A stretch of DNA of 64,000 bases from Myxococcales bacterium. Lineage in GTDB: Bacteria > Myxococcota > Myxococcia > Myxococcales > JAKAPL01. Location: assembly GCA_021807105.1 (NCBI GenBank), contig JAKAPL010000001.1:1-64000 (forward strand), written 5' to 3'. Of the stretch, positions 1 through 64,000 are shown one piece after another (the first letter of the stretch is position 1; each line of letters begins with the position of its first letter). The translations under genes and the position numbers were made by a program. The notes beneath the pieces are model-generated. The model did not search any database, was not told the DNA's origin, and was given only the letters and a program-made list of their open reading frames with translations.

Positions 1-2
1 CG

Positions 3-965
3 GCCTTCCCGGTGACGATCTACTACGCCTTCAAGCAGTCCGAGAGCGACGGGGCCGACGGCACGACGAACACGGGCTGGGACACCTTCCTCGCCGCGCT
101 CATCGAGGCCGGCTTCGCCATCAGCGGGACGTGGCCGATGCGGACGGAGCGCGGGGCTCGGTCCACGGGCATCGGCACGAACGCCCTCGCCTCCAGCATC
201 GTCCTCGTCTGCCGCCCCCGCGCCGCGAACGCCGCCACCGCCACCCGGCGCGAGCTCGTCGACGCGCTCAAGGCCGAGCTGCCCGGCGCGCTCGCCGCGC
301 TGCAGAAGGCCAACATCGCGCCCGTGGATCTCGCCCAGGCGGCCATCGGCCCGGGGATGGCGGTCTACACGCGCTACGCTCGTGTGCTCGACGCCGAGGG
401 CAAGCCGCTCTCGGTGCGCGGTGCGCTCGCGCTCATCAACCAGATCCTCGACGAGGTCCTCGCCGAGCAGGAGGGCGACTTCGACGCCGACAGCCGCTGG
501 GCGCTCGCCTGGTTCGAGGAGTCGGGCTTCGCCGAGGGCGAGTACGGCGTCGCCGAGACGCTCTCCAAGGCGAAGAACACGAGCGTCGGCGGCCTGGTCG
601 AGGCCGCCATTCTGGCCTCCAGCCGAGGCAAGGTACGGCTGCTCCGGCCCGACGAGCTGCCGGGAGACTGGGACCCCGCGACCGACCCGCGCCTCACCGC
701 GTGGGAGACGGTCCATCACCTGATCCGCGTCCTCGAGTCCGGCGGGGAGGGCGCGGCGGCGGCGCTGCTTGCGAAGCTCGGCGCCAGGGCCGAGGCCGCC
801 CGCGAGCTCTGCTACCGCCTCTACACCCTCTGCGAGCGGAAGAAGCGCGCCCAGGAGGCGCTCCGCTACAACGCGCTCGTGCAGAGCTGGCCCGAGATCG
901 TCCGCCTCTCCCGGGAGCGCGATACAGCCCGCGCCGAGCAAACCACCCTCTTCGGGCAGGAGTAA
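3..965 (+). CDS. DUF1156 (COG1743) methyltransferase, C-terminal part
   Basis: The open frame enters from the left window edge, so only the last 320 residues are present. The stretch VTIYYAFKQSE followed by GWDTF, GTWPMRTER and GTNALASSIVLVCRPR matches the C-terminal half of the DUF1156 family, adenine-specific DNA methylases with a Zn ribbon; the catalytic DPPY-type motif would lie upstream, outside the window. A GTG at 12 is internal to this frame and is not a likely start. The protein ends in TLFGQE with a TAA stop that also forms the left target duplication of repeat R1 copy 1. About 48 residues near the tail reappear almost unchanged at the end of the chimeric ORF at 3035-4048. DUF1156 and DUF499 genes are known to recur together in prokaryotic defence loci. 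Confidence 0.88.
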   Translation, partial: AFPVTIYYAFKQSESDGADGTTNTGWDTFLAALIEAGFAISGTWPMRTERGARSTGIGTNALASSIVLVCRPRAANAATATRRELVDALKAELPGALAALQKANIAPVDLAQAAIGPGMAVYTRYARVLDAEGKPLSVRGALALINQILDEVLAEQEGDFDADSRWALAWFEESGFAEGEYGVAETLSKAKNTSVGGLVEAAILASSRGKVRLLRPDELPGDWDPATDPRLTAWETVHHLIRVLESGGEGAAAALLAKLGARAEAARELCYRLYTLCERKKRAQEALRYNALVQSWPEIVRLSRERDTARAEQTTLFGQE

Positions 966-1140
966 CCCCGTCTTATTCACGGTCCGGCTGCTGCGGCGTC
1001 CGATCCCGCGCCTGCGAAGGGCCTGCTCGCTCCTTCCTCCTGCGGCGTGCTTCAGCACGCCTCGTCGGTCGTCGCTGCGCTTGCCCTTCTCGGCTGCGGT
1101 CTCGAACGCCTCGCTACGCCGTACCGTGAATAAGACGGGG
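966..1140. mobile_element. R1 inverted-repeat element (MITE-like), copy 1
   Basis: A 175-bp element whose ends are perfect inverted repeats (CCCCGTCTTATTCACGGT at the left, its reverse complement at the right) and which is flanked by TAA on both sides (963-965 and 1141-1143). The left TAA is the stop codon of the DUF1156 gene. The interior shares the segment around GAACGCCTCGCTACGCCGTA with copies at 36.8 and 39.0 kb, in opposite orientation. No transposase is encoded, so movement would have to be in trans; the 3-bp TNA target resembles that of some IS5-family groups (inference). Confidence 0.8.
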
Positions 1141-1146
1141 TAACCG

Positions 1147-1278
1147 GTGGCCATCGCGAACCACGAGCGCGTCGGGAAGGGCATGGATCCGCTCGAGCCG
1201 GGCCCCTCCCCGTTCGCCGGGCGGGCGGGCGCTCACGACGACGGGCGGCCTGCTGACCCAGGGCGGACTCTCCGGTAG
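1147..1278 (+). pseudogene. vestige of a DUF499 gene start (43 codons)
   Basis: A short frame opening GTG at 1147 reads VAIANHERVGKGM, clearly related to [13 protein letters not shown], the start of the DUF499 protein at 6382. Homology fades after about 25 codons (SPFAG versus SPFVE) and the frame stops 1 bp before the ATG of the ATPase gene. It is more diverged from the full-length gene than the copy at 3035, so it is an older remnant. It shows that a DUF499 gene once followed DUF1156 directly here, before the ATPase/DUF4276 pair came to lie between them. Confidence 0.65.
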
Positions 1279-1279
1279 G

Positions 1280-2473
1280 ATGAGGCCGACCATGGCGATG
1301 CAGATCGAGGGGCTGGAGCTGCACAACTATCGCATCTTTCGGGATGCGAGCCTGAAGGATCTGCAACGCCTCTCGGTGCTGGTGGGGGCGAACGGCTCGG
1401 GCAAGTCGACGCTCTTCGACGTCTTCTCCTTCCTCAAGGATGCGCTCACCCACAACGTCTCGGTCGCGGTGGGCAAGCGCGGCGGCTTCCGCGAGCTGGT
1501 CTCCCGCGGGCAGAGCGGCCCCATCGGGATCACCCTCAAGTTCCGCGAGAGCAGCGGCAAGCTCGCCACCTACGAGCTGGAGGTCGCCGAATCGGACGGA
1601 GCGGCGGTGGTCGAGCGCGAGGTCCTGAAGTTCCGCCGGGGGCAGTACGGGCAGCCCTGGAAGTTCGTCGACTTCTCCCAGGGCCGGGGCCAGGCGATCA
1701 CCAACGAGGCCGCCTACGGGGAGCCGGGGGCCGTCGAGGAGCGGAAGGAGTTCGCCCTGGAGGATCCGGCGGTGCTCGCCATCAAGGGGCTGGGGCAGTT
1801 CAAGGAGTTCCGGGTCGTCTCCGAGCTGCGCAGCCTGATCGAGAACTGGCACATCTCGGACTTCTACATCTCGGAGGCGCGCCCGAGCGCGGAGCAGGGC
1901 TACGCCGAGCACCTCTCCACGCGGGGCGACAACGTCGCGCAGGTGGCGCAGTTCCTCCGCGGGCATCACCCTCGGGTCTTCGACCGGATCCTCGAGGTGA
2001 TGAAGCGCCGCGTCCCGGGGGTCGCCAACGTGGAGGCCAAGACCACTGAGGACGGACGGCTGGTGCTCCGCTTCCAGGACGGCGCCTTCCGGGACCCCTT
2101 CATCGCGCGCTACGTCTCCGACGGGACCATCAAGATGTTCGCCTACCTGGTCCTGCTCTACGACCCGACGCCGTTCCCGCTGCTCGCGGTGGAGGAGCCG
2201 GAGAACCAGCTCTACCCCGAGCTGTTGCCCGAGCTGGCCGAGGAGTTTCGCGAGTACGCGCGGCGCGGCGGCCAGGTCTTCGTCTCCACGCACTCGCCCG
2301 AGTTCCTGAACGGCATCAACCTGGAGGAGATCGACTGGCTGGCCAAGGTCGACGGCTTCGCCACCCTCCGCCGTGCCTCCGAGAGCGAGCGGCTCAGGCG
2401 GCTCATCGCGGAGGGTGATCTGCCCGGCGTCCTCTGGCGCCAGGGACTCTTCGAAGGGGCCGGCCTCGGTTGA
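1280..2473 (+). CDS. OLD-like AAA/ABC-type ATPase (defence cassette 1)
   Basis: A 397-residue ATPase of the AAA_21/OLD-like branch. Walker A is GANGSGKST near residue 41, Walker B is LLAVEEPENQ near 300, and the H-loop STHSPEF lies about 30 residues later; no C-terminal TOPRIM domain is fused. Instead the next gene, overlapping by 4 bp (TTGA), encodes a DUF4276 protein with TOPRIM-like motifs. Such ATPase/TOPRIM pairs are a known layout of anti-phage and abortive-infection systems, in which the ATPase senses infection and the partner acts as nuclease. The ATG at 1280 follows GGTAGG; an ATG at 1292 is an alternative start. The pair sits between DUF1156 and DUF499 sequences. Confidence 0.88.
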   Translation: MRPTMAMQIEGLELHNYRIFRDASLKDLQRLSVLVGANGSGKSTLFDVFSFLKDALTHNVSVAVGKRGGFRELVSRGQSGPIGITLKFRESSGKLATYELEVAESDGAAVVEREVLKFRRGQYGQPWKFVDFSQGRGQAITNEAAYGEPGAVEERKEFALEDPAVLAIKGLGQFKEFRVVSELRSLIENWHISDFYISEARPSAEQGYAEHLSTRGDNVAQVAQFLRGHHPRVFDRILEVMKRRVPGVANVEAKTTEDGRLVLRFQDGAFRDPFIARYVSDGTIKMFAYLVLLYDPTPFPLLAVEEPENQLYPELLPELAEEFREYARRGGQVFVSTHSPEFLNGINLEEIDWLAKVDGFATLRRASESERLRRLIAEGDLPGVLWRQGLFEGAGLG

Positions 2474-3048
2474 GCCGCGTGGTCTTCCTGCTCGAAGAGC
2501 GGTCGATGAAGCTCTTCCTGGACGCGTTCCTCCCGCGCCTCTTCCCCGGCTTGCAGTTCCTCTGCGTGGCCCACGAGGGCAAGAGCGATCTCGAGGCCAG
2601 CATCCCCCGCAAGCTCAGGGGCTGGAACGAGCCGGGCGCGCGCTTCGTGGTCGTCCGCGACAGCGACGGCGGGGATTGCCAGGCGGTCAAGGAGCAGCTC
2701 CGCGGGCGCTGTCGAGAGGGCGGCCGGGGAGAGACCCTCGTGAGGATCGCCTGTCAGGAGCTCGAGGCCTGGTACCTCGGGGATCTGGAGGCCGTGGCCG
2801 AGGCGTACGGCGCGCCCGCCGTGGCAAAGCTCGCGAGCAAGGCGAAGTTCCGGGATCCCGACCAGCTCCGCGCGCCCGCGAGCGAGCTGCGCAGGCTCGT
2901 GCCGGAGTTTCAGAAGCTCGCGGGGGCGCGCTCGCTGGCCCTGGTCGTCTCGGAGGCGCGCAATCGCTCCGCGAGCTTTCACGCCTTGCTGACAGGCCTT
3001 CGCAGGCTGATCGAGGCTCCAGGAGAAGGCGGCCATGGCGATCTCTAA
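2470..3048 (+). CDS. DUF4276 family TOPRIM-like protein (defence cassette 1)
   Basis: A 192-residue protein with the acidic residues expected of the TOPRIM-like DUF4276 family: FLLEERS near the N-terminus, [10 protein letters not shown] near residue 61, and the family signature [10 protein letters not shown] near 97. It probably works as nuclease partner of the ATPase upstream. It starts at TTG inside the upstream TGA, which implies translational coupling. The last residues, [16 protein letters not shown], are not family sequence: they are read from the leader that precedes the DUF499 start and also end the 29-residue ORF at 6306. The frame overlaps the following start codon by 14 bp. The gene's own 3' end may therefore have been replaced when the cassette was joined to the DUF499 leader. 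Confidence 0.85.
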
Positions 3049-3846
3049 CCACGAGCGTGTCGGGAAGGCCATGGAGCTGCTCAAGCAGGGGCTCTCCCCG
3101 TTCGTCGAGCGCGAGCTCACGAACGCCTACAAGGACCAGGCGCGCGCGCAGGCCGGCCGGCTCATGGGAGAGGACCGGCTCCTCGCGGACAAGCCCCTCG
3201 CCCAATGGGACGCGGCGGCGCTGCTCCGGCTCATGTGGGAGGCCTGGCACGACGTGCTCCGCAAGACGCTCGGCAACGCCGAGCGAACCCTCGTGAGGGA
3301 GCTGCAGGAGGTGCGGAACAAGTGGGCGCACCAGCAGACCTTCTCGAGCGACGACGCCTACCGGGCGCTCGACTCGACGGGGAGGTTGCTCACGGCGGTC
3401 TCGGCGCCCGAAGCGCAGGAAGCCGAGAAGATGAAGATGGAGCTGTTGCGCCTCCGGTTCGACGAGCCGGTGCGGACCGAGAAGCGAAAGACCGCGGGCG
3501 GCGCCATCGAGAGCCAGGTCACCGGAGGTCTCAAGGCGTGGCGCGAGGTGATCACGCCTCACAGGGATGTCGCGAGCGGCCGCTACCAGCAGGCCGAGTT
3601 CGCGGCCGACCTGCGGCAGGTCCACGTCGGCGAGGGGAGCGACGAATACAAGGACCCGGCCGAGTTCTTCCGCCGCACCTACCTCACCGAGAGCTTGAAA
3701 CGCCTGCTCGTCGGCGCCGTGCAGCGGCTCTCGGGCGAGGGCGGCGATCCCGTCGTGCAGCTCCAGACCAACTTCGGCGGCGGCAAGACCCACTCGATGC
3801 TCGCGCTCTACCACCTCGTCTCGGGCGCCGCGCCGGCCGCGCTCGC
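2998..3846 (+). repeat. 849-bp direct repeat, copy 1 (pairs with 6345-7193)
   Basis: This covers the DUF499 leader and the first 270 codons and is almost identical to 6345-7193; reading both copies side by side I found only four differences, at about 3010, 3611, 3628 and 3739. The copies are in direct orientation about 3.35 kb apart and enclose the DUF1156-like tail, the AlbA_2 gene and the ParA-like gene. Recombination between them would delete cassette 2 and restore one intact DUF499 gene directly behind cassette 1. Confidence 0.85.
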
Positions 3847-4048
3847 GGCGAAGCTCGGCGCCCGCGCCGAGGCCGCCCGCGAGCTCTGCTACCGCCTCTA
3901 CACCCTCTGCGAGCGGAAGAAGCGCGCCCAGGAGGCGCTCCGCTACAACGCGCTCGTGCAGAGCTGGCCCGAGATCGTCCGCCTCGCCCGCGAGACTCCG
4001 GCGCCACCGGCTGGGCCCGCGCAGGTGGCCCTCTTTGGGAGGAACTGA
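3035..4048 (+). CDS. chimeric ORF: DUF499 N-terminus fused to DUF1156 tail
   Basis: A 337-residue open frame. Residues 1 to about 270 equal the start of the full-length DUF499 protein at 6382 except for R/W (in FAADLRQVH) and E/G (in SGEGG). They include the Swt1-like HEPN motif RNKWAH (R94-H99) and the P-loop FGGGKTHS. The frame then switches at about 3846 to a DUF1156 tail ([17 protein letters not shown] onward), ending in ALFGRN. Walker B and the rest of the ATPase are missing, so it cannot be a working DUF499 ATPase; the HEPN part could remain active. It has an intact frame, the same leader as the full-length gene, and lies 3 bp before the next gene. It is either a recombination scar or a shortened effector; the sequence cannot decide. 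Confidence 0.75.
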
Positions 4049-4051
4049 CCC

Positions 4052-5257
4052 ATGGCACTGACCGACGCAGAGCTCGAGAAGCTGCTGGGGGATCTCGAGT
4101 CGGACCGCGTGGAGCGAAAAGAGTCGATACAGGGGGATGCGCCCACGAAGATCCGCGAGGCCCTCTGCGCGTTCGCGAACGACCTGCCCGACCACCGGAG
4201 GCCAGGCGTGGTCATCGTCGGCGCCCGCGACGATGGGAGGCCCGCCGGCCTGACGGTCACCGACGAGCTGCTCCTGCAGCTCGCCGACATGAGGACCGAC
4301 GGCAACATCCTTCCCCCTCCCAGCCTCGTCGTCGAGAAGCGTACCCTCCGAGGCGCCGAGCTCGCCGTCGTCACCGTCGAACCCGCCGACTCGCCCCCGG
4401 TCCGATACCGGGGCAGGATCTACATCCGGATCGGCCCACGCCGGGCGACGGCCACGGCGCAGGACGAGCGCCTTCTGAACGAGAAGCGTCGCCACCGGGA
4501 TCGACCTTTCGACGTCCAGCGCGTCCCATCGGCGAACGTCGGAGATCTCGATCGCAGCTTCTTCGAGGACAGCTACCTCCCCGCCGTCGTCGCGGCCGAC
4601 GTCCTCGCGGCCAACGAGCGGAGCTACGAGCAACGGCTCTCGGCGACGAAGATGATCGCCGGCACCGATGATCCGACGCCGACGAACCTGGGAGTCCTGG
4701 TCCTGGGGATCCGGACGCGGGACTTCTTGCCGGGTGCCTATCTACAGTTTCTGCGGCTGGCGGGGACGACCCTAGGCGCATCGATCGTCGACGAGCAGGC
4801 CATCGACGGCTCCCTGCCCGAGGTCATCCGAAGGATCGACGAGAAGCTCGTCGCCCACAATCGCGTCGAGGTGGACGTCACCTCGGGCCCGATCGAGACG
4901 CGCCGAGCCGCCTACCCGATGGCGGCCCTCCAGCAACTCCTCCGCAACGCCCTGCTCCACCGGACCTATGAGGCCTCCAACGCCCCCGTCCGGGTCACGT
5001 GGTACGACGATCGGATCGAGATCTGGAACCCCGGCGGGCCGTTCGGCGCGGTGACGCCCGAGAACTTCGGCCAGCCGGGAGTCGCCGACTACCGGAACCC
5101 GAACCTCGCCGAAGCCGTCCGCGCGCTGGGCTACGTGCAGCGCTTCGGCGTCGGGATCGCGCTGGCGCGGGCGGCCCTGAAGGCGAATGGAAATCCCGCA
5201 CCGGCCTTCGAGGCGAATGCGGCTTACGTTGCCGTGACCGTGAGAGCGATCGCGTGA
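4052..5257 (+). CDS. AlbA_2 / HATPase_c ATP-binding protein (cassette 2)
   Basis: A 401-residue protein of the COG2865 type. The N-terminal 130 residues form a Schlafen AlbA_2 domain (ERKES near 22, then GVVIVGARDDG and a YRGRIYIRIG strand). The C-terminal half has the HATPase features LLRNALLHRTYE near 297, RIEIWNPGG near 330 and GYVQRFGVGI near 370. Family members are predicted nucleic-acid-binding regulators or effectors and are common in defence islands. The gene starts 3 bp after the chimeric ORF, with GGGAGGAA as Shine-Dalgarno, and overlaps the ParA-like gene by 4 bp (GTGA), so the two form one translational unit. Its exact role is unknown. Confidence 0.85.
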   Translation: MALTDAELEKLLGDLESDRVERKESIQGDAPTKIREALCAFANDLPDHRRPGVVIVGARDDGRPAGLTVTDELLLQLADMRTDGNILPPPSLVVEKRTLRGAELAVVTVEPADSPPVRYRGRIYIRIGPRRATATAQDERLLNEKRRHRDRPFDVQRVPSANVGDLDRSFFEDSYLPAVVAADVLAANERSYEQRLSATKMIAGTDDPTPTNLGVLVLGIRTRDFLPGAYLQFLRLAGTTLGASIVDEQAIDGSLPEVIRRIDEKLVAHNRVEVDVTSGPIETRRAAYPMAALQQLLRNALLHRTYEASNAPVRVTWYDDRIEIWNPGGPFGAVTPENFGQPGVADYRNPNLAEAVRALGYVQRFGVGIALARAALKANGNPAPAFEANAAYVAVTVRAIA

Positions 5258-6243
5258 AGACCATCGCGCTGTTCAACAACAAGGGGGGGGTAGGCAAGAC
5301 GTCGCTCGTCTATCACCTGGCCTGGATGTACGCCGAGTTGGGCCTGTCGGTCGTCGCGGCCGACCTCGACCCCCAGGCAAACTTGACGAGCATGTTCATC
5401 GAGGAGGGGCGGCTCGAGCAGCTCTGGAGCGACGACGATCACCGCGAGACGATCTACGGCGCCCTCCAGCCGCTCCTCGATGGCACGGGAGACATCGAAG
5501 ATGCCCCCCACGTGGAGCCAATCTCCGACCGGATCGGGCTCGTGGTGGGCGACCTGGCGTTGTCGGCCTCGGAAGACGAGCTCTGCCGCGAATGGCCCGA
5601 TTGCCTCGATCGGAGACCCAGGGCTTTTCGGGTGCTCTCGGGCTTCTGGCGCGTGCTCGAGGCCGCCGCGGCCCAGCGAGACGCCCCGCTGGTGCTCCTC
5701 GACGTGGGCCCCAATCTGGGCGCCATCAACCGCGCTGCCTTGATCGCCGCGCAGCACGTAGTCGTACCGCTGGCGCCAGATCTCTATTCGATCCAGGGGC
5801 TTCGGAACCTCGGGCCAACGCTAAAGCGCTGGGGAGAGGAGTGGGCAGAGCGGAGGGCTCGTAACCCATTGGAGGATCTCCGCATTCCCGAAGGCGCGAT
5901 GGAGCCTGCGGGTTACGTGGTCATGCAGCACGCGGTGCGGCTGGACCGTCCAGTGAAGGCCTATGACCGGTGGATGCAACGGATCCCAGCGGTGTACCGG
6001 GAGGCCGTCCTCGGGAACCCCGGGGTACGCCCCAAGAATGGAGACCCGAATCAGCTCGCCGCGCTGAAGCATTATCGGAGCCTCATGCCGCTCGCCCAGG
6101 AGGCGCGCAAGCCGATGTTCTTCCTGAAGCCGGCAGACGGGGCCATCGGCGGGCACGCCAAAGCCGTGCAGGATTGCCATCGGAATTTCGAGGAGCTCGC
6201 GCGGGCGATCGCGCAGCGCTGCAAGCTTGCTCTTCCTGCCTGA
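5254..6243 (+). CDS. ParA-family ATPase (cassette 2)
   Basis: A 329-residue ParA/Soj-type P-loop ATPase starting at GTG inside the upstream stop (GTGA). The deviant Walker A NNKGGVGKTS is at residues 8-17, the A' aspartate is in AADLDPQAN near 40, and LVLLDVGPN near 148 is the Walker B region with V-G in place of the usual T-P. ParA proteins form ATP-dependent dimers on DNA and position or partition cargo. No parB or parS-like repeat cluster is present, and the partner is the AlbA_2 protein. That argues against plasmid partition and for a role inside an accessory defence cassette, which is inference. Confidence 0.85.
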   Translation: MKTIALFNNKGGVGKTSLVYHLAWMYAELGLSVVAADLDPQANLTSMFIEEGRLEQLWSDDDHRETIYGALQPLLDGTGDIEDAPHVEPISDRIGLVVGDLALSASEDELCREWPDCLDRRPRAFRVLSGFWRVLEAAAAQRDAPLVLLDVGPNLGAINRAALIAAQHVVVPLAPDLYSIQGLRNLGPTLKRWGEEWAERRARNPLEDLRIPEGAMEPAGYVVMQHAVRLDRPVKAYDRWMQRIPAVYREAVLGNPGVRPKNGDPNQLAALKHYRSLMPLAQEARKPMFFLKPADGAIGGHAKAVQDCHRNFEELARAIAQRCKLALPA

Positions 6244-6258
6244 ACGCTCGGGCCGCGA

Positions 6259-6287
6259 TTGTTCACTGCCCTCCGCCAGGATATGAC
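6259..6287 (+). promoter_or_regulatory. possible sigma70-type promoter before DUF499 leader ORF
   Basis: TTGTTC at 6259-6264 and TATGAC at 6282-6287 are separated by 17 bp, matching three and four of six consensus bases. The predicted start site near 6294 lies just before the strong ribosome binding site of the 29-residue leader ORF. The match is weak and untested. Confidence 0.3.
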
Positions 6288-6305
6288 AGTGGGCCGGAGG
6301 TGATC

Positions 6306-6395
6306 ATGCACAAGGTCGACTCGATCCAGATCGAGAGCCTCGCGCTTCGCAGGCTGCTCGAGGCTCCAGGAGAAGGCGGCCATGGCGATCTCTAA
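6306..6395 (+). CDS. 29-residue leader ORF overlapping DUF499 start
   Basis: A 29-codon ORF starting ATG at 6306. It is preceded by GGAGGTGATC, a ten-base match to the complement of the usual 16S rRNA 3' end, 5 bp from the start by its GGAGG core. It ends 14 bp inside the DUF499 gene, so its translation could deliver ribosomes to the DUF499 start or control it. Its last 16 residues match the tail of the DUF4276 frame apart from L for I, because both read the same leader DNA. It may be the remnant of a longer gene once upstream of DUF499. The peptide resembles nothing I recognise. Confidence 0.45.
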   Translation: MHKVDSIQIESLALRRLLEAPGEGGHGDL

Positions 6396-7193
6396 CCACG
6401 AGCGTGTCGGGAAGGCCATGGAGCTGCTCAAGCAGGGGCTCTCCCCGTTCGTCGAGCGCGAGCTCACGAACGCCTACAAGGACCAGGCGCGCGCGCAGGC
6501 CGGCCGGCTCATGGGAGAGGACCGGCTCCTCGCGGACAAGCCCCTCGCCCAATGGGACGCGGCGGCGCTGCTCCGGCTCATGTGGGAGGCCTGGCACGAC
6601 GTGCTCCGCAAGACGCTCGGCAACGCCGAGCGAACCCTCGTGAGGGAGCTGCAGGAGGTGCGGAACAAGTGGGCGCACCAGCAGACCTTCTCGAGCGACG
6701 ACGCCTACCGGGCGCTCGACTCGACGGGGAGGTTGCTCACGGCGGTCTCGGCGCCCGAAGCGCAGGAAGCCGAGAAGATGAAGATGGAGCTGTTGCGCCT
6801 CCGGTTCGACGAGCCGGTGCGGACCGAGAAGCGAAAGACCGCGGGCGGCGCCATCGAGAGCCAGGTCACCGGAGGTCTCAAGGCGTGGCGCGAGGTGATC
6901 ACGCCTCACAGGGATGTCGCGAGCGGCCGCTACCAGCAGGCCGAGTTCGCGGCCGACCTGTGGCAGGTCCACGTCGGTGAGGGGAGCGACGAATACAAGG
7001 ACCCGGCCGAGTTCTTCCGCCGCACCTACCTCACCGAGAGCTTGAAACGCCTGCTCGTCGGCGCCGTGCAGCGGCTCTCGGGCGGGGGCGGCGATCCCGT
7101 CGTGCAGCTCCAGACCAACTTCGGCGGCGGCAAGACCCACTCGATGCTCGCGCTCTACCACCTCGTCTCGGGCGCCGCGCCGGCCGCGCTCGC
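6345..7193 (+). repeat. 849-bp direct repeat, copy 2 (pairs with 2998-3846)
   Basis: This is the intact-gene copy of the repeated DUF499 leader and N-terminal coding region. Identity with copy 1 ends abruptly after GCCGCGCTCGC, where this copy continues into the DUF499 ATPase core and copy 1 switches to DUF1156 sequence. Confidence 0.85.
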
Positions 7194-9732
7194 CGGCGTC
7201 GACGCCGTGCTCGCGGAGGCGGGCGCGTCCAAGCTCCCGGCGGCGCGCCGGGTGGTGCTCGTGGGAAACAAGATCTCGCCTGGCAACCCCGTGAGGAAGC
7301 CCGACGGCACCCTCGTGCGCACGCTCTGGGGCGAGCTCGCGTGGCAGCTCGGGGGCAGGAAGGCGTTCGAGCGCGTGCGCGCGGACGACGAGAAGGCGAC
7401 CAGCCCCGGGGACGTCCTGCGCGAGCTCTTCAACGACTATGGGCCGTGTCTCGTCCTCATCGACGAGTGGGTGGCCTACGCGCGCCAGCTCCACGGCGAG
7501 AGCGATCTGCCGGCGGGCAGCTTCGAGACGCAGTTCACCTTCGCCCAGGCCCTCACCGAGTCGGCGAAGCTCGCGAAGAACTGCCTGCTCGTCATCAGCC
7601 TGCCGGCCTCGGATACGGCTGGATCCCCCCACACGCAGGCAGAGGACGTGGAGGTCGGCGGCCAACGCGGCCGTGAGGCGCTCGACCGGCTGCGCAACGT
7701 GGTCGGGCGGCTCGAGTCCTCGTGGCGCCCGGCGAGCGCGGAGGAGGGCTTCGAGATCGTCCGCCGGCGGCTCTTCGAGCCGCTCACCGACCAGGAGCAG
7801 TTCGTCGCCCGCGACACCGTTGCCCGCAAGTTCTACGAACTCTACCGCACGCAGCAGCAGGAGTTTCCCCTCGAATGCCGCGACGCCGAGTACGAGAAGC
7901 GCCTCCGCGCGGCCTACCCGATCCACCCCGAGGTGTTCGACCGTCTTTACACCGACTGGTCGACGCTGGTGAAGTTCCAGCGCACGCGCGGCGTGCTGCG
8001 GCTGATGGCCGCGGTCATTCACAGCCTCTGGGAGAAGGGCGATCGCAACCCGCTGATCCTGCCGTCGAACGTTCCCATCGACGATCCGCGCGTCCAGTTC
8101 GAGCTGACGCGCTACCTCTCGGACAACTGGGTGCCGGTGATCGAGAAGGACGTCGACGGCCCCAGCTCACTGCCGCTTCGAATCGACGGCGAGGTCCCCA
8201 ACCTCGGCAAGCTCGCCGCCTGCCGGCGCGTGGCGCGCACCATCTACCTCGGCTCGGCGCCCACGCACGCGGCGGCACACCGCGGGATCGAAGATCGGCG
8301 CGTGAAGCTCGGCTGCGTCATCCCCGGCGAGTTGCCCGCCGTCTTCGGCGATGCCCTGCGGCGCCTCGCCGCCGCCGCCACATACCTCTTCCAGGACGGG
8401 CCGCGCTACTGGTACTCGACCCAGCCCACCGTCACGAAGCTCGCCGAGGATCGCGCGGAGCAGTTGAAGCGCGACCCCGACAAGGTCGTGCAGGAGCTGG
8501 AGAAGCGGCTGCGCGCCGATCTCCATGAGGCAGGCGACTTCGCCCGCGTCCACCCGCTGCCTCGATCGGGCCAGGATGTTCCCGACGATCTCGACGCGGG
8601 CCTGGTCGTCCTCGGCGTCGATCACCCCTACAGCAAGGACCCGAACAGCCCGGCCGAGACGGAGGCGAAGGCGATCCTCGCTTCGCGTGGCAGCGCGCCG
8701 CGCCTCTACGCGAACACCCTCGTCTTCCTCGCCGTGGACAAGACGCGCCTCCAAGACCTCGACGAGGCCGTGCGCCGCTACCTCGCCTGGGAATCGGTCG
8801 TCGCGGAGCAGACCACGCTCGACCTCTCGCCCCACCAGGTCAAGCAAGCCGAAGCGCAGCGGGCGGCGGCGGCTGGCGTCGTCGATGCACGGCTGCCCGA
8901 GGCCTATCAGTGGCTCCTCGTCCCGACCCAGGCCAACCCCCACGCTGCCGTGACGTGGCAGGCGGCCCGGCTTCAAGGACAGGCCCCGCTGGCCGTGCGC
9001 GCCAGCAAGAAGCTCAAGAACGACGAGGCCCTCGTCACGAGCTTCGCCGCCTCGCGGCTGCGCATGGAGCTCGATCGCGTACCCCTGTGGCGCGGTGACC
9101 ACGTCGCCATCAGGCAGCTCGCCGCCGACTTCGCCCGCTACCTCTACCTGCCGCGGCTGCGCGGGCCAGCGGTGCTCGTGGAGTCCATCCGGAGCGGCCT
9201 CGGCCTGCTCACGTGGGACCAGGACTCCTTCGCGTTCGCCGAGAGCTACGACGACGCGGGCGCGCGGTACCGTGGACTCCAGTTCGGGCGAAACGTCCAC
9301 GACGTCCAGGCGGACTCGGCGGGCCTGTTGGTGAAGCCCGATGCCGTGCGGCGGCAGATCGATGCTGAGCGTGCAGCCGTGGCGGCAAGTGCCGGAGTAA
9401 AGGCCGGCGGCTGGACCGCGGCCCTGCCGGGAGCCGCTCCGAGCGATCCAAAGGGGCAACCGGCGCCGGCCGCGATGACACCGCAGCCGCCAAATCGGCC
9501 GACGCGCTTCCACGCGATGATCCACCTCGACGCCACGAGGGTTGGCCGCGACGCGAGCAGGGTGGCCGACGAGGTCATCACCCACGTCGCCGCCCTCGTG
9601 GGCGCAAACGTCACGGTCACCCTGGAAATCGAGGCCGAGATCCCGGCGGGCGTGCCAGAGAACGTGGTCCGCACGGTCACCGAGAACAGCCGGACGCTGA
9701 AGTTCCAGACCCATGGGTTCGAGACTGAGTAG
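6382..9732 (+). CDS. DUF499 domain ATPase with N-terminal Swt1-like HEPN domain
   Basis: A 1116-residue protein, full length for the family. Residues 1-125 look like a Swt1-type HEPN domain with an RNase-type R-x4-H motif (RNKWAH, 94-99). The AAA ATPase core has Walker A FGGGKTHS near 247 and Walker B CLVLIDEW near 355. The remainder includes helical regions and a C-terminal domain (about 1040-1116) rich in VTVTLEIEAEIPAGV. DUF499 proteins pair with DUF1156 methylases in anti-phage loci, presumably as the nucleotide-driven component that discriminates or attacks foreign DNA; the mechanism is not established. The ATG lies in the conserved leader behind AGGAGAA. Confidence 0.9.
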   Translation: MAISNHERVGKAMELLKQGLSPFVERELTNAYKDQARAQAGRLMGEDRLLADKPLAQWDAAALLRLMWEAWHDVLRKTLGNAERTLVRELQEVRNKWAHQQTFSSDDAYRALDSTGRLLTAVSAPEAQEAEKMKMELLRLRFDEPVRTEKRKTAGGAIESQVTGGLKAWREVITPHRDVASGRYQQAEFAADLWQVHVGEGSDEYKDPAEFFRRTYLTESLKRLLVGAVQRLSGGGGDPVVQLQTNFGGGKTHSMLALYHLVSGAAPAALAGVDAVLAEAGASKLPAARRVVLVGNKISPGNPVRKPDGTLVRTLWGELAWQLGGRKAFERVRADDEKATSPGDVLRELFNDYGPCLVLIDEWVAYARQLHGESDLPAGSFETQFTFAQALTESAKLAKNCLLVISLPASDTAGSPHTQAEDVEVGGQRGREALDRLRNVVGRLESSWRPASAEEGFEIVRRRLFEPLTDQEQFVARDTVARKFYELYRTQQQEFPLECRDAEYEKRLRAAYPIHPEVFDRLYTDWSTLVKFQRTRGVLRLMAAVIHSLWEKGDRNPLILPSNVPIDDPRVQFELTRYLSDNWVPVIEKDVDGPSSLPLRIDGEVPNLGKLAACRRVARTIYLGSAPTHAAAHRGIEDRRVKLGCVIPGELPAVFGDALRRLAAAATYLFQDGPRYWYSTQPTVTKLAEDRAEQLKRDPDKVVQELEKRLRADLHEAGDFARVHPLPRSGQDVPDDLDAGLVVLGVDHPYSKDPNSPAETEAKAILASRGSAPRLYANTLVFLAVDKTRLQDLDEAVRRYLAWESVVAEQTTLDLSPHQVKQAEAQRAAAAGVVDARLPEAYQWLLVPTQANPHAAVTWQAARLQGQAPLAVRASKKLKNDEALVTSFAASRLRMELDRVPLWRGDHVAIRQLAADFARYLYLPRLRGPAVLVESIRSGLGLLTWDQDSFAFAESYDDAGARYRGLQFGRNVHDVQADSAGLLVKPDAVRRQIDAERAAVAASAGVKAGGWTAALPGAAPSDPKGQPAPAAMTPQPPNRPTRFHAMIHLDATRVGRDASRVADEVITHVAALVGANVTVTLEIEAEIPAGVPENVVRTVTENSRTLKFQTHGFETE

Positions 9733-9743
9733 GGCAGAGGCTC

Positions 9744-9995
9744 ATGGGCGAGAGAAAGTGGGGGTTGATGACCAGCGGAGCGACCTTCCAGGCGCTCGTC
9801 AACGCCATCCTTGGATTCGAGGACCCAACCGCACGCGGTCAGCTCATGGCGCCATCCGACGGGCCCCGCTCGGCGCCCCGCGCGTCAAGATCGGCGAAAA
9901 TGGCGCGACCCATTGGAATCCCTGGATGCTCATTGCCTATTCTTGAAGCAGGAGCCCAGGGATGGCGGGCGCCTTTGCCCTTCCTGGCGCCCTGA
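9744..9995 (+). pseudogene. truncated gene 5' remnant after DUF499
   Basis: An 83-codon frame begins ATG at 9744, 11 bp after the DUF499 stop, behind an AGAGG Shine-Dalgarno. The first 30 residues (TSGATFQALVNAILGFEDP) look like an ordinary protein start; after residue 32 the composition becomes low-grade (PSDGPRSAPRASRSAK) and no domain can be seen. The simplest reading is that the next gene of the defence operon was cut by a deletion here. The identity of the lost gene cannot be read from so little sequence. Confidence 0.4.
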
Positions 9996-10409
9996 TGAGC
10001 ATTTTTGGCTCTCTTCCACGGCGATCGCCTCGATGGAGTCCGTCTCGTCCTCGATGGATCCCGTTACGAGGGCCTTGAACGCGGGGCCGTGCGGCTGCGA
10101 TGCGCGGGACTGCCGCAGGGAAGGAGCGCGCGCCGGATCAGGTCGCTTCCGCGCGCTTCCAGTTCCGGACCGCCTGCCGGCGATCCTCTGGCAGGGGGAG
10201 CCTAGGAGGCTGGTGTCGTTCGCGGGGACGGTTCACGCCAGTCCCCGCACCGCACGAGCCTTCTCGGAGGTCGCAGAACAGGATCGAGATCGCGGCGCCC
10301 TTCCCGCCCGGCCAGGGCCGCGCCTCACACGGGGTGAGGCTCTTACGAACGGATTGGGGAGGGGCTCCGGTCTCTTCTCAACCTCCCCGCCCCACGGTAC
10401 AAACCGGCG
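9996..10409. other. gene-poor island edge with a solo R2 end
   Basis: No convincing gene lies in these 414 bp. A frame ending at TAG 10203-10205 has no recognisable product. CTAG at 10202-10205 followed by GAGGCTGGTGTCG is the left terminus of repeat family R2 without a visible right partner. Just inside it, GCGGGGAC (10222-10229) and GTCCCCGC (10241-10248) form a short hairpin. This marks the transition from the defence island to core genes. Confidence 0.45.
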
Positions 10410-12017
10410 GTGCCCCCCGCAGCCAAGGCCGCGCCTCCCGCCGTGACGGCGGCGGGCCCGGCCGATCGCCCCGCCCCCGCCGCGCGCTCGGCGCTGGTCG
10501 TCGGCGCGGCCATCCTGCTCTCCCGGCTCATCGGCCTCGTCCGCCAGCGGGTCTTCGCCCACTTCTTCGGCGCCTCCGAGGTCGCCGACGCCTTCACCGC
10601 GGCCCTCCGCCTCCCGAACATCACCCAGAACCTCCTCGGCGAGGGGACGCTCTCGGCCTCGTTCATCCCCGTCTACGCCCGCAGCCTCGGCGCGGGTGAC
10701 GTCCCGCGCGCCCGCGAGTTCGCCCGCGGCACGCTGGGGCTGCTCGCGACGGCGGTCCTCGCGGTCTCCGTCGCGGGCGCGCTCGCGGCGCCGCTCCTCA
10801 CCCGGATCATCGTCCCTGGCTTCACCGGCGAGAAGTTCGCCCTCGCGGTCCACCTCGTCCGGATCTTCTTCCCGATGACCGGGCTCTTGGCCCTGTCCGC
10901 CTGGTGCCTGGGCGTCCTGAACAGCCACCGCCGCTTCTTCCTCCCCTATGCATCGCCGGTCCTCTGGAGTCTGGCGCAGATCGCCGCGGTGCTGCTCGGC
11001 AGCCGCCACGCGACCGGGGCGCGGCTCGCCCTCTGGATGGGCTACGGCGCGCTCGGGGGCGGCGCCCTCCAGCTCGCCGTGCAGTTCCCCCTCACCCGCC
11101 GGCTCCTCGGCGGCCGCGCCTGCCCGACGGCGCGATGGAAGAACCCCGACGTCCGGCAGGCGACCCGGGCGCTGGGCCCGGTCGTCCTCGGGCGCGGCAT
11201 CGTGCAGCTCTCCGCGCTGCTCGACACGTTCCTCGCGAGCCTCCTGCCGACCGGCGCGAACGCCGCCCTCGGCTACGTCCAGACCCTCTACGTGCTCCCC
11301 GTCAGCCTCTTCGGGGTCGGCGAGGCCGCCGCGGTGCTGCCGGAGATGGCCCGCGAGACGGCCGCGCAGAGCCCCGGGCAGCGGCAGGCGGCGCTGCGCC
11401 AGCGGCTCTCCGAATCGCTCTCCCGCATCGGCTTCACGACCGTCCCCACGACCGCGGCCTTCGTCGTGCTCGCGGACCAGGTGGTCGGCGCCTTCTACGA
11501 GACCGGCCGGTTCGGCCACTCGGCGACGCGGCTCGTGGCCACCGCGCTCGCGACGTACATCCTCGCGCTCGTCGCGAACGCCTCCGTCCGGGTGATGGCC
11601 TCGGCCTTCTACGCGCTGGGCGACACGGCGACCCCCGCGAAGCTCGCGGTGGCGCGGGTGACGGTCTCCGCGACGCTCTCCTTCGTCCTCATGCGACGGT
11701 TCGGGATCGCGGGGCTCTGCGGCGGCGCGGCGGCGGCGGGCTGGATCGAGGCGCTCGCCCTCGGCTGGGGGTTGCGCAAGCGGCTCGGAGGCCTCGATCT
11801 GGAAGGCGGCCGCTGGCTCCGGTTCGTCGTGTCGGCGATCGCCGCCTCGGCGGCGGGGCTCCTCCTCGCCCGCGCCTGCGTGGGGCTGCCGATCCTCCTC
11901 TCGGCCGCGGTCACCCTGCCCGCCTTCGGCGCCGTCTACCTCGCGGCGGCGGCGGCCCTCGGGACGCCCGACGTGCTCCAGGCGGCCCGCGCGCTCCGGC
12001 GCCGGCTCGGGCGCTAG
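10410..12017 (+). CDS. murJ: MurJ/MviN lipid II flippase
   Basis: A 535-residue polytopic membrane protein of the MVF/MATE superfamily that flips lipid II across the inner membrane during peptidoglycan synthesis. The family signature is clear: ILLSRLIGLVRQRVFAHFFG in the first membrane helix, ADAFTAALRLPN, and EGTLSASFIPVYA. About 14 hydrophobic helices follow. The start is GTG at 10410; no strong ribosome site is visible and the first 30 residues are Ala/Pro-rich, so the true start could be slightly downstream. The stop codon TAG lies in the CTAG that flanks an R2 element. Confidence 0.93.
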   Translation: MPPAAKAAPPAVTAAGPADRPAPAARSALVVGAAILLSRLIGLVRQRVFAHFFGASEVADAFTAALRLPNITQNLLGEGTLSASFIPVYARSLGAGDVPRAREFARGTLGLLATAVLAVSVAGALAAPLLTRIIVPGFTGEKFALAVHLVRIFFPMTGLLALSAWCLGVLNSHRRFFLPYASPVLWSLAQIAAVLLGSRHATGARLALWMGYGALGGGALQLAVQFPLTRRLLGGRACPTARWKNPDVRQATRALGPVVLGRGIVQLSALLDTFLASLLPTGANAALGYVQTLYVLPVSLFGVGEAAAVLPEMARETAAQSPGQRQAALRQRLSESLSRIGFTTVPTTAAFVVLADQVVGAFYETGRFGHSATRLVATALATYILALVANASVRVMASAFYALGDTATPAKLAVARVTVSATLSFVLMRRFGIAGLCGGAAAAGWIEALALGWGLRKRLGGLDLEGGRWLRFVVSAIAASAAGLLLARACVGLPILLSAAVTLPAFGAVYLAAAAALGTPDVLQAARALRRRLGR

Positions 12018-12198
12018 GTGCGCTGCTGTCCAATGAATGCCGTCGCGAGAGCGCCGAGACCTAAGGCGAGACAGGCGCCCGAGGAGTGCAGAGCGTCAGA
12101 CGTACTCTTTGCAGTACGTTGACCAGCGAAGCGACGAGGCCGCCCGTCGCGAGCGAAGGGTTCGGCTTTCGCAGCAGGCAGCCATTTCAGACCAGCCT
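12018..12198. mobile_element. R2 inverted-repeat element (MITE-like), copy A
   Basis: A 181-bp element lies between CTAG at 12014-12017 and CTAG at 12199-12202. The termini are diverged inverted repeats related to GAGGCTGGTGTCAAA. The interior carries the family core (AGCGAAGCGACGAGGCC, then TTCGGCTTTCGCAGCAGGC). The left CTAG supplies the TAG stop of murJ. The internal TACTCTTTGCAGTACGTT recurs in the copies at 31.1 and 53.3 kb. Confidence 0.75.
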
Positions 12199-12389
12199 CT
12201 AGGCCCGGGAGCCGGCCGGCGATCTCACGAGCCTCTCGCGAGGTGGAAGGCGGGGCCAGCCCGTTCGCCTGCCCGGGCGGGTGAAGGGGAAGGACGCCCC
12301 CCGCGCTCGACCCGCAGGGTTCACGGGAGTGCGTCGCGAGGCGTTCGAGCCCCCGGGGCGGGGGGCCGCGGCTCCCCGCCGGTCCGCCC

Positions 12390-13718
12390 CTACCCTGGCC
12401 GCAGGAGGTCGCGGACGCCGTCCCCCACGAGCCACAGGGTCAGCACGATCATCACCCCGGTCGTCGTCCAGGCGATCCAGTTGAAGACCGGGCCGTTGCG
12501 GAAGTCGCCCATCAGCTTCTTCTTGTTGATGAGCAGCAGCATGAAGACCAGGATGAAGGGGAGGAGGACGCCGTTGGCGATCTGCGAGACGAGCATGATG
12601 GTGATGAGCGGCAGCTTCGGGATCAGGACGACCCCCGCGCCGATGACGATGATCCCCGAGTAGAGCCAGTAGAACTGCTTGGCCTCCCCGTACTTCTTGT
12701 CGATCCCGGACTCCCAGCCGAAGCCCTCGCAGACGTAATAGGAGGTCGCGAGGGGGAGGATCGCGGCCGAGAAGATCGAGGCGTTCAACAGGCCGAAGGC
12801 GAAGAGGACCGAGGCGTAGCGGCCAGCGAGGGGGCGCAGCGCGATCGCCGCGTCCTTCGCCGTCTCGACGCGGAGCCCGACCTTGAAGATCGTGGCCGCG
12901 CAGGCGACGATGATGAAGAAGGCGACCACGTCGGTGATGATGCACCCGATGATCACGTCCAGCCGCGAGTGGCGGTACTGCTCGACCTTCACCCCCTTCT
13001 CGACGACCGCGGATTGCAGGTAGAACTGCATCCACGGGGCGATGGTCGTGCCGACGACGCCGATGAGCGTGGCGAGGTACGCGCCGCCGCCCTGGAAGGA
13101 GGGGACCACAGTCGCCCGCAGCGTCTCGCCCCACTCGGGCTTCGCGAGGACGCAGGAGATCGGGTACGCGACATAGAAGACGCAGGCGACGAGGAAGACC
13201 TTCTCCACGCTCCGGTAGCTGCCGCGCAGGACGAGGAGCCAGACGGCGGCCGCGCCGAGAGGGACCGAAAGCCACTTCGGGACGGAGAAGATCTCCATCG
13301 AGGCGGCGATGCCCGAGAACTCGGAGATCGTGTTGCCGAGGTCGGCGATGATGAGCGCGACCATCACCCAGAAGATGATCTTGACGCCGAAGCTCTCCCG
13401 GATCAGATCGGCGAGCCCCTTGCCGGTGACGGCGCCCATGCGCGCCGACATCTCCTGGACCACCACGAGTGCGACGGTGATCGGGATGAGCGTCCAGAGG
13501 AGCGCGTTGCCGAACTGCGCGCCGGCGACGGAGTAGGTGGCGATGCCGCCCGCGTCGTTGTCGACGTTGGCGGTGATGATCCCCGGACCCATCACCGCGA
13601 GGAAGAGGAGGAGGTTCTTCCAGAGGGCGCGCGCGCGCCCAGCGCGGCCGGCCACCGGCGTCGCGAGCTCCCGCGGCGCCTCGCCCGCCGCCGCCTCCGG
13701 GCGGACCTCAGCCTCCAT
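12390..13718 (-). CDS. Nramp-family divalent metal transporter, non-canonical
   Basis: A 442-residue Nramp (SLC11) carrier with 11 or more membrane helices. In helix 1 the canonical metal-binding DPGN is replaced: after GPGIITAN comes VDNDAGGIATY. In helix 6 the usual MPH motif is replaced by IAPWMQFY, losing the methionine that gives selectivity for transition metals. The family's VTGKGLADLIRE segment is kept. Such changes are expected of Nramp-related Mg2+ carriers rather than Mn2+/Fe2+ carriers (inference). The gene overlaps the 3' end of the MgtE-N/CBS gene by 11 bp, with GGAGG upstream of the ATG, so the two are translationally coupled, and the partner's domains also point to Mg2+. Confidence 0.85.
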   Translation of the reverse strand: MEAEVRPEAAAGEAPRELATPVAGRAGRARALWKNLLLFLAVMGPGIITANVDNDAGGIATYSVAGAQFGNALLWTLIPITVALVVVQEMSARMGAVTGKGLADLIRESFGVKIIFWVMVALIIADLGNTISEFSGIAASMEIFSVPKWLSVPLGAAAVWLLVLRGSYRSVEKVFLVACVFYVAYPISCVLAKPEWGETLRATVVPSFQGGGAYLATLIGVVGTTIAPWMQFYLQSAVVEKGVKVEQYRHSRLDVIIGCIITDVVAFFIIVACAATIFKVGLRVETAKDAAIALRPLAGRYASVLFAFGLLNASIFSAAILPLATSYYVCEGFGWESGIDKKYGEAKQFYWLYSGIIVIGAGVVLIPKLPLITIMLVSQIANGVLLPFILVFMLLLINKKKLMGDFRNGPVFNWIAWTTTGVMIVLTLWLVGDGVRDLLRPG

Positions 13719-14982
13719 GGAGGACCTCCGGGAGGATGTCGTCGACCGTCACCATACCCCGCAGGGTCCCCGCCTCGTCCACGACGGGGACCGACACGAG
13801 GTTGTACTTCGCCGCGAGCTCCGCGACCTCGCGCACGCCGGCGTCGGGTCGCACCGTCGCCGGCGTCTCGTGCATGAGCCTGCCCACCGCGACGGCGGAG
13901 CCGGCGGCGACGATGTCCTTCAGGGTGCAGATCCCCTCGAGCTTGCCGCCTCCGGCGACCACGAACAGCTCGTAGACGAGCCCCAGCTCGTCGGCGCGGC
14001 GGCGGATCTCCGCGAGCGCGTCCGCGGCGGTCGCCTCGGGGCCAAGACGGACCACGTCGGGGGTCATCAGGCCGCCGGCCGAGCGCGGATCGTAGGAGAG
14101 CAGCGCCTGCACCTGCCTCGCCTCCGGCTTCTCCATCTTCTGGAGGAGCGCGTGGCGATGCGCGGCGGGCAGCCCGGCCAGCACGTCGGCCGCCTCGTCC
14201 GGCGCCATCTCCTCGAGGATGGCCGCCGCCCGCTCGGGGGCCACGGCGCCGAGCAGATCCGAGGTGACCTCGGCGGAGGCCTCTTCCAGCGTGTCGGCCG
14301 CCGTCTCGACGTCGAGCCGTTTGAACAGCGTGGCCCGCTGGTAGCGGTCGAGGTCCTCCATCATCTCCGCGAGGTCGGCCGGATGGAGCTCGGCGAGCTG
14401 CCGCTGGGCGATGTCGATCCGGACCTTGCCCGGCGTCGCGCCGAGCGGCTGGACGAGCTTCCAGGGGAGGAGGACCGAGCAGCGCAGGTAGGCCGCGGAG
14501 GGGCGGACCGACCGGACGAGGATGTCCACCGCGTGCTCCCAGCCCATGCGCCGCACCAGGCCGCGGAAGCTCACGTCCACGTGGGCGAGGCGCAAGGCGC
14601 CTTTCACCTCCAGCAGGTGGAGATCGTTGACCCGGACGACCTTGGCCCCCTCCACGTCGACGATCTGCCGGTCGAGGATCTCCTCGGCGAGGCGGAGCCG
14701 CCCCTCGGCGGGGTTCTCGGAGAGCTGCTCGGCCGCGGCGCCGGCCCGCAGGTGGACCGCGGCGCCGGCGAAGCTCTCCACCGCCGTCCAGGGGACGACG
14801 AGCCGGGCGTGACCGGCCTGGAAGACGAGACTCTCGACCGGCGGATACGGCTCACCCGTGACGGCGACGAGGTCCGTGAGCCTCCCCAGCTCCGTGCCGT
14901 CCGCGCCGACGACGCTCCGGCCGAGGAGGCCGGAGAAGAAGAGAAAGTCGGGACGGTCCGTTCGCTCGGCCAGGGACGACAT
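13708..14982 (-). CDS. soluble PRC-barrel / MgtE-N / CBS protein
   Basis: A 424-residue protein with two PRC-barrel-like segments (LGRSVVGADGTELGRLTDL near 20 and LDRQIVDVEGAKVVRVNDL near 103), an MgtE N-terminal superhelix (LHPADLAEMMEDL, LEEMAPDEAADVL) and two CBS domains after residue 300 (YDPRSAGGLMTPDVV). In MgtE channels the N and CBS domains sense Mg2+ and gate the pore, but here the membrane domain is absent. The protein probably senses Mg2+ or nucleotide and regulates the Nramp-type carrier encoded by the overlapping gene downstream. Start ATG at 14982. Confidence 0.85.
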   Translation of the reverse strand: MSSLAERTDRPDFLFFSGLLGRSVVGADGTELGRLTDLVAVTGEPYPPVESLVFQAGHARLVVPWTAVESFAGAAVHLRAGAAAEQLSENPAEGRLRLAEEILDRQIVDVEGAKVVRVNDLHLLEVKGALRLAHVDVSFRGLVRRMGWEHAVDILVRSVRPSAAYLRCSVLLPWKLVQPLGATPGKVRIDIAQRQLAELHPADLAEMMEDLDRYQRATLFKRLDVETAADTLEEASAEVTSDLLGAVAPERAAAILEEMAPDEAADVLAGLPAAHRHALLQKMEKPEARQVQALLSYDPRSAGGLMTPDVVRLGPEATAADALAEIRRRADELGLVYELFVVAGGGKLEGICTLKDIVAAGSAVAVGRLMHETPATVRPDAGVREVAELAAKYNLVSVPVVDEAGTLRGMVTVDDILPEVLHGG

Positions 14983-15030
14983 CGAGCGACGTGTAGACCA
15001 AAGAAAGCGCGCCGGTCAATCGAGCCCGGC

Positions 15031-17514
15031 TCACGGCATGATCGCTTGGACCGCGACCAGGCTCCTCGGCTGCACGCAGTAGCAGGTCGTGCCCGCCGCG
15101 CAGCCGCAGAACGAGTTGGGACCGGCGACGAGCGGCACCGGGGCGTCGGTCCAGATGTTCTGCGACGTGTTCGGGTCGAGCGAGCCCCCCGCGGGGAAGT
15201 AGGAGTCGTCGTCGTAGTAGCTCTGGGTGTCGAAGAGGACCTCCCACGTCCCGGGCGGCAGCGTGAAGTCCACCGCCGCCGGCTCCATGTTGAGGAGCAC
15301 GTCGAGCTCGGGCCCCGCGTCCGAGGCCGGGTAGTGGATGGCGAGGTGGCCGCTGTTCCAGTTCGCGGGCCGGCCCGCCACCGCGTCCTCCCAGGAGACC
15401 GGCACGCCCGACGACCAGTCGGCGGGGGCGAGCGCGTAGGAGTGCGCCTTGCGGAAGGCGATGAGCTTCTTCACGAAGTCGTGCATCCGCCTCCGGTGCG
15501 GATCCGCCTGCCAGGAGCCCCAGTCGAACCAGTTGTACGAGTTGTCGGCAAGGGTCGAGTAGGCGTTGTTGTTGCCGAGCTGGGTGCGCATCCACTCGTC
15601 GCCGCCGAGGAGGAGCGGCGTGCCGTGGGAGATCATCAGCGCGACGAACATGTCCCGCATCAGCTCGCGCTTCATGTCCTCCCCCTTCGCGTCCGAGCCC
15701 CAGTCGCGGGAGATGTTGTTGTCCACGCCGTCCACCTGGTTGCAGTAGCTGGTGAGCTGCTCGGTGCAGCAGGCCGGGTTCAACGGACCACAGCCGTTGA
15801 CCTTCTGATCGTAAGAGAAGAGGTCGTACATCGTGAAGCCGTCGTGGATGGTGACGAAGTTGTACGAATGGTAGGGCTCGCGACCGGAGGGCGCGAAGAA
15901 GTCCTCCGACCCATACAGGAAGAAGCCGCCGTTCGCGCCGTCCTTCGGGGTCACCGGAGCCCAGATGGTGGACGAGAGCTGCCAGCCGTCGACGTTCGCG
16001 AAGGATCGCCACCAGTCGCGGAAGGGGCCGTTCCACTCGCCCCAGCCGTAGCCGGGCTTCGTCGTGCTCGCGGGGAACTGCGTCTGGAAGTCGCCGCCCG
16101 CCGACCAGGGCTCGGCGACGATGCGGATGTTCCGCTGCTGGAAGAGCGGGTCGTCGGCGATCGTCTGGAGGACCGTCTGCGATGGGTTGGTGAAGCAATG
16201 GGCCGGGCAGCTCCCCTGCGCCGGGCTCGTCTCGCCGAGGATCGCGGCCTCGTCGAAGCGGAAGCCGTCGACGTGCATCTGCTCCACCCAATAGTGGAGC
16301 GAATCGAGGATGAGGCGGGTCATCGGCGTATGGTTCGGGCGCGTCTCCTGGCCCACCCCCGAGTTGTCCCAGTAGAACTGGTTCGTCGGGTCGAGGGCGT
16401 AGTAGGCCGCGTTGTCGAGCCCGCGCCATTCGAGAATGGAGGCGACCTCCTTCGGGTCGAACGCCATGAGCTGCGGGCTGCCGTCGGGCAGCGGCGGGAC
16501 ATCGTCGAACTGGATCTCCTGGCGCCACAGGCCGCCCTCCCCCGTGTGGTTGTAGACCACGTCGAGGAAGACCTCGATGCCGTGCTGGTGAAGCTGATCG
16601 ACCATCCACTTGAACTCGTCGATCGGCGCCTCCGGATGCTTCGGGTCGAGGAGCGAAACGTAGGTCAGCTCGGGGATGAAGAACGCGATGGTGTCGTAGC
16701 CCCAGTATCCGCCGTCGGTGGACTTCGCCTGCGAGGGGAGCAGTTCGACCGCGGTGACGCCGAGGTCCTCGAGGTAGGCGGCGTTCTCCCCGACGCCACG
16801 GAATGTCCCGGGGTGGAGGATGGCGTTCGACGCCGGGTTCATGGTGAAGCCCTTCGGGTGGACCTCGTAGACGATCGGATCCTGCCAGCGATGGCCGGCC
16901 ATGTTGGGGTCCTCGCGGGCCGCGAGCCACGCCGCCTCGTTGTCGCTCCAGACGTACTGGCTCTGCACGGTGATCGCCTTGCCCGCCGCCGAGTACGTGA
17001 GGACTCCGCGGTCCGGTCCGCTCGCCGCGCTCCCCTCCGCCCAGTCGAAGTCGCCGGTCATCATGCGGGCGTAGGGGTCGAGCAGGAGCTTGTTCGGATC
17101 GAAGCGGTTGCCGCTGCCGTCCACGTCGGCCGAAAAGCCGGCGAGGCTGCCCGGATGCCAGGACGGGTCATAGGGCCAGTTGGGCCCCCAGGCGACGTAA
17201 CCGTAGGCCTGGTTCCATCCGATGCCGGAGACGAAGACGTTCCAGACGTTGCCCTGCCGCGTCAGGTCGAACTGCTGGGAGGGCAGCGGCGCGGAGGCGT
17301 CGTCGAAGAGCGCGACCTGCACCTTGGTCGCGTGCTCCGAGTAAACGCCGAAGTTGATGCCGTCGTCGACGAGGGTCGCGCCGAGGTGGTCGAGCGCCGC
17401 GACGTCCGCGGCCTGGTAGCTCGGGGCGAACGGCTGCGTCTGGTAGAGGTGGGTGCCGCCCTCCGACCCGCAGGCCGCGAGGAGGAGGGCGGGGAGCAGG
17501 GACCGCCGGGCCAT
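15031..17514 (-). CDS. secreted GlgX/isoamylase-like GH13 glycosidase (lipoprotein)
   Basis: An 827-residue GH13 enzyme with a lipoprotein signal (LLPALLLAAC, predicted lipidated Cys at residue 15). A CBM48-like N-terminal domain (INFGVYSEHATKVQVALFDD) precedes the alpha-amylase barrel. The conserved regions are DVVYNHTGEGG, DGFRFDEAAI with the nucleophile Asp, RIVAEPW with the acid Glu, and TIHDGFTMYDL, as in isoamylases and glycogen debranching GlgX. It would debranch alpha-1,6-linked glucans at the cell surface. The ATG at 17514 has AAGGAG 7 bp upstream; longer frames upstream overlap the divergent kinase gene and are not coding. It is alone, with no glycogen genes nearby. Confidence 0.88.
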   Translation of the reverse strand: MARRSLLPALLLAACGSEGGTHLYQTQPFAPSYQAADVAALDHLGATLVDDGINFGVYSEHATKVQVALFDDASAPLPSQQFDLTRQGNVWNVFVSGIGWNQAYGYVAWGPNWPYDPSWHPGSLAGFSADVDGSGNRFDPNKLLLDPYARMMTGDFDWAEGSAASGPDRGVLTYSAAGKAITVQSQYVWSDNEAAWLAAREDPNMAGHRWQDPIVYEVHPKGFTMNPASNAILHPGTFRGVGENAAYLEDLGVTAVELLPSQAKSTDGGYWGYDTIAFFIPELTYVSLLDPKHPEAPIDEFKWMVDQLHQHGIEVFLDVVYNHTGEGGLWRQEIQFDDVPPLPDGSPQLMAFDPKEVASILEWRGLDNAAYYALDPTNQFYWDNSGVGQETRPNHTPMTRLILDSLHYWVEQMHVDGFRFDEAAILGETSPAQGSCPAHCFTNPSQTVLQTIADDPLFQQRNIRIVAEPWSAGGDFQTQFPASTTKPGYGWGEWNGPFRDWWRSFANVDGWQLSSTIWAPVTPKDGANGGFFLYGSEDFFAPSGREPYHSYNFVTIHDGFTMYDLFSYDQKVNGCGPLNPACCTEQLTSYCNQVDGVDNNISRDWGSDAKGEDMKRELMRDMFVALMISHGTPLLLGGDEWMRTQLGNNNAYSTLADNSYNWFDWGSWQADPHRRRMHDFVKKLIAFRKAHSYALAPADWSSGVPVSWEDAVAGRPANWNSGHLAIHYPASDAGPELDVLLNMEPAAVDFTLPPGTWEVLFDTQSYYDDDSYFPAGGSLDPNTSQNIWTDAPVPLVAGPNSFCGCAAGTTCYCVQPRSLVAVQAIMP

Positions 17515-17579
17515 CGGTTTCTCCTTACGCGGGAAGGGCCTCCGAAGGCAATCTTCGTCTGTCCCCCTCTTGCCCGCTC

Positions 17580-17588
17580 TGCTATCGT
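17580..17588 (+). promoter_or_regulatory. extended -10 element directly before kinase start
   Basis: TGCTATCGT ends 7 bp before the kinase ATG, with no Shine-Dalgarno between. Transcription would begin at or next to the start codon, giving a leaderless mRNA. No clear -35 box was found. Confidence 0.35.
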
Positions 17589-17595
17589 CCGTGCG

Positions 17596-19299
17596 ATGCT
17601 GGCGCCCGGGTCCCAGCTCGGCCGTTACACCCTGCTCTCGAAGCTCGCCCAGGGTGGGATGGCCGAGGTCTTCCTCGCGCGCCAGGCGGGGCTCGCCGGC
17701 TTTCGCAAGACGGTCGTCCTGAAGCTCGCCCTGCCGAACCTCGCGAGCATGCCGGAGTTCGCACGGATGTTCCTCGACGAGGCGCGCATCGCCGCCGAGA
17801 TCAACCACCCGAACGTCGTCTCCATCTACGACCTCGGCGAGGTCGACGGGCGGACGTTCATCGCGATGGAGTACATCGACGGCTGCACGGCCCGCAAGCT
17901 CGTGCGGGAGGCGCTGCACGCCGGCCACGCCCCGCCGCCGCCCTGGGTCGCGGCGCGGATCGTCGCGGACGCCTGCGCCGGCCTCGACTACGCCCACCAG
18001 ATGCGGGGGGAGGACGGCGCGCCGCTGCGGATCGTCCACCGCGACGTCTCGCCCGAGAACCTCATGGTCGCCTTCACCGGCCAGACGAAGGTCCTCGACT
18101 TCGGCATCGCCAAGGCCACGAGCACCGAGGGGCGGACGCAGGTCGGGCGGATCAAGGGGAAGCTCACCTACATGCCTCCGGAGCAGCTCCTCGGCAAGCG
18201 GCTCGACGCCCGCTCGGATATCTGGGCGCTCGGCGTCACCCTCTACTGGATGCTCTCGGGCGATCGGCCCTTCCGCGGCGAATCGGACTCGCAGACCGTC
18301 CGGCAGATCCTGGAGAAGCCGCCGCACCCGCTCCGCACGGCGGCGCCGGGGGTCCCGGCGGCCTTCGAAGCGATCGTCGGCCGCGCGCTGCGCAAGGCGC
18401 CGGACGAGCGCTACGCGAGCGCCAGGGAGATGCAGCAGGATCTGGAACAGTGGCTGGCCCACTCCGGGGACGCGGGCGCGACCCGCCTGGCCCGCTACCT
18501 CGACCACCTGTTCCCTCCGCCTCGGGACCAGCGGGGCGAGCGCCGCCGGACCGTGGTGGAGGAGCGCGGTTCGCCGTCGGCGAGCACGCCCTCGCGCCGG
18601 GTCGATCTATCGCCCGTCACGCCGGTCCCGGTTCTGCCGGCCGCCGGCCCCGCGCCCGCCCCCTGGCCCGGGGACTCCATTTCCTCGTCCATGGACGGCG
18701 CGCCGGCCGGCGAGCCCGAGACGGTGCTCGCGCCCCCATTCACCGACGCGGACGGGGCGGCGCAGACGGAGGCGACGGACGCGATCCGGCCGCCGCGCCG
18801 CCGTCCCCTGGGGATCGCGGCGGGCGCCGCCGCCGTGGCCATCGCGGCCGTCCTCGCCGTCGCGCTCCGTCGAGCCGCGCCCCCGCCCCTCGTCGCGCCC
18901 TCGCCCCTCGCCTCCCGCGCACTACGCCCAGCGCCCGTCCCCGCACCGGTTGCCGTCTCCGAGGCCCATCCCGCGACCGCGCTCGCGACCCGGGGCCCGC
19001 CCCCGCCATCCGCCCCGGCGACCCGGCCCGCGCTCCCCGCGCCCCGCGCCCACGCGCCCCCGGCGCGCGCGCGAGCGCGGGCGGCCAAGGCTCCCGGCCA
19101 GCTCCAGGTCATCGTCCTGCCGTACGCGACGGTCTACGTCGACGGCGAGGAGCGAGGGGTGACGCCGCTGCCCACCATCGACTTGCCCCCCGGCCGCCAC
19201 CGGGTGAAGCTCGTCAACGACGACCTCGCCGTCGAGCGCCGCACCACCGTGGAGATCCGGTCCGGCCAGAAGAGCTGGCTGCGCCAGAAGCTCCCCTGA
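17596..19299 (+). CDS. membrane Ser/Thr protein kinase with PEGA domain
   Basis: A 567-residue Hanks-type kinase. The glycine loop is LAQGGMAEVF, the ATP lysine K43 lies in VVLKLALP, the catalytic loop is HRDVSPENLM (D150) and DFG starts at D168; the kinase domain ends near 280. A proline/alanine-rich linker, one membrane helix (GIAAGAAAVAIAAVLAVAL, about 415) and a periplasmic PEGA domain (LQVIVLPYATVYVDGEERG to the C-terminus) follow. This is a common myxobacterial receptor-kinase layout. The frame is open far upstream, but homology begins at the ATG at 17596. The gene converges on plsB with 9 bp between stops. Confidence 0.92.
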   Translation: MLAPGSQLGRYTLLSKLAQGGMAEVFLARQAGLAGFRKTVVLKLALPNLASMPEFARMFLDEARIAAEINHPNVVSIYDLGEVDGRTFIAMEYIDGCTARKLVREALHAGHAPPPPWVAARIVADACAGLDYAHQMRGEDGAPLRIVHRDVSPENLMVAFTGQTKVLDFGIAKATSTEGRTQVGRIKGKLTYMPPEQLLGKRLDARSDIWALGVTLYWMLSGDRPFRGESDSQTVRQILEKPPHPLRTAAPGVPAAFEAIVGRALRKAPDERYASAREMQQDLEQWLAHSGDAGATRLARYLDHLFPPPRDQRGERRRTVVEERGSPSASTPSRRVDLSPVTPVPVLPAAGPAPAPWPGDSISSSMDGAPAGEPETVLAPPFTDADGAAQTEATDAIRPPRRRPLGIAAGAAAVAIAAVLAVALRRAAPPPLVAPSPLASRALRPAPVPAPVAVSEAHPATALATRGPPPPSAPATRPALPAPRAHAPPARARARAAKAPGQLQVIVLPYATVYVDGEERGVTPLPTIDLPPGRHRVKLVNDDLAVERRTTVEIRSGQKSWLRQKLP

Positions 19300-19308
19300 C
19301 CCCGCCCG

Positions 19309-21810
19309 CTACAGGAACCGTCGAATCTCCTCGCCCAGGAGCCGGAGGCGGGCCGGGTCCGCGCGCACCGCCTCCGCGAGCCGCAGCCTCTTCTCCCCGG
19401 CCGGCTCGACGAGCCCCAGGTCGCGGAAGGCGAGCAACGCGTTCTCCAGCGCGAGCTTCGAGAGCGACTCCGGCGCGCCGATGGCCCCCGCGAGGAAGGC
19501 CGCCCTCCCGCGTTCGAGCGCCCGCCGCGACAGCTCGCGCGCCTCGAGCGCCGGCGTGCCCAGGAGCTCCTGCAGCCCCTCCGCGGCCACCCAGTAGCCC
19601 TCCAGGAAGTCGCGCACCAGGTCGCGCAGCAGCTCCAGCCGCTCCCGCGCGGCGATCGACGCCGGCCGTATCCTCCCCCCCCGCTCGACGAGGCCGAGCG
19701 CCGCGCAGATGCCGAGCGTCTCGTCGAAGATCTGGTCGAAGCCCGCCCCCACGCGGTAAACGAACTCGAACTTGAACAGCCGTGAGAGGAAGAGCGTCCG
19801 CGCCCGCGCCGCCGCCTCCTCCGGCGCCCCCTCGCGGAACGAGAGCACCGCCGCGGCCAGCAGCGCGCAGGCGACGTAGGGGTGGAGGAGGTTGTTCTTG
19901 TAGAAGTCGAGCTGCCCGCGGCGCTCCTCGACCGGCGCGAAGTACGTCTCGCCGAAGGCCGACAGCTCCTCGATCGACCCGTCCTTGCGGAAGAGGTCGA
20001 TCGTCTCGCGGATGGGCCCCTCGGCCATCGGATCGCTCGGCGCCTCGTAGAGCACCCGCGACAGCCGCGCGCCGATCTTGTCGGCCGCGTTGCGCAAGAA
20101 CGCGATCCGCTCGCCCATCGCGCGGGCCGGGATGGCGCGCGGCCGGTGGCAGAGCAGCGCCGCGGCGACGAGCGAGGCGGGCGTGACGGTCGCGGCCTGG
20201 GCGATGCCCCAGACGATCCGGTGGGCGAGCACCTGTACCGCCGCGCGCCGCCCCTCGGCCGTGTGCGCCCCAGGGTCGAAGCCGCGCTCGCGGAAGAAGT
20301 CGCGCGCCGAGACCGGCTCCTCGATCTGGATGTAGATGCGGCCGTACCGTGACCGGAGCACGCGCGGCGTCTTGAGGAGCCCGCGCACGTCCTCGGCCTG
20401 CTTCTCCCCGCCCGCCAGCTCGGCCGCGAAGGCCCGCCCCTCGACGATCTTCTCGTAGTCGATGGCGATGGGCACGAACGACACGTCGTGCGAGGCCCCC
20501 TCGATCCACGCGTCGACCTCCATCCCGAGCAGGCCGAGCTTCGGGGCGAGGACCTTCCCCGTCCGGCTCCGCCCGCCCTCGATGAAGAACTCCTGGGTGA
20601 ACCGGTCGCGCATCAGCCGTTTCACGTAGGCGTGGAAGACGGCCCCGTAGAGCCGATCGCCCTTGAACGACCGGCGTAGGAAGAACGCGCCGCCGCGGCG
20701 GAAGATGGGTCCGAGCGGGAAGAACGAGAGGTTCGCGCCCGCGGCGACGTGGGGCGGGGTGAGGCCGGCGTCGTAGAGGACCTTGGACAGGACGAGGTAA
20801 TCGATGTGCGACTTGTGGCTCGGGCAGAGGACCAACGCCGACCGGGCCGCGGCCCGGCGCAGGCGGGCGAGGCCCTGCGCGTCGACCTCGATGCCGTCGT
20901 AGATGCGGTTGAAGATCACGTCGAGGGTGGGCCGCATCACCTCGACCGCGATCGGGCTGTAGGCGGCGGCGATCTCGCGCAACAGCTCCCGCGCCCTCGC
21001 CTCCGCCGCGACCGGCGTGAGGCCGCGCTCCTCGGCCGTCCGGGCGATCGCCGCGCGCAAGGAGCGGTCGCGCAGGACCTCCTCGGCGACGCGCGCCGCG
21101 CTCTTAAGCTGCGGCCCGCGCACGACCCGCGCCTCCCGCGCGAGGTGGTGCCAGAGGGCGCCGCGGACCTTGCGGGCGATCTCCCCGTCCGCCTCCGAGG
21201 CGCGCTCCTGCGCGAAGCGGCGCAGATCGATGGCCTGCCCGACCTTGGCGAAGGCCCGGTGGCGCGCGTAAAGGAACGCCCCCGCCGCGCGGGCGAAGTT
21301 CGGGGAGTCGGGCGTACCGAAGACCGCGTCCACGACGCCGCTCTGCAGCTTCCCCGGGTGGCGCTCCCAGACGAGGACCTGCGGCACGAGAAACACCGGC
21401 CGCCCGTCCTGCCGCACGCGGCGCACGAGCTCCGGGAACGGGTCCTCGTCCTGACTCACGCCGCGGCCCGAGCCGAAGAACTGGGCGTGACGCAGGAAGA
21501 CGAGGCCGGCGTGCCCCGCGAGCACGGCGTCGACCCACCCGCCCGCGCCCGCCTGCCTCGTCCTCGGCTCGATGCGGTAGAGGACGCGCCCGTGGAGGCC
21601 GTGGACCACCCCCGGCACGGGGAGCCCGCGCAGCGCGTAGGCCTCGTTGAAGTAGACGAGGTTCAGGAGGCTCGCCGTCCGCATCACGTAGACGAGCGTC
21701 CCCTGCTCCGCGAGCGCGCGAAGGTCCGTGACGCGCTCCTCGGGGAAGGAGACCTGCCGGAAGAACCGGGCGAAGAACCCCGGCCCGCCGCCTGTTCCCT
21801 CGCGAGTCAC
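19309..21810 (-). CDS. plsB: glycerol-3-phosphate 1-O-acyltransferase PlsB
   Basis: An 833-residue enzyme, the length typical of PlsB, that acylates glycerol-3-phosphate at sn-1, the first step of phospholipid synthesis, at the inner membrane. The HxxxxD acyltransferase motif is in CPSHKSHIDYLVLS; FPLGPIFRRGGAFFLRRSF, EFFIEGGRSRTGK and FVPIAIDYEKIVEG are the other three PlsB blocks. The start is GTG at 21810; an open frame extends upstream but overlaps tesB and lacks family sequence. It lies downstream of tesB on the same strand, separated by hairpin-rich DNA. Confidence 0.93.
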   Translation of the reverse strand: MTREGTGGGPGFFARFFRQVSFPEERVTDLRALAEQGTLVYVMRTASLLNLVYFNEAYALRGLPVPGVVHGLHGRVLYRIEPRTRQAGAGGWVDAVLAGHAGLVFLRHAQFFGSGRGVSQDEDPFPELVRRVRQDGRPVFLVPQVLVWERHPGKLQSGVVDAVFGTPDSPNFARAAGAFLYARHRAFAKVGQAIDLRRFAQERASEADGEIARKVRGALWHHLAREARVVRGPQLKSAARVAEEVLRDRSLRAAIARTAEERGLTPVAAEARARELLREIAAAYSPIAVEVMRPTLDVIFNRIYDGIEVDAQGLARLRRAAARSALVLCPSHKSHIDYLVLSKVLYDAGLTPPHVAAGANLSFFPLGPIFRRGGAFFLRRSFKGDRLYGAVFHAYVKRLMRDRFTQEFFIEGGRSRTGKVLAPKLGLLGMEVDAWIEGASHDVSFVPIAIDYEKIVEGRAFAAELAGGEKQAEDVRGLLKTPRVLRSRYGRIYIQIEEPVSARDFFRERGFDPGAHTAEGRRAAVQVLAHRIVWGIAQAATVTPASLVAAALLCHRPRAIPARAMGERIAFLRNAADKIGARLSRVLYEAPSDPMAEGPIRETIDLFRKDGSIEELSAFGETYFAPVEERRGQLDFYKNNLLHPYVACALLAAAVLSFREGAPEEAAARARTLFLSRLFKFEFVYRVGAGFDQIFDETLGICAALGLVERGGRIRPASIAARERLELLRDLVRDFLEGYWVAAEGLQELLGTPALEARELSRRALERGRAAFLAGAIGAPESLSKLALENALLAFRDLGLVEPAGEKRLRLAEAVRADPARLRLLGEEIRRFL

Positions 21811-21893
21811 GGTGGAGACTCTTAGGCCGTCGCGCAGCCGGGGTAAAGGGTCCTGGAGCTGGAGCCGACCCACTCTCCACGCGCAACGCCGCC

Positions 21894-21949
21894 GCTCCCG
21901 CCCCGAGGCCCCGTGCCCCACGAGGTTCGCGGCCTCGGGTTGCGGGAGC
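21894..21949 (-). terminator. GC-rich hairpin between tesB and plsB
   Basis: The arms GCTCCCGC-CCCGAGGCC and GGCCTCGGG-TTGCGGGAGC pair around a 20-base loop with a small internal bulge. A perfect 22-bp palindrome (CCTCCCCGGCC and its complement) follows at 21976-21997. Neither has a T-tract, so they may be attenuating or Rho-assisted structures rather than strong terminators. Confidence 0.35.
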
Positions 21950-22079
21950 AGGAGCGAGCGCGCCTCGACGACCCGCCTCCCCGGCCGGCCGGGGAGGATC
22001 GAGCGGCGGCCCGGGGCGCCGCCTCGAATCGGCGGGGGTGCGGCTCCAGGCTTGCCGGGGGCCCTCGCCGGCCCGCCCT

Positions 22080-22961
22080 TCACCTCCGGCGCGCGCGAAT
22101 CATGCCCTCCTGGACCGCGCTCGCGACCAGGCGCCCTTCCCCGTCGTAGATCAGGCCGCGGGCGAGGCCGCGCGCCCCCTGCGTCGTGGGAGCGTCCATC
22201 GCGTAGAGCAGCCACTCGTCGGCCCGTGAGGGGCGGTGGAACCAGAGGGCGTGGTCGATCGACGCCATCACGACGTGGCCGCCGAACCAGCTCGTTCCGT
22301 GAGGGCGCAGCGCGGTGCCGATGAGGTTGAAGTCCGACGCGTAGGCGAGGATGCAGCGGTGGAGCAGCGGGTCGTCGGGGAGCGGCTCCACGGTGCGGAA
22401 CCAGACGTGCTGGCGCGGCTCCCCGACCTTCGGGCGCAGGGGGTTGCCCTGCTCGACAGGACGGAACTCGATCGCAAGCGAGCGCATCAGGGCGTCGGCG
22501 AGGAAGTCCGGCACCGGTCCCGCCTCCGCGATCCAGCGCTCCCGCTCCTCGGCGAACGACGGGAGCGAGTCCGGCGGCGGGACCTCCGGCGGCGGGAACT
22601 GGTGCTCGAGGCCCTTCTCCGGGGTCTGGAACGAGGCGATCATCGAGAAGATGGGGCGGCCGTGCTGGATCCCCTGCACGCGCCGCGTCGAGAAGCTGCG
22701 GCCGTCGCGGATCTGCTCGACGACGTAGACGATCGGCGCGGCCATGTCGCCCGGCAGCAGGAAGTAGGAGTGGAGCGAGTGGGGCTCCCGCCCCTCGACG
22801 GTCCGCGACGCGGCGGCGAGCGCCTGGCCGATGACCTGTCCGCCGAAGACGCTCGGCCCGCCGAGGTCGGCCGACTGGCCACGGAAGAGATTGACCTCGA
22901 GCGGTTCGAGATCGAGGAGCCGGATCAACTCGTGGAGGGTCTGGTTCAAGGGGCGCCTCAC
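22080..22961 (-). CDS. tesB: acyl-CoA thioesterase II (TesB)
   Basis: A 293-residue double hot-dog thioesterase that hydrolyses acyl-CoA to free fatty acid and CoA. The family sequence NLFRGQSADLGGPSVFGGQV is near residue 24, HSYFLLPGD near 63, and the C-terminal half has YASDFNLIGTALRPHG and MASIDHALWFHRP, where the catalytic Asp/Thr/Gln network lies. The start GTG at 22961 has no obvious ribosome site, and the N-terminus is normal in length. It precedes plsB, so the pair may balance acyl-CoA pools, though the 269-bp gap argues against tight coupling. Confidence 0.92.
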   Translation of the reverse strand: MRRPLNQTLHELIRLLDLEPLEVNLFRGQSADLGGPSVFGGQVIGQALAAASRTVEGREPHSLHSYFLLPGDMAAPIVYVVEQIRDGRSFSTRRVQGIQHGRPIFSMIASFQTPEKGLEHQFPPPEVPPPDSLPSFAEERERWIAEAGPVPDFLADALMRSLAIEFRPVEQGNPLRPKVGEPRQHVWFRTVEPLPDDPLLHRCILAYASDFNLIGTALRPHGTSWFGGHVVMASIDHALWFHRPSRADEWLLYAMDAPTTQGARGLARGLIYDGEGRLVASAVQEGMIRARRR

Positions 22962-23186
22962 GGGGGAGGGCGTCAGGATGCCACAGTCGCGCGGGAACGG
23001 GAACAGGGCTCCGGGGCGTGGAAGGGGGTTGAACCACAGCGCACTTTGGCTGCGGACGAGCCCCCACCCTGCCTCACTTCGTCTGGCGTTTGGGGCAGAG
23101 GAGGTAGGGCGGGCCTCGTCCCCCGCCGCCCCGGTCGACTACGATGGGAGCCTGGAGGGCGTAGGGCACCTCCGTTCGACGCGCGC

Positions 23187-24119
23187 TCACCTGAGCCCGG
23201 CGTCCTTCCCATGTCCACTCCCGTCCCGCTTCCCCCCGCACCGCCGAAGCGCCCGGCCCCAGCGCTCGCCCCAGGGGCGCGACTCGAACGTGTGCAGGAT
23301 TAGGACGGGCCGGTCAGCCGCGTCGAGGACCTCGCGCCCCACGTCGCCGAGGACGTGAAAGCCGACGAGGCCGCGCGGCGGGGCCGAGCCGATGACGACG
23401 AGGTCGGCGTCGATCGCCTCGGCCTCGCGCAGGATGGAATCGACCACGTCGCCGGCCGCGACCCGGACGCGGACGGGCACGCCCGCGCGCTGGGCCAGCC
23501 TCTTCGCGCGGCGCAGGTGGGCGCCGAGCGCGGAGCCGCCGGCCAGGATCCCCTCGGCGCGGGTCTCCTCCCCCGCCTCGCGCGCGAACATGGGCGGCGT
23601 CGGCACGACCACGCTGAAGAGGACGACCTCCGCGCCGGCGGGGGCGGCGATCCGCCCGGTCACGAGGGGGATCGCCCGCTCCAGCCCCTCCGTCCAGAGG
23701 CCGCCCGTGGCGAGCAGGATCCGGCGGAGCGCCGGCCGCTCCCCCTTCACCACCAACACCGGAGGCGCGACCGAACGGAGGACCCGCCAGGTCGTCGCGG
23801 GCAGGCGCAGGCCTCCGCCCCAGGTCCCCGCCCCGCCGACGATCACCAGGTCGTAGCCGACCTCCCGGACGGTGGCCGAAAGCTCCGCGGCCGCCTCGCC
23901 CGTCCGGACGAGGACGACGGGGGCGACGCCGCGCTCGCGCAGGAGCGTCCGGACGCGCGCGAGGCGGCCGGGCAAGTCGGCCTCCTCCTCCAGGCTCTCG
24001 GCGACGCAGAGCACGGTGAGGCGCGCCGAGAGCGTCGCGGCGAGGATGCCCGCCTGCTCGACCGCCCGCCCGGAAGGCGCCGAGCCGTCGAAGCCGACGA
24101 GGAGCCGCAGCGGGGTCAT
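23187..24119 (-). CDS. tandem universal stress protein (UspA type)
   Basis: A 310-residue protein with two Usp domains: residues 1-135 (LLVGFDGSAPSGRAVEQA, then LVIVGGAG) and 145-285 (RILLATGG, then DADLVVIGSAPPRG). Usp proteins bind nucleotides and act in stress resistance. The second domain's GSAPPRG fits only loosely to the ATP-binding G-x2-G-x9-G motif. The start overlaps the TSUP gene stop (ATGA), so this is the last gene of a three-gene operon with the TSUP permease. The C-terminal 25 residues are basic and variable. Confidence 0.87.
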   Translation of the reverse strand: MTPLRLLVGFDGSAPSGRAVEQAGILAATLSARLTVLCVAESLEEEADLPGRLARVRTLLRERGVAPVVLVRTGEAAAELSATVREVGYDLVIVGGAGTWGGGLRLPATTWRVLRSVAPPVLVVKGERPALRRILLATGGLWTEGLERAIPLVTGRIAAPAGAEVVLFSVVVPTPPMFAREAGEETRAEGILAGGSALGAHLRRAKRLAQRAGVPVRVRVAAGDVVDSILREAEAIDADLVVIGSAPPRGLVGFHVLGDVGREVLDAADRPVLILHTFESRPWGERWGRALRRCGGKRDGSGHGKDAGLR

Positions 24120-25009
24120 CGTCCGCCCCGCGCCACGAGCGTCCCCAGGAGGACCACGGCCCCGACCGCGGGGAGCGGCGCGAAGGCAAGCCGGAGCTTC
24201 GGGCCGCGCACGAACCGGGCGAGGGCCGCGCCCGTACGCGCCCCGAAGACCGCGCCGGCGTTGATCGCGAGGGCGATGAGGATGTCCACGTTCCCCGCGA
24301 GCGCGTGGCGCGCCGTCCCGAAGCCGGCAGAGAGTGCGACCTCGAAGAGGTCGGTGCCGACCGCGACGTGGGTCGGGACGCCGAGCAGGTAGACCAGCAT
24401 CGGCAACCGCAGGTAGCCGCCGCCGCCGCCGAGGAAGCCGGAGAAGAAGCCGGTGCCGGCGCCCGCGGCCAGGATGGTCCAGAGCGAGAGGGCCTCGATG
24501 CCCGAATCGGGGAGCGAGACGAGGGGCGGCAGCCGCAGCCACCAGTGGCCGCGGGCGACGAACGAGCGAGGCTCCTGCGGGGCGCCGCGCGTCCGGCCGC
24601 GCAGGTACGCCCGGCCGCTCTCGACGCCGACCGCAGCCGAGATGGCGAGGAAGACCAGGGCCGCGCACAGGGCGATGGCGAGATCGGCCTCGCGGGTCGG
24701 GGTGAGGAAGGCGACGAGCCGGACGCCCAGCTCGACGCCGGCCATGGTGCCGCCCGTCAGGAGGACGGCGAGCTTCATGTCGACGTTGCCGAGGACCCGG
24801 TGGTGGCGGCTGCCGACGACCGCCGTGCCGACGATCGAGGCGAGGTCCGTGCCGACGACGTAGTGCATCGGGAGGCCCATGGCGAAGAGCGAGGGGCCGG
24901 CGATGAAGCTGCCGCCCATGCCGAAGAGGCCCGAGAGCGTCCCGACCAGGACGCCGACCAGCACGAGGAGGAGGGGCGAGAGGCTGACGTGCGAGATGGG
25001 GAACAGCAT
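24116..25009 (-). CDS. TSUP / TauE-SafE family permease
   Basis: A 297-residue membrane protein with two related halves, each opening with the TSUP signature: VGTLSGLFGMGGSFIAGPSL near 20 and GFFSGFLGGGGGYLRLPML near 190. Eight or so helices are visible. The family exports sulfite, sulfoacetate or other organosulfur anions. It overlaps its neighbours by 4 bp on both sides (ATGA), placing it in the middle of a small-membrane-protein/TSUP/Usp operon. The substrate cannot be told. Confidence 0.88.
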   Translation of the reverse strand: MLFPISHVSLSPLLLVLVGVLVGTLSGLFGMGGSFIAGPSLFAMGLPMHYVVGTDLASIVGTAVVGSRHHRVLGNVDMKLAVLLTGGTMAGVELGVRLVAFLTPTREADLAIALCAALVFLAISAAVGVESGRAYLRGRTRGAPQEPRSFVARGHWWLRLPPLVSLPDSGIEALSLWTILAAGAGTGFFSGFLGGGGGYLRLPMLVYLLGVPTHVAVGTDLFEVALSAGFGTARHALAGNVDILIALAINAGAVFGARTGAALARFVRGPKLRLAFAPLPAVGAVVLLGTLVARGGR

Positions 25010-25233
25010 CACCGATCGAGGACGGCGAGCGCGCCGGCCAGCCGGTCGAGCAACGCCGCCTGCCCGAGCATCAGTGCGAGCGCCCCGGCCGCGTAGGCCC
25101 ACCGCTCGCGCTCGAGGCCGGCGAGCGGCCGAGCGACCAGGCGGAGGAGCGCGTCCGCCCAGGCCGCCGCGACCATCAGGTAGGCGATCGCCCCCCAGGG
25201 GCGCCGTCGGGCCCGATCGCGCGCGGACGTCAT
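25009..25233 (-). CDS. small two-helix membrane protein, operon with TSUP
   Basis: A 74-residue protein with a basic N-terminus (RDRARRRPW) and two hydrophobic segments (GAIAYLMVAAAWADALL and YAAGALALMLGQAALL). It is translationally coupled to the TSUP permease by an ATGA overlap. DUF1634 proteins are often encoded beside TSUP permeases and are small membrane proteins, so this may be a short member; the sequence alone does not prove it. Confidence 0.65.
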   Translation of the reverse strand: MTSARDRARRRPWGAIAYLMVAAAWADALLRLVARPLAGLERERWAYAAGALALMLGQAALLDRLAGALAVLDR

Positions 25234-25298
25234 ATCGTCCGACAGGGATAGGCACGGCCGGAGCGCCGTGCGGCGACCGGGGGAACTGCGAGCCGCGA

Positions 25299-26072
25299 CT
25301 ACCAGAGACCCGAGGCGTCCTCGAACGGCGCCGCGCAGGGCGGGCCGCGGGTGAAGCGGACGAGCGGCGCGGGGCGGCGCGCGCGCGGGACCAGGACGAT
25401 CGTCGACGACCGCGTGCCGTACGGTCCGGCGTGGACGCAGGCGGCGAAGGTCTCGGGCGGTCGCGTGGGCTCCCCGGGGAGAGGCTCGGACGGAGGCGGG
25501 ACCTCGTGGCTCGCGAGCAGGCGCTGGAGGGCCGGCTCGATCGCGTCGGCGGCGAGTGCGGCGAGGTTCGGCAGCGAGCGCCGCGCGAGGTCGACCTTGG
25601 GCGACGGCGTGTCGAGGGGGCGGTTCTCCAGCACGTGGAGGCCCGGCGGCAGCGACCGCGGCGCGATCGGCCGCCCCTCGGCGATCTCCAGGTACAAGAG
25701 GCCGTCGCGGTCTCCGACCAGGATCCAGCACGGGTTGTAAGCCTCCGGCCGCAGGGTCGCGGCGAGCGCCGAGGCTGCCTCCGCGGCGCTCCGGTGCGCG
25801 GCAAGGAGCAGCGGGATCTCGCCGCGCGATCGGCGGGTCGCGTCCCGCCCCGCGGCGGCGGGGCGGTTCGTAAGGGCCGCGACGACCCCGCGCCGGTTGA
25901 CCGCGAGCCAGGTCCCGCCGGCCGCGAGATCCCGGCCGCCGAGGACGCGGGGCCCGCGGGACCTCAAGACCTGCATGGGCTCCGCCGGCCGTTCCAGCCA
26001 CTCGTCGCGGTTGGCCGCGACGACGAGCGGGAGGTCCGGGCGAATGCGGGAGCCCGCGACGAGCAGACACAT
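25299..26072 (-). CDS. NRDE (TANGO2-type) family protein
   Basis: A 257-residue member of the NRDE family (COG3332). It starts with the Cys-2 nucleophile-like residue, MCLLV, followed by the name-giving ANRDEWLERPAEPM near 19, GGRDLAAGGTWLAVNRRG near 46, and ALTNRP; the middle has NPCWILVGD and the C-terminal half TRSSTIVLV. The fold resembles Ntn hydrolases. The biochemical role in bacteria is unknown; eukaryotic TANGO2 is linked to haem and lipid handling. It stands alone on the minus strand between the TSUP operon and the GH76 gene. Confidence 0.88.
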   Translation of the reverse strand: MCLLVAGSRIRPDLPLVVAANRDEWLERPAEPMQVLRSRGPRVLGGRDLAAGGTWLAVNRRGVVAALTNRPAAAGRDATRRSRGEIPLLLAAHRSAAEAASALAATLRPEAYNPCWILVGDRDGLLYLEIAEGRPIAPRSLPPGLHVLENRPLDTPSPKVDLARRSLPNLAALAADAIEPALQRLLASHEVPPPSEPLPGEPTRPPETFAACVHAGPYGTRSSTIVLVPRARRPAPLVRFTRGPPCAAPFEDASGLW

Positions 26073-26112
26073 GGGCGGCGCTCTACCGTCCGGGCGGCCC
26101 CATCGTCAACGG

Positions 26113-28551
26113 CTAAGGGGTCGTGAACGTCCAGGGAGGGCCGGCCACCCCGCCGCAGCCCGTGTGGGAGAAGACCCTCCAGAGATGGCGGCCGGAGGCG
26201 GGAGGGGCGGCGAGCGTGCAGGTCGTGCCGGCGATGGAGGAGCAGACGTCGTGCCCATCGAGCCGCACGTCGAAGCCGCTGCCGGCCGCCGAGGCGATCC
26301 AGGAGAGCGACGTGCCGCCGAAGGTGGCGCCATCCGCGGGCGAGGGGGCGGAGACCTCCGTGGGCACGGGCGAGACGGTCAGCTCCTGTTCGGGCGAGAA
26401 GTTCCCTCCGCAACCATTGACCGCCTCGACGTACCAGCGGTGGACGCCGGGCGAGAGCGCGCCGGGCGCAAGAGACGTCCCCGCGGTCGAGCCGGCCAGC
26501 GCGCCGTCGATGACGACGTCGTAGCCCACCGCCCCGGCCGCCGCGCTCCACGAGAGCTCGGGCAGAACCCCGCAGCAATCCGCCTGGTTGAACGGACCGG
26601 ACGGGACGGGGAAGCCGGGTAGGCCCGCGCATCGCGGCACAGGCTGCACGATCACCTCGTCCAGGTTGAGGAAGCCGGAGCTCCCGGCGGGATAGCCGAT
26701 CTTGATCTCCAGCGGCCCCGCGGCGAGGGCGTGCTCGCCGTGGACGCTGCTCCAGTTGTCCCAGGCGCCGGTGGCGGGGAAGCCGAGCGACGAGTTGACG
26801 ACCTTGCCGTCGATGGAGAGCTCCCGCACCGCGGCGCCCGCACCCGCGGAGTAGTGATAGGTGAAACGCCAGTCGCCGGCGTAAGGCACGTTCCAGCGCA
26901 TGACGACCGACTGCCCCTGACTCCCCCAGCCGGCGACGTAACCGAACCCTTCGTACCCCGCGTGGGTCGCCTCGAGCCCGACGCCGTTGAGCTGCCCCTC
27001 CTCCGCCTGGAGGTGGTTTGCCGGGAACGTCCGGCCCGGATACTGCCCCGCGCGGGCGGCGCCGAGGTTGAGCGCCATCAGTGCCGAGGTCTCGGCCGGC
27101 GTATCGGCCGACGAGACCGGCGGCCCGGCCCAGTCGGAGGCGAAGAGGTCACCCGCCCCGCGGGCATAGTCCCAGACCGCGCTGGGACAGGCGGCCAGGA
27201 GCGGCATCTGGGACGATTCCGCGTCCGCGCCGGCGAGGTCGTCGAGGTACCGATAGGCGATCCCCTTGAACTGCTCGCAGTCGCCGGTGCATTGCTGGTT
27301 CGTTCCGTCGTCGAGGACCGGGCCGTCTCCGGTCTGCTCCGTCCGGCTCTCCTGCAGGAAGGCCGCGAAGGTGCGGGCGTCGGCGAGGTACGCGGCGTGG
27401 CCCGTCGCCTCGTGCAGGGCCAGGGCCGCGCCGACCATGAGCCCGTTGTCATAGGTGAACGGCCACCAGCGGACCACGCCGGGAGGGTTCGCCGTGGGCG
27501 AGGTGACGTCGTCGGCCACCTGCCCCTTCGCGTTCACGAAGTTCCCCCGCCAGAAGCCATAGACCTTCTCGGCGAAGGAGAGGTACGCCGCGGCGCCGGT
27601 GCGGGCGGCGAGGCGGACGGCGGTGATCACCGGCCCGGCGTTCGACGCGGTCGCCTTCTGGGTGTGGCCGCCAGTCGGGGCCAAGGCGTTGTCCCACCAG
27701 ATTCCGCCGGGCGTCGCGCCGCAACAACTCGTGTCCCAGGCGGCCTCGATGTCGCCGTAGAGCTTCTCCGCTTCCTGGAGGTAGGCGCCGTCGCCGCTGT
27801 AGTCGTAGGCCCGCAGCAGCGCGAGGGCCATCCAGTTCTCGTCGTCGTAGTAATCGCTCGAGAAACCGTTCGAGTAGCCCGTCTGGTGGCCGGCGGCTGC
27901 GTTGAAGAAGGTCGCGATCGTGCCCTGGAAACCACCCTCGCGCGACGCCGCGTCGAGGACCGCGTCGAGCCCCTGGGCGAAGGTCCAGTAGCCAGTCGGG
28001 CCCGTCGAGGCGCAGCCGCCGCCCCAGCACGAACGAAGGTAGTCGGAGGACTGCTGCCAGTAGTGGACGAGGAACTGCCCCGTGGCCTCGTCGGCGTGGG
28101 CGTGGAGCGCGGGCGCGAGCTGACGGGGGGCGCAGGCGGACCCGGGAAAGCCCGATGAGGTCTGGCCGCTTCCGCCGCTGGTTCCGCTCGTGCCGCCGCC
28201 GCCCGACGAGATCCCGCTGCTCGCGCCACCCGTCGAGCCGCCGCCCGACGAGATCCCGCTGCTCGCGCCACCCGTCGAGCCGCCGCCCGACGAGATCCCG
28301 CCGCTCGACCCACTCGTCGTGCCGCCGCCCGACGAGACCCCGCCGCTCGACCCACTCGTCGAGCCACCGCCCGAGGACATCCCGCCGCTGGACCCGCCCG
28401 TCGTGCCGCCGCTCGACGAGACCCCGCCGCTCGCGCCGCCCGACGAAGCCTCGCCGTTCTCCCCACCGCCCGCGGGCGCGACCGTAACCGCGCTCGGCGC
28501 GCAGGCGGCGACGAGCGCGAACGAGCTTGCCACTCGCAGCAGGCGCCCCAC
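26113..28551 (-). CDS. GH76 alpha-1,6-mannanase-like lipoprotein with CBM
   Basis: An 812-residue predicted lipoprotein (ALVAAC lipobox). After a Ser/Gly/Thr linker of about 110 residues comes a GH76-type (alpha/alpha)6 domain: DDENWMALALLRAYDYSGD carries the DD catalytic pair, with GGIWWDN and RWWPFTYDNGLMVGAAL further on. A CBM6/35-like domain (FPANHLQAEEGQL to LNLDEVIVQP) and two fibronectin-like repeats (SWSAAAGAVGYDVVIDG and LSWIASAAGSGFDVRLDG) complete it. It would cut fungal or bacterial alpha-mannan at the cell surface. The start is taken as GTG at 28551 because the signal peptide begins there; the frame is open further up without signal-like sequence. Confidence 0.87.
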   Translation of the reverse strand: MGRLLRVASSFALVAACAPSAVTVAPAGGGENGEASSGGASGGVSSSGGTTGGSSGGMSSGGGSTSGSSGGVSSGGGTTSGSSGGISSGGGSTGGASSGISSGGGSTGGASSGISSGGGGTSGTSGGSGQTSSGFPGSACAPRQLAPALHAHADEATGQFLVHYWQQSSDYLRSCWGGGCASTGPTGYWTFAQGLDAVLDAASREGGFQGTIATFFNAAAGHQTGYSNGFSSDYYDDENWMALALLRAYDYSGDGAYLQEAEKLYGDIEAAWDTSCCGATPGGIWWDNALAPTGGHTQKATASNAGPVITAVRLAARTGAAAYLSFAEKVYGFWRGNFVNAKGQVADDVTSPTANPPGVVRWWPFTYDNGLMVGAALALHEATGHAAYLADARTFAAFLQESRTEQTGDGPVLDDGTNQQCTGDCEQFKGIAYRYLDDLAGADAESSQMPLLAACPSAVWDYARGAGDLFASDWAGPPVSSADTPAETSALMALNLGAARAGQYPGRTFPANHLQAEEGQLNGVGLEATHAGYEGFGYVAGWGSQGQSVVMRWNVPYAGDWRFTYHYSAGAGAAVRELSIDGKVVNSSLGFPATGAWDNWSSVHGEHALAAGPLEIKIGYPAGSSGFLNLDEVIVQPVPRCAGLPGFPVPSGPFNQADCCGVLPELSWSAAAGAVGYDVVIDGALAGSTAGTSLAPGALSPGVHRWYVEAVNGCGGNFSPEQELTVSPVPTEVSAPSPADGATFGGTSLSWIASAAGSGFDVRLDGHDVCSSIAGTTCTLAAPPASGRHLWRVFSHTGCGGVAGPPWTFTTP
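28170..28450 (-). repeat. 42-bp coding repeats, Ser/Gly linker of GH76 gene
   Basis: Imperfect tandem units of about 42 bp encode SSGGGSTGGASSGI-type peptides; two adjacent units near 28200-28290 are identical. The units make a flexible linker between lipid anchor and enzyme and are likely to vary in number by slippage. Confidence 0.7.
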
Positions 28552-28810
28552 GGCGGAGAGTCTACCACCGGCAGGGGGAGGCCGGCTCTCCCCGCCCCAG
28601 CCCGTCCTCGTGGAGTCCCCCCTGATCGACGACTGCCGAGAATGCTCGTGCGCCGCGAGGATTTCTCCGGCGAGCACCGAAGGCGAGAGAGGAGCGCCAT
28701 CGGGCGGTCCGAAGGATGTGGCGCGGCCATCCACTTCCGCCGCGTTGGGTCCGCCGATGACGGGCCGCACCACGTCTTCGCGCGGGACGGGTCTGCTCGG
28801 AGGTCGCGGA

Positions 28811-30010
28811 TCAGGCGAGGTCGGCCACGAGCTTCGCGATCCGCGCGAGCCCCTTCTCCATGTCCGCGCTCCCGAGCGCGAACGAGAGCCGCAGGTAGCC
28901 GGGCGCGCCAAAAGGCTCCCCGGGGACGGCGGCCACGCCGCGCTCGAGCAGGACGTCGCATAGCCCGACGCTGCTCTCCACGAAGGAGCCGCCGTACCGC
29001 TTGCCGAGGAGCCTCCCGACGTTCGGGAATGTGTAGAAAGCCCCCTCCGGCGGGACGCAGGTGATGCCCGGGATCGCGGCCAGGAGCTCGAGCATCCGCC
29101 GCCGGCGGCGATCGAACTCGGCGCGCATCGGCTCCACGTCGTCCGGATCGGCGGACAGCGCCGCGAGCGCGCCCCACTGGGCGAACGTCGTCGGTCCGGA
29201 GGTGGTCTGGTCCTGGATCCGCCCCATGGCCGCGATGATCTCGGCTGGCCCGGCGGCGTAACCGATCCGCCAGCCGGTCATCGCGTAGGTCTTGGAGACG
29301 CCGCTCACCACGACCGTCCGGTCGCGCAGCGCCGGAGCCACGGCGGCGATCGTCGCGAATCGGCCGCCGGTGTAGAGCAGCCGCTCGTAGATGTCGTCGG
29401 AGGCGATCCAGACGTCGGGCCAATCCGCGAGGACCCCGGCGAGCGCCGCGAGCCGCTCCCGGGAGAGCACGGCGCCGGTCGGGTTGTTGGGGCTGTTCAG
29501 GACGACGAGCCGGGTCCGCGGGGAGAGCGCCCGCGCGAGCGCCTCGGGGACGAGTTGAAAGCCGTCCTCCTCGCGGCACGGGACGACGACCGGCGTCGCC
29601 CCGGCGAGCCGCGCCATCTCCGGATAGCTGACCCAGTACGGCGCGCAGATGACCGCCTCGTCGCCGGAATCGAGCACCGCCTGGAAGACGTTGTACAGGC
29701 TCTGCTTGGCGCCGCACGAGACGAGGATCTCCTCGGTCGAGTAGTCGAGCCCGCCGTCCCGGACCATCCGCGCCCGGATCACCTCCCGCAGCTCGCGCAG
29801 GCCGGCCGTCGCCGTGTACTTCGTCCGGCCCATCTCGAGCGCGCGGACGGCCGCCTCCTTGATCCGCCGCGGGGTGTCGAAGTCCGGCTCGCCGGCTCCG
29901 AAGGAGACGATGTCCTCTCCCGCGTCCCGGCGTGCCTTCGCCTTCGCCGCCAGGGCGAGCGTCGGCGATGCGTGGACGGCCCGCGCGCGGCCGCTGATCC
30001 GCGCCGTCAT
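28811..30010 (-). CDS. class I pyridoxal-phosphate aminotransferase, aspartate type
   Basis: A 399-residue aminotransferase of the AspAT Ib group. The PLP lysine is in [17 protein letters not shown], substrate-binding features are [12 protein letters not shown] and the C-terminal YLRLSFALG arginine, and [11 protein letters not shown] is the N-terminal signature. It interconverts aspartate/oxaloacetate with glutamate/2-oxoglutarate, though prephenate or other activities occur in this group. The ATG overlaps the coaD stop (ATGA), making this the last gene of the lipoprotein-psd-rsmD-coaD operon. Confidence 0.9.
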
Positions 30011-30510
30011 GCGCCGGCGCTCCGGGCCGCCGCGCCGTGCTTCGCGTGGAGCGCGGCCAGCACGTTGGGAGGCACGAGCCCCGACAGGTCGCCGCCGAAT
30101 TGGGCGACCTCCCGCACGAGCTGGGAGGAGATGTAGAAGTAGTCCTCCCCGGTCATCATGAAGACCGTCTCGAAGTCGGGGTAGAGCTTGCGGTTCATGT
30201 TGGCGAGCTGGAACTCGTATTCGAAGTCGGAGACCGCCCGCAGGCCGCGCAGGATCACCGGGCAGTGGCGCCGCTTCGCGTAGTCGACGAGCAGGCCATC
30301 GAAGCTGTCGATCTCGACGCGCGGCTCCGCGCCGACCGCGCCGCGCAGGAGCGCGCGGCGTTCGGCCTCGGAGAAGAGCGCCCGCTTGTTCGGGTTGTTG
30401 GCGATGGCGACGATGAGCTGGTCGAAGAGCGCGAGCCCCCGGTTGATGATCGACAGGTGGCCGTTGGTCGGCGGGTCGAACGAGCCCGGATAGATCGCCA
30501 CGGAAGCCAT
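30007..30510 (-). CDS. coaD: phosphopantetheine adenylyltransferase CoaD
   Basis: A 167-residue nucleotidyltransferase that makes dephospho-CoA from 4'-phosphopantetheine and ATP. The (H/T)xGH motif is in [15 protein letters not shown], the second signature [10 protein letters not shown] is near 128, and [15 protein letters not shown] lies between. Length and start (ATG 30510) are standard. It is preceded on the same strand by rsmD with 4 bp between, the usual rsmD-coaD pairing in bacteria. Confidence 0.95.
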
Positions 30511-30514
30511 ACGT

Positions 30515-31078
30515 TCATCCTCCTGTCCGATAGAACGAGACCAGCGTGTCGCCGAAGCGCCGCTCATCGATCTTCTCGAGCGGGCACGGAGCGTCGTACC
30601 GGTCGCCCGGCAGGCTGCGGCGCTCATGCTCGACGATCGCGACGCCGCCCGGGGCGAGGATGCCCGACGCGGCGACGACGCGCAACAGCTTCGCGACGTC
30701 CTCACCATACGGAGGATCGGCGAAGAGCCAGTCGGCGGCGCGGGGAGCGAGCCCTTCGACGCCCGCCGGCAGGTCGCGCCGCAGAACTTCGACGCGCTCC
30801 GCGAGCCCGAGGGCCTGCGCGTTGCGGCGGCAGAGATCGAGCGACTCGGCCGAACGGTCGACCAGCCGCGCGCGCGCCGCGCCGCGCGAGAGCGCCTCGA
30901 GGCCGAGCGCGCCCGTCCCCGCGTACAGATCCAGGACTTCTCCGCCGGGGAACCGCTGGCCGAGCACGTCGAAGATCGCCTGCCGCACTCGATCCGCCGT
31001 GGGTCGCAGCCCTCTGCCGCGCGGTCCCTCGATCCGGCGGCCGCGCGCGCCGCCACCGATGATGCGGAGCGACCCCAC
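30515..31078 (-). CDS. rsmD: 16S rRNA (guanine966-N2)-methyltransferase RsmD
   Basis: A 187-residue SAM methyltransferase. It starts [15 protein letters not shown], the standard RsmD N-terminus, has the SAM-binding [19 protein letters not shown] and the catalytic ADPPYG. The GTG start at 31078-31076 abuts the R2 element, and no ribosome binding site exists inside the element end. Before insertion the psd stop and this start would have read TAGTG, an overlap typical of translational coupling. Expression now probably depends on read-through or on a site within the element. An open frame continues into the element but is not family sequence. Confidence 0.9.
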
Positions 31079-31081
31079 TAG

Positions 31082-31259
31082 GAGACTGGTGTCAAATGGC
31101 TGCCTGCTGCGAAAGCCGAACCCTTCGCTGCGACGGTCGGCCTCGTCGCTTCGCTGCAAAACGTACTGCAAAGAGTACGTTTCCGCTCTTCACTCCTCGG
31201 GCGCCCGTCTCGCCTCGGTCTCGGCTTTCTCGCGACGGCACCCATTTGACACCAGCCTC
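31082..31259. mobile_element. R2 inverted-repeat element (MITE-like), copy B
   Basis: A 178-bp element lies between CTAG at 31078-31081 and CTAG at 31260-31263. The termini are near-perfect inverted repeats: GAGACTGGTGTCAAATGG at the left and GAGGCTGGTGTCAAATGG read from the right. It contains the family core and the sequence ACTGCAAAGAGTACG shared with copy A. It splits psd from rsmD and supplies the psd stop codon. Confidence 0.85.
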
Positions 31260-32114
31260 CTAGACCGCGCGCCCGAGCGGCTGCCCCACCCGGACGGTCC
31301 TGCCGGGGACGAGGGCCGGGTCGAGCGCCACCCGGCCGGCGGCGAAGCAGCAGATGACCGTGCTCCCCATGTCGAAGACGCCGATCTCGGCGCCCTTGTC
31401 GACCGGCCGGGGCGGCCGGTAGGCGGCGCGCGGCGCGCGGCGCGCGGCCAGGCCGGGATCGAAGCTCGCCCGCAGCCTCCCGACCACGGTGGCGCCAACC
31501 ATGACGACCGCGCAGCGGCCGGCCGGCGTGTCGAGGAGGATCACGAGCCGCTCGTTGCGGGTGAAGAGCCCGGGCACGGTCGTCACGCTCGCCGGGTTGA
31601 CCGGGAAGAGATCCCCGCGCACGTAGGAGCAGCCGGTGATCGAGCCGCCGAGCGGCGCGTGGACGCGGTGGTAATCGTGCGGCGAGAGGTAGACGACGAC
31701 GTAGGCGCCACCCGCGAACGCGGCCGCCTCCCCGGGGTCGGCCAGCAGCGCGGCGAGGGTGTAGTCGACGCCCTTGACCTGCACGAGCCGTCCGTCCGTC
31801 GCGACGCCGGCCTCGTAGACGCGGCCGTCGGCCGGGGAGACGGCGACGCCCTCCCCTTCCGTGATCGGCCTCGCCCCCGGCCGGAGTTCCCGCGTGAACA
31901 GCTCTCGCACGGTCGCGTACGAGGAGAGCGGCCGAAGGACTTCGGTCATGTCCAGCCGGTATCGGCGGGCGAAGGCCCGGACGGCCATGCGAACGAGCGG
32001 CGAGGGGCGCGACCATCCGGCCACCTCACCGGCCGCGCGGGTGATCGCCCGGCGCGGCAACGCCCGGACCGCGGCCATGAACGCGCGGTCTTTCCAGGAG
32101 GGCAGGTGGCTCAC
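31260..32114 (-). CDS. psd: phosphatidylserine decarboxylase
   Basis: A 284-residue proenzyme that decarboxylates phosphatidylserine to phosphatidylethanolamine at the inner membrane. The autocatalytic site that yields the pyruvoyl group is DMGSTVICCF near residue 253 (cleavage before Ser). RELFTRELRPGARPI, SPADGRV and LSPHDYHRVHAPLGG are the family blocks. It starts at GTG 32114, overlapping the upstream lipoprotein stop (GTGA). The TAG stop lies in the CTAG flanking R2 copy B. Confidence 0.94.
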   Translation of the reverse strand: MSHLPSWKDRAFMAAVRALPRRAITRAAGEVAGWSRPSPLVRMAVRAFARRYRLDMTEVLRPLSSYATVRELFTRELRPGARPITEGEGVAVSPADGRVYEAGVATDGRLVQVKGVDYTLAALLADPGEAAAFAGGAYVVVYLSPHDYHRVHAPLGGSITGCSYVRGDLFPVNPASVTTVPGLFTRNERLVILLDTPAGRCAVVMVGATVVGRLRASFDPGLAARRAPRAAYRPPRPVDKGAEIGVFDMGSTVICCFAAGRVALDPALVPGRTVRVGQPLGRAV

Positions 32115-32827
32115 GGGGCGGTCGGGCGAGGTCCGCCCGGCATCCAGTGGACGGTCCTTGGCGCGGGCGGGGGCGGGGGCGGGGGCTTCGCCGGCGGGGG
32201 CGGCGCGGGTGGCGTGGCCGCCGGCTTCTCGCGCGTCGAGACCGTGACGTCCGAGAGCGGCACGAGGCGTGAGACGCGGCCGTCCAGCAGGACCACGAGG
32301 TCACCCTGGAGGAAGGGGTATCGCGCCGCGCAGGCCAACTTCATCGCGTACGCCTCCCCGTGCTTCGCGCCCTGCTCGTAGAGCCCCTTCTCGACGAAGC
32401 AGCCGCCGAACTTCCCGAGGAACTCGTCGCGGGTCATGCCGAGCGCCGGACCGGCGGCGGCCACGGGCGGCGCAGCGACCGGCGCGGGGCCCTCGCGCGC
32501 GGCCGGCCAAGCGGGCGCCGCCGCGGCAGCCTTGTCCGCGGCCGCGAGCCGCGCCTCCCGGTCGGCGAACTCCTTCATCCCCTTCTCGACCTTCGACTCA
32601 AGCTCCGCGGCCTCCGCGGCGCGCGAGGAACGGGGGTCCACCTGCCGGAGGAGCGCGAGGACTTGCGCCATCGCCGGGTCCCCGTAGGCGTCGTCGAGCT
32701 TGTCCGCGTAAAGCTGGGTGTACCTCCGAAACGCCTGCTCGAATTGCGGCGAGTCGCCCCGCCCCCGCCGGCAGCCGGCCGCCGCGAGGAAGGCGAGGCA
32801 GAGCAGCGCGGGGGCGGATGTCCGCAT
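32111..32827 (-). CDS. predicted lipoprotein, unknown function
   Basis: A 238-residue protein with a lipoprotein signal (LLCLAFLAAAGC). A helical charged region (about 25-110) with a possible coiled coil is followed by an Ala/Pro linker. A compact domain near 130-185 (LGMTRDEFLGKFGGCF, then ACAARYPFLQGDLVVLLDGRVSRLVPL) has two cysteines that could pair. The tail is proline-rich. The stop overlaps the psd start by 4 bp, so it is the first gene of the psd operon. No family was recognised. Confidence 0.7.
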   Translation of the reverse strand: MRTSAPALLCLAFLAAAGCRRGRGDSPQFEQAFRRYTQLYADKLDDAYGDPAMAQVLALLRQVDPRSSRAAEAAELESKVEKGMKEFADREARLAAADKAAAAAPAWPAAREGPAPVAAPPVAAAGPALGMTRDEFLGKFGGCFVEKGLYEQGAKHGEAYAMKLACAARYPFLQGDLVVLLDGRVSRLVPLSDVTVSTREKPAATPPAPPPPAKPPPPPPPAPRTVHWMPGGPRPTAP

Positions 32828-32873
32828 CGACCCAGCGCTAACAGAAGCCCGCCACGCGTGCAAGCTCCGCCGG

Positions 32874-32882
32874 TGCTATCCT
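32874..32882 (+). promoter_or_regulatory. extended -10 element directly before DUF3108 gene
   Basis: TGCTATCCT ends 8 bp before the GTG start, and no Shine-Dalgarno lies between, as before the kinase gene. It suggests a leaderless transcript. Confidence 0.35.
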
Positions 32883-32890
32883 CGCGTCGA

Positions 32891-33748
32891 GTGACCGCCG
32901 CCTCCCTCGTGATCGCGCTCGCCCTGACGGCCGCGGCGCCGGCATCGCGCCCGCGCCTGCCGCCCATCCCGAACAACGCCCAGTGCCGCGCGCTCCCGGG
33001 GCTGCCCGGCCGCCGGCTCCCCCTCCGGACCGGCGAGCGGCTCGACTACACGGTCGACTTCCTGGGCGGCATCGAGGCGGGCACGGTGACGCTCACCACG
33101 CTCGCCCCGAGACGGCACGGCGACGACATGATCCTCCCGGTCTCCGCACACGCGGTGTCGAGCAAGCTGTTCTCCCGGTTCGGCAGGTTCGACAGCCGGG
33201 CCGTCTCCTGGCTCCGCCCGAGGGACCTCCACCCGAGCCGCTACCGGGAGGACTTCGTCGCCGACGACGGCAAGTACTGGACCGAGCTCGTCTTCCCCCC
33301 CCCCCGGGGGCCGCACGTCGTCCGCGCCCGCTGGGGCAATCCGAAGACCGGCGGCCAGAAGGCGTTTCCTTACGCGAGCGACGCGCTGGACGTCGTCGGC
33401 GCCTTCTATCTCCTGCGCTCGCTCGACCTCCGGCCGGGCCAGAGACTCTGCTTCGACGCCTACGGCGGCCGGACCTTCTGGCGCGTCTGGGGCCAGGTCG
33501 ACGGCCGGGAGACGGTCGTCACCCCCGCGGGCCGGTTCGCGACGCTCCGGCTCTCCGGGACCGCGGCTCGGCTCAACGCGCCGAGCGTCCGCCGCGCGGT
33601 GCACTTCTGGATCTCGGACGACCCGCGGCGGCTGCCGGTCGCGGCCATGGGCGAGCTGGACTTCGGCCCGATGAGGGCGGTCCTCTCGGGGATCGGGGAG
33701 GCGCCGCGGGAGGAGAAGCGGCGCGCGCGCGACGGCTGGATGGAGTAG
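32891..33748 (+). CDS. DUF3108 domain exported protein
   Basis: A 285-residue protein with an N-terminal signal segment (LVIALALTAAAPA). The DUF3108 domain begins at GERLDYTVDFLGGIEAGTVTL near residue 52; KTGGQKAFPYASDALDVVGAFYLLRSLDLRPGQ sits in the middle and FWISDDPRRLPVAAMGEL at the end, which are family hallmarks. The fold resembles lipoprotein-binding LolA/LolB-like half barrels; the role is unknown but periplasmic. The start GTG at 32891 lies 8 bp behind a TGCTATCCT element. It converges with the START-domain gene, with only 3 bp between stops. Confidence 0.8.
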   Translation: MTAASLVIALALTAAAPASRPRLPPIPNNAQCRALPGLPGRRLPLRTGERLDYTVDFLGGIEAGTVTLTTLAPRRHGDDMILPVSAHAVSSKLFSRFGRFDSRAVSWLRPRDLHPSRYREDFVADDGKYWTELVFPPPRGPHVVRARWGNPKTGGQKAFPYASDALDVVGAFYLLRSLDLRPGQRLCFDAYGGRTFWRVWGQVDGRETVVTPAGRFATLRLSGTAARLNAPSVRRAVHFWISDDPRRLPVAAMGELDFGPMRAVLSGIGEAPREEKRRARDGWME

Positions 33749-33751
33749 CCG

Positions 33752-34417
33752 CTACTTCGCGGCGGCGTAGGGCGGCTTCTTCGCCCACTCCCGCAAGGCG
33801 TCGACGACCTTGGGGATGACGTCGCTGTTCGCCTTGTTGACGAGGAAGCCCGGGAGCGAGCTCTCCGGGTTCGTGTGGACGAAGTAGACGAAGCGCGTCG
33901 CGGCGCCGCCCTTCTCGGGCGACAGTTGCCAGTAGCCCGAGACGTCGCTCAGCCGGACATAGTGCGCGAGCGGGGGAGGGGCCTTCGGGTAGCCGTTCGC
34001 CGCGCGCCAGGAGAGCTTGTAGAGGCCGCTGCCGTCCGCGGGGACGTGGTCGATGGAGACGCGCAGCGTATAGTCGCGGTCGCTGACGATCGGGAAGGCC
34101 AGCGCCGTATAGTAGTAAAGGATCCCGCCGGCCGCGTTCGGGTCGTTCTCGTGGCCGAGGATGGCCGTCACCTTCGTGTACGGCATCGTCCGCGGATAGG
34201 CGGGGATGTCGTGCAGCACCGCCCAGACGGCCGCGGGTGGAGCGTCGATCGTCCCCTCCGCCTTGACCTCCTTGACCGGGCTCCCGGGGAGGTCGCGGTT
34301 GTAGACGGCGATGCCCTCGACGGTGTCACGCAGCTCCCAGGGCGGCTCGCCGGCGGTCGCGACGCGGGCGGCGGAGGAGACGACGAGGAGCAGGGCTGGC
34401 CGCAGGAGAGCTTTCAT
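33752..34417 (-). CDS. exported START-domain protein
   Basis: A 221-residue protein with a signal peptide (LLRPALLLVVSSAARVATA) and a START/SRPBCC lipid-binding domain: WELRDTVEGIAVYNRDLPGSPVKEVKAEGTIDAPPAAVWAVL, then VSDRDYTLRV and DVSGYWQLSP. START domains bind sterols, phospholipids or other hydrophobic ligands; periplasmic bacterial versions probably carry lipids between membranes. It lies beside the DUF3108 gene in convergent order. Confidence 0.85.
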   Translation of the reverse strand: MKALLRPALLLVVSSAARVATAGEPPWELRDTVEGIAVYNRDLPGSPVKEVKAEGTIDAPPAAVWAVLHDIPAYPRTMPYTKVTAILGHENDPNAAGGILYYYTALAFPIVSDRDYTLRVSIDHVPADGSGLYKLSWRAANGYPKAPPPLAHYVRLSDVSGYWQLSPEKGGAATRFVYFVHTNPESSLPGFLVNKANSDVIPKVVDALREWAKKPPYAAAK

Positions 34418-34450
34418 GGCGCAGGAGAGTAGCAGAGGCGGGCGGTTTCC

Positions 34451-34459
34451 TGCTAGGCT
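34451..34459 (+). promoter_or_regulatory. extended -10 element directly before lipoprotein gene
   Basis: TGCTAGGCT ends 7 bp before the ATG at 34467, with no ribosome binding site between. This is the third instance of the same spacing in the window. Confidence 0.35.
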
Positions 34460-34466
34460 CCGCGCC

Positions 34467-35090
34467 ATGCCTTACCGCCCCGCGTTCGCCTGGCTGGCCG
34501 GCCCGCTGCTGCTCGCCGGATGCTCCTCCGGCACGCCCTGCTCGGGTAGCAATTGTCTGCCCGTGGGGGGCAGCTACCTCTTCACGTTGAACCCGCCGAT
34601 CCGCTGCCCGGCCTGGGAGCAATTCCCCACGTCATCGTCCCCGATGGTCGTGAGCCAGCTCGGCAGCCAGATCACGCTGACCCTCTGGCCGACGACCGGA
34701 ACGCCCGTCCACACCCTCACCGGCACGCTCAACTCGGACGGATCCATCCAGACGTCGGAGAGCCAGTTGAACTCTGAAATCGGCATCCCCTTCGCGACGA
34801 TCGGCGGAGTCTTTCAGAGCCAGAGCACGACGAAGGGACAGGCCCCCTTCTACTTCAGCGGCTCACTCGTCCTGCAGGGGACGGGCGCGGCTCCGGCCAC
34901 CTCGGGCGGCGGAGCGACCTCGGGAGGTCTACCCACCGGCGCTTCGCAGGGGCTGGGCGGCGGGTCCACGCAGACGACCGGCTGCACCGGCTCGAGCACC
35001 ATGACCGCCGTCGAGCAGGGCTTCTCGTCCATCGCGCCGGCCTCGACGGGCGACGCGGGCATGAGCAGCGCCGACGGCGGCACGGCCTAG
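34467..35090 (+). CDS. predicted lipoprotein with Ser/Thr/Gly-rich tail
   Basis: A 207-residue protein with a lipobox (LLLAGC), early paired cysteines (CSGSNC) and a beta-rich domain (SYLFTLNPPIRCP, SQLGSQITLTLWP). A low-complexity Gly/Thr/Ser tail follows. No family was recognised. It stops at TAG inside CTAG 35087-35090, next to R2 copy C. The same CTAG would have been the stop of the convergent neighbour before the element arrived. Confidence 0.65.
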   Translation: MPYRPAFAWLAGPLLLAGCSSGTPCSGSNCLPVGGSYLFTLNPPIRCPAWEQFPTSSSPMVVSQLGSQITLTLWPTTGTPVHTLTGTLNSDGSIQTSESQLNSEIGIPFATIGGVFQSQSTTKGQAPFYFSGSLVLQGTGAAPATSGGGATSGGLPTGASQGLGGGSTQTTGCTGSSTMTAVEQGFSSIAPASTGDAGMSSADGGTA

Positions 35091-35204
35091 GAGGCGGGTG
35101 TCAAATCGGTGCCGTCGCGAGACGTTAAGCAGCGAAGCGACGAGGCCGCCCGCCGCAGCGAAGGGTTCGGCTTTCGCAGCAGGCAGCCATGGGACAAAAG
35201 CCTC
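35091..35204. mobile_element. R2 inverted-repeat element (MITE-like), copy C
   Basis: A short 114-bp member lies between CTAG at 35087-35090 and CTAG at 35205-35208. It keeps the left end GAGGCGGGTGTCAAA and the family core, but lacks the middle third found in copies A, B and E. It lies between two convergent genes and each flanking CTAG provides a stop codon. Confidence 0.8.
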
Positions 35205-35360
35205 CTAGCCTGCCGGCGCGGCGGCGGCTGCCTTGCCGGCGGGCTGGGCCTTCTGCGTCGGGGCGGCCTTGCGTTCTTCGCGCCGACGCCGCTCGCGGGC
35301 CTTCCACTGCTGGCGGCGGCGCGACTTCAGCCGCCGATGCTTGCTCTTCGATCTGGCCAT
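35205..35360 (-). CDS. small highly basic protein (51 aa)
   Basis: A 51-residue protein whose first 33 residues are almost all basic or polar (MARSKSKHRRLKSRRRQQWK) with an Ala/Pro-rich tail. It has a strong ribosome site (GAGGAGG, 5 bp before the ATG at 35360), which supports translation. The composition suggests RNA or ribosome binding; it is not bacterial THX and no family was recognised. The stop TAG lies in the CTAG flanking R2 copy C. A long frame through it reading up to 36.9 kb is out of phase with the P1 peptidase and not coding. Confidence 0.6.
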   Translation of the reverse strand: MARSKSKHRRLKSRRRQQWKARERRRREERKAAPTQKAQPAGKAAAAAPAG

Positions 35361-35404
35361 ATTCCTCCTCGGGCGCCGACCACCCGGCGCAGGGTTACTA
35401 CCTA

Positions 35405-36706
35405 TCAGGTTTCTCCCTCGCCCGTCTCGGGCGGCGGCGGTCCCCCGGCCGTCGGGGGCGCCATCCCTTCCGCGCCGCGCGTGTCGGACGGCAGGATCAC
35501 GCTCGCCCGCAGCTCGCTCGGCGGCTCGGCCGGTGGCGTGGCCGCGGGCTTCGGGGGCGGCGGGTGGATGGCGAGCGAGCAGCTCTGCACGTACTGCCGG
35601 ACCACGTCGAGCGGGAGGGCCGGACAGAAGTTCCCGTTGATGCCTTCCATGTCGCGGGCCATGCAGAGCGAGTTCAGGATGGCCTCCTCGGTGCACTCGA
35701 TGACCGCCTCGTAGAGCGCGTCGAGCCGCCGATCGAGCAGGACTTTGATCCGGTAGACCATCTTCTGCGTCCGCCGCGGGATCCGGTTCGCGGTCGAGAA
35801 GCAGACGATGATCTCCCCCGATCCGTGCGCGGCGAACGATCCGGCGCGGCCGATACCGAGCGAGACGCGCTTCGCGAGCCGGTTGAGCTGGTGACTCTGG
35901 AGCGGCGCGTCGGTCGCCACGACCGCGATGATCGATCCATAGTTGTCCTTGCGCCGCGGCAACCCCGCGAACCGATCGGCGAGCATCTCCCCCACAGGGA
36001 GGCCGCTGATCCGGAGGTTGTGCATGAGCCCGAAGTTGCTCATCACGAGGACACCGAGGGTGTAGCCCCCGAGGATCTCGGGGAGCTTGCGCGACGACGT
36101 CCCGATCCCGCTCTTGAAGTCGCAGGTGATCATCCCGGTGCCGCCGCCGACGTTTCCCTCGGCGACCGGCCCCTCGGAGGCGGTCCGCAGCGCCTCCCAG
36201 ACGTGGTCCTCGTGGACATGGCGCCCCGAGATGTCGTTGAGCCACGAGTCGTCGCACTCGCCGACGACGGGGATGATCACGTCGTGCTCGTCGCCGATGC
36301 CCGGGTACGTGTCGACCATGTAATGGATGGCGGCGTCGGAGACCTGCCCCACCGAGAGCGTGTTCGTGAGGAAGATCGGCGTCTCGATGAGCCCCCACTC
36401 CATGACCTGCGTGAGCCCGGAGACCTCGCCGGCGCCGTTCAGGACGAACCCGCCGCCGGTGACGCGGTTCTCGAAGACGTTCCCATACTCCCCGACGGCC
36501 GGCAGGATGGCCGTGACGCCCGTGCGGACCGGGCCGTGCCCCGCCCGCAGCGGGCCCGCCCCGCGCATGATCGTCGAATGGCCGACGGCGACTCCCTTGA
36601 CGTCGGTGATCGCGTTGTACCGCCCCGGCCGGTACCGGCCGAGCGGGATCCCCAGCTCCCGCGCACGAAAGCGCGCGGGCGGAGCGGGTTGGGAGGCCTC
36701 GGGCAC
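35405..36706 (-). CDS. P1/DmpA-family peptidase (S58)
   Basis: A 433-residue member of the DmpA/ArgJ-fold self-cleaving aminopeptidases. Family blocks are NAITDVKGVAVGHSTI, GPVRTGVTAILP, ENRVTGGGFVLNGAGEVSGL, GNVGGGTGMITCDFKSGIGT and the predicted cleavage site before Ser in NYGSIIAVVATDAPLQSHQ, which exposes the nucleophile. Members cleave D-amino-acid or beta-peptide substrates. No signal peptide is present, so it is cytoplasmic. The last 50 residues are a proline-rich extension not normal for the family. Confidence 0.88.
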   Translation of the reverse strand: MPEASQPAPPARFRARELGIPLGRYRPGRYNAITDVKGVAVGHSTIMRGAGPLRAGHGPVRTGVTAILPAVGEYGNVFENRVTGGGFVLNGAGEVSGLTQVMEWGLIETPIFLTNTLSVGQVSDAAIHYMVDTYPGIGDEHDVIIPVVGECDDSWLNDISGRHVHEDHVWEALRTASEGPVAEGNVGGGTGMITCDFKSGIGTSSRKLPEILGGYTLGVLVMSNFGLMHNLRISGLPVGEMLADRFAGLPRRKDNYGSIIAVVATDAPLQSHQLNRLAKRVSLGIGRAGSFAAHGSGEIIVCFSTANRIPRRTQKMVYRIKVLLDRRLDALYEAVIECTEEAILNSLCMARDMEGINGNFCPALPLDVVRQYVQSCSLAIHPPPPKPAATPPAEPPSELRASVILPSDTRGAEGMAPPTAGGPPPPETGEGET

Positions 36707-36790
36707 GCGGAGGGTATAGCCGAACTACCGGCGGAAAGCAGCAGGGATGGCGCCAGCCGCCACGGGGGCTCTGAAGCGGTCCGGCGGTCA

Positions 36791-37143
36791 GCCCGTCTGG
36801 ATCCACGGGCGGCGCGGCGAGGCGTTCGAGCGCGCAGGCGAGAAGGGCGCGCGAGAGCGACGACCGCCGAGGCGTCGCGTAAAGCACCTCCCCCCAAGCC
36901 TGTCTTATTCACGGTACGGCGTAGCGAGGCGTTCGAGACCGCAGCCGAGAAGGGCAAGCGAGAGCGACGACCGACGAGGCGTCGCGTAAAGCACCTCCCC
37001 CCAAGTCGTTTGGAGGGTGGCAAGCCCCCCGCAGGAGGAAGGAGCGAGCACACCCCCCCATGTCGTTGTAGGGGTGGCAAGCCCCCCCTTCGGGAGGCGC
37101 GGGATCGGACGCCGCGGCAGGCGGACCGTGAATCCAGACGGTC
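36791..37143. mobile_element. R1 element, compound copy 2
   Basis: A 353-bp element flanked by TCA at 36788-36790 and 37144-37146. The right TCA is the reverse of the TGA stop of the gene at 37144. Outer ends are diverged inverted repeats (GCCCGTCTGGATCCACGG and its partner GGACCGTGAATCCAGACGG). A second R1 left end, CTGTCTTATTCACGG, starts near 36899, so two left halves lie in tandem. Near the right end two related 28-bp units containing GGTGGCAAGCCCCCC repeat in direct order. No coding function is apparent in 36707-37143. Confidence 0.7.
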
Positions 37144-37845
37144 TCAGCGCCGCCCCGGTGGGGCGGCCCCGCCGCCCGGGCGCAGGCTGAACGTGAACCT
37201 CGCGTTGTCGCCCCGCACCCCGACGGGCCCGGCGGCCGCCACGGCCTCCCCGGGGAGAGGCCACTTTCCCATCTGTCGGCCATCGACGGCGACCGACAGG
37301 AGCCCGCCTTGGATCTCGGCCCGCAGGACGTGCTCGCTGCCCGGCGCGGGGTCGGCCAGGCGCGGCTGCGGCTTCAGGATCCGGTAGCCGCGGTTGCCAC
37401 ACTCGCGCGAGGTCCGCATCCCCGGATTGCTCTTGACCGACACCGCGATCCGCGATTCCGGCGAGAGCCGCCACATGACGTAGACGAGGTTGCACGCGTC
37501 GGCCGCGCGGAGCTTCACGCCGATCTGCCGGCGGGCGAGACCCGAGGCGAGGTCGATGTCCTGGGCCGTCGGCCCCTGGTAGGTGAACCGCAGCTCGGCC
37601 GCGTCGCCCGCGCTCCCCTCGGCGATCGCCCGCATCTTCGCCGAGCGGGTGGCGAACCGCCCGCCGCCGAGCCCGACGAGCTCGCCCTCGGTCGCGCGCA
37701 GGTTCACGGCCGCGCCCGCGAGTCCCGTCGCCGCCGACAACGCCAGGGCGGCGGCGACCGCGTGGGGAGCCCAGCTCCCCACGGCCCGCCCATCCCACCT
37801 CGTCTTCGTGGGCGCCCTCCCCGACTCTTCGCGCGGCAGGAACAT
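37144..37845 (-). CDS. exported protein of unknown function in GT2/TolC operon
   Basis: A 233-residue protein with a signal or anchor segment (AVAAALALSAATGLAGA) and a beta-rich body (LRFTYQGPTAQDIDLASGLAR, GSEHVLRAEIQGGLLSVAVDGRQMGKW) reminiscent of concanavalin-like or DUF1080-type sandwich domains. That suggests a polysaccharide-binding role. The ATG at 37845 lies 16 bp after the TolC-like gene, making it the last gene of the polysaccharide-export operon. A start 54 bp upstream inside tolC is possible. The stop TGA coincides with the TCA target of R1 copy 2. Confidence 0.65.
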   Translation of the reverse strand: MFLPREESGRAPTKTRWDGRAVGSWAPHAVAAALALSAATGLAGAAVNLRATEGELVGLGGGRFATRSAKMRAIAEGSAGDAAELRFTYQGPTAQDIDLASGLARRQIGVKLRAADACNLVYVMWRLSPESRIAVSVKSNPGMRTSRECGNRGYRILKPQPRLADPAPGSEHVLRAEIQGGLLSVAVDGRQMGKWPLPGEAVAAAGPVGVRGDNARFTFSLRPGGGAAPPGRR

Positions 37846-37861
37846 GCTCGGCAGCCGTCGC

Positions 37862-38926
37862 TCAGCGCTCCCCGAGCAGCCCGCGCAGCTCGGCCACACG
37901 CGCGCGCGCGTACGCCTCGTCGGCCCGGGCCTTCACGAGATCGAACCAGACGACGTCCCGGAAGGCCTCCACCTTCGGGACGTGGAGGGCGGCGACCGAG
38001 GCGAGCCGGGCCGCGAGGTCGCGGCGCAGCAGCTCGGCCTCTGCGAGCCGCTTCTCCTCGGCGGGGAGCTCGGCGCGCAGCTTCGTGAGGGTCGATTCGG
38101 TCCGCTCGTCGGTGTCCGCGATCTGCTCGTGGACGAAGGCGACGCGCCCCGACGCCGCCTCGGCCTCCGCCCGCGGCTGCCAGAAGAGGCCCGGGTTGAA
38201 CGAGAGCATCACGGTCCCGAAGAGGGGCAGGTAGTCGCGCACGCCCCAGACGCGATCGTAGCCGGCCTTGAAGACGAGATCGACGGCCTGCGCCTCGCGC
38301 AGCCGCGCCTCCAGCTTCTCCGTCTCGAGCTCCGCCTCGTCGCGCCGCCGCAGCAGCGCGGGCACCGGCGCCGGGGGCGGACCGTAACGGTCGAGCCCGC
38401 GCAGCTCCTCCTCCGCGGCCGCATTCTCGGCCTTCAGATCGGCGACCCGCAGCTCGGTCGCCGCGAGCTGGTCGGCCGTGGCCCGGCCCAGCCGCACGGC
38501 CTGCCGCGTCTCGCCGAGGAGCTGCTCGGCCCGCGGCAGCGCGCCCGAGAGCACCGCGACCTTGGCCCGGAGCGCGGGCCCCGAGCGGAGGTTGTCGTTG
38601 GACACGACGAACGCCCAGAGCTGGTTGACGAGGAAGAAGCGCCGGCAGTCGGCCTCCGCCCGGTCCCTCTCCACGAGCCCCTGGTAGAGCCGCGAGAGGC
38701 TGTAGCCCGCCCCCGCGGTGAGCCGCTCCGTGGGCGGCAGCGTCACCCCGCCCGCCGCGAGCGCGTCCGCGCCGTTCACGATGCCGAACTGCGCGAACAG
38801 CTCCGGGGAGAGCTGGAGCGCGCTCTGGGAGCGGGCTACCCCTCCGACGAACCGGCAGTAGCCCTCCGCCGTCGGCAGGGCCGGCGCGCTCTGCGCGAGC
38901 AACGCGAGGAGGAGAAGGTGAGTCAT
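37862..38926 (-). CDS. TolC-like outer-membrane efflux protein (divergent)
   Basis: A 354-residue exported protein (signal THLLLLALLAQSAPA) built of long alpha-helical coiled coils in two repeats, as in TolC: LRAKVAVLSGALPRAEQLLGETRQAVRLGRATADQLAATELRVADLKA and ELPAEEKRLAEAELLRRDLAARLASVAALH. The spacing of helices and short beta segments fits an outer-membrane factor, but it is shorter than classic TolC (about 430-490). It follows the HlyD-like gene. Before R2 copy D inserted, its ATG lay 1 bp after the upstream TAG (TAGGATG). Confidence 0.65.
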   Translation of the reverse strand: MTHLLLLALLAQSAPALPTAEGYCRFVGGVARSQSALQLSPELFAQFGIVNGADALAAGGVTLPPTERLTAGAGYSLSRLYQGLVERDRAEADCRRFFLVNQLWAFVVSNDNLRSGPALRAKVAVLSGALPRAEQLLGETRQAVRLGRATADQLAATELRVADLKAENAAAEEELRGLDRYGPPPAPVPALLRRRDEAELETEKLEARLREAQAVDLVFKAGYDRVWGVRDYLPLFGTVMLSFNPGLFWQPRAEAEAASGRVAFVHEQIADTDERTESTLTKLRAELPAEEKRLAEAELLRRDLAARLASVAALHVPKVEAFRDVVWFDLVKARADEAYARARVAELRGLLGER

Positions 38927-38931
38927 CCTAG

Positions 38932-39299
38932 GAGCCTGGTGTCAAACGAAAACAATTAGCCCTTCTTATTCACGGTACGGCGTAGCGAGGCGTTCGAGAC
39001 CGCGAGCCGAGAAGGGCAAGCGAGAGCGACGACCGACGAGGCGTGCGTAAAGCACCTCCCCCCAAGTCGTTTGGAGGGTGGCAAGCCCCCCGCAGGAGGA
39101 AGGAGCGAGCACACCCCCCCATGTCGTTGTAGGGGTGGCAAGCCCCCCCTTCGCAGGCGCGGGATCGGACGCCGCAGCAGCCGGACCGTGAATAAGACGG
39201 GCTTAGAGAAGCACCCCCCTCTGGAGCACGCAGCTCGCCTCTCCAGGCTCTGGGTGCGAATGGCTTTCCCAATGGCTCTTCCAGTTTCACACCAGCCTC
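38932..39299. mobile_element. R2-type element, copy D, with nested R1
   Basis: The outer ends GAGCCTGGTGTCAAA and, from the right, GAGGCTGGTGTGAAA lie between CTAG at 38928-38931 and CTAG at 39300-39303. Inside at 38959-39202 is an R1 copy. Apart from its ends, the R2 core here differs from copies A, B, C and E (it has CTCTGGAGCACGCAGCTCGC), so it is a separate subtype. The whole insert separates the HlyD-like and TolC-like genes of one operon. Confidence 0.75.
38959..39202. mobile_element. R1 inverted-repeat element, copy 3, nested in R2
   Basis: A 244-bp element with ends GCCCTTCTTATTCACGGT and its inverse (GACGGGC at the far right), flanked by TTA at 38956-38958 and 39203-39205. It includes the paired GGTGGCAAGCCCCCC units seen in copy 2. 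Lying inside R2 copy D, it must have inserted later than that R2 copy. Confidence 0.8.
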
Positions 39300-40478
39300 C
39301 TAGAGCCAGAGCGGCGCGTGATCCACGAAGAGCACCTTCTCGTGCGCCCAGTTGCGGGGGACGGCGATCCGGATCATGGCGCCGCGCAGCTCCACGTTGC
39401 GCAGGGGATGGTGCAGCGTGATCTCCCCCGGGAGGATCTCCAGGACCTCCCCGACCTTCCGGCAGAGGAGGAAGGAGAGGTCGCAGCCGAAGAGCCGGGT
39501 GCCCGGGCGGACGCCCGGGAGGTTCGGGTACGGGACCGAGGCCGCGACGAGATCCTCCTCGATGGCGCGGTAGTACGGCGAGGCGCGCAGGGCGGAGAGG
39601 GCCCGGTCGTAGTCGAGCAACGCGGCGTCGGCCTGGGGCAGCTCCTCGTGGATGGCCACCGCCGTGTCGTAGAGCTTCGCGCCGTTCTCGACCGACAGCT
39701 CGTACTGCTTGTCGATGGCCAGCGCGTCGTACGTCAGCCTCGCGTGCGCGGGGACCCGGTCCGGCGCCGAGATCAGGGCCAGCGCGCTCGCCTCGCGCGC
39801 GAGGTCCGCGGCCCGCGTGTCGATCGCGACCTTCCGGTCGGCGAGGGAGAGGTTCGCGCCCGCGATCTGGGAGGCCTGGAAGTTCTGCGCGACGACGCTG
39901 TCGTAGTCGAGGAGTCGGGCCGCCTCGAGCGCCTCCGTCCGGCCGCGGGAGAGATCGGCGTAGGTCTGCCCGGCGCGGACGATCTGCTGCTTCGCCGCGC
40001 CGTACTCGCCGGAGAGGCTCGACACCCGCGCGAGGTCGAGCCTCCGGGCGCGCAGGTCGCCCTGGACGGCGTCCTTGAACCTCGCCTGGAACTGCTTCTC
40101 GACCGAGAGGCCCAGCTCGGCGGCGCGGAGATCGGTTTCCAGCCCCTCCCGTGTCGCGAGGACCTTCTCCCGCAGGGCCGACTGCTCCGCGATCTGCGTC
40201 TCGACCTGGATGACGCGCGGGTCGTTGGGCGCGATCACCTCCGGCGCGATCCAGGTCCGGTCGAAGAGGAAGAAGAGGTTCGTCGCCAGGTAGCCGGCGA
40301 GCCCGACCAGGATCGCGGTGAGGATGGCGAGGCCGAGCAGCTTGTACGCCGTGACGATGATCCCGTTGATCGGCGCGAAGCGGTCGTAGCGCCGCGGCGG
40401 CGGGGCGGCGCGCACCGGAGGCGCGGGGGGGGCCGCGCGGGTCGGGGGCGGGGCGGAGGGCAGCGGCGAGGCGATCAT
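39300..40478 (-). CDS. HlyD-like periplasmic adaptor of GT2 operon
   Basis: A 392-residue protein with a proline-rich cytoplasmic start, one membrane helix (LLGLAILTAILVGLAGYLATNLFFL, about 45-70), a long helical hairpin (IQVETQIAEQSALREKVLATREGLETDLRAAEL and on) and a C-terminal beta region (GEVLEILPGEITLHHPLRNVELRGAMIRI). This is the membrane-fusion-protein plan of HlyD and of polysaccharide-synthase partners such as Alg44. It is predicted to link the glycosyltransferase to the TolC-like protein. The stop TAG sits in the CTAG of R2 copy D. Confidence 0.75.
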   Translation of the reverse strand: MIASPLPSAPPPTRAAPPAPPVRAAPPPRRYDRFAPINGIIVTAYKLLGLAILTAILVGLAGYLATNLFFLFDRTWIAPEVIAPNDPRVIQVETQIAEQSALREKVLATREGLETDLRAAELGLSVEKQFQARFKDAVQGDLRARRLDLARVSSLSGEYGAAKQQIVRAGQTYADLSRGRTEALEAARLLDYDSVVAQNFQASQIAGANLSLADRKVAIDTRAADLAREASALALISAPDRVPAHARLTYDALAIDKQYELSVENGAKLYDTAVAIHEELPQADAALLDYDRALSALRASPYYRAIEEDLVAASVPYPNLPGVRPGTRLFGCDLSFLLCRKVGEVLEILPGEITLHHPLRNVELRGAMIRIAVPRNWAHEKVLFVDHAPLWL

Positions 40479-40481
40479 CGG

Positions 40482-41660
40482 CTAGGCCGTGCCGACCTCG
40501 CGGGTCTCCCAGCTCCCCGAGTCGAGCGTGAAGAGGGCGAGCGGCGTGCAGAGCAGGTAGGTCACGGGCATCACCACCGCCATCGCCAGGAACCAGAGCG
40601 GGTGGACGCGCAGCGCGGCGGGGTAGCGGCGGACCCCGAACCCGTAGACGGCGCCGAAGAAGGCGAGGATCGTCAGGTTGAACGCCGCCAGGTCCCAGAA
40701 GGTGTCCTGGGTCAGGTTGTAGTAGACGACGAATGGGTACGAGATCAGCATCCCGAAGAGCGAGAGGTAGTGGACGGCGACGAGCGGCGGGAGCTTCCAG
40801 GCGTGGGAGAGGCCGCCGAAGAAGTCGACGAGGTTCGAGCGGCGCCAGCGGAGCTGCTGGGAGAAGTACTTGTCGAGGGTCGGCGGCGCCTGCGTCCAGC
40901 AGACCGCGTCCAGGGTGGTGAACGTCTCCCACCCGGCCTTGATGATCTGGCGCGTCAGGAACCGGTCCTCGCCGTACTTGATCGGCACGCCGAAGATCCG
41001 CCGGTTCTCCAGGACGGGCTCGAGCTGCACGAGCACCTCACGCCGGAAGGCGGAGAGGCAGCCGGAGAGGCACATCACCGAATGGAAGGTCTTCTCCAGA
41101 TTCTTCAGGTATTCGTAGCTGAAGAAGTACTTGATCGCCTGCATCTTCGTGAGCCAGTTCTCGTTTGCGTTGGCGACGTTCACCCTCCCCCCCACGGCGG
41201 CGATCCTCGGGCTCGTGAAGCGGCGGAGCAGCTCGCGGAGCGCGCCCGGGTCGACCTCCACATCGGAGTCCACGGAGACGATGATCTCCGACCGGCTCTC
41301 CCGCACGGCGCGGTTGATCGAGAGCCTCTTGCCGAGGTTCTCCGGGTTGCGCAGGACGCGGAAGTTCCTCCGGCCGCCCCCCGCGGCGAGGGCGTGCGCG
41401 CCGCTCCCGTCCGTCGAGGCGTCGTCGACCATCACGAGCTCGATCTTCTCCTCGGGGTAGTCGAGCGCGAGCAGACTCTCGACGGTCCTCGCGACCCGCG
41501 GCCCTTCGTTGTACATGGGGGTCACGACCGTCACGGTCGGCTCATAGTCGTCGACGGTTCGGTCGAACCCGGCCCCTCGCACCCACCGGAGGTAGGCCCC
41601 CAGGAAGTAGCGGTTCACCCAGACCAGAAACACCAGCAGGTAGACGGGCAACAGCGTCAA
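40482..41660 (-). CDS. processive family 2 glycosyltransferase (polysaccharide synthase)
   Basis: A 392-residue membrane glycosyltransferase of the hyaluronan/chitin/cellulose synthase type. The motifs are VTPMYNEGPRV, VMVDDAS, SVDSDVEVD (DxD), CLSGCLSAFRREV, GEDRFLTRQI and the processivity motif QQLRWRRSN. One helix precedes and four or more follow the catalytic domain. It would polymerise a sugar nucleotide and extrude the chain; the sugar cannot be told. The start is uncertain: TTG at 41660 behind GAGGAG fits the first helix, while the frame stays open through the repeat array upstream. The gene begins a GT2-HlyD-TolC-exported-protein operon. Confidence 0.85.
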   Translation of the reverse strand: MTLLPVYLLVFLVWVNRYFLGAYLRWVRGAGFDRTVDDYEPTVTVVTPMYNEGPRVARTVESLLALDYPEEKIELVMVDDASTDGSGAHALAAGGGRRNFRVLRNPENLGKRLSINRAVRESRSEIIVSVDSDVEVDPGALRELLRRFTSPRIAAVGGRVNVANANENWLTKMQAIKYFFSYEYLKNLEKTFHSVMCLSGCLSAFRREVLVQLEPVLENRRIFGVPIKYGEDRFLTRQIIKAGWETFTTLDAVCWTQAPPTLDKYFSQQLRWRRSNLVDFFGGLSHAWKLPPLVAVHYLSLFGMLISYPFVVYYNLTQDTFWDLAAFNLTILAFFGAVYGFGVRRYPAALRVHPLWFLAMAVVMPVTYLLCTPLALFTLDSGSWETREVGTA

Positions 41661-41885
41661 CGGTTCGGGCTCCTCATGTCTTGCTGGTTCCTCCCCTCCA
41701 TTCGTAACGACGTCCCGTAGTGCCGTCAACAAAACAGCCGCCAAACCGATAGGCGTTTGGCGCGCCGAGGATAGGCAGGGGATGGGCAGAGCGTTCCCGC
41801 CCCCAAGGCCCCGATTCCAAACGCAGGGTCTGTCTGCGGCTTCCTTCGATCGCTGCGGACCTGCGGGCATCGGGAGCGGGTTTTT

Positions 41886-41939
41886 GCAACGACGCAGGGT
41901 GGGTGGTCGAAGAGTGGGTCTGGTCCACTCCCTCCCCCC
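41886..41939 (+). repeat. direct repeat bounding the array, left copy
   Basis: GCAACGACGCAGGGTGGG opens a segment that ends CACTCCCTCCCCCC. A diverged direct copy lies at 42613-42665 (GCAACGACACGCGGGGTG, ending CCACCCTCCCCCC). Each contains a short dyad, here GTGGGTCTGGTCCAC. Confidence 0.55.
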
Positions 41940-41997
41940 GAGGAGCCATCCCATGTTTCTTGAGCCATCCGCTCGATTCCTGGACCCGTTCCGGCCC

Positions 41998-42580
41998 GCC
42001 CTTCCGCCCCTCCGATCGCAGCCTCCGGGCCTCCAATCGCTGCTTCCGGCTCTCCGTCCGCAGCCTCCGAGGCTCCGTCCGCAGCCTCCAAGGCTTCCAT
42101 CGATGCCTCCAAGCCTTCCATCGATGCCTCGAAGCCTTCCATCGATGCCTCGAAGGTCCCGGGCAGATCCTTCCGGTGACCCGATCGCTCCTTCCGGCTG
42201 CCCGATCGCTGCTCTCGGCGACCCGATCGCTGCTTCCGGCGACCCGGCCGCTGCTTCCGGCTCTTCGGCGGGCTCGACGGAAGGCTTCGAGGCATCGACA
42301 GGAGCCTTCGAGGCATCGATGGAAGGCTTCGAGGCATCTTCCGGAGAGTCCGGGAGCACGATCGATCGACCCGGAAGCTGCGATCGGAGCCTTGGAAGCT
42401 GCGGACGGAGACGTGGAAGCTGCGGACGGAGACGTGGAGGCTGCGGACGGTGGCTCGGGAGCTGCGATCGATGGCTTGGAGGCTGCGATGGAAGGCTTGG
42501 AGGCTGCGATGGAAGGCTTGGAGGCTGCGATGGAAGGCTCGGAGGCTGCGGACGGGGCCGCGGAAGCTTTCGATCGGAGA
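41998..42580. repeat. long inverted array of 21-bp-type repeats
   Basis: The left half carries units such as CTTCCATCGATGCCTC (three times near 42090-42150) and CCGTCCGCAGCCTCC. The right half carries their reverse complements GAGGCATCGATGGAAGGC (near 42290-42330), GAAGCTGCGGACGGAGACGT, and a run of GGAGGCTGCGATGGAAGGCTT units (21 bp, about 42475-42540). The two halves are mirror images around about 42230 and could fold into a hairpin of several hundred bases. Period 21 keeps all frames open, which creates spurious peptides such as LEAAMEG repeats. No match to CRISPR layout exists: there are no unique spacers of uniform length. Confidence 0.7.
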
Positions 42581-42612
42581 GCCGGTTCCCGGCCTCGGCG
42601 GTCCTTTGGGGG

Positions 42613-42665
42613 GCAACGACACGCGGGGTGGGGGGCGAAACTTGGGTCAGCTCCACCCTCCCCCC
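42613..42665 (+). repeat. direct repeat bounding the array, right copy
   Basis: This is the partner of the repeat at 41886-41939, lying about 90 bp upstream of the membrane-protein gene at 42752. Its position suggests that the promoter-proximal DNA of that operon was duplicated, with the inverted array caught between the copies. Confidence 0.5.
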
Positions 42666-42751
42666 TTGCCCGCGCCGTCCGGAATCCTGTAGTGTGCGCC
42701 CACTACCGGGGCCGAGGCGCCGTCGCGGCTCCCTTCCGCTTGGAGGGTTAC

Positions 42752-43318
42752 ATGTCGCAGCAGAGCAGCAGGATGTCGTTGGGTGAGGTTCTCCGTTTCT
42801 TGGGCACGTGCTCGCTGGCGGTCGCGGTCGTCTGCGCGACGTTCCCGGCGCAGGCGCGGGCCGACGTCACCACCTCGGAGATGTACGCGCAGGCCTACCC
42901 CCCTCCCCCGTCGTACCCGCCCCCGGGCTACGGGCAGGCGCAGTACGGCGCGCCGCAGTATGGGGCTCCGCAGTACGCCCCCGCCGCGATGCCGAACCCC
43001 GCGGACGTGGCGACCGCCGGCGCCGACGCCTTCGCGGACGTGCAGATGCAGATCAACAGCGTCCTCTGGTTCTTCATCGGCTTCATCCTCTCCTGGGTCG
43101 GCATCATCCTGGGCTACGTGATCACGCCCTCGCCGGACGGCGCCCGAATGATCGGGAAGTCGTCGGCGTACGTGGCCGCCTACACCGAGGCGTACGGCTC
43201 GGCGGGCCGGTCCAGGCAGGGCACGTGGGCTCTGTACGGCGCCATCACGAGCTGCGTGCTCTGGATCGTCTACTGGGTCCTCTGGATCGGCGTCTTTGGC
43301 TACGCGTTCTGGTTCTAA
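42752..43318 (+). CDS. membrane protein with Pro/Tyr/Gln-rich loop
   Basis: A 188-residue protein: an N-terminal hydrophobic segment (LRFLGTCSLAVAVVCATFPA), a PPPPSYPPPGYGQAQYGAPQ repeat region, and two C-terminal membrane helices (SVLWFFIGFILSWVGIILGYVI and LYGAITSCVLWIVYWVLWIGVFGYAF). GGAGGG precedes the ATG at 42752. It opens a five-gene co-directional cluster up to 46254. The function is unknown; the layout resembles small envelope proteins with a low-complexity extracytoplasmic loop. Confidence 0.7.
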   Translation: MSQQSSRMSLGEVLRFLGTCSLAVAVVCATFPAQARADVTTSEMYAQAYPPPPSYPPPGYGQAQYGAPQYGAPQYAPAAMPNPADVATAGADAFADVQMQINSVLWFFIGFILSWVGIILGYVITPSPDGARMIGKSSAYVAAYTEAYGSAGRSRQGTWALYGAITSCVLWIVYWVLWIGVFGYAFWF

Positions 43319-43334
43319 GCGAGCCTAGCGCTGC

Positions 43335-44105
43335 ATGAGGTCGTTTCGGGTCGTGCCGGCGGTCGTCGCCCTGCTCCTCCTCCCAGGAGCGGCGGCGGCG
43401 GCCGCCGGTACCGATCCGAGCGGCCAGCCGCTTCCCAAGATACCGATCGAGCAGAAGGGCTCGCCGTTCCAGGCGGGCTTTCGTTTGAGCATCGAGGAGG
43501 GGGGGCGGGTCGAGTCCTCGGCGGGGGCGGTCTTCGTTCGCCACGACGGGATCCTCTGCGTCTCGGTCGACGCGCCCATCCATCAGCGGCTCGCCTTCGG
43601 CCGGCAGCAGCTCACCATCTACTACCCCGACGAGAAGACGGTGCTCGTCGCCAAGCCGGGGCCGGGGAAGCTCCCGGTGATGATCGACGCCCTCCTCCTC
43701 GCGTTCATCGATCCCTCCGGGTTGCTCACCAAGAACGCCACGGTGCTGTCGCAGACCGAGGATCCGGCGGCCCATACCCTCACCACGATCTGGGTCGTGT
43801 CGGACCCGTCGGGGAAGAACCAGGCCCGGATGAAGCTCGTCGAGGCGAGGGATGGAACGCGATCCATCGAGGTCCTCTCCAAGGAAGGCGTCCTGCTCAA
43901 CCGTTACGAGTTCGATGGCCGGGTGGCCCTGGGGACGGCCCATATCCCCACCCGGATCACCGTGACGTACAAGCGGACCGGCAAGCCGGATCGCGTGGAT
44001 CGTTGGACGCTCGACCGGGTCGCCGCCGAGAACGACGGGAGCGGCGCGGCGCAGAGCTGCGTCGCGGTGCCCGCCGGCCTCCACGCCCGCGAGATCACCC
44101 TGTGA
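43335..44105 (+). CDS. LolA-like exported protein
   Basis: A 256-residue protein with a signal peptide (VVPAVVALLLLPGAAAAAAG) and a LolA/LolB-like half-barrel pattern: PFQAGFRLSIEEGGRVESSAGAVFVRHDGILCVSV, LTIYYPDEKTVLV, and TTIWVVSDPSGKNQARMKLVEARDG. Such proteins carry lipids or lipoproteins through the periplasm. Similarity is by pattern only. It overlaps the YidD-like gene by 4 bp (GTGA) and starts 16 bp after the previous stop. Confidence 0.65.
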   Translation: MRSFRVVPAVVALLLLPGAAAAAAGTDPSGQPLPKIPIEQKGSPFQAGFRLSIEEGGRVESSAGAVFVRHDGILCVSVDAPIHQRLAFGRQQLTIYYPDEKTVLVAKPGPGKLPVMIDALLLAFIDPSGLLTKNATVLSQTEDPAAHTLTTIWVVSDPSGKNQARMKLVEARDGTRSIEVLSKEGVLLNRYEFDGRVALGTAHIPTRITVTYKRTGKPDRVDRWTLDRVAAENDGSGAAQSCVAVPAGLHAREITL

Positions 44106-44533
44106 CCGCGCTCGTCCTGGCCGCCCTGCTGGGTGGAGCGGCGCCGTCGGCTCCCGCGCCGCTCGCCGACGCGCGCCAGGCGGCCGAGTGGCTCTTGTCC
44201 GAAGCCCCTGCCCTGCCGGAGCCCCAGGCGGAGCCCGCCGCCGGAGCGCGAGAATGGGATGGTTCTCTCGCCGCCGGGATCGGCCACGTCCTCTTCGGCG
44301 GCTACCGGGTCCTCCTGTCGTCGCAGGACAGCATCTCGTGCAGCTTCACGCCGTCCTGCTCCCACTTCGCGGAAGGGGCGATCGACCAGCACGGCTTCAT
44401 CGAAGGGATCCTCGCGACCTTCGACCGGTTCGAGCGAGAGAACGTGGCCGCGGCGCTTTACTACCCGCCCGACGTCGCCACGATGCGCCTCTCCGATCCG
44501 CCGAACGGCTACTGCCTGGGCTGTGCGCGGTGA
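44102..44533 (+). CDS. YidD-like protein with N-terminal signal segment
   Basis: A 143-residue protein whose C-terminal half holds the YidD signature: GYRVLLSSQDSISCSFTPSCSHFAEGAI followed by HGFIEG. YidD assists YidC in inner-membrane protein insertion and is normally about 70-90 residues, cytoplasmic and linked to rnpA/yidC. Here it has a hydrophobic N-terminus (TALVLAALLGGAAPSAPAP), a spacer of about 30 residues, and lies among exported proteins, so it is probably periplasmic or anchored. It starts at GTG in the upstream stop and ends in the next GTG start. Confidence 0.8.
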   Translation: MTALVLAALLGGAAPSAPAPLADARQAAEWLLSEAPALPEPQAEPAAGAREWDGSLAAGIGHVLFGGYRVLLSSQDSISCSFTPSCSHFAEGAIDQHGFIEGILATFDRFERENVAAALYYPPDVATMRLSDPPNGYCLGCAR

Positions 44534-45420
44534 CGCCGCTCGCGGGCCTCGCCCTCCTCCTCGCCGCGGCGGCGCCGGTCGCCCCCGCGGCGCCGGTCGC
44601 CCCCGCGGAGCCGGTCGCCCCCGCGGAGCCGGCCGCTCCGCCGGGGCCCCGACCCGCCGGCGTGTTCGACTTCGCCGAACGCCTGCGCGGCCTCGGCCGG
44701 TTCGACGCCTGCGCGGTCGAGGCGCTGCGCGCGGGATACGCCCATCCGGTCGAGCAGGAGGCGGCGACCGAGCTGGCCGCGCTCTGCCTCGACCTCGCCC
44801 ACCGCTGGCGCGACGCGCACCGGCTCGTGGCGGCGGCAGCGCCTACTCCAGGGACGCGCTGGCGGCTGTGCTACACCGAGGTCTTCCTCGCCACGCCACC
44901 CTCGCCGCTCTGCTCCGGAGACCTCCGCGTCGAACCCGACCGCTGGCTGCGGCTCGCGGCGTACACGCCGATCATGCGCTCCATCGTCGAGAAGCGATGG
45001 GAGACCGCGGCCGGGGACCTCGCCCGGCTGCCGCCCGTGCCCTCCGACACCCTCGATGGCTGGGCGGCGGAGGACCGCGGCTTCGTCCAACGGCACGACC
45101 ACCTCCCCTACCGCTCCCCGTGGCTCGCGGCGGCGCTCTCCGCGGTCGTCCCGGGCGCGGGGCGGGCCTACGTGGGCCGCTGGGGGGACGCAGCCTTCAG
45201 CCTCGTGCTGGTCGGTCTGCCGGCCGGCTTCGGCGCCTGGGACTTCGCGCGCCAGGGCGTCTCGTCGGTGGGGGGCTGGATCCTCGCCTCCGTGGCCGGC
45301 CTCTTTTACCTGGGCGATCTGTACGGCTCGGCGGTGGGCGCGATCCGCTTCGACGAGCAGCAGGAGGACGATCTCTCGCGGCAGATCCTGAAGGCTTACG
45401 AGGGGCGGGCGGCGCCGTAG
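44530..45420 (+). CDS. exported/membrane protein of YidD-like operon (296 aa)
   Basis: A 296-residue protein: a signal segment (LAGLALLLAAAAPVAPAAP) with Val-Ala-Pro repeats, a helical TPR-like middle (FDFAERLRGLGRFDACAVEALRAGY, ATELAALCLDLAHRWRDA), and a C-terminal membrane region (SPWLAAALSAVVPGAGRAYVGRW, then two helices). The phrase SAVVPGAGRAYVGRWGDA recurs as SAIVPGLGQATAGEPLDG in the next gene, so the two share a TM2-like membrane module. It is coupled by GTGA to the YidD-like gene. Confidence 0.7.
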   Translation: MTPLAGLALLLAAAAPVAPAAPVAPAEPVAPAEPAAPPGPRPAGVFDFAERLRGLGRFDACAVEALRAGYAHPVEQEAATELAALCLDLAHRWRDAHRLVAAAAPTPGTRWRLCYTEVFLATPPSPLCSGDLRVEPDRWLRLAAYTPIMRSIVEKRWETAAGDLARLPPVPSDTLDGWAAEDRGFVQRHDHLPYRSPWLAAALSAVVPGAGRAYVGRWGDAAFSLVLVGLPAGFGAWDFARQGVSSVGGWILASVAGLFYLGDLYGSAVGAIRFDEQQEDDLSRQILKAYEGRAAP

Positions 45421-45423
45421 ACC

Positions 45424-46254
45424 ATGGGACCCGTGCTGCTTGCCCTGCTTTGCGCGGCCGTCGCGCCGGCCCCTCCGGACCCCGACGGGCCGGGCTTCGT
45501 CGAGGTCCTGGAGCGGGCCGGCCTCTACCGCGAGGCGCGAGCCGAGCTCTCCCGCCAGGAGCAGCTCCGGGGAGACGCCTCGGCCTTCGAGCCGGCCGCT
45601 CTCTTCGAGCTGGGGATCGAGCTGGCCCGGGCAGGCGATCTCCCGCAGGCCATCCAGACGATCGAGGAGGGCGCGGCGCTGGAGAAGCGGGATCGGATCG
45701 CGGACGAGTGGCACCTGACGCTGGGGACGCTCCGACTCAAGCTCGGCGATTACCCGGTCGCGGAGGGCTATTTCTCCCGGGTCTTCGCCTTCAGCGACGA
45801 CCCCTCGTTGCGGCTGCGGGCCGAGCGGCTCGCCTGCGTCGGCCACCTCTGGGCCCTCGACCCCACGCCGGCCCGGAGCTGCACGCTCGCGCTCCTCGGC
45901 CGGAGCCCTCCCGTCGAGCAACGATTGAGCTCGGTCGAGTCGGAGGGGAGCTGGCGCGGTTATGTCGGCGGCATCCTGTCCGCGATCGTCCCCGGTCTCG
46001 GCCAGGCCACCGCGGGCGAGCCGCTGGACGGACTGATCGCTCTCGGGGTCAACGGGGGCGCGGCCGCCGGCGCGGTGGCCATGGCCCTCTCGGGCGACCT
46101 GCTCGACGCGGTCGTGCTCGTCGCCGGGGTCGCGGCCCGCTATTACGTGGGCAACATCGAGCACGGTTCGGCCGACTGGGACGCCGTCGCCTCCCGGCGG
46201 CGAAGGAGAGACGCCGACGCGCTGATCCGCGAGATTGCCGCTCTGAGCCTGTGA
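45424..46254 (+). CDS. exported TPR/membrane protein of YidD-like operon (276 aa)
   Basis: A 276-residue protein: a signal segment (VLLALLCAAVAPAP), TPR-like helices (VLERAGLYREARAELSRQEQL, LFELGIELARAGDLPQAIQTIEEGAALEK, LTLGTLRLKLGDYPVAEGYFSRVF) and a C-terminal membrane module like that of the preceding gene. The ATG follows the upstream stop by 3 bp. The TGA stop lies within the left end of repeat R3 copy 1. It may act in assembly or counting of envelope components with the YidD-like protein. Confidence 0.7.
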   Translation: MGPVLLALLCAAVAPAPPDPDGPGFVEVLERAGLYREARAELSRQEQLRGDASAFEPAALFELGIELARAGDLPQAIQTIEEGAALEKRDRIADEWHLTLGTLRLKLGDYPVAEGYFSRVFAFSDDPSLRLRAERLACVGHLWALDPTPARSCTLALLGRSPPVEQRLSSVESEGSWRGYVGGILSAIVPGLGQATAGEPLDGLIALGVNGGAAAGAVAMALSGDLLDAVVLVAGVAARYYVGNIEHGSADWDAVASRRRRRDADALIREIAALSL

Positions 46255-46403
46255 ATCAACCCCCTCCCGTCGCCAGGCCGCCGATCCGGTCCCATCTGCT
46301 TCGTTGCGTCAACTGCGGCATACTCCAGTGAGTATGCCTCGTTGCCGCGCCTCGCATCTGGGACCGCCTCGACGGCCTGGCTCGGTCCGGGGATTAATTC
46401 ACA
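46250..46403. mobile_element. R3 inverted-repeat element, copy 1
   Basis: A 154-bp element with ends TGTGAATCAACCCCC and, from the right, TGTGAATTAATCCCC. It has an internal palindrome GGCATACTC/GAGTATGCC around CAGT. The TGTGA at the left end provides the stop codon of the preceding gene. A second copy is at 52233-52408. No target duplication could be fixed. Confidence 0.7.
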
Positions 46404-46435
46404 ACTTCTCTCCCCGCCTCCTAACCCGCCCGCGG

Positions 46436-47743
46436 TCAGCCCTCGGTCAGGGTCTTCACCGCGGACCGAAAGACGTAGATCCGCGCCGTGTTGGTCTGGC
46501 GGTCGCCGGGCACCAGGAAGAACCCGGATTCCATCGGCTCGCCCTCGGGACGATAGCCCCAGAGCTGGCGGCCATCCTCGAAGGTCACCGCGACCCGGCG
46601 GCCCTCCGGAGGAGGCGGGAGCTGCCCCGCCGCGAGCAGGAAGAAGATCGCGCGAACCTCGTCGGCGCGGATCCTCTCTGGCGCTCCCCCCGCCAGGGGA
46701 AAGAGATCGAGATGCGCATCCTCGAGGTCGGGATCGTGGAGCAGGCCGTGCTTCAGCGCGCCGTCCTGCAGCTGCAAGGCGACCTCGTGGCGGCCGTCCA
46801 CGACCGTCGGCGACCGCAACGCCCCGCCGAACAGCGCCGCGCGGGCGTCTGCCACGGGCAGCAACGGCTGGGCGACGGATTCGACACCGAAGGGCAGCGG
46901 GGTGGGCGGGGCCGGTGCCCACCCTGGAGGCCTGGTCTGGTCGGCCAACTCGGTCAGCGGGATCGCGTCGCCTTCTTCCGGGGGCGGAGAGCCCAGATCG
47001 GGAGGAGCCGGCGCGAGGAAGGGCGCGAGCCCCGGCTCGCCCGGAGGAGCAGCGCCCGGCTCCGGGACGAGCGGCTCACCGGGGAGCGGCAGAAAGAGCG
47101 GCTCCCCGGGGACCGGCGGCGCGAGCGGTCCGCCGGGGACGAAGAACGGCATCGTGTTCCTCGCCAAGACGGGGGACGGGGACTCGCCGGTCGGACTCGG
47201 GGGAGGCGCCAGCGGCACCGGTTGTTCGATGGCCGGCGCGGCGCCGGGCGACCCGCCGGCCGGGGCGGCCCGAACGAGCGGCAGGGGCACCGGCTGCTCC
47301 ATCGCCGGCTGGGGCGCAGGCCGATCGAGCTGGAGGACGGATTGTACCGGCGGCGCGGGCTGGCCAAGGAGCAGGATGGGCTGCGGGGGCGACGCCGGAT
47401 CTTCGAGCCGGAGGATGGGTCGCGCGGGGAGCGAATCGACCGGCGAATCGAGTCGCAGGACCGGCTCCGGGACCGGAACCAGCACGAGCGGCTCCGCCTC
47501 TTCCCCCGGCCGCGCGGCGAGCGGAGCGACCGACAAAGGAAGGGGGGCCGGCGGTCCGGGTTCGACCCGATCGCCCCCCGCCGGCAACGGCGCGAGCAGG
47601 GGGGCGTGCTTGCCGAGCACCTGGCGAAGCTCCTCCCACCGCGGCCACTCCCCGGCCTGTAGGCTGCCGCCCGAGCGTCGCTCCTCGAGGAGGCGAAACT
47701 CCCGAAGAGCCGCCAGTAGGTCCCATTCACGGTTCGCGTCCAT
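46436..47743 (-). CDS. proline-rich protein with conserved terminal domains
   Basis: A 435-residue protein. The N-terminal 45 residues (REWDLLAALREFRLLEERR, then WPRWEELRQVLG) resemble the start of myxobacterial PilZ-associated proteins. Residues 50-300 are a Pro/Leu-rich low-complexity linker with PVPLPLV-type repeats. The C-terminal 140 residues form a compact domain (DGRHEVALQLQDGALKHGLL, IRADEVRAIFFLL, RRVAVTFEDGRQLWGYRPEG, ARIYVFRSAVKTL). The repeated fold suggests two small beta domains. The start is set at ATG 47743, since the ten codons upstream are not conserved-looking. Function unknown. Confidence 0.65.
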   Translation of the reverse strand: MDANREWDLLAALREFRLLEERRSGGSLQAGEWPRWEELRQVLGKHAPLLAPLPAGGDRVEPGPPAPLPLSVAPLAARPGEEAEPLVLVPVPEPVLRLDSPVDSLPARPILRLEDPASPPQPILLLGQPAPPVQSVLQLDRPAPQPAMEQPVPLPLVRAAPAGGSPGAAPAIEQPVPLAPPPSPTGESPSPVLARNTMPFFVPGGPLAPPVPGEPLFLPLPGEPLVPEPGAAPPGEPGLAPFLAPAPPDLGSPPPEEGDAIPLTELADQTRPPGWAPAPPTPLPFGVESVAQPLLPVADARAALFGGALRSPTVVDGRHEVALQLQDGALKHGLLHDPDLEDAHLDLFPLAGGAPERIRADEVRAIFFLLAAGQLPPPPEGRRVAVTFEDGRQLWGYRPEGEPMESGFFLVPGDRQTNTARIYVFRSAVKTLTEG

Positions 47744-48194
47744 GGCCCGGTCCAGGAACCTGAACGAGTACACCAGTCGGCGTCCCGACTCAAACCCCGC
47801 TCGCCAGGGCCTCGGTCAAAGTCGCGGCGCGCAAACCTTGGCTCGCTGCACGACTTGGCCGGGACCCTGCCCCGCTCTCCCGCCCGGGGTTCGGGGCCGG
47901 CCATCCTCCCCCGTCTACCCAACCGAGCCTCGCCGGCGGTGAGGCTGAGGGCCTATCTCGTCGCCGAGGGAGAAAACGCCGATCGCCGACCCAATCACCC
48001 CCCGCGACCCACGCCGGGTCGGGGACCTCGCACTCGGGATCCTGGGGACGGCGGTCCTGCTGTTCTCTCTCTGGGTCGTCCGCGGATTCCTCCTCGCGAT
48101 CACCACCGCCTGCCTGTTCGCCTCGCTGCCGATCCGCCGTCCCCGACCAGGCCGCCGATTTCGGCGTCTGCGCGCGCTCGGCGCGACGCTCGGC

Positions 48195-49088
48195 GTGCTC
48201 CTGCTCTTCATCTTGCCGGTCGGCCTCCTCGGCTGGCTCCTCGCCATCGAAATCGGCAGGGCGATCGACCTGCTGCGCGACGCCCTGGGGCCCGCCGGCC
48301 TCTCCGGCCTCCTCCACGGACGGTTGCCCGCGCCCCTGGCGGGGGTTCTCGCGCAGGTGGGAGCCGTCCTCCCGGTCGATGTCGGGAGCCTGCACCATCA
48401 ACTCGGCGAGCTCGCGCGCCTGCTCGCCCCGACGGTCGGAGGGCTCCTCGCCTTCTCGGGAACGACGGCCCTCGACCTGCTCGTCCTGTCGATCGCCCTC
48501 TTCTACCTCCTCCTCGATGGCGATCGGCTGGGCTCCTGGCTCCTGGACGTCCTGCCGCTCCCCGGGCATTACAGCCGCGAGCTGTTCCGGGAGCTGCGCG
48601 ACGTGACGTACGGGATGATCGTGGGCACCATCCTGACCGGCGTCTTGGTCGGCGTCGCCGCCGCGTTCGGCTACCTCCTCTCCGGCGTCGCGAACCCCGC
48701 CGTCTGGGGCGTCCTGACCGGCCTGCTCACGGTCGCGCCGGCCGTGGGCAGCTCGATCGTCTGGGCCCCGATCGCCGTCGTCCTCGCCCTGGAAGGCCAC
48801 TTCGTCCGAGGCTTGTTGCTCACCGCCTACTGCCTGCTCGTCGTGGTCCTCGGCATCGACGATCTCCTGCGGCCGCGACTCGTGGGTCCGCGCATGACGC
48901 TCCATCCGTTCTTGACGTTCATCGGGATCTTCGGCGGGGTCGCGACCCTGGGCATCTCGGGCCTCCTGATCGGCCCGCTGGCGCTGGCGCTCGCCGTCGC
49001 GGTCCTGCGCCTCTACCGGCGCGACTTCACCCCGGCGGGATCAGGAGAACCAGCGCGGCCCCTCGAGCAACAACGCCACCGCGAATAA
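48195..49088 (+). CDS. AI-2E/PerM family transporter (start uncertain)
   Basis: A membrane protein of the PF01594 family (AI-2E/PerM), which includes AI-2 exporters and Na+/H+ antiporters. Helices alternate through LLLFILPVGLLGWLLA, ALDLLVLSIALFYLLLDGDRLGSW, TYGMIVGTILTGVLVGVAAAFGYLLSG and FLTFIGIFGGVATLGISGLLIGPLALALAVAVL. The GTG at 48195 gives 297 residues and loses the first helix. In the same frame family-like sequence (LALGILGTAVLLFSLWVVRG) runs back to an in-frame TGA at 47946 with no ATG, GTG or TTG; an ATC at 47982 lies 9 bp behind AGGGAG. The 3' end overlaps the convergent TPR gene by 48 bp. Confidence 0.8.
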   Translation: MLLLFILPVGLLGWLLAIEIGRAIDLLRDALGPAGLSGLLHGRLPAPLAGVLAQVGAVLPVDVGSLHHQLGELARLLAPTVGGLLAFSGTTALDLLVLSIALFYLLLDGDRLGSWLLDVLPLPGHYSRELFRELRDVTYGMIVGTILTGVLVGVAAAFGYLLSGVANPAVWGVLTGLLTVAPAVGSSIVWAPIAVVLALEGHFVRGLLLTAYCLLVVVLGIDDLLRPRLVGPRMTLHPFLTFIGIFGGVATLGISGLLIGPLALALAVAVLRLYRRDFTPAGSGEPARPLEQQRHRE

Positions 49089-49799
49089 GGCGAGGCCGAG
49101 GAGCAGGAGGGGGCGGGATGGTCGCGCCCGCCAGGCCCAGATCCGCGCCTCACGGCGCGCGAAGCGGGGCAACTGCCCGAACTCGTCCCAGGCACGCTCG
49201 TACGCGGCCCGAGCCGCCGCGCCGTCCCCGCGGCGCGCCTGCGAAAGTCCGAGGAGAACGAGCCCGCGCACGCTCGCCGGGTGGGCGGCAAGGAACCTCT
49301 GGACCGCATCGAGCGTCCCCGCCGCGTCCCCCGCCCGCAGTCGGGCGCGCGCGATCTCGAACGGGATCTCCCCCTGGCGGAAATCCGGCTGCATCGCCTC
49401 GACCTCGCGAAGGAACAGCTCGCCGCGCTCGCGGTCGCCCCGGCGCAGGCAGGCCACCCCGAGTTGGAACAGCGCCTCGCGATCGCCCGGGTCGGCCTCA
49501 ACGGCCGGGCGAACGACCTCGATGGCGGCGGCCGGACGATGGAGGCGCAACCAGACTTCGGCGAGGGCCGCGCGGGCCCTCCGGTCGTGAGGATTCTGCG
49601 CGAGCGTCCGGGAGAGATCGGCCGCGAGCCGCAGATCCCAGAGGCGGCGGCCGAGACGCGGGAGGAGGCGGAAGGCGTTCCAGTCGAGCACGACCCAGAC
49701 CGCCAGGGTGACCAGGGCGGCCACGAGCGGGCTGCGGGTCAGCAGGGCGACGAGCCCGAAGACGAGGATCTTGGTCAGCACGGCCGCGCATTCAAGCAC
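49041..49799 (-). CDS. TPR protein with membrane helices at both ends
   Basis: A 252-residue protein: two N-terminal hydrophobic helices (LTKILVFGLVALL and LVAALVTLAVWVVLDW), about four tetratricopeptide units between 75 and 205 (ALAEVWLRLHRPAAAIEVVRPAVEADPGD, ALFQLGVACLRRGDRERGELFLREV, RGLVLLGLSQARRGDGAAARAAYERAW), and a C-terminal helix (LLLLGLALFAVALLLEG). It probably exposes a TPR scaffold on one side of the inner membrane. Its last 48 bp overlap the convergent AI-2E gene. Confidence 0.7.
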   Translation of the reverse strand: MLECAAVLTKILVFGLVALLTRSPLVAALVTLAVWVVLDWNAFRLLPRLGRRLWDLRLAADLSRTLAQNPHDRRARAALAEVWLRLHRPAAAIEVVRPAVEADPGDREALFQLGVACLRRGDRERGELFLREVEAMQPDFRQGEIPFEIARARLRAGDAAGTLDAVQRFLAAHPASVRGLVLLGLSQARRGDGAAARAAYERAWDEFGQLPRFARREARIWAWRARPSRPLLLLGLALFAVALLLEGPRWFS

Positions 49800-49825
49800 A
49801 GTTTTCGATAGGATCGGTCACCCTC

Positions 49826-50947
49826 ATGCGTCCTGCCGGCGGCCGTCTCGTCTCCTTGGCGTTCGCGCTCTCAGGAGCAGCCTGCAACGTGGTCCGGCCG
49901 CTGCCGGACGCCGGACCGGGCTTCACCATCCCCGACGCGGGCGCGCCCGACGGCGCCTGGACCGAGCTGGTCCTTCTGGCCGGTCAGCCCGGCGCCACGG
50001 GGCGCGAGGACGGCTTCGGACCGGGGGCTCGCTTCGACAACCCCCAGGGCGTCGCGGCCGCCGCCGGGGCGATCTTCGTCGCCGACTCGTCGGGCTCAAC
50101 CCTCCGGCGCTTCGAGCCGGACGGCGGCGCCGTGCGGACGGTCGCGGGCATCCCCGGCGTGCCCGGCGCCCTGGACGGCACGGGCGACGGTGCGGCCTTC
50201 GACGCCCCGGCCGGCCTGGCGGCCGGGGCCCAGGGCATCCTGTACCTCGCGGACAGCGGCAACCACGCGATCCGGCGCGTGGACACCGCGACGCTCTCGG
50301 TGTCGACGGTCGCCGGGCGGCTCGGGATCGCCGGCAGCGCCGACGGGGTCCCGGGAGAATTCCGCCTCCCCCGGGGCGTCGCCTGGGACGGGGCGGGCGC
50401 GCTCTACGTCGCCGACAGCGGCAACGACACGGTCCGCCGAGTCGACCTCGCGACGGGTGGGGTGACGACGGTGGCGGGGACGGCAGGACGGCCGGGAGAC
50501 GCGGATGGCCCGGCGGCCGACGCGGGCTTCAATGATCCCGGGGGAATCGCCGCGGACGGCGCGGGTCACGTCTTCGTCGCGGACACGGGCAACGACACGC
50601 TCCGCGAGATCGACCTCGACGCCGGCGTCGTCTCGACGCTCGCCGGCAGTCCCCGCGCGATCGGATCCGACGACGGGCCCGGCTCCGGCGCGAGGTTCGC
50701 CGTGCCCCTCGGGCTGACGCTCGATGGCCAAGGAGGGCTCCTCGTCGCCGACAGCCAGAACGGCACCATCCGCCGGGTCGCGCTGGGCGATGGCAACGAC
50801 GTCTCCACGATCGTCGGCGTACCCACCCAGCAATCGATCGCGCCAGGCCCCCTCCCCGCGAGCCTCGACGCTCCCTCGGCCCTGGCGCTCGACCCAGCGG
50901 GCCACCTCCTCCTGCTCGACGACGACGCGCTGCTGGAGGTTCGCTGA
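49826..50947 (+). CDS. NHL-repeat beta-propeller lipoprotein
   Basis: A 373-residue protein with a lipobox (LSGAAC at about residue 20) and five to six NHL-type repeats of about 55 residues, each of the form LAGxxGxxGxxDGxGxxARFxxPxGVA then LYVADSGNDTVRRVD. NHL propellers bind proteins or polysaccharides. A TAGGAT box lies 11 bp upstream of the ATG with no ribosome site, so the leader is at most a few bases. It converges with the Cys-rich propeller gene, 9 bp apart. Confidence 0.85.
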   Translation: MRPAGGRLVSLAFALSGAACNVVRPLPDAGPGFTIPDAGAPDGAWTELVLLAGQPGATGREDGFGPGARFDNPQGVAAAAGAIFVADSSGSTLRRFEPDGGAVRTVAGIPGVPGALDGTGDGAAFDAPAGLAAGAQGILYLADSGNHAIRRVDTATLSVSTVAGRLGIAGSADGVPGEFRLPRGVAWDGAGALYVADSGNDTVRRVDLATGGVTTVAGTAGRPGDADGPAADAGFNDPGGIAADGAGHVFVADTGNDTLREIDLDAGVVSTLAGSPRAIGSDDGPGSGARFAVPLGLTLDGQGGLLVADSQNGTIRRVALGDGNDVSTIVGVPTQQSIAPGPLPASLDAPSALALDPAGHLLLLDDDALLEVR

Positions 50948-50956
50948 CTCCCGGGA

Positions 50957-52222
50957 TCACTTGGGCGTGAGCTTCATGAGCCGCCCCTCCCCCGTGGCGT
51001 CGGTCCAGTAGACCGACGAGCCGTCCACCGCGATCGCGCCCGGCTCGTTCTGGCCCGACGCCAGCGTGACCGGGTCACCGCCGCCGAGGGGAGCTTTCAT
51101 CACGGTCCCGCTCGTGAAGTTGACCCAGTAGACCGACGCCCCATCGACGGCGATGTCCCCCGGCCCTTGCTGGCCCGAGGCGAGCACCGTCGGGCTGCCC
51201 CCGGGGAGCGCCGCCGCCATCACCCGGCCGCTGCCGTCGTCGGTCCAGTAGACCGCCCGCCCGTCGGTCGCGATGCCCCCGGGTCCGGCCTGTTCGGCGG
51301 CGACGGTCCACGGCGGGCCTCCGGCCAGCGGAGCGGCCATCACCTCCCCCTGCCGCATCGTCCGTTCGAGGATGCCCTTGAGCGCGATCCGGTGCGCGCT
51401 CGGCCCCCACATGACGCTTCGCCAGAGGACCGCGGCCCCCGCGGCGTGGTCCGTCCAGAAGACCGCCGCGCGGCTCACCGCGATGCCGAACGGCAACGCC
51501 TGCTGCGAGGCCAGCGTCGTCAGCCGGCCCCCGCCCAGAGGAGCCGCGGTGACGCGCCCGCGCCCCGTCCAGTAGACGGCCCGTTCACCGGCGGCCAGCG
51601 CCTCCGCGAACGCCTGGTGCGAGGCCAGCGTCGTCGCCGTCCCTCCATGAAGCGGGACCTTCATCACGCTGCCGCCCTGGTTGTAATCGGTCCAGTAGAC
51701 GAAGCTCGGGTCTACGGCGATGGCGACCGGGTGGTCGCGGCCTCGAACGAGGGTCGTGGACATTCCCCCTTCGACCGGCGTCTTCATGACGGCGCCCTCC
51801 CGCGGGGCCGTCCAGTAGACCGACCCGTCCTCCACGGCGAGTCCAGCCGGGCCGCCGGCGGCGAGCACGATCCAACAGCGGCCCGCGACGTTCGTCCCCC
51901 GGCAACAAGCCCCATGGAAGCAGAGGCCGCTCGCGCAAGCCGTGGCGCAAGAGCCGCAGTGACGGGGATCGGCCAGGAGGTCGGCGCAGGTCCCAGCGCA
52001 GTTAGTCTCGCCAGCCTCGCAGCGGGGGACGCAGCGGCCCCCCGCGCAATCGTGTTCTGGCGGGCAGCCGTCCCCGCAGCCGCCGCAGTTGCCGGGATCG
52101 CTGTTCGTCGCCAGGCACCTCCCCCCGCAGAGCGTCCCGTTGCGACACGCCGGTCCGGGCCACCGGCAGGCGGGCGTGGCGGCGAGCAGAGCGGCGAACA
52201 ACCGGATTGACCTCTTACCCAT
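50957..52222 (-). CDS. Cys-rich plus beta-propeller exported protein
   Basis: A 421-residue exported protein. After a signal (LFAALLAATPAC) comes a cysteine-rich part of the myxobacterial type (CRNGTLCGGRCLATNSDPGNCGGCG, CAGTCADLLADPRHCGSCATAC). A propeller of about seven blades follows, each with SVYWTD-like strands (GAVMKTPVEGG, AIAVDPSFVYWTDYNQGG, GAIAVDGSSVYWTDA). Such proteins are common in Myxococcota and presumed to be surface proteins. One blade near residues 265-290 has an irregular insertion (LWRSVMWGPSAHRIALKG). The R3 element lies just upstream of the start. Confidence 0.8.
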   Translation of the reverse strand: MGKRSIRLFAALLAATPACRWPGPACRNGTLCGGRCLATNSDPGNCGGCGDGCPPEHDCAGGRCVPRCEAGETNCAGTCADLLADPRHCGSCATACASGLCFHGACCRGTNVAGRCWIVLAAGGPAGLAVEDGSVYWTAPREGAVMKTPVEGGMSTTLVRGRDHPVAIAVDPSFVYWTDYNQGGSVMKVPLHGGTATTLASHQAFAEALAAGERAVYWTGRGRVTAAPLGGGRLTTLASQQALPFGIAVSRAAVFWTDHAAGAAVLWRSVMWGPSAHRIALKGILERTMRQGEVMAAPLAGGPPWTVAAEQAGPGGIATDGRAVYWTDDGSGRVMAAALPGGSPTVLASGQQGPGDIAVDGASVYWVNFTSGTVMKAPLGGGDPVTLASGQNEPGAIAVDGSSVYWTDATGEGRLMKLTPK

Positions 52223-52232
52223 GTCGGAGTCT

Positions 52233-52408
52233 GTGAACGAATCCCCTCCCGCCGCCGGACCGCCGATCCAGCGCCCATCTGCTTCCGGGACCCCATCGAA
52301 GATGGGGATGCGTCAACCGCGGCATACTCCAGCGAGTATGCCGCGCTGCCGCGCCTCGCGTCTGGACACCGCCTCGACGGGCGGGCTCGGTCCGGAGATT
52401 CATTCACA
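52233..52408. mobile_element. R3 inverted-repeat element, copy 2
   Basis: A 176-bp element with ends TGTGAACGAATCCCC and, from the right, TGTGAATGAATCTCC. Its internal palindrome GGCATACTC/GAGTATGCC and flanking GCGCCTCGC text match copy 1. It carries an extra short stretch (about 20 bp near 52290-52310, CCCCATCGAAGATGGGG hairpin). It lies 10 bp upstream of the start of the propeller gene and so may replace or carry promoter sequence. Confidence 0.7.
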
Positions 52409-52468
52409 CGCTCTCGGTCACGGGGCCTCGGCTCGGACCACGCCGGCGCGGCAGCTCCAGGCGCCGGC

Positions 52469-52849
52469 TCAACCGATGGCGATCGCGTCGATCTCCACTC
52501 GGGCGCCGCGGGGGAGCGCGGCCACCTGGACGGTGGCGCGCGCGGGCGGCGCGGCGGGGAAACGCCTGCCATAGACCTCGTTGACCGCGGCGAAGTCCGC
52601 GAGGTCGGTGAGGTAGATGGTGGTACGCACGACGTGCTCGAAACCGAGCCCCCCGGCTCGCAGGACGGCGCCGAGGTTCTCCAGGACGCGTTCGGCCTGC
52701 GCCCGGACATCTCCGCCGACCAGCTCGCCGGTGGCTGGATCGAGGGGGATCTGCCCCGAGAGGAAGACGAAGCCCTCTCCGGCACGAACCGCCTGCGAGT
52801 AAGGCCCGATCGCCTTGGGCGCCCCTTCGCTTTGGATGACCTCTTTCAT
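52469..52849 (-). CDS. ridA: RidA family enamine/imine deaminase
   Basis: A 126-residue RidA protein, the standard length. The family sequence AIGPYSQAVRAGEGFVFLSGQIPLDPATGELV is near the start, LGAVLRAGGLGFEHVVRTTIYLTD in the middle, and the carboxylate-binding Arg is in PARATVQVAALPRGARVEIDAIA near 105. It hydrolyses reactive enamines and imines, such as 2-aminoacrylate, released by PLP enzymes. GAGGGAG lies 4 bp before the ATG at 52849. It stands alone. Confidence 0.93.
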   Translation of the reverse strand: MKEVIQSEGAPKAIGPYSQAVRAGEGFVFLSGQIPLDPATGELVGGDVRAQAERVLENLGAVLRAGGLGFEHVVRTTIYLTDLADFAAVNEVYGRRFPAAPPARATVQVAALPRGARVEIDAIAIG

Positions 52850-52947
52850 GATCTCCCTCGTCGAGCGTGAGTGGCCCAGCCTACCGCGGTCGCCGCTCCT
52901 CCTCCAACTCCGGGAGCCCCCCAGGAGGCTGAATGCGCGTTCGTTCA

Positions 52948-53065
52948 ACCCGTCTCATTCACGGTCCGGCTGCTGCGGCCTCCGATCCCGCGCCTACGAA
53001 GGGGGGGCTTGCCACCCCTACAACGATAGGGGGGTGTGCTCGCTCCGTACCTCCTCGCGGCCTTT
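52948..53065. mobile_element. R1 element fragment (left half)
   Basis: CCCGTCTCATTCACGGTCCGGC marks an R1 left end, and the next 100 bp match the family, including a reversed GGTGGCAAGCCCCCC unit and the text GTGTGCTCGCTCC. The right end is missing; a 21-bp tandem array follows in its place. Upstream, AGGAGGCTGAATGCGCG at 52924 is a possible further R2-like end. Confidence 0.55.
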
Positions 53066-53170
53066 GGGCGAGACCAGTGCTCGTCTGGGCGAGATCAGTG
53101 CTCGTCTGGGCGAGATCAGTGCTCGTCTGGGCGAGATCAGCGCTCGACAGGCCAAGATCAGCGCTCGGCA
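53066..53170 (+). repeat. five tandem 21-bp repeats
   Basis: The unit GGGCGAGATCAGTGCTCGTC plus T is repeated about five times, the last two diverged (CAGCGCTCGACA, CAGCGCTCGGCA). It interrupts the broken R1 copy. It differs from a CRISPR in having no spacers. Confidence 0.8.
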
Positions 53171-53202
53171 GGGCGACCTCGCCGGCCGGCGCTCCGAAGT
53201 AG

Positions 53203-53382
53203 GAGGCTAATGTCCCATGGGTGGCGTCGCGCGAAAGCCGAGGCCGAAGCGAGATGGGCGCCCGAGGGGTGAGCAGCGGGAACGTACTCGTCAACCAGTA
53301 CGTTTTGCAGCGAAGCGACGAGGCCGCCCGTCGCAGCGAAAGGTTCGACTTTCGCAGCAGGCAGCCATGGGACATTAGCCGC
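53203..53382. mobile_element. R2 inverted-repeat element (MITE-like), copy E
   Basis: A 180-bp element with ends GAGGCTAATGTCCCATGG and, from the right, GCGGCTAATGTCCCATGG, an 17-of-18 match. The right flank is CTAG (53383-53386), which forms the stop codon of the rel gene; the left flank is GTAG. It holds the family core and the motif GTACTCGTCAACCAGTACG. Confidence 0.82.
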
Positions 53383-55566
53383 CTAGACCCTCTCCACCGA
53401 GAAGACGCCCTGGATGCGCTCGATCGCGTGGAGGCAGGATTCGAGCTGGCGCACGTCGGAGATGGAGACCTCGAAGGTGTTGACCGCCCGGTCGTCACCG
53501 GTGAGGCGACAGTTGGCTTGCGAGATGTTCACGCCTTTCTCCGAGAACGTCCGGCTGATCTCGGCGAGCAGGCCGGTGCGGTCGGCCGTGAGGACCCGCA
53601 CCGTCACCGGCCGCTTGAAGTCGCCCTTCACGTCCCACGTCACATCCACGCGCCGTTCCGGGTCGGTGGAGAGGACCTTCTCGCAGCCGAGCGTGTGGAC
53701 GGTGATGCCTCGGCCCCGCGTGATGAAGCCGACCACCGGATCGCCGGGGACCGGGTTGCAGCAGCGGCCGAAGCGCAAGAGCACGTCGTCGAGGCCGTTG
53801 ATCCGCACCCCCGGCGAGCCCGGCCGCCCGGTCACTTTCTTGAGCAGCTCCGCGATCCTGCCGACGCCCATCGACGGGGACGGAGGGGCTTCCCCTTGCT
53901 GGGAGGCGGCGGCGAGCTTGTCCGGCGGCAGGAGGCGCTGGAGCACCTGCCCCGGCGTGACCTTCCCGTAGCCGATGGCCGCGAGCAAGGTCTCCACGTT
54001 CGAGCACCCCAGGTCGCCCGCGACACGCTCCAGCTCGCCGCTGCGGGCCAGCTTGGCCTGGTTGAGGCCATGGCGGCGCAAGTCCTTGTCCAACACCTCG
54101 CGCCCCAGCTCGAGGCTCTTCTCCCGCTCCTGCGCCTTGATGTAGCCGCGAACGCGGGCCTGCGCGCGGCTCGTCCGCACGAACGTGAGCCAGTCCTTCG
54201 ACGGATGCCCTTGCGGCGAGGTCAGGACCTCGACCGTGTCTCCGTTCTTCAGCTTGTAGCGCAAGGGGACGATCTTGCCGTTGATCTTCGCCCCGACGCA
54301 CCGGGCGCCGACGTCCGAATGGATGCAATAGGCGAAATCGACCGGCGTCGCGCCCCGGGGCAGCGAGCGGACGTCTCCCTTGGGAGTAAAGACAAAGACC
54401 TCGTCGGTGAACAGATCGACCTTGACCGTCTCCAGGAACTCCTTGGGATCCTTCAAGTCCTGTTGCCACTCCATGAGCTGGCGCAGCCAGGCGAACTTCT
54501 CGTCGTCCTTGCCCAGCGCGCGGCGCCCCTCCTTGTAGGCCCAGTGGGCGGCGATCCCTTCCTCGGCGATCCGGTGCATCTCCTCGGTCCGGATCTGGAT
54601 CTCCACCCGCTCGCCGAACGGCCCGATGACCGTCGTGTGGAGCGACTGGTACATGTTGGGCTTGGGGATGGCGATGAAGTCCTTGAACCGGCCGGGCACG
54701 GGCTTCCAGAGCGAGTGGACGAGACCGAGCGCCTCGTAGCAGGCCGGCAGCCCCTTGACGATGATCCGGAACGCGATGACGTCGTGGACCTGTTCGAACG
54801 CGATTCCCTGGGCGCGCATCTTCCGGTGGATGCTGTACAGATGCTTCAGCCGCCCGGTGACGCGTCCCTCGATCTCCGCGCCGGCGAGCTTCTCCTGGAT
54901 GATCGCGATCACGTCCTCGATGTATCGGTCGCGCTCCTTTCGCCGCTCCTCGACCCTGGCCGTCAGCTCGGCGTAGTCCTGCGGGCGCAGGTAGCGGAAG
55001 GAGAGATCCTCCAACTCGGTCTTGACCCATGAGATGCCGAGACGGTTCGCGAGCGGAGCGTAGATGTCCAGCGTCTCTTGCGCGATCCGCTGCTGCTTCT
55101 CGGGCGCCATGTGCTCCAGCGTCCGCATGTTGTGGGTCCGATCGGCGAGCTTGACCAGGATGACGCGGATGTCGCGCGCCATCGCGACGATCATCTTGCG
55201 GAAGTTCTCTGCCTGCTTCTCCTCCTGGCTCACCGTCGCCGACGCCGAAAACTGCGACAGCTTGGTGACGCCGTCGACGAGCTGGGCGATCTCCGGCCCG
55301 AAGAGCTCGGTCAGCTCCTCCATCGTCGCGAGCGTGTCCTCGATCGTGTCGTGGAGGAGCCCGGTGACGATGGACGCCTCGTCCAGCTCCAACTCCGCGA
55401 GGATGCCCGCGACCTCCAGGGGGTGCACGAGATAAGGCTCGCCCGACTTCCGGAGCTGGCCCTGATGGACCTTCGCCGAATAGACGTACGCCTTCTTGAT
55501 GATGTCGAGGTCAGGGGCCGGGTGGTAGGCGCTGACGCGTTCGAGTATGTCGTTGAGCCTAAGCAT
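53383..55566 (-). CDS. bifunctional (p)ppGpp synthetase/hydrolase Rel/SpoT
   Basis: A 727-residue long RSH protein. The hydrolase HD site is LLHDTIEDT near 68, the synthetase site RFKDFIAIPKPNMYQSLHTTV near 305, then a TGS domain (VFTPKGDVRSLPRGATPVDFAYCIH), a helical/zinc-finger region (RFGRCCNPVPGD) and a C-terminal ACT domain (VRVLTADRTGLLAEISRTFSEKGVNI). With both catalytic sites intact it can make and degrade (p)ppGpp. The start is ATG at 55566 (MLRLNDILERV); an ATG 30 bp upstream is possible. It ends in the CTAG of R2 copy E. Confidence 0.95.
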   Translation of the reverse strand: MLRLNDILERVSAYHPAPDLDIIKKAYVYSAKVHQGQLRKSGEPYLVHPLEVAGILAELELDEASIVTGLLHDTIEDTLATMEELTELFGPEIAQLVDGVTKLSQFSASATVSQEEKQAENFRKMIVAMARDIRVILVKLADRTHNMRTLEHMAPEKQQRIAQETLDIYAPLANRLGISWVKTELEDLSFRYLRPQDYAELTARVEERRKERDRYIEDVIAIIQEKLAGAEIEGRVTGRLKHLYSIHRKMRAQGIAFEQVHDVIAFRIIVKGLPACYEALGLVHSLWKPVPGRFKDFIAIPKPNMYQSLHTTVIGPFGERVEIQIRTEEMHRIAEEGIAAHWAYKEGRRALGKDDEKFAWLRQLMEWQQDLKDPKEFLETVKVDLFTDEVFVFTPKGDVRSLPRGATPVDFAYCIHSDVGARCVGAKINGKIVPLRYKLKNGDTVEVLTSPQGHPSKDWLTFVRTSRAQARVRGYIKAQEREKSLELGREVLDKDLRRHGLNQAKLARSGELERVAGDLGCSNVETLLAAIGYGKVTPGQVLQRLLPPDKLAAASQQGEAPPSPSMGVGRIAELLKKVTGRPGSPGVRINGLDDVLLRFGRCCNPVPGDPVVGFITRGRGITVHTLGCEKVLSTDPERRVDVTWDVKGDFKRPVTVRVLTADRTGLLAEISRTFSEKGVNISQANCRLTGDDRAVNTFEVSISDVRQLESCLHAIERIQGVFSVERV

Positions 55567-55983
55567 CTTCGGGCGAGCGACGCCCCGGCGAGCCACCCTT
55601 TGGCCGTGATCGGAATGCTAACGCCGCCGGGCCTCGGAAAGCAACTGTCGGGCCATCGGTCCGCTGCGTACCCGAAGCCAGTCGAAGTGATGGAGCGCGC
55701 TGGCTTGCCCGCCGCAGAAGTGTACGTCGCGACGACTTGGACGGGTCCTGCCGAGAGCCCCCTAATCCGCCCGCAAGAAGACTCACCCCGTGTGAGGCGC
55801 GACCCTGGCCGGCGAGAAGCGTTGCAGCTCCCCATTCGCTCTTGGCCCCAGAGCAGACGGAGCGAGGACCGGAGCCGTGGGAGGGTTGTATGGCAAGGAC
55901 CGCAGCGACGGCTCTGGGAAGGCGGCCTCTGGAAGGCGGCCTCTGATTGACCGCCAGGCGGGGGACCGCTAATCTCCCCCTCC
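55567..55983. other. rel / FHA divergent intergenic region
   Basis: These 417 bp separate the divergent rel and FHA genes. No gene was recognised. A direct repeat TCTGGAAGGCGGCC occurs twice near 55915-55945. The promoter of the FHA gene is at 55947-55975; the rel promoter was not identified. Confidence 0.45.
55947..55975 (+). promoter_or_regulatory. sigma70-type promoter of FHA gene, leaderless
   Basis: TTGACC at 55947-55952 and TAATCT at 55970-55975 with a 17-bp spacer. The expected start site is about 1-2 bases before the ATG at 55984, so the transcript would be leaderless or nearly so. No Shine-Dalgarno is seen. Confidence 0.6.
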
Positions 55984-57255
55984 ATGGCGGCCGGCGCCAC
56001 CCTCGAACCGGGCAAGGCGGCGATCACCGCCCTCTTCGGGCTCGTCTGCCCCGCCTGCGACGGCTTCAACGAGCCGGGGCGGACGGTCTGCACGATCTGC
56101 GGCACGGGTCTCGCCGGGCCGGCAAGGCATGACGAGAAATCCGATGGAGCGCCGCCGCTCGTTCCCGTGGTCTCCCCCGATGGACGAGCGCCGCAACCCG
56201 AGGGCGTTCCCCGTCCCGCGGGCGTCGAGGCCGTCCTGGGCGGGCCCGCGGTCGAGGACGAGGCTTCCCAGGACATCGCGAGCGCGGTGGTCCAGCGGAT
56301 CGCGTTGGGCGACGCCGGCGCGCCCCTTCCGAGCGCAGCCCCACCCGACGACGTGCCGGCCGCCTGGGATCTGAGGCTCGTCGAGGCCGCCGCGTCCGGT
56401 CCGGCCATTCCTGCAGCGTCCCCTCTCATACCCGCTTCGACGCCCGCCGGGCGGGACTCCCCACCCGAGACGATGGCCACCCCGTCTGCGAGGGCGATCT
56501 GCGCGAGTTGCGGGGCGGAGAATCGGCCCGACGACCTCTTCTGTGCGAGTTGCCAGACCCCCCTGCCTCCGTCGGAGGCGACGCTGGCACGGGGCAGAGA
56601 GCCCCTGGTGCCGGGACGGACATCCGCGCGGGTGTTGCGCGGCGAGCGCCTCGGCCAGGTCCTGCCGCTCGGGCTGAACGCGGCCATCGGCCGCGGCGCC
56701 TGCGATCTCTCCTTCCCTCGCGACCCGTTCCTCGCCGCCGTCCACTGCAAGCTCGTCTTCGAGGAGGGACGTCTGCGGGTTCGCGACGCGGGAACGGCCT
56801 CGGGAACGCTCGTCCGCCTCTTCGGCCAGGAGCCCATCACCCCTGGCGAGTGCTTCTCGGTGGGCGACCATCTGCTGCGCTTTGCCGGTCCGCTGCCGCC
56901 GCCGATGACCGGCGAGGACGGCACGCGCCTCGCGGGCAGCCCGCGGCCCGCCGCGGCCGCGGTGCGGATCGAAGAGCTGCACGAAGGGTCGGTTCCCGGC
57001 CGGACCCTCGTTCGGCGGAGCGCGACGATCCTCCTCGGGCGGGACGAGAGCTGCGACCTCGCCTTCCCGGGCGATCGTTTCGTCTCCAGCCGCCACTGCG
57101 AGGTGGTCGTGACCCCCGGGGGCCAGGCTTGGCTGCGCGACCTCGGCAGCACCAACGGGACGTTCCGAAAGCTCCCGGCCGGCGGCGAACGCGAGCTGTT
57201 CAAGGGCGATTGCATCCGCGCGGGGGGCGAGGTCCTGCAGCTCATCGGTTCGTAG
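55984..57255 (+). CDS. double zinc-ribbon, double FHA domain protein
   Basis: A 423-residue protein with an N-terminal zinc ribbon (CPACDGFNEPGRTVCTICG, 22-40), a Pro/Ala linker, a second ribbon (CASCGAENRPDDLFCASC, about 172), and two FHA domains: 210-300 (RGACDLSFPRDPFLAAVHCKLVF) and 325-420 (LGRDESCDLAFPGDRFVSSRHCEVVV, RDLGSTNGTF). The second keeps the phosphothreonine-binding GRD, SxxHC and STNGT residues; the first is degenerate. FHA domains read phosphothreonine made by kinases such as the one at 17.6 kb. It overlaps the convergent methyltransferase by 14 bp. Confidence 0.9.
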   Translation: MAAGATLEPGKAAITALFGLVCPACDGFNEPGRTVCTICGTGLAGPARHDEKSDGAPPLVPVVSPDGRAPQPEGVPRPAGVEAVLGGPAVEDEASQDIASAVVQRIALGDAGAPLPSAAPPDDVPAAWDLRLVEAAASGPAIPAASPLIPASTPAGRDSPPETMATPSARAICASCGAENRPDDLFCASCQTPLPPSEATLARGREPLVPGRTSARVLRGERLGQVLPLGLNAAIGRGACDLSFPRDPFLAAVHCKLVFEEGRLRVRDAGTASGTLVRLFGQEPITPGECFSVGDHLLRFAGPLPPPMTGEDGTRLAGSPRPAAAAVRIEELHEGSVPGRTLVRRSATILLGRDESCDLAFPGDRFVSSRHCEVVVTPGGQAWLRDLGSTNGTFRKLPAGGERELFKGDCIRAGGEVLQLIGS

Positions 57256-58189
57256 GCTTCGCAGGCCGCTCGATTCGCCAGCAACGGTGGGGCGGGCGGG
57301 CGCGGAAGTCCTCGGGGAGCGAGCCGGGGGTCAGCTCGGAGATCCGGTGGTCGCCGCGGAGCGCGCCGGGCTTCAGGACGAAGTCGCGCAGGTTCGTCGA
57401 GAAGACGAGCACGCCGCCGGGCGAGAGCAGCGCGGCGACGCCGGCGAGAAGCTCGCCGTGGTCCCGCTGGACCTGGAACTCTCCCGGCACCCCCCGGCTC
57501 GCCGAGCGGGACGGGGGGTCGAGCACGATCAGATCGAACTGGCCCCGCGGCGCATCCCGCACGAAGGCCCGAACCTCCTCCCGCCGCAGTTCCTGGCGTG
57601 GTCCGTCGAGCCCGTTGCGCGCGAGGTTGCGGCGCGCCCAGTCGAGGTAGACCGCCGAGAGGTCGACCGATACGACCCGTGACGCGCCGCCCGCCCCCGC
57701 GTACACACTGAAGGCGCCGGTGTACGAGAACAGGTTCAAGACGCGGCGGCCACGGGAAAGGCCGCGGACGAGGGCGCGGGTGCGGCGATGGTCCAGGAAG
57801 AGGCCGGTGTCGAGGTGGGCGGAGATGTCCACCTCGAAGCGGAGGCCCCCCTCGGTCACCTCCAGCCGCCGGCCGGGACCGGTCCTGCCGTACTGACTCT
57901 CGCCCCAGCGATGGCGCTCGTGGGACTTGACGATCGTCCGATCCGCCGGCACCCCGAGGACGCAAGCACAGGCGTCGAGCAGCTCGACCCGCCGCCGCGC
58001 GTGCAGGGGGTCACCCGGCTTCCATGGATACTCGTGGACGACCAGCCAGTCCGCGTACCGATCGACGGCAAAGTGCCAGCCCGGGACATCGCGGTCGAAC
58101 AGCCGGTACGCGGTCACTCCCTCACGTCGCGCCCAGGCGTCCAGATGGCGCGCCCGCTTCCGCAGCCGGTTGAGGAGGGCGTCGTCCAT
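57242..58189 (-). CDS. RlmI/RlmK-type 23S rRNA methyltransferase
   Basis: A 315-residue SAM methyltransferase similar to the C-terminal half of RlmKL and to RlmI. YRLFDRDVPGWHFAVDRYADWLVV is the N-terminal domain, HLDTGLFLDHRRTRALV the family hallmark, VLNLFSYTGAFSVYAGAGGA the SAM-binding motif I and LIVLDPPSRS motif IV. It probably methylates 23S rRNA at a guanine or cytosine base; the exact site cannot be assigned. The ATG overlaps the thyX-like stop (TGATG), so it is coupled to that gene. Confidence 0.82.
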   Translation of the reverse strand: MDDALLNRLRKRARHLDAWARREGVTAYRLFDRDVPGWHFAVDRYADWLVVHEYPWKPGDPLHARRRVELLDACACVLGVPADRTIVKSHERHRWGESQYGRTGPGRRLEVTEGGLRFEVDISAHLDTGLFLDHRRTRALVRGLSRGRRVLNLFSYTGAFSVYAGAGGASRVVSVDLSAVYLDWARRNLARNGLDGPRQELRREEVRAFVRDAPRGQFDLIVLDPPSRSASRGVPGEFQVQRDHGELLAGVAALLSPGGVLVFSTNLRDFVLKPGALRGDHRISELTPGSLPEDFRARPPHRCWRIERPAKPTNR

Positions 58190-59757
58190 CAGATCCGCCG
58201 CTCGAATCGCTCCAGCGGCAGCCGCCAGACGGGAACGCCGCAGTAGCGCGGCCCCTCCGGGCAGGTCGGGCGCAAGCCCGCGAGGCGCCGCAGCGTACAG
58301 GGCGGCAGGAGGTGCTCGCCGATCCGCGGATGGACCTCCCGCACCTGCCGCACCTCTTCCAGCGTGCAGCGCCAGATCTCCTCCTGGGCCGTGTAGCACA
58401 GGCGCGTCGTCCACTTGTGGTGGAGGTGGAGCAGGTCCCCGGACTCGTCGAAGCGAATCGGGAAGGCGTTCGGAAGGAGGTAGAGGGCCGCCGGCGCGGG
58501 GACCCCCGCGGACAGGAGCGCGTCGATCGCGGCGAACAGCTCGCGCAGGTTCGCCCGGTAGAAGTCGAGCGCCTCGGGATCGCCGGCGATCAGTCCGGGC
58601 GTGATCACGTCCGGCTCGCCCCCGGCGTACTGGGCGGCGAGCACCGGGCGGCTCGCGGGCACCATCCGGTGGCGTTGGTCCTGCGAGTCCGCGCTGTGCG
58701 AGAGCTTCTTGCGGAAGGTGTAGTGGGGATGGACGAGCGCCCGAGTCGCCTTGGACAGAGTCGTCAGCGAGAGCGGACCGGCGAGCAGCCGGTTCTCCGC
58801 CGGCGAGAGGATCCGGCGGATCGCCTCCGCGTCGGGCAGGGCTTCCCGCGTCGCCGCGACGGTCGCCCGGACCGCGGCGGAGAGCGTCGCCTCGGCGTTC
58901 ACCGAAAAGTCCACGAGCCGTGAGCGCAAGCCCCCGAGCGATTCGTCGAACTCGGCGTTGAAACGCCGCGCCGGCGCTCCGCCGGCGGCCGCCGCCCGCC
59001 CCTGGCCGGCGAGCAGCGCGTACTCGGGCGTCGCCTCGGCCGGCAGCGGATCCTCGATCTCCCGGAAGAACAGGGGATCGGCCGCGTTCACCGCGCCGAC
59101 CATCGAATCGACGAGGAGCCGCAGCTCTCCGGGGACCTCCATGGAGTCGCAGAGCCGGTGGTAGCGGTGCAGCGTCAGGCCGCTCACCGTGTGGTACAGG
59201 TGGGCGAAGGTCGCGACCGGCAGGACGTACCGGGCGATCTCCCGGGCCTTCCGCTCGATCGCGACCGTGAACCGGCCGTCGCCGCGGCGAGCCGGGAACA
59301 GGCGGAAGTACTCCTCCTCGGTGGGCCGCCGGAGCAGCTCGGAAAGCCGCCGGTAGGCCGCCTGCTGCCGTTCGATGGCCGAACGGTAGACACTGAGCTG
59401 CGGCTCCGGCAGCGCGGGGACGAGAGCGCCGCCCGGCCCGACCTCGACATAGCGCTGGCTCACCTGCTCGGAGTTGTAGAAGGGGTGCGCGTGCAGGAAC
59501 GCCCAGAGGAGCTGGCGGGAGACGTTGGTGACGGCGAACTGGAAGGTCGCGTGCTGAAGGGTCGTGTGGTGGCCCGCCCGATAGGTCTCCCGCGCGATCC
59601 GATCCCGCAGCGCCCGGGCCCGCTCGTCCCGCGAGACCTCGGCGGCGCCGACGATCCGAGGGGAGTAGCAGGTGCGCGCCGTCGCGACGGCATTGTCGAG
59701 CGGCGCCGCGAAGGCGTTCGTCAGGACGGCCCGCGGCGGCGGCGAGAGAAAGCTCAT
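58189..59757 (-). CDS. two-domain FAD-dependent thymidylate synthase (ThyX-like)
   Basis: A 522-residue protein with two ThyX-type domains. The first (1-240) has HHTTLQHATFQFAVTNVSRQLLWAFLHAHPFYNSEQVSQRYVEV, in which the classic RHR of the ThyX motif is HAH but SEQxSxRY is kept. The second (about 300-510) has ADSQDQRHRMVPASRP, keeping the QRHR part, and the closing WTTRLCYTAQEEIW. The catalytic signature is thus split between halves. Single ThyX proteins are about 220-250 residues. It presumably makes dTMP from dUMP with FADH2 and methylene-tetrahydrofolate. The start is ATG 59757; a longer frame upstream lacks family sequence. Confidence 0.85.
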   Translation of the reverse strand: MSFLSPPPRAVLTNAFAAPLDNAVATARTCYSPRIVGAAEVSRDERARALRDRIARETYRAGHHTTLQHATFQFAVTNVSRQLLWAFLHAHPFYNSEQVSQRYVEVGPGGALVPALPEPQLSVYRSAIERQQAAYRRLSELLRRPTEEEYFRLFPARRGDGRFTVAIERKAREIARYVLPVATFAHLYHTVSGLTLHRYHRLCDSMEVPGELRLLVDSMVGAVNAADPLFFREIEDPLPAEATPEYALLAGQGRAAAAGGAPARRFNAEFDESLGGLRSRLVDFSVNAEATLSAAVRATVAATREALPDAEAIRRILSPAENRLLAGPLSLTTLSKATRALVHPHYTFRKKLSHSADSQDQRHRMVPASRPVLAAQYAGGEPDVITPGLIAGDPEALDFYRANLRELFAAIDALLSAGVPAPAALYLLPNAFPIRFDESGDLLHLHHKWTTRLCYTAQEEIWRCTLEEVRQVREVHPRIGEHLLPPCTLRRLAGLRPTCPEGPRYCGVPVWRLPLERFERRI

Positions 59758-59929
59758 GGCCTCGTCCGCTTCATAGCGCGCGACCCCCACCTCGCGGGAG
59801 CCCCACCGGGCCCGGCGGTCCAACTTGCTTCGGAGGTGAGCGTGCCCATCGTTGCCTTGACCACGTTGTCGGGGATCCGAAACCGACTGGGCGGTGGTCG
59901 AAGGTCAACCTGGAAGGAGAGTTCATGCC

Positions 59930-60535
59930 ATGAAGAGGATCTGGTTGTACGCGTTCTCGGGCCTCCTCGCCCCGCTCGCGCTGGCGTTCGCCACGCCCGC
60001 GGTCGCGCAGGCGGTCCGGAACAACTCGAGCCGTCCGTCGATGTCGGCGCGGTCCGAGGCCACGCCGTCCGAGACGGGCGCGGTGCAGGGGACGGTGCGG
60101 TCCATCGACTTCCGCAACGGCATCCTGCGGATCTCGTCGGGGAACCGGCTCATCTACCTGCACGCCAAGCCCGATCAGCTCACGGCCTTCCAGCCGGGCG
60201 ATCAGGTGAACGTGGACTACGACGACTTCGCGGGCGTCCTCTGGCTGTCCGGCGAGACGGGCGGCGCGGCGGGCCCGGCGGGGAGCATCGGGGCCGAGAA
60301 CTTCGCGCTCTCGGGGACCGTCTCCGGTACGGTCGCCGCGCTCGACAAGGCGCGCGGTCGCGTCACGCTGACCGGGGCGATGCGCAACCACACGTTCCTC
60401 GCGCACCCGGACGACATCCGCACCCTCATCCCGGGCCAGTTCGTGAGCCTCACTTACGAGCGGATCGGGAACACGGACTGGGTGTCCTCGATCGGCGAGG
60501 GCGGCTCCGAGCAGCCGGCGCCCGAGGAGAAATAG
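59930..60535 (+). CDS. exported protein with OB-like repeats
   Basis: A 201-residue protein with a signal peptide (LYAFSGLLAPLALAFATPAVAQA). Two related beta segments follow: GTVRSIDFRNGILRISSGNRLIYLHAKPDQLTAFQPGDQVNVDYDD near 55 and GTVSGTVAALDKARGRVTLTGAMRNHTFLAHPDDIRTLIPGQFVSLTYE near 125. Both look like small OB-type barrels common in periplasmic proteins. AAGGAGAG precedes the start by 8 bp. Function unknown. Confidence 0.75.
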   Translation: MKRIWLYAFSGLLAPLALAFATPAVAQAVRNNSSRPSMSARSEATPSETGAVQGTVRSIDFRNGILRISSGNRLIYLHAKPDQLTAFQPGDQVNVDYDDFAGVLWLSGETGGAAGPAGSIGAENFALSGTVSGTVAALDKARGRVTLTGAMRNHTFLAHPDDIRTLIPGQFVSLTYERIGNTDWVSSIGEGGSEQPAPEEK

Positions 60536-60553
60536 CGCGCTAGAAGGCGCGCG

Positions 60554-61810
60554 CTAGAAGGCGGGGGAGCGCCCGTTCGGGATCCGGACGGGCGCCTCCT
60601 CCGTCGCGTTCGGCAGCAGGATCGTGATCCGGCGGGCGGCGTTGTCGAGCACGACGACGCCGCCTTCCCACAGGCCGTCGCCGAGCAGCCCGGCGAGGCC
60701 CATCTCGGCGGGCGAGGAGGGAGCGAGCACGCCGCGGCCCCCGGAGAGCGTCGTCCCGCCCAGCTCGACGGGCAGCGGGGGCAGCGCGGGCAGCTCCGCC
60801 TCGCCTCCGGCGCCGCGCACGAGCGAGACCGGCAGCGGGAACACGCCCTCCGCCGCGTAGCCCTCGGTGACGGCGAAGGAGCCTTGCATGCCGGTGTCGA
60901 GCCCGAAGAGCGCCCGGGGGCCGCGTCCAACGCTCGCCTCGACGGCGAGATCGAACCCGGCGATCCGATAGGGAACGGTGATCGCCCGGAACCCGTCGCG
61001 CCGGGCGCCGGCGACCGATCCGGGAGAGAGGCGCAACCGCCGGCGGCCCAGGTCCAGCTCGGCCGTCGCGCCCGCGAAGGCCTGCTGCGGAGAGACGATC
61101 GCCTCGACCCCCACCCGCGCGAGATCGGGCAGGTCCACGACGAGGACCGGCAGCGAGCGGACCGTCGCCCCGCCGATCTCGAGGGCCGGGAGCACGGCGA
61201 GGCGCGCGGTGGCCCTCTTGCCTCCGCCGGCGACCCCGATCGGGAACGAGGAGCGCGTGACCAAAAGGCCCAAGCGCCGCGCCAGTGCCGAGGAGAGGAC
61301 GGTCTCGCTCGCCCCCGTGTCGAGCACCACCCCCGTCTTCACCTCATCCGCGCGGGCGAGGGCCACCGGCACCGGCGCGTTCTTCGAGAGCGGGACCTCG
61401 GTCGGACCGGCGATCGCGACCGACGGCGCCGGCACCGGGCTCGCGTAGAGCTCGGCGTCGGCGCAGGCGCGGCCGGTCGGGTCCCCGAGCTTGCATAGCT
61501 GCGCGGCCGTCCGCCCGATGGCCTCTCCGTCTCCCCGGGCGTGCGCGAGGTACCAGGCAATCCGCGCCGCCCGGCGCCCGCCCGCGGGCAGCCGCTCCGC
61601 CGCCTGCTCGGCGCCACGGAGATCGCCCCCGGCGAGCGCCACCCGCGCCTGGATGTAGACCGCCTCGCCGGGATCCGCGGCCCGCGAGGCGAGCGCGGTC
61701 ACGAGGTCGCCCCGTCGCAGGGCGGCGGCGGCGGGCGAAGGGGCCCCGGGGCCGTTCGTCAGGAGCAGAGCGGAGAGCAAGGGCGCGCAGGCGCCGATCG
61801 TCGGGGGCAT
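60554..61810 (-). CDS. exported retropepsin-like aspartyl protease
   Basis: A 418-residue protein with a weak signal segment, a short helical TPR-like part (30-115), and two aspartyl protease halves. The first active-site motif is VVLDTGASETVLS near 163; the second FGLDTGMQGSF near 300. Two DTG motifs in one chain resemble pepsin-like rather than single-motif bacterial retropepsins. It would act in the periplasm or at the surface. The stop lies 18 bp from the convergent OB-like gene. Confidence 0.8.
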   Translation of the reverse strand: MPPTIGACAPLLSALLLTNGPGAPSPAAAALRRGDLVTALASRAADPGEAVYIQARVALAGGDLRGAEQAAERLPAGGRRAARIAWYLAHARGDGEAIGRTAAQLCKLGDPTGRACADAELYASPVPAPSVAIAGPTEVPLSKNAPVPVALARADEVKTGVVLDTGASETVLSSALARRLGLLVTRSSFPIGVAGGGKRATARLAVLPALEIGGATVRSLPVLVVDLPDLARVGVEAIVSPQQAFAGATAELDLGRRRLRLSPGSVAGARRDGFRAITVPYRIAGFDLAVEASVGRGPRALFGLDTGMQGSFAVTEGYAAEGVFPLPVSLVRGAGGEAELPALPPLPVELGGTTLSGGRGVLAPSSPAEMGLAGLLGDGLWEGGVVVLDNAARRITILLPNATEEAPVRIPNGRSPAF

Positions 61811-61966
61811 GAGCCGGCAACAGCGAGGAGGCGATCCCTCATTCCCGGGGGTCGGCCGCCCACCGGCGCGGCCCGTCCCGCAGTCCGGGTGACCTCCGGG
61901 GCGCCTCCGGCGGCGCCCCCGCGGCGGACCCGGGTCGGCGGCCCCGGGGCGCGCGCTCCCGCGACG

Positions 61967-63454
61967 TCACGCCGCCTCCCACCGGCCGCCGCGCTCGCGG
62001 GCCCGCCCTTCCGACGCCAGCTTCTCGAGGTGCGCGAGGGTCTGGCGTTCGGCGATGAGGTGGAACGGGGCCGGCGTGTCGGCGTACACGCGCGGGACGA
62101 GCTCGGCGGGGGTGGCCGCTTCCCGGCGGAGCGCCTCGAGGAGGAGATCCTCGCGCATCTGCCGGTGGGTGAGGTACTCGGAGAGCTTCGCGGGCCCGTC
62201 GACGACCGGAGCGCCGTGGGCGGGGTAGAGGGTCCCGCACGGCAGGGCGCGGATGCGGCGCAGCGAGCTGAGGTAGTCGACCATGTTCCCCTCGGGCGGA
62301 TCGATCACGATCGTCGAGAGGCTCGAGACGAGGTCGCCTGCGAGCACGGCCCGGCTCGGCGGATGAAGGAGGACCAGGTGACCGCGAGCGTGACCCGGCG
62401 TCTGGAGGGCGACGAGCGGGAAGTCGGGAGCGCCGAGCGCCTCGCCGTCCCCCACGGCCCGGCCGGGCAGCCCGAGCTGGTCGAGGGTCGCGCGGTGGGC
62501 GAGGATCGGCAGGCCCAGCTCCCGGGCGATCCCGGCGGCGCCGCTGGCGTGGTCGTGGTGGTGATGGCTGAGGAAGACCGCCGACGCCCGCCTCCCCTCG
62601 GTGTCGAGCGCACGGATGGCGGCGAGGAGCGCGGCCCGCTCGGCCGGATCGTCGCTGCCGGGATCCACGACGAGGATGGACGATCGGCCGGCGAGGAAGC
62701 AGTTCGTGTGGGTGGCGGGGGGGAGCGTCTCCGATCGCTGCGGCACGAGGACGATCCCCTCCTGGAACTCGATCCGGGCGGCCACGTGGTTCTCCGCGAA
62801 CGGCGGCTCGCGCAGCCTGCGCAGGACCGCCTCCAGCGTCGGCTCCCTCATCGCCCGCAGCGCGTTGAGCGTCGGCGGGTGGAGCAGCGCGCCCCCTCTC
62901 CGCCAGCGCTCGAGGGCCGCTTCGGGAGCCACGAAGCCGCCCTCCGAGGCTTCGGCCGGATGGACGCGGGCCCCCTGGCCGGCGGGGAGCTCGGCGAGGA
63001 AGAAGCGCGCGTCGAAGCCGAGGGGCAGGAAGGCCGGCGTGATCCAGCGGCCCGCGGGGATGAAGCGGGCGGCCGACAGGCGCAACCCATGAGAGGAGAG
63101 CACCCCATCGAAGGAGACCTCGCGTTCGAGCAGCCGGCGGCGCAAGGTCGCGCGCTCCTCGGCTCCGAGGGTCCCCTCCGCGAGCAGCACGCCGGTCTCC
63201 TCGAACAGCTCGCGTGCCGCGCAGGCGAGGAGCGCCGCGGGAAGGCCCGAGGCTCCCTCGACGGGGACCCGCCGGTCGTCCGGATCGAGCTTGCCGCCGG
63301 GGAAGGCGTACATGCCCGCTCCGAAGCCGAGCGCGTCGCCGCGGCGCAGCCAGAAGAGCTCGCGCCCCTCCGCCCCCTCCCGCACGAGGAGGACCACCGC
63401 CGAATCCCTGGGCGGCGGGCCGGCAGGCGCGCGAAGGCCGGCGGTCTCGCTCAT
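61967..63454 (-). CDS. NUDIX hydrolase - metallo-beta-lactamase fusion protein
   Basis: A 495-residue protein with two enzymatic domains. The N-terminal NUDIX domain (15-240) has FPGGKLDPDD and the box AARELFEETGVLL with an expanded loop before it. The C-terminal MBL domain (260-480) has the zinc motif LSHHHHDHASG, the later TPGHARGHLVLL and AGDLVSS, and a winged tail (HRQMREDLLLEALRR) as in LACTB2-type proteins. NUDIX-MBL pairs are related to CoA or nucleotide-diphosphate clean-up; the substrate is not known. It overlaps the HxlR stop by 4 bp (ATGA). Confidence 0.87.
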   Translation of the reverse strand: MSETAGLRAPAGPPPRDSAVVLLVREGAEGRELFWLRRGDALGFGAGMYAFPGGKLDPDDRRVPVEGASGLPAALLACAARELFEETGVLLAEGTLGAEERATLRRRLLEREVSFDGVLSSHGLRLSAARFIPAGRWITPAFLPLGFDARFFLAELPAGQGARVHPAEASEGGFVAPEAALERWRRGGALLHPPTLNALRAMREPTLEAVLRRLREPPFAENHVAARIEFQEGIVLVPQRSETLPPATHTNCFLAGRSSILVVDPGSDDPAERAALLAAIRALDTEGRRASAVFLSHHHHDHASGAAGIARELGLPILAHRATLDQLGLPGRAVGDGEALGAPDFPLVALQTPGHARGHLVLLHPPSRAVLAGDLVSSLSTIVIDPPEGNMVDYLSSLRRIRALPCGTLYPAHGAPVVDGPAKLSEYLTHRQMREDLLLEALRREAATPAELVPRVYADTPAPFHLIAERQTLAHLEKLASEGRARERGGRWEAA

Positions 63455-63804
63455 CGCACGGCCGTCCGCCGCCTCGAAACCGCCGGCGGGGGATCGCCCC
63501 AGCGCTCCGCCCAGCGGCCGATGGCGTCGATCACCCCGCCGAGCGCCCTCCCCTTGGCGGTCAGCTCGTACTCGACGTGGACGGGGGACGACGGGATCAC
63601 GCGCCGCTCCACGATCCCCTCGGCCTCCAGCTCCTTGAGCCGCTCCGAGAGCATCCGTTCGCTGACGACCTCCAGCCGCTGCGCGATCTCCGCGAACCGG
63701 GCGGGGCCGTCGAGCAGGGCCTTCAGGACGACTCCCGTCCAGCGCTTGCCGAGCAGATCCACCGCGGCCTGGAAGCGCGGGCACATCGTGTGGTTGAAAC
63801 GCAT
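63451..63804 (-). CDS. HxlR-family winged-helix transcriptional regulator
   Basis: A 117-residue HxlR-type regulator: CPRFQAAVDLLGKRWTGVVLKALLDGPARFAEIAQRLEVVSERMLSERLKELEAEGIVERRV is the winged helix with the family's N-terminal Cys (Cys8), often redox- or electrophile-sensing. It is divergent from the exported-protein gene at 63952 and coupled to the NUDIX-MBL gene downstream, so it may control both. A palindrome between the divergent genes is a candidate operator. The start is ATG 63804. Confidence 0.9.
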   Translation of the reverse strand: MRFNHTMCPRFQAAVDLLGKRWTGVVLKALLDGPARFAEIAQRLEVVSERMLSERLKELEAEGIVERRVIPSSPVHVEYELTAKGRALGGVIDAIGRWAERWGDPPPAVSRRRTAVR

Positions 63805-63844
63805 GCGAGCTCCTAGCGGTCCATGCTTCCAGAAAAGAAGCCGC

Positions 63845-63872
63845 TTGACAATCACCGGACGGCCATTAGGAT
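63845..63872 (+). promoter_or_regulatory. sigma70-type promoter toward gene at 63952
   Basis: TTGACA at 63845-63850 matches the consensus -35; TAGGAT at 63867-63872 follows after 16 bp. It lies upstream of the exported-protein gene and overlaps the start of the HxlR operator candidate. Confidence 0.55.
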
Positions 63873-63873
63873 A

Positions 63874-63908
63874 GCTTCCGTTTCGTAAGCTGCAACTGTC
63901 ACGGAAGC
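63874..63908. promoter_or_regulatory. inverted repeat, candidate HxlR operator
   Basis: GCTTCCGT at 63874-63881 and ACGGAAGC at 63901-63908 are perfect 8-bp inverted arms with 19 bp between. They lie just downstream of the -10 box of the rightward promoter, where a bound dimer would block transcription. Confidence 0.45.
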
Positions 63909-63951
63909 AAGTCCCCAGCTCCAAGCACCCACCCCCACGAGGAGAACGCGC

Positions 63952-64000
63952 ATGTCCCGTATCGCCGCCGTACTCGCCGCCGTCCTGGCCGCTCCGGGCC
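63952..64000 (+). CDS. exported protein, N-terminal fragment (window edge)
   Basis: Only 16 codons are inside the window: MSRIAAVLAAVLAAPG, a signal-peptide start. GAGGAG lies 7 bp before the ATG, so the start is well supported. It is divergent from hxlR and probably its target. Nothing more can be said of its function. Confidence 0.6.
   Translation, partial: MSRIAAVLAAVLAAPG

Follow-up and report, generated by a model that had tools for sequence, protein, structure and literature searches.

The locus described here lies in the window, by which we mean the whole 64,000-nucleotide stretch of DNA that was analysed, between two divergent genes. On its left, a family 2 glycosyltransferase gene (Pfam Glyco_tranf_2_3, E 7e-33) occupies 40482..41675 on the minus strand; the closest named glycosyltransferase comes from a Myxococcales MAG. 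On its right, a plus-strand gene at 42752..43318 encodes a membrane protein-like product of 188 aa that had no Pfam match. Between these genes, positions 41940..42656, read on the plus strand, are occupied by a non-autonomous transposable element (MITE) of 717 bp that belongs to the GAGGAGCT family, carries an inverted array of 21-bp units, and has relatives in the same Myxococcota genome. The borders were set by full-length copies on contigs C70, C96, and C77, which begin and end at the same bases. The left terminal inverted repeat (GAGGAGCCATCCCATGTTTCTTGAG..., 41940..41970, plus strand) was defined by the family alignment. The right one (GTGGAGCTGACCCAAGTTTCGC read inward, 42635..42656, minus strand) was defined by a pattern search of the genome, in which 16 sites were found as compared to 0 for the reversed control. 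Immediately outside the element, the target duplication CCTCCCCCC at 41931..41939 is identical to its right copy at 42657..42665, although its low complexity makes this match weak if taken alone. An older short family member that lacks its left end lies at 41791..41928 on the plus strand and matches ~20 short copies.

The sequence-only reading of this region had described a diverged 21-bp array, and this was confirmed. Self-match was 65% at lag 21 as compared to 28–30% at lags 20 and 22, and Tandem Repeats Finder placed arrays from 42003 to 42579. The reversal of unit orientation claimed for the middle of the array was also borne out by tandem and inverted repeats, and it lies near 42270. The left arm (42003..42261, plus strand) runs in one direction and the right arm (42274..42579, minus strand) in the other. 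Within the array, inverted arms of 122 nt and 94 nt are 74% and 86% complementary, respectively, and 41940-42656 folded as single-stranded DNA reached −251 kcal/mol (z = −14.4), with none of 20 shuffled sequences equally stable. Pairing of the two halves as a long hairpin, as had been proposed, is therefore possible. The 53-bp direct repeats said to bound the structure do exist, but they are imperfect and do not delimit the unit. The left repeat (41886-41938) consists of the right end of the older short copy plus one copy of CCTCCCCCC, whereas the right repeat (42613-42665) consists of the long element's own right end plus the other CCTCCCCCC copy. This arrangement is asymmetric, and the true element is the one bounded by the terminal inverted repeats.

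Long open frames cross the array on both strands, and the earlier caution that these would mislead gene callers was sound. A 21-bp period by itself leaves frames open on both strands, and the region might accordingly be read as coding for a heptapeptide-repeat protein. Codon-level selection, the check that had been suggested, was looked for across copies. Substitutions were distributed among the three codon positions, which gives coding no support. In addition, copies differ by 1-base and 8-base indels, and the orientation of the units flips inside every frame. We consider a protein-coding origin of the repeat barely credible.

A search of the genome (3.76 Mb, 129 contigs) with the element returned 99 matches, and the family comprises ~30 relatives of ~187–750 bp with no codon signal. 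Several copies in addition to the full-length ones run to contig ends, as expected because repeats break assemblies. Two array copies on contig C14 of this genome (G000), near 786 and 30585, lie ~30 kb apart and have a common right flank; this pair is due either to segmental duplication or to an artefact of assembly. A much shorter form came to light when each of the two ends and the sequence immediately left of the element were used as separate queries. The 187-bp consensus aligned from short copies folds as one hairpin over nearly its whole length (z = −3.3 as DNA). The base form of the family is thus a ~187-bp palindrome, and a swollen subfamily of ~600–750 bp carries 21-bp units in its arms. 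Copies C93a and C105, with just one or two units per arm, look like intermediates between the two forms. The orientation flip within the window element accordingly marks two palindrome arms that have each been enlarged by tandem units. Among the four complete long copies, identity is 93–96% and, apart from 1–9-bp indels, the gaps are exactly 21 or 42 bp. This pattern indicates that the array changes by whole units, and that it was probably an already swollen master copy that spread.

The family ends, GAGGAGCTACCCCA and GTGGAGCTGACCCA, are terminal inverted repeats; over the longer stretches GAGGAGCTACCCCATTTT and GTGGAGCTGACCCACTTTT, ~16 of 21 positions match. Target duplications of 7–9 bp flank many of the copies in which two ends can be read, at least seven insertions in all: CCTCCCCCC in the window, TGAAGGC at C96, GCGGCGGG at C77, ATCAGGGC at C78, AAAGGGC at C70, GCGCGAC at C93b, and TCGGCGC at C107b. 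Among the older copies, a clear duplication was absent at C92 and C124b, and degraded duplications were present at C16, C96b, and C88. In the case of C78 and C70, the duplication spans the long element together with a second hairpin segment on its left. This extra segment, CCATGAAACCAGGAGGTTTTCTTCCTGCCTTCCTGGTTTCCTCAT, lies just left of the long elements at both loci (L042 and L033, respectively) and inside the same target duplication, which makes both copies composite elements. When the long element and the short consensus were compared with up to 98 related genomes, there were no credible copies among the matches listed, only short internal matches. Comparison of the consensus element with plasmids gave only 28-bp chance matches, and a search of viral contigs gave nothing useful. 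We describe the window element as one of the long copies in a palindromic MITE family that has so far been seen only in this genome; the species restriction is provisional because relatives were judged on the matches listed per genome.

A mobilizing partner was sought by searching the genome for transposase domains. An rve match and two DDE_Tnp_1 matches were rejected as partners, as none has the MITE ends. A third DDE_Tnp_1 match identified the partner. An open frame at the start of C110 ends in GAGGAGCTACCCCA read inward, the first 127 bases of C110 are identical to the end of C19, and on C19 GAGGAGCTGCCCCA precedes the start of the transposase gene. The outer flanks of both halves carry CAGATGCG, an 8-bp duplication. 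We therefore infer that the halves are one intact insertion sequence of ~1474 bp, cut by the assembly and split between contigs with a 127-bp overlap. This insertion sequence has the same 14-bp ends as the MITE. Further, in a chimera on C93, adjoining 19680-19859, the first 110 bp of the insertion sequence (99% identical) run without a break into the interior and right end of the MITE. This junction is physical evidence that the ends of the two elements have worked together. The MITE thus has ends in common with an autonomous element, both in the C19/C110 insertion sequence and in the C93 chimera. On this sequence evidence, the transposase of the larger element probably moves the MITE. The sequence-only reading had stated that the repeat fits no named class known to it, and that statement is no longer supported: this is a minisatellite-bearing MITE that has terminal inverted repeats and target duplications, ~30 relatives, and a likely autonomous partner. 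Its idea of a recombination-type product was near the mark, whereas neither a chromosomal structure nor a dedicated regulatory RNA is needed as an explanation.

The partner transposase matches IS4-type models and the Tn5 transposase, and has the complete IS4 YREK signature YFARWSVEEYHRFVK in a single frame. NCBIfam matches were to the IS4, IS701, IS1634, IS1380, and IS5 models, with none to a Mutator-like model. The curated cut-offs were not reached (49.8 bits vs 152 for the best NCBIfam model, IS4; 21.1 vs 23 for Pfam DDE_Tnp_1), and for that reason the element is called IS4-type and assigned to no named subgroup. Relatives of the transposase in 147 genomes of the class, and in 195 of the phylum at a stricter limit, were only 29–34% identical and came from one family of the order; terminal repeats of these relatives were not found.

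Insertions of both the MITE and the insertion sequence tend to place one end ~11 bp (the 8-bp duplication plus 2–3 bp) upstream of an outward-facing −35 box. When the flanks were read outward, 17 of 41 ends had a TTGAC beginning at position 11, 12, or 13 (position 12 in 12 of them), as compared to an expectation of 0.08 from its frequency in 403 kb of the genome, in a list that was assembled by eye after the flanks had been seen. The ends were then rechosen by a fixed rule, and TTGAC was present at 11–13 in 15 of 43 ends vs 1 of 258 decoy positions located 300–900 bp away. Within the flanks themselves, 17 TTGAC occurrences were in positions 11–13 as compared to 8 in the other 63 positions (P 1e-17). 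When sites with TTG at 9–13 were considered, 16 of 22 had a −10-like hexamer (at least 3/6) at 16–18 bp, vs 9% of random positions. This excess is smaller when the comparison is to all TTGAC sites (12/17 against ~24%). Left and right ends can both face the promoter. In the case of the insertion sequence itself, TTGACA lies ~12 bp away from the end, and TTGACG lies 12 bp away from the left end of the C93 chimera. More than half of all ends have no TTGAC at 11–13; many of these are the far end of a promoter-facing element, but not all. Statistically, these results show a tendency of the MITE and the insertion sequence to lie at this spacing from a −35 box.

The window copy has the same layout. 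A −35-like hexamer, which is TTGCCC rather than TTGACA, lies at 42666..42671 on the plus strand, 9 bp from the element end. It starts at flank position 10 and fits the family-wide spacing. A −10-like hexamer read from the sequence, TAGTGT (42690..42695, plus strand), follows 18 bp after it and precedes position 42752, the start of the membrane protein-like gene, by 56 bp. A sigma-70 scan of 41500-43000 gave no promoter at the scan threshold, and the putative promoter is called because of the layout shared with the family, not because of that scan. An empty site was not shown, as the glycosyltransferase loci L052 and L053 had no match to the divergent neighbour.

A similar habit appears in distant relatives of the partner. 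Among plasmid-borne relatives of the transposase, the best matches are from Thermus (30% identity). Their 1314-bp element has ends CAGGRCTTTACCCA that resemble GAGGAGCTACCCCA at 9 of 14 positions when compared by eye, and it makes 8-bp duplications. At five of six Thermus insertions, TTGAC or TTGAA faces outward and begins at position 10, 11, 12, 14, or 17, and the sixth has none. On pTA16, the duplication ATTACAGA is followed by ACC and TTGACA, which is the 11-bp spacing of the window genome. In this small sample of six insertions, the spacing is similar to that of the window-genome elements.

The same distribution could in principle come from selection rather than targeting, with insertions occurring anywhere and persisting only where no gene or promoter is disrupted. 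An insertion that survives has to lie outside coding DNA, and the region upstream of a promoter is tolerant; selection may contribute. However, selection alone would scatter insertions over the upstream region, whereas 16 of the 17 cases are at positions 11–12. The 43 ends of a second MITE family (CCCGTCTTATTCACGGT) at the same loci show no such peak, and the Thermus relatives keep a similar spacing. Selection as the whole cause appears improbable to us.

We favor a joint reading, to which we give a probability of roughly 85%: the window element is a GAGGAGCT-family MITE, mobilized in trans by an IS4-type transposase and inserted just upstream of a −35 box, whose array grew in the hairpin arms. 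The IS4-type transposase would act in trans on the MITE ends and would make cuts staggered by 8 bp in target DNA immediately upstream of the −35 hexamer, possibly recognizing that hexamer or RNA polymerase bound there. The 21-bp units would have multiplied in the hairpin arms by tandem duplication, and the swollen master copy would then have spread by transposition. To our knowledge, Tn5 and Tn10, the best-studied members of this transposase type, are not known for reading promoters. No evidence of a host function of the array was found from codon positions, Rfam, or covariation. The element is most likely selfish, and stopping just short of a promoter would be a low-harm landing place.

Promoter targeting is already known from other elements. 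TnGBS, ISLre2, and part of ISKra4 insert at 15–17 bp upstream of primary-sigma promoters using Mutator-like transposases, and their near-symmetric ends allow either end to face the promoter (PMC3942029). The elements described here are alike in the fixed promoter-upstream distance and in the use of either end, which is a functional likeness and not membership. A Mutator-like transposase of the ISKra4/ISLre2 type might be supposed to move the MITE, given that such elements make the same kind of target choice (PMC3942029). The published distance of 15–17 bp differs from the ~11 bp seen here, though, and the element that has the same 14-bp ends, has the same target spacing, and formed a chimera with the MITE is IS4-type. 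We hold a Mutator-like mover to be very unlikely.

In the IS4-family survey (PMC2266710), members are characterized by a single-frame transposase, the Y(2)R(3)E(6)K signature, duplications of about one helix turn, and similarity to Tn5, as is the partner. Its ends, GAGGAGCTRCCCCA, match 0 of 7 published subgroup end patterns in Table 1 of that survey, the nearest being IS4Sa (CA------T) (PMC2266710). The survey leaves promoters unmentioned but describes strong target-arm specificity for certain elements of the IS4 and IS4Sa groups (PMC2266710); this specificity could be the same behavior in other terms. In our literature search, targeting of −35 boxes was not reported for any IS4-type element, although such a report may exist.

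Two MITE groups are also comparable. BrickBuilt of Porphyromonas gingivalis is a species-restricted intergenic MITE with a 23-nt tandem repeat between end segments and inverted-repeat ends (PMC4596501). The window element likewise has a short tandem repeat trapped between inverted-repeat ends. However, its 21-bp unit is present on both palindrome arms in opposite orientation, its ends are unrelated, a co-resident partner insertion sequence was identified, and insertions are at a fixed distance from −35 boxes. Correia elements of Neisseria are, like the present family, short non-coding MITEs, often immediately upstream of genes (PMC10969869). They bring their own promoters, whereas the element here stops just short of an existing one.

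On balance, though with some reserve, we favor a broader proposal. An IS4-type group found in Myxococcota and, at 30% identity, on Thermus plasmids would have evolved promoter targeting independently of the Mutator-like enzymes, integrating ~11 bp upstream of −35 boxes by reading the box or bound sigma/RNA polymerase. This niche would have allowed the MITE to disseminate a hairpin minisatellite, which would also have passed between MITE families that are unrelated. Confirmation would mean that bacterial DDE transposases acquired promoter targeting on at least two occasions, and the way in which a transposase finds a promoter would become directly testable. In addition, −35 boxes of an uncultured bacterium could be mapped from the element ends. 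What appeared as an odd repeat is a clear example of a mobile element whose address is precise and linked to promoters, and the occurrence of one minisatellite in two unrelated MITE families is also of interest.

The 21-bp unit consists of GGAGGCTGCGGACGGA plus five variable bases. Arrays of GGAGGCTGCGGACGGA units are also present inside second-family MITE copies on C23, C61, C16, C113, C103, and C21. Second-family MITEs carrying the window element's unit between unrelated ends were located at L043:4161-4933, L045:4650-5274, L049:3924-4560, and L117:3319-3950, which indicates that the minisatellite moved between MITE families. In the one congener genome examined for arrays (G001), diverged inverted arrays of ~21 bp lie directly after the stop codons of two genes (L031:1480-1930 and L027:1450-1800) and lack the GAGGAGCT ends. 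The presence of the unit in the second family and of congener arrays without these ends suggests that the minisatellite probably predates the element that now carries it and has changed carriers.

These observations also bear on whether the array began as an independent host hairpin, such as a transcript end structure or regulatory RNA, that was captured by the MITE, with its function residing in the hairpin. The position of the congener arrays after stop codons, the occurrence of the unit in two MITE families, and the strong folding are all consistent with such an origin. In contrast, an Rfam scan of the window gave no match, and the recognised long copies in this genome travel with MITE ends. 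The base palindrome shows weak covariation, which was not counted as support for an RNA function. A captured functional hairpin is in our estimation unlikely, albeit the most serious of the alternatives considered. A host origin of the unit and the MITE as its vehicle are mutually compatible.

The second MITE family occurs many times in the genome, once nested in a GAGGAGCT-family copy on C88. In the window, copies are present at 967-1139, ~36810-37005, 38960-39201, and 52949-~53200; the target duplications of the family are ~5 bp long, as with GTAAC at 967-1139. Next to a second-family end, 53065-53176 holds a distinct tandem array with a 21-bp period, TGGGCGAGATCAGTGCTCGTC. At 28195-28433, a 42-bp tandem repeat of 5.7 copies that are 89% alike stays open in a minus-strand frame and is possibly a coding repeat.
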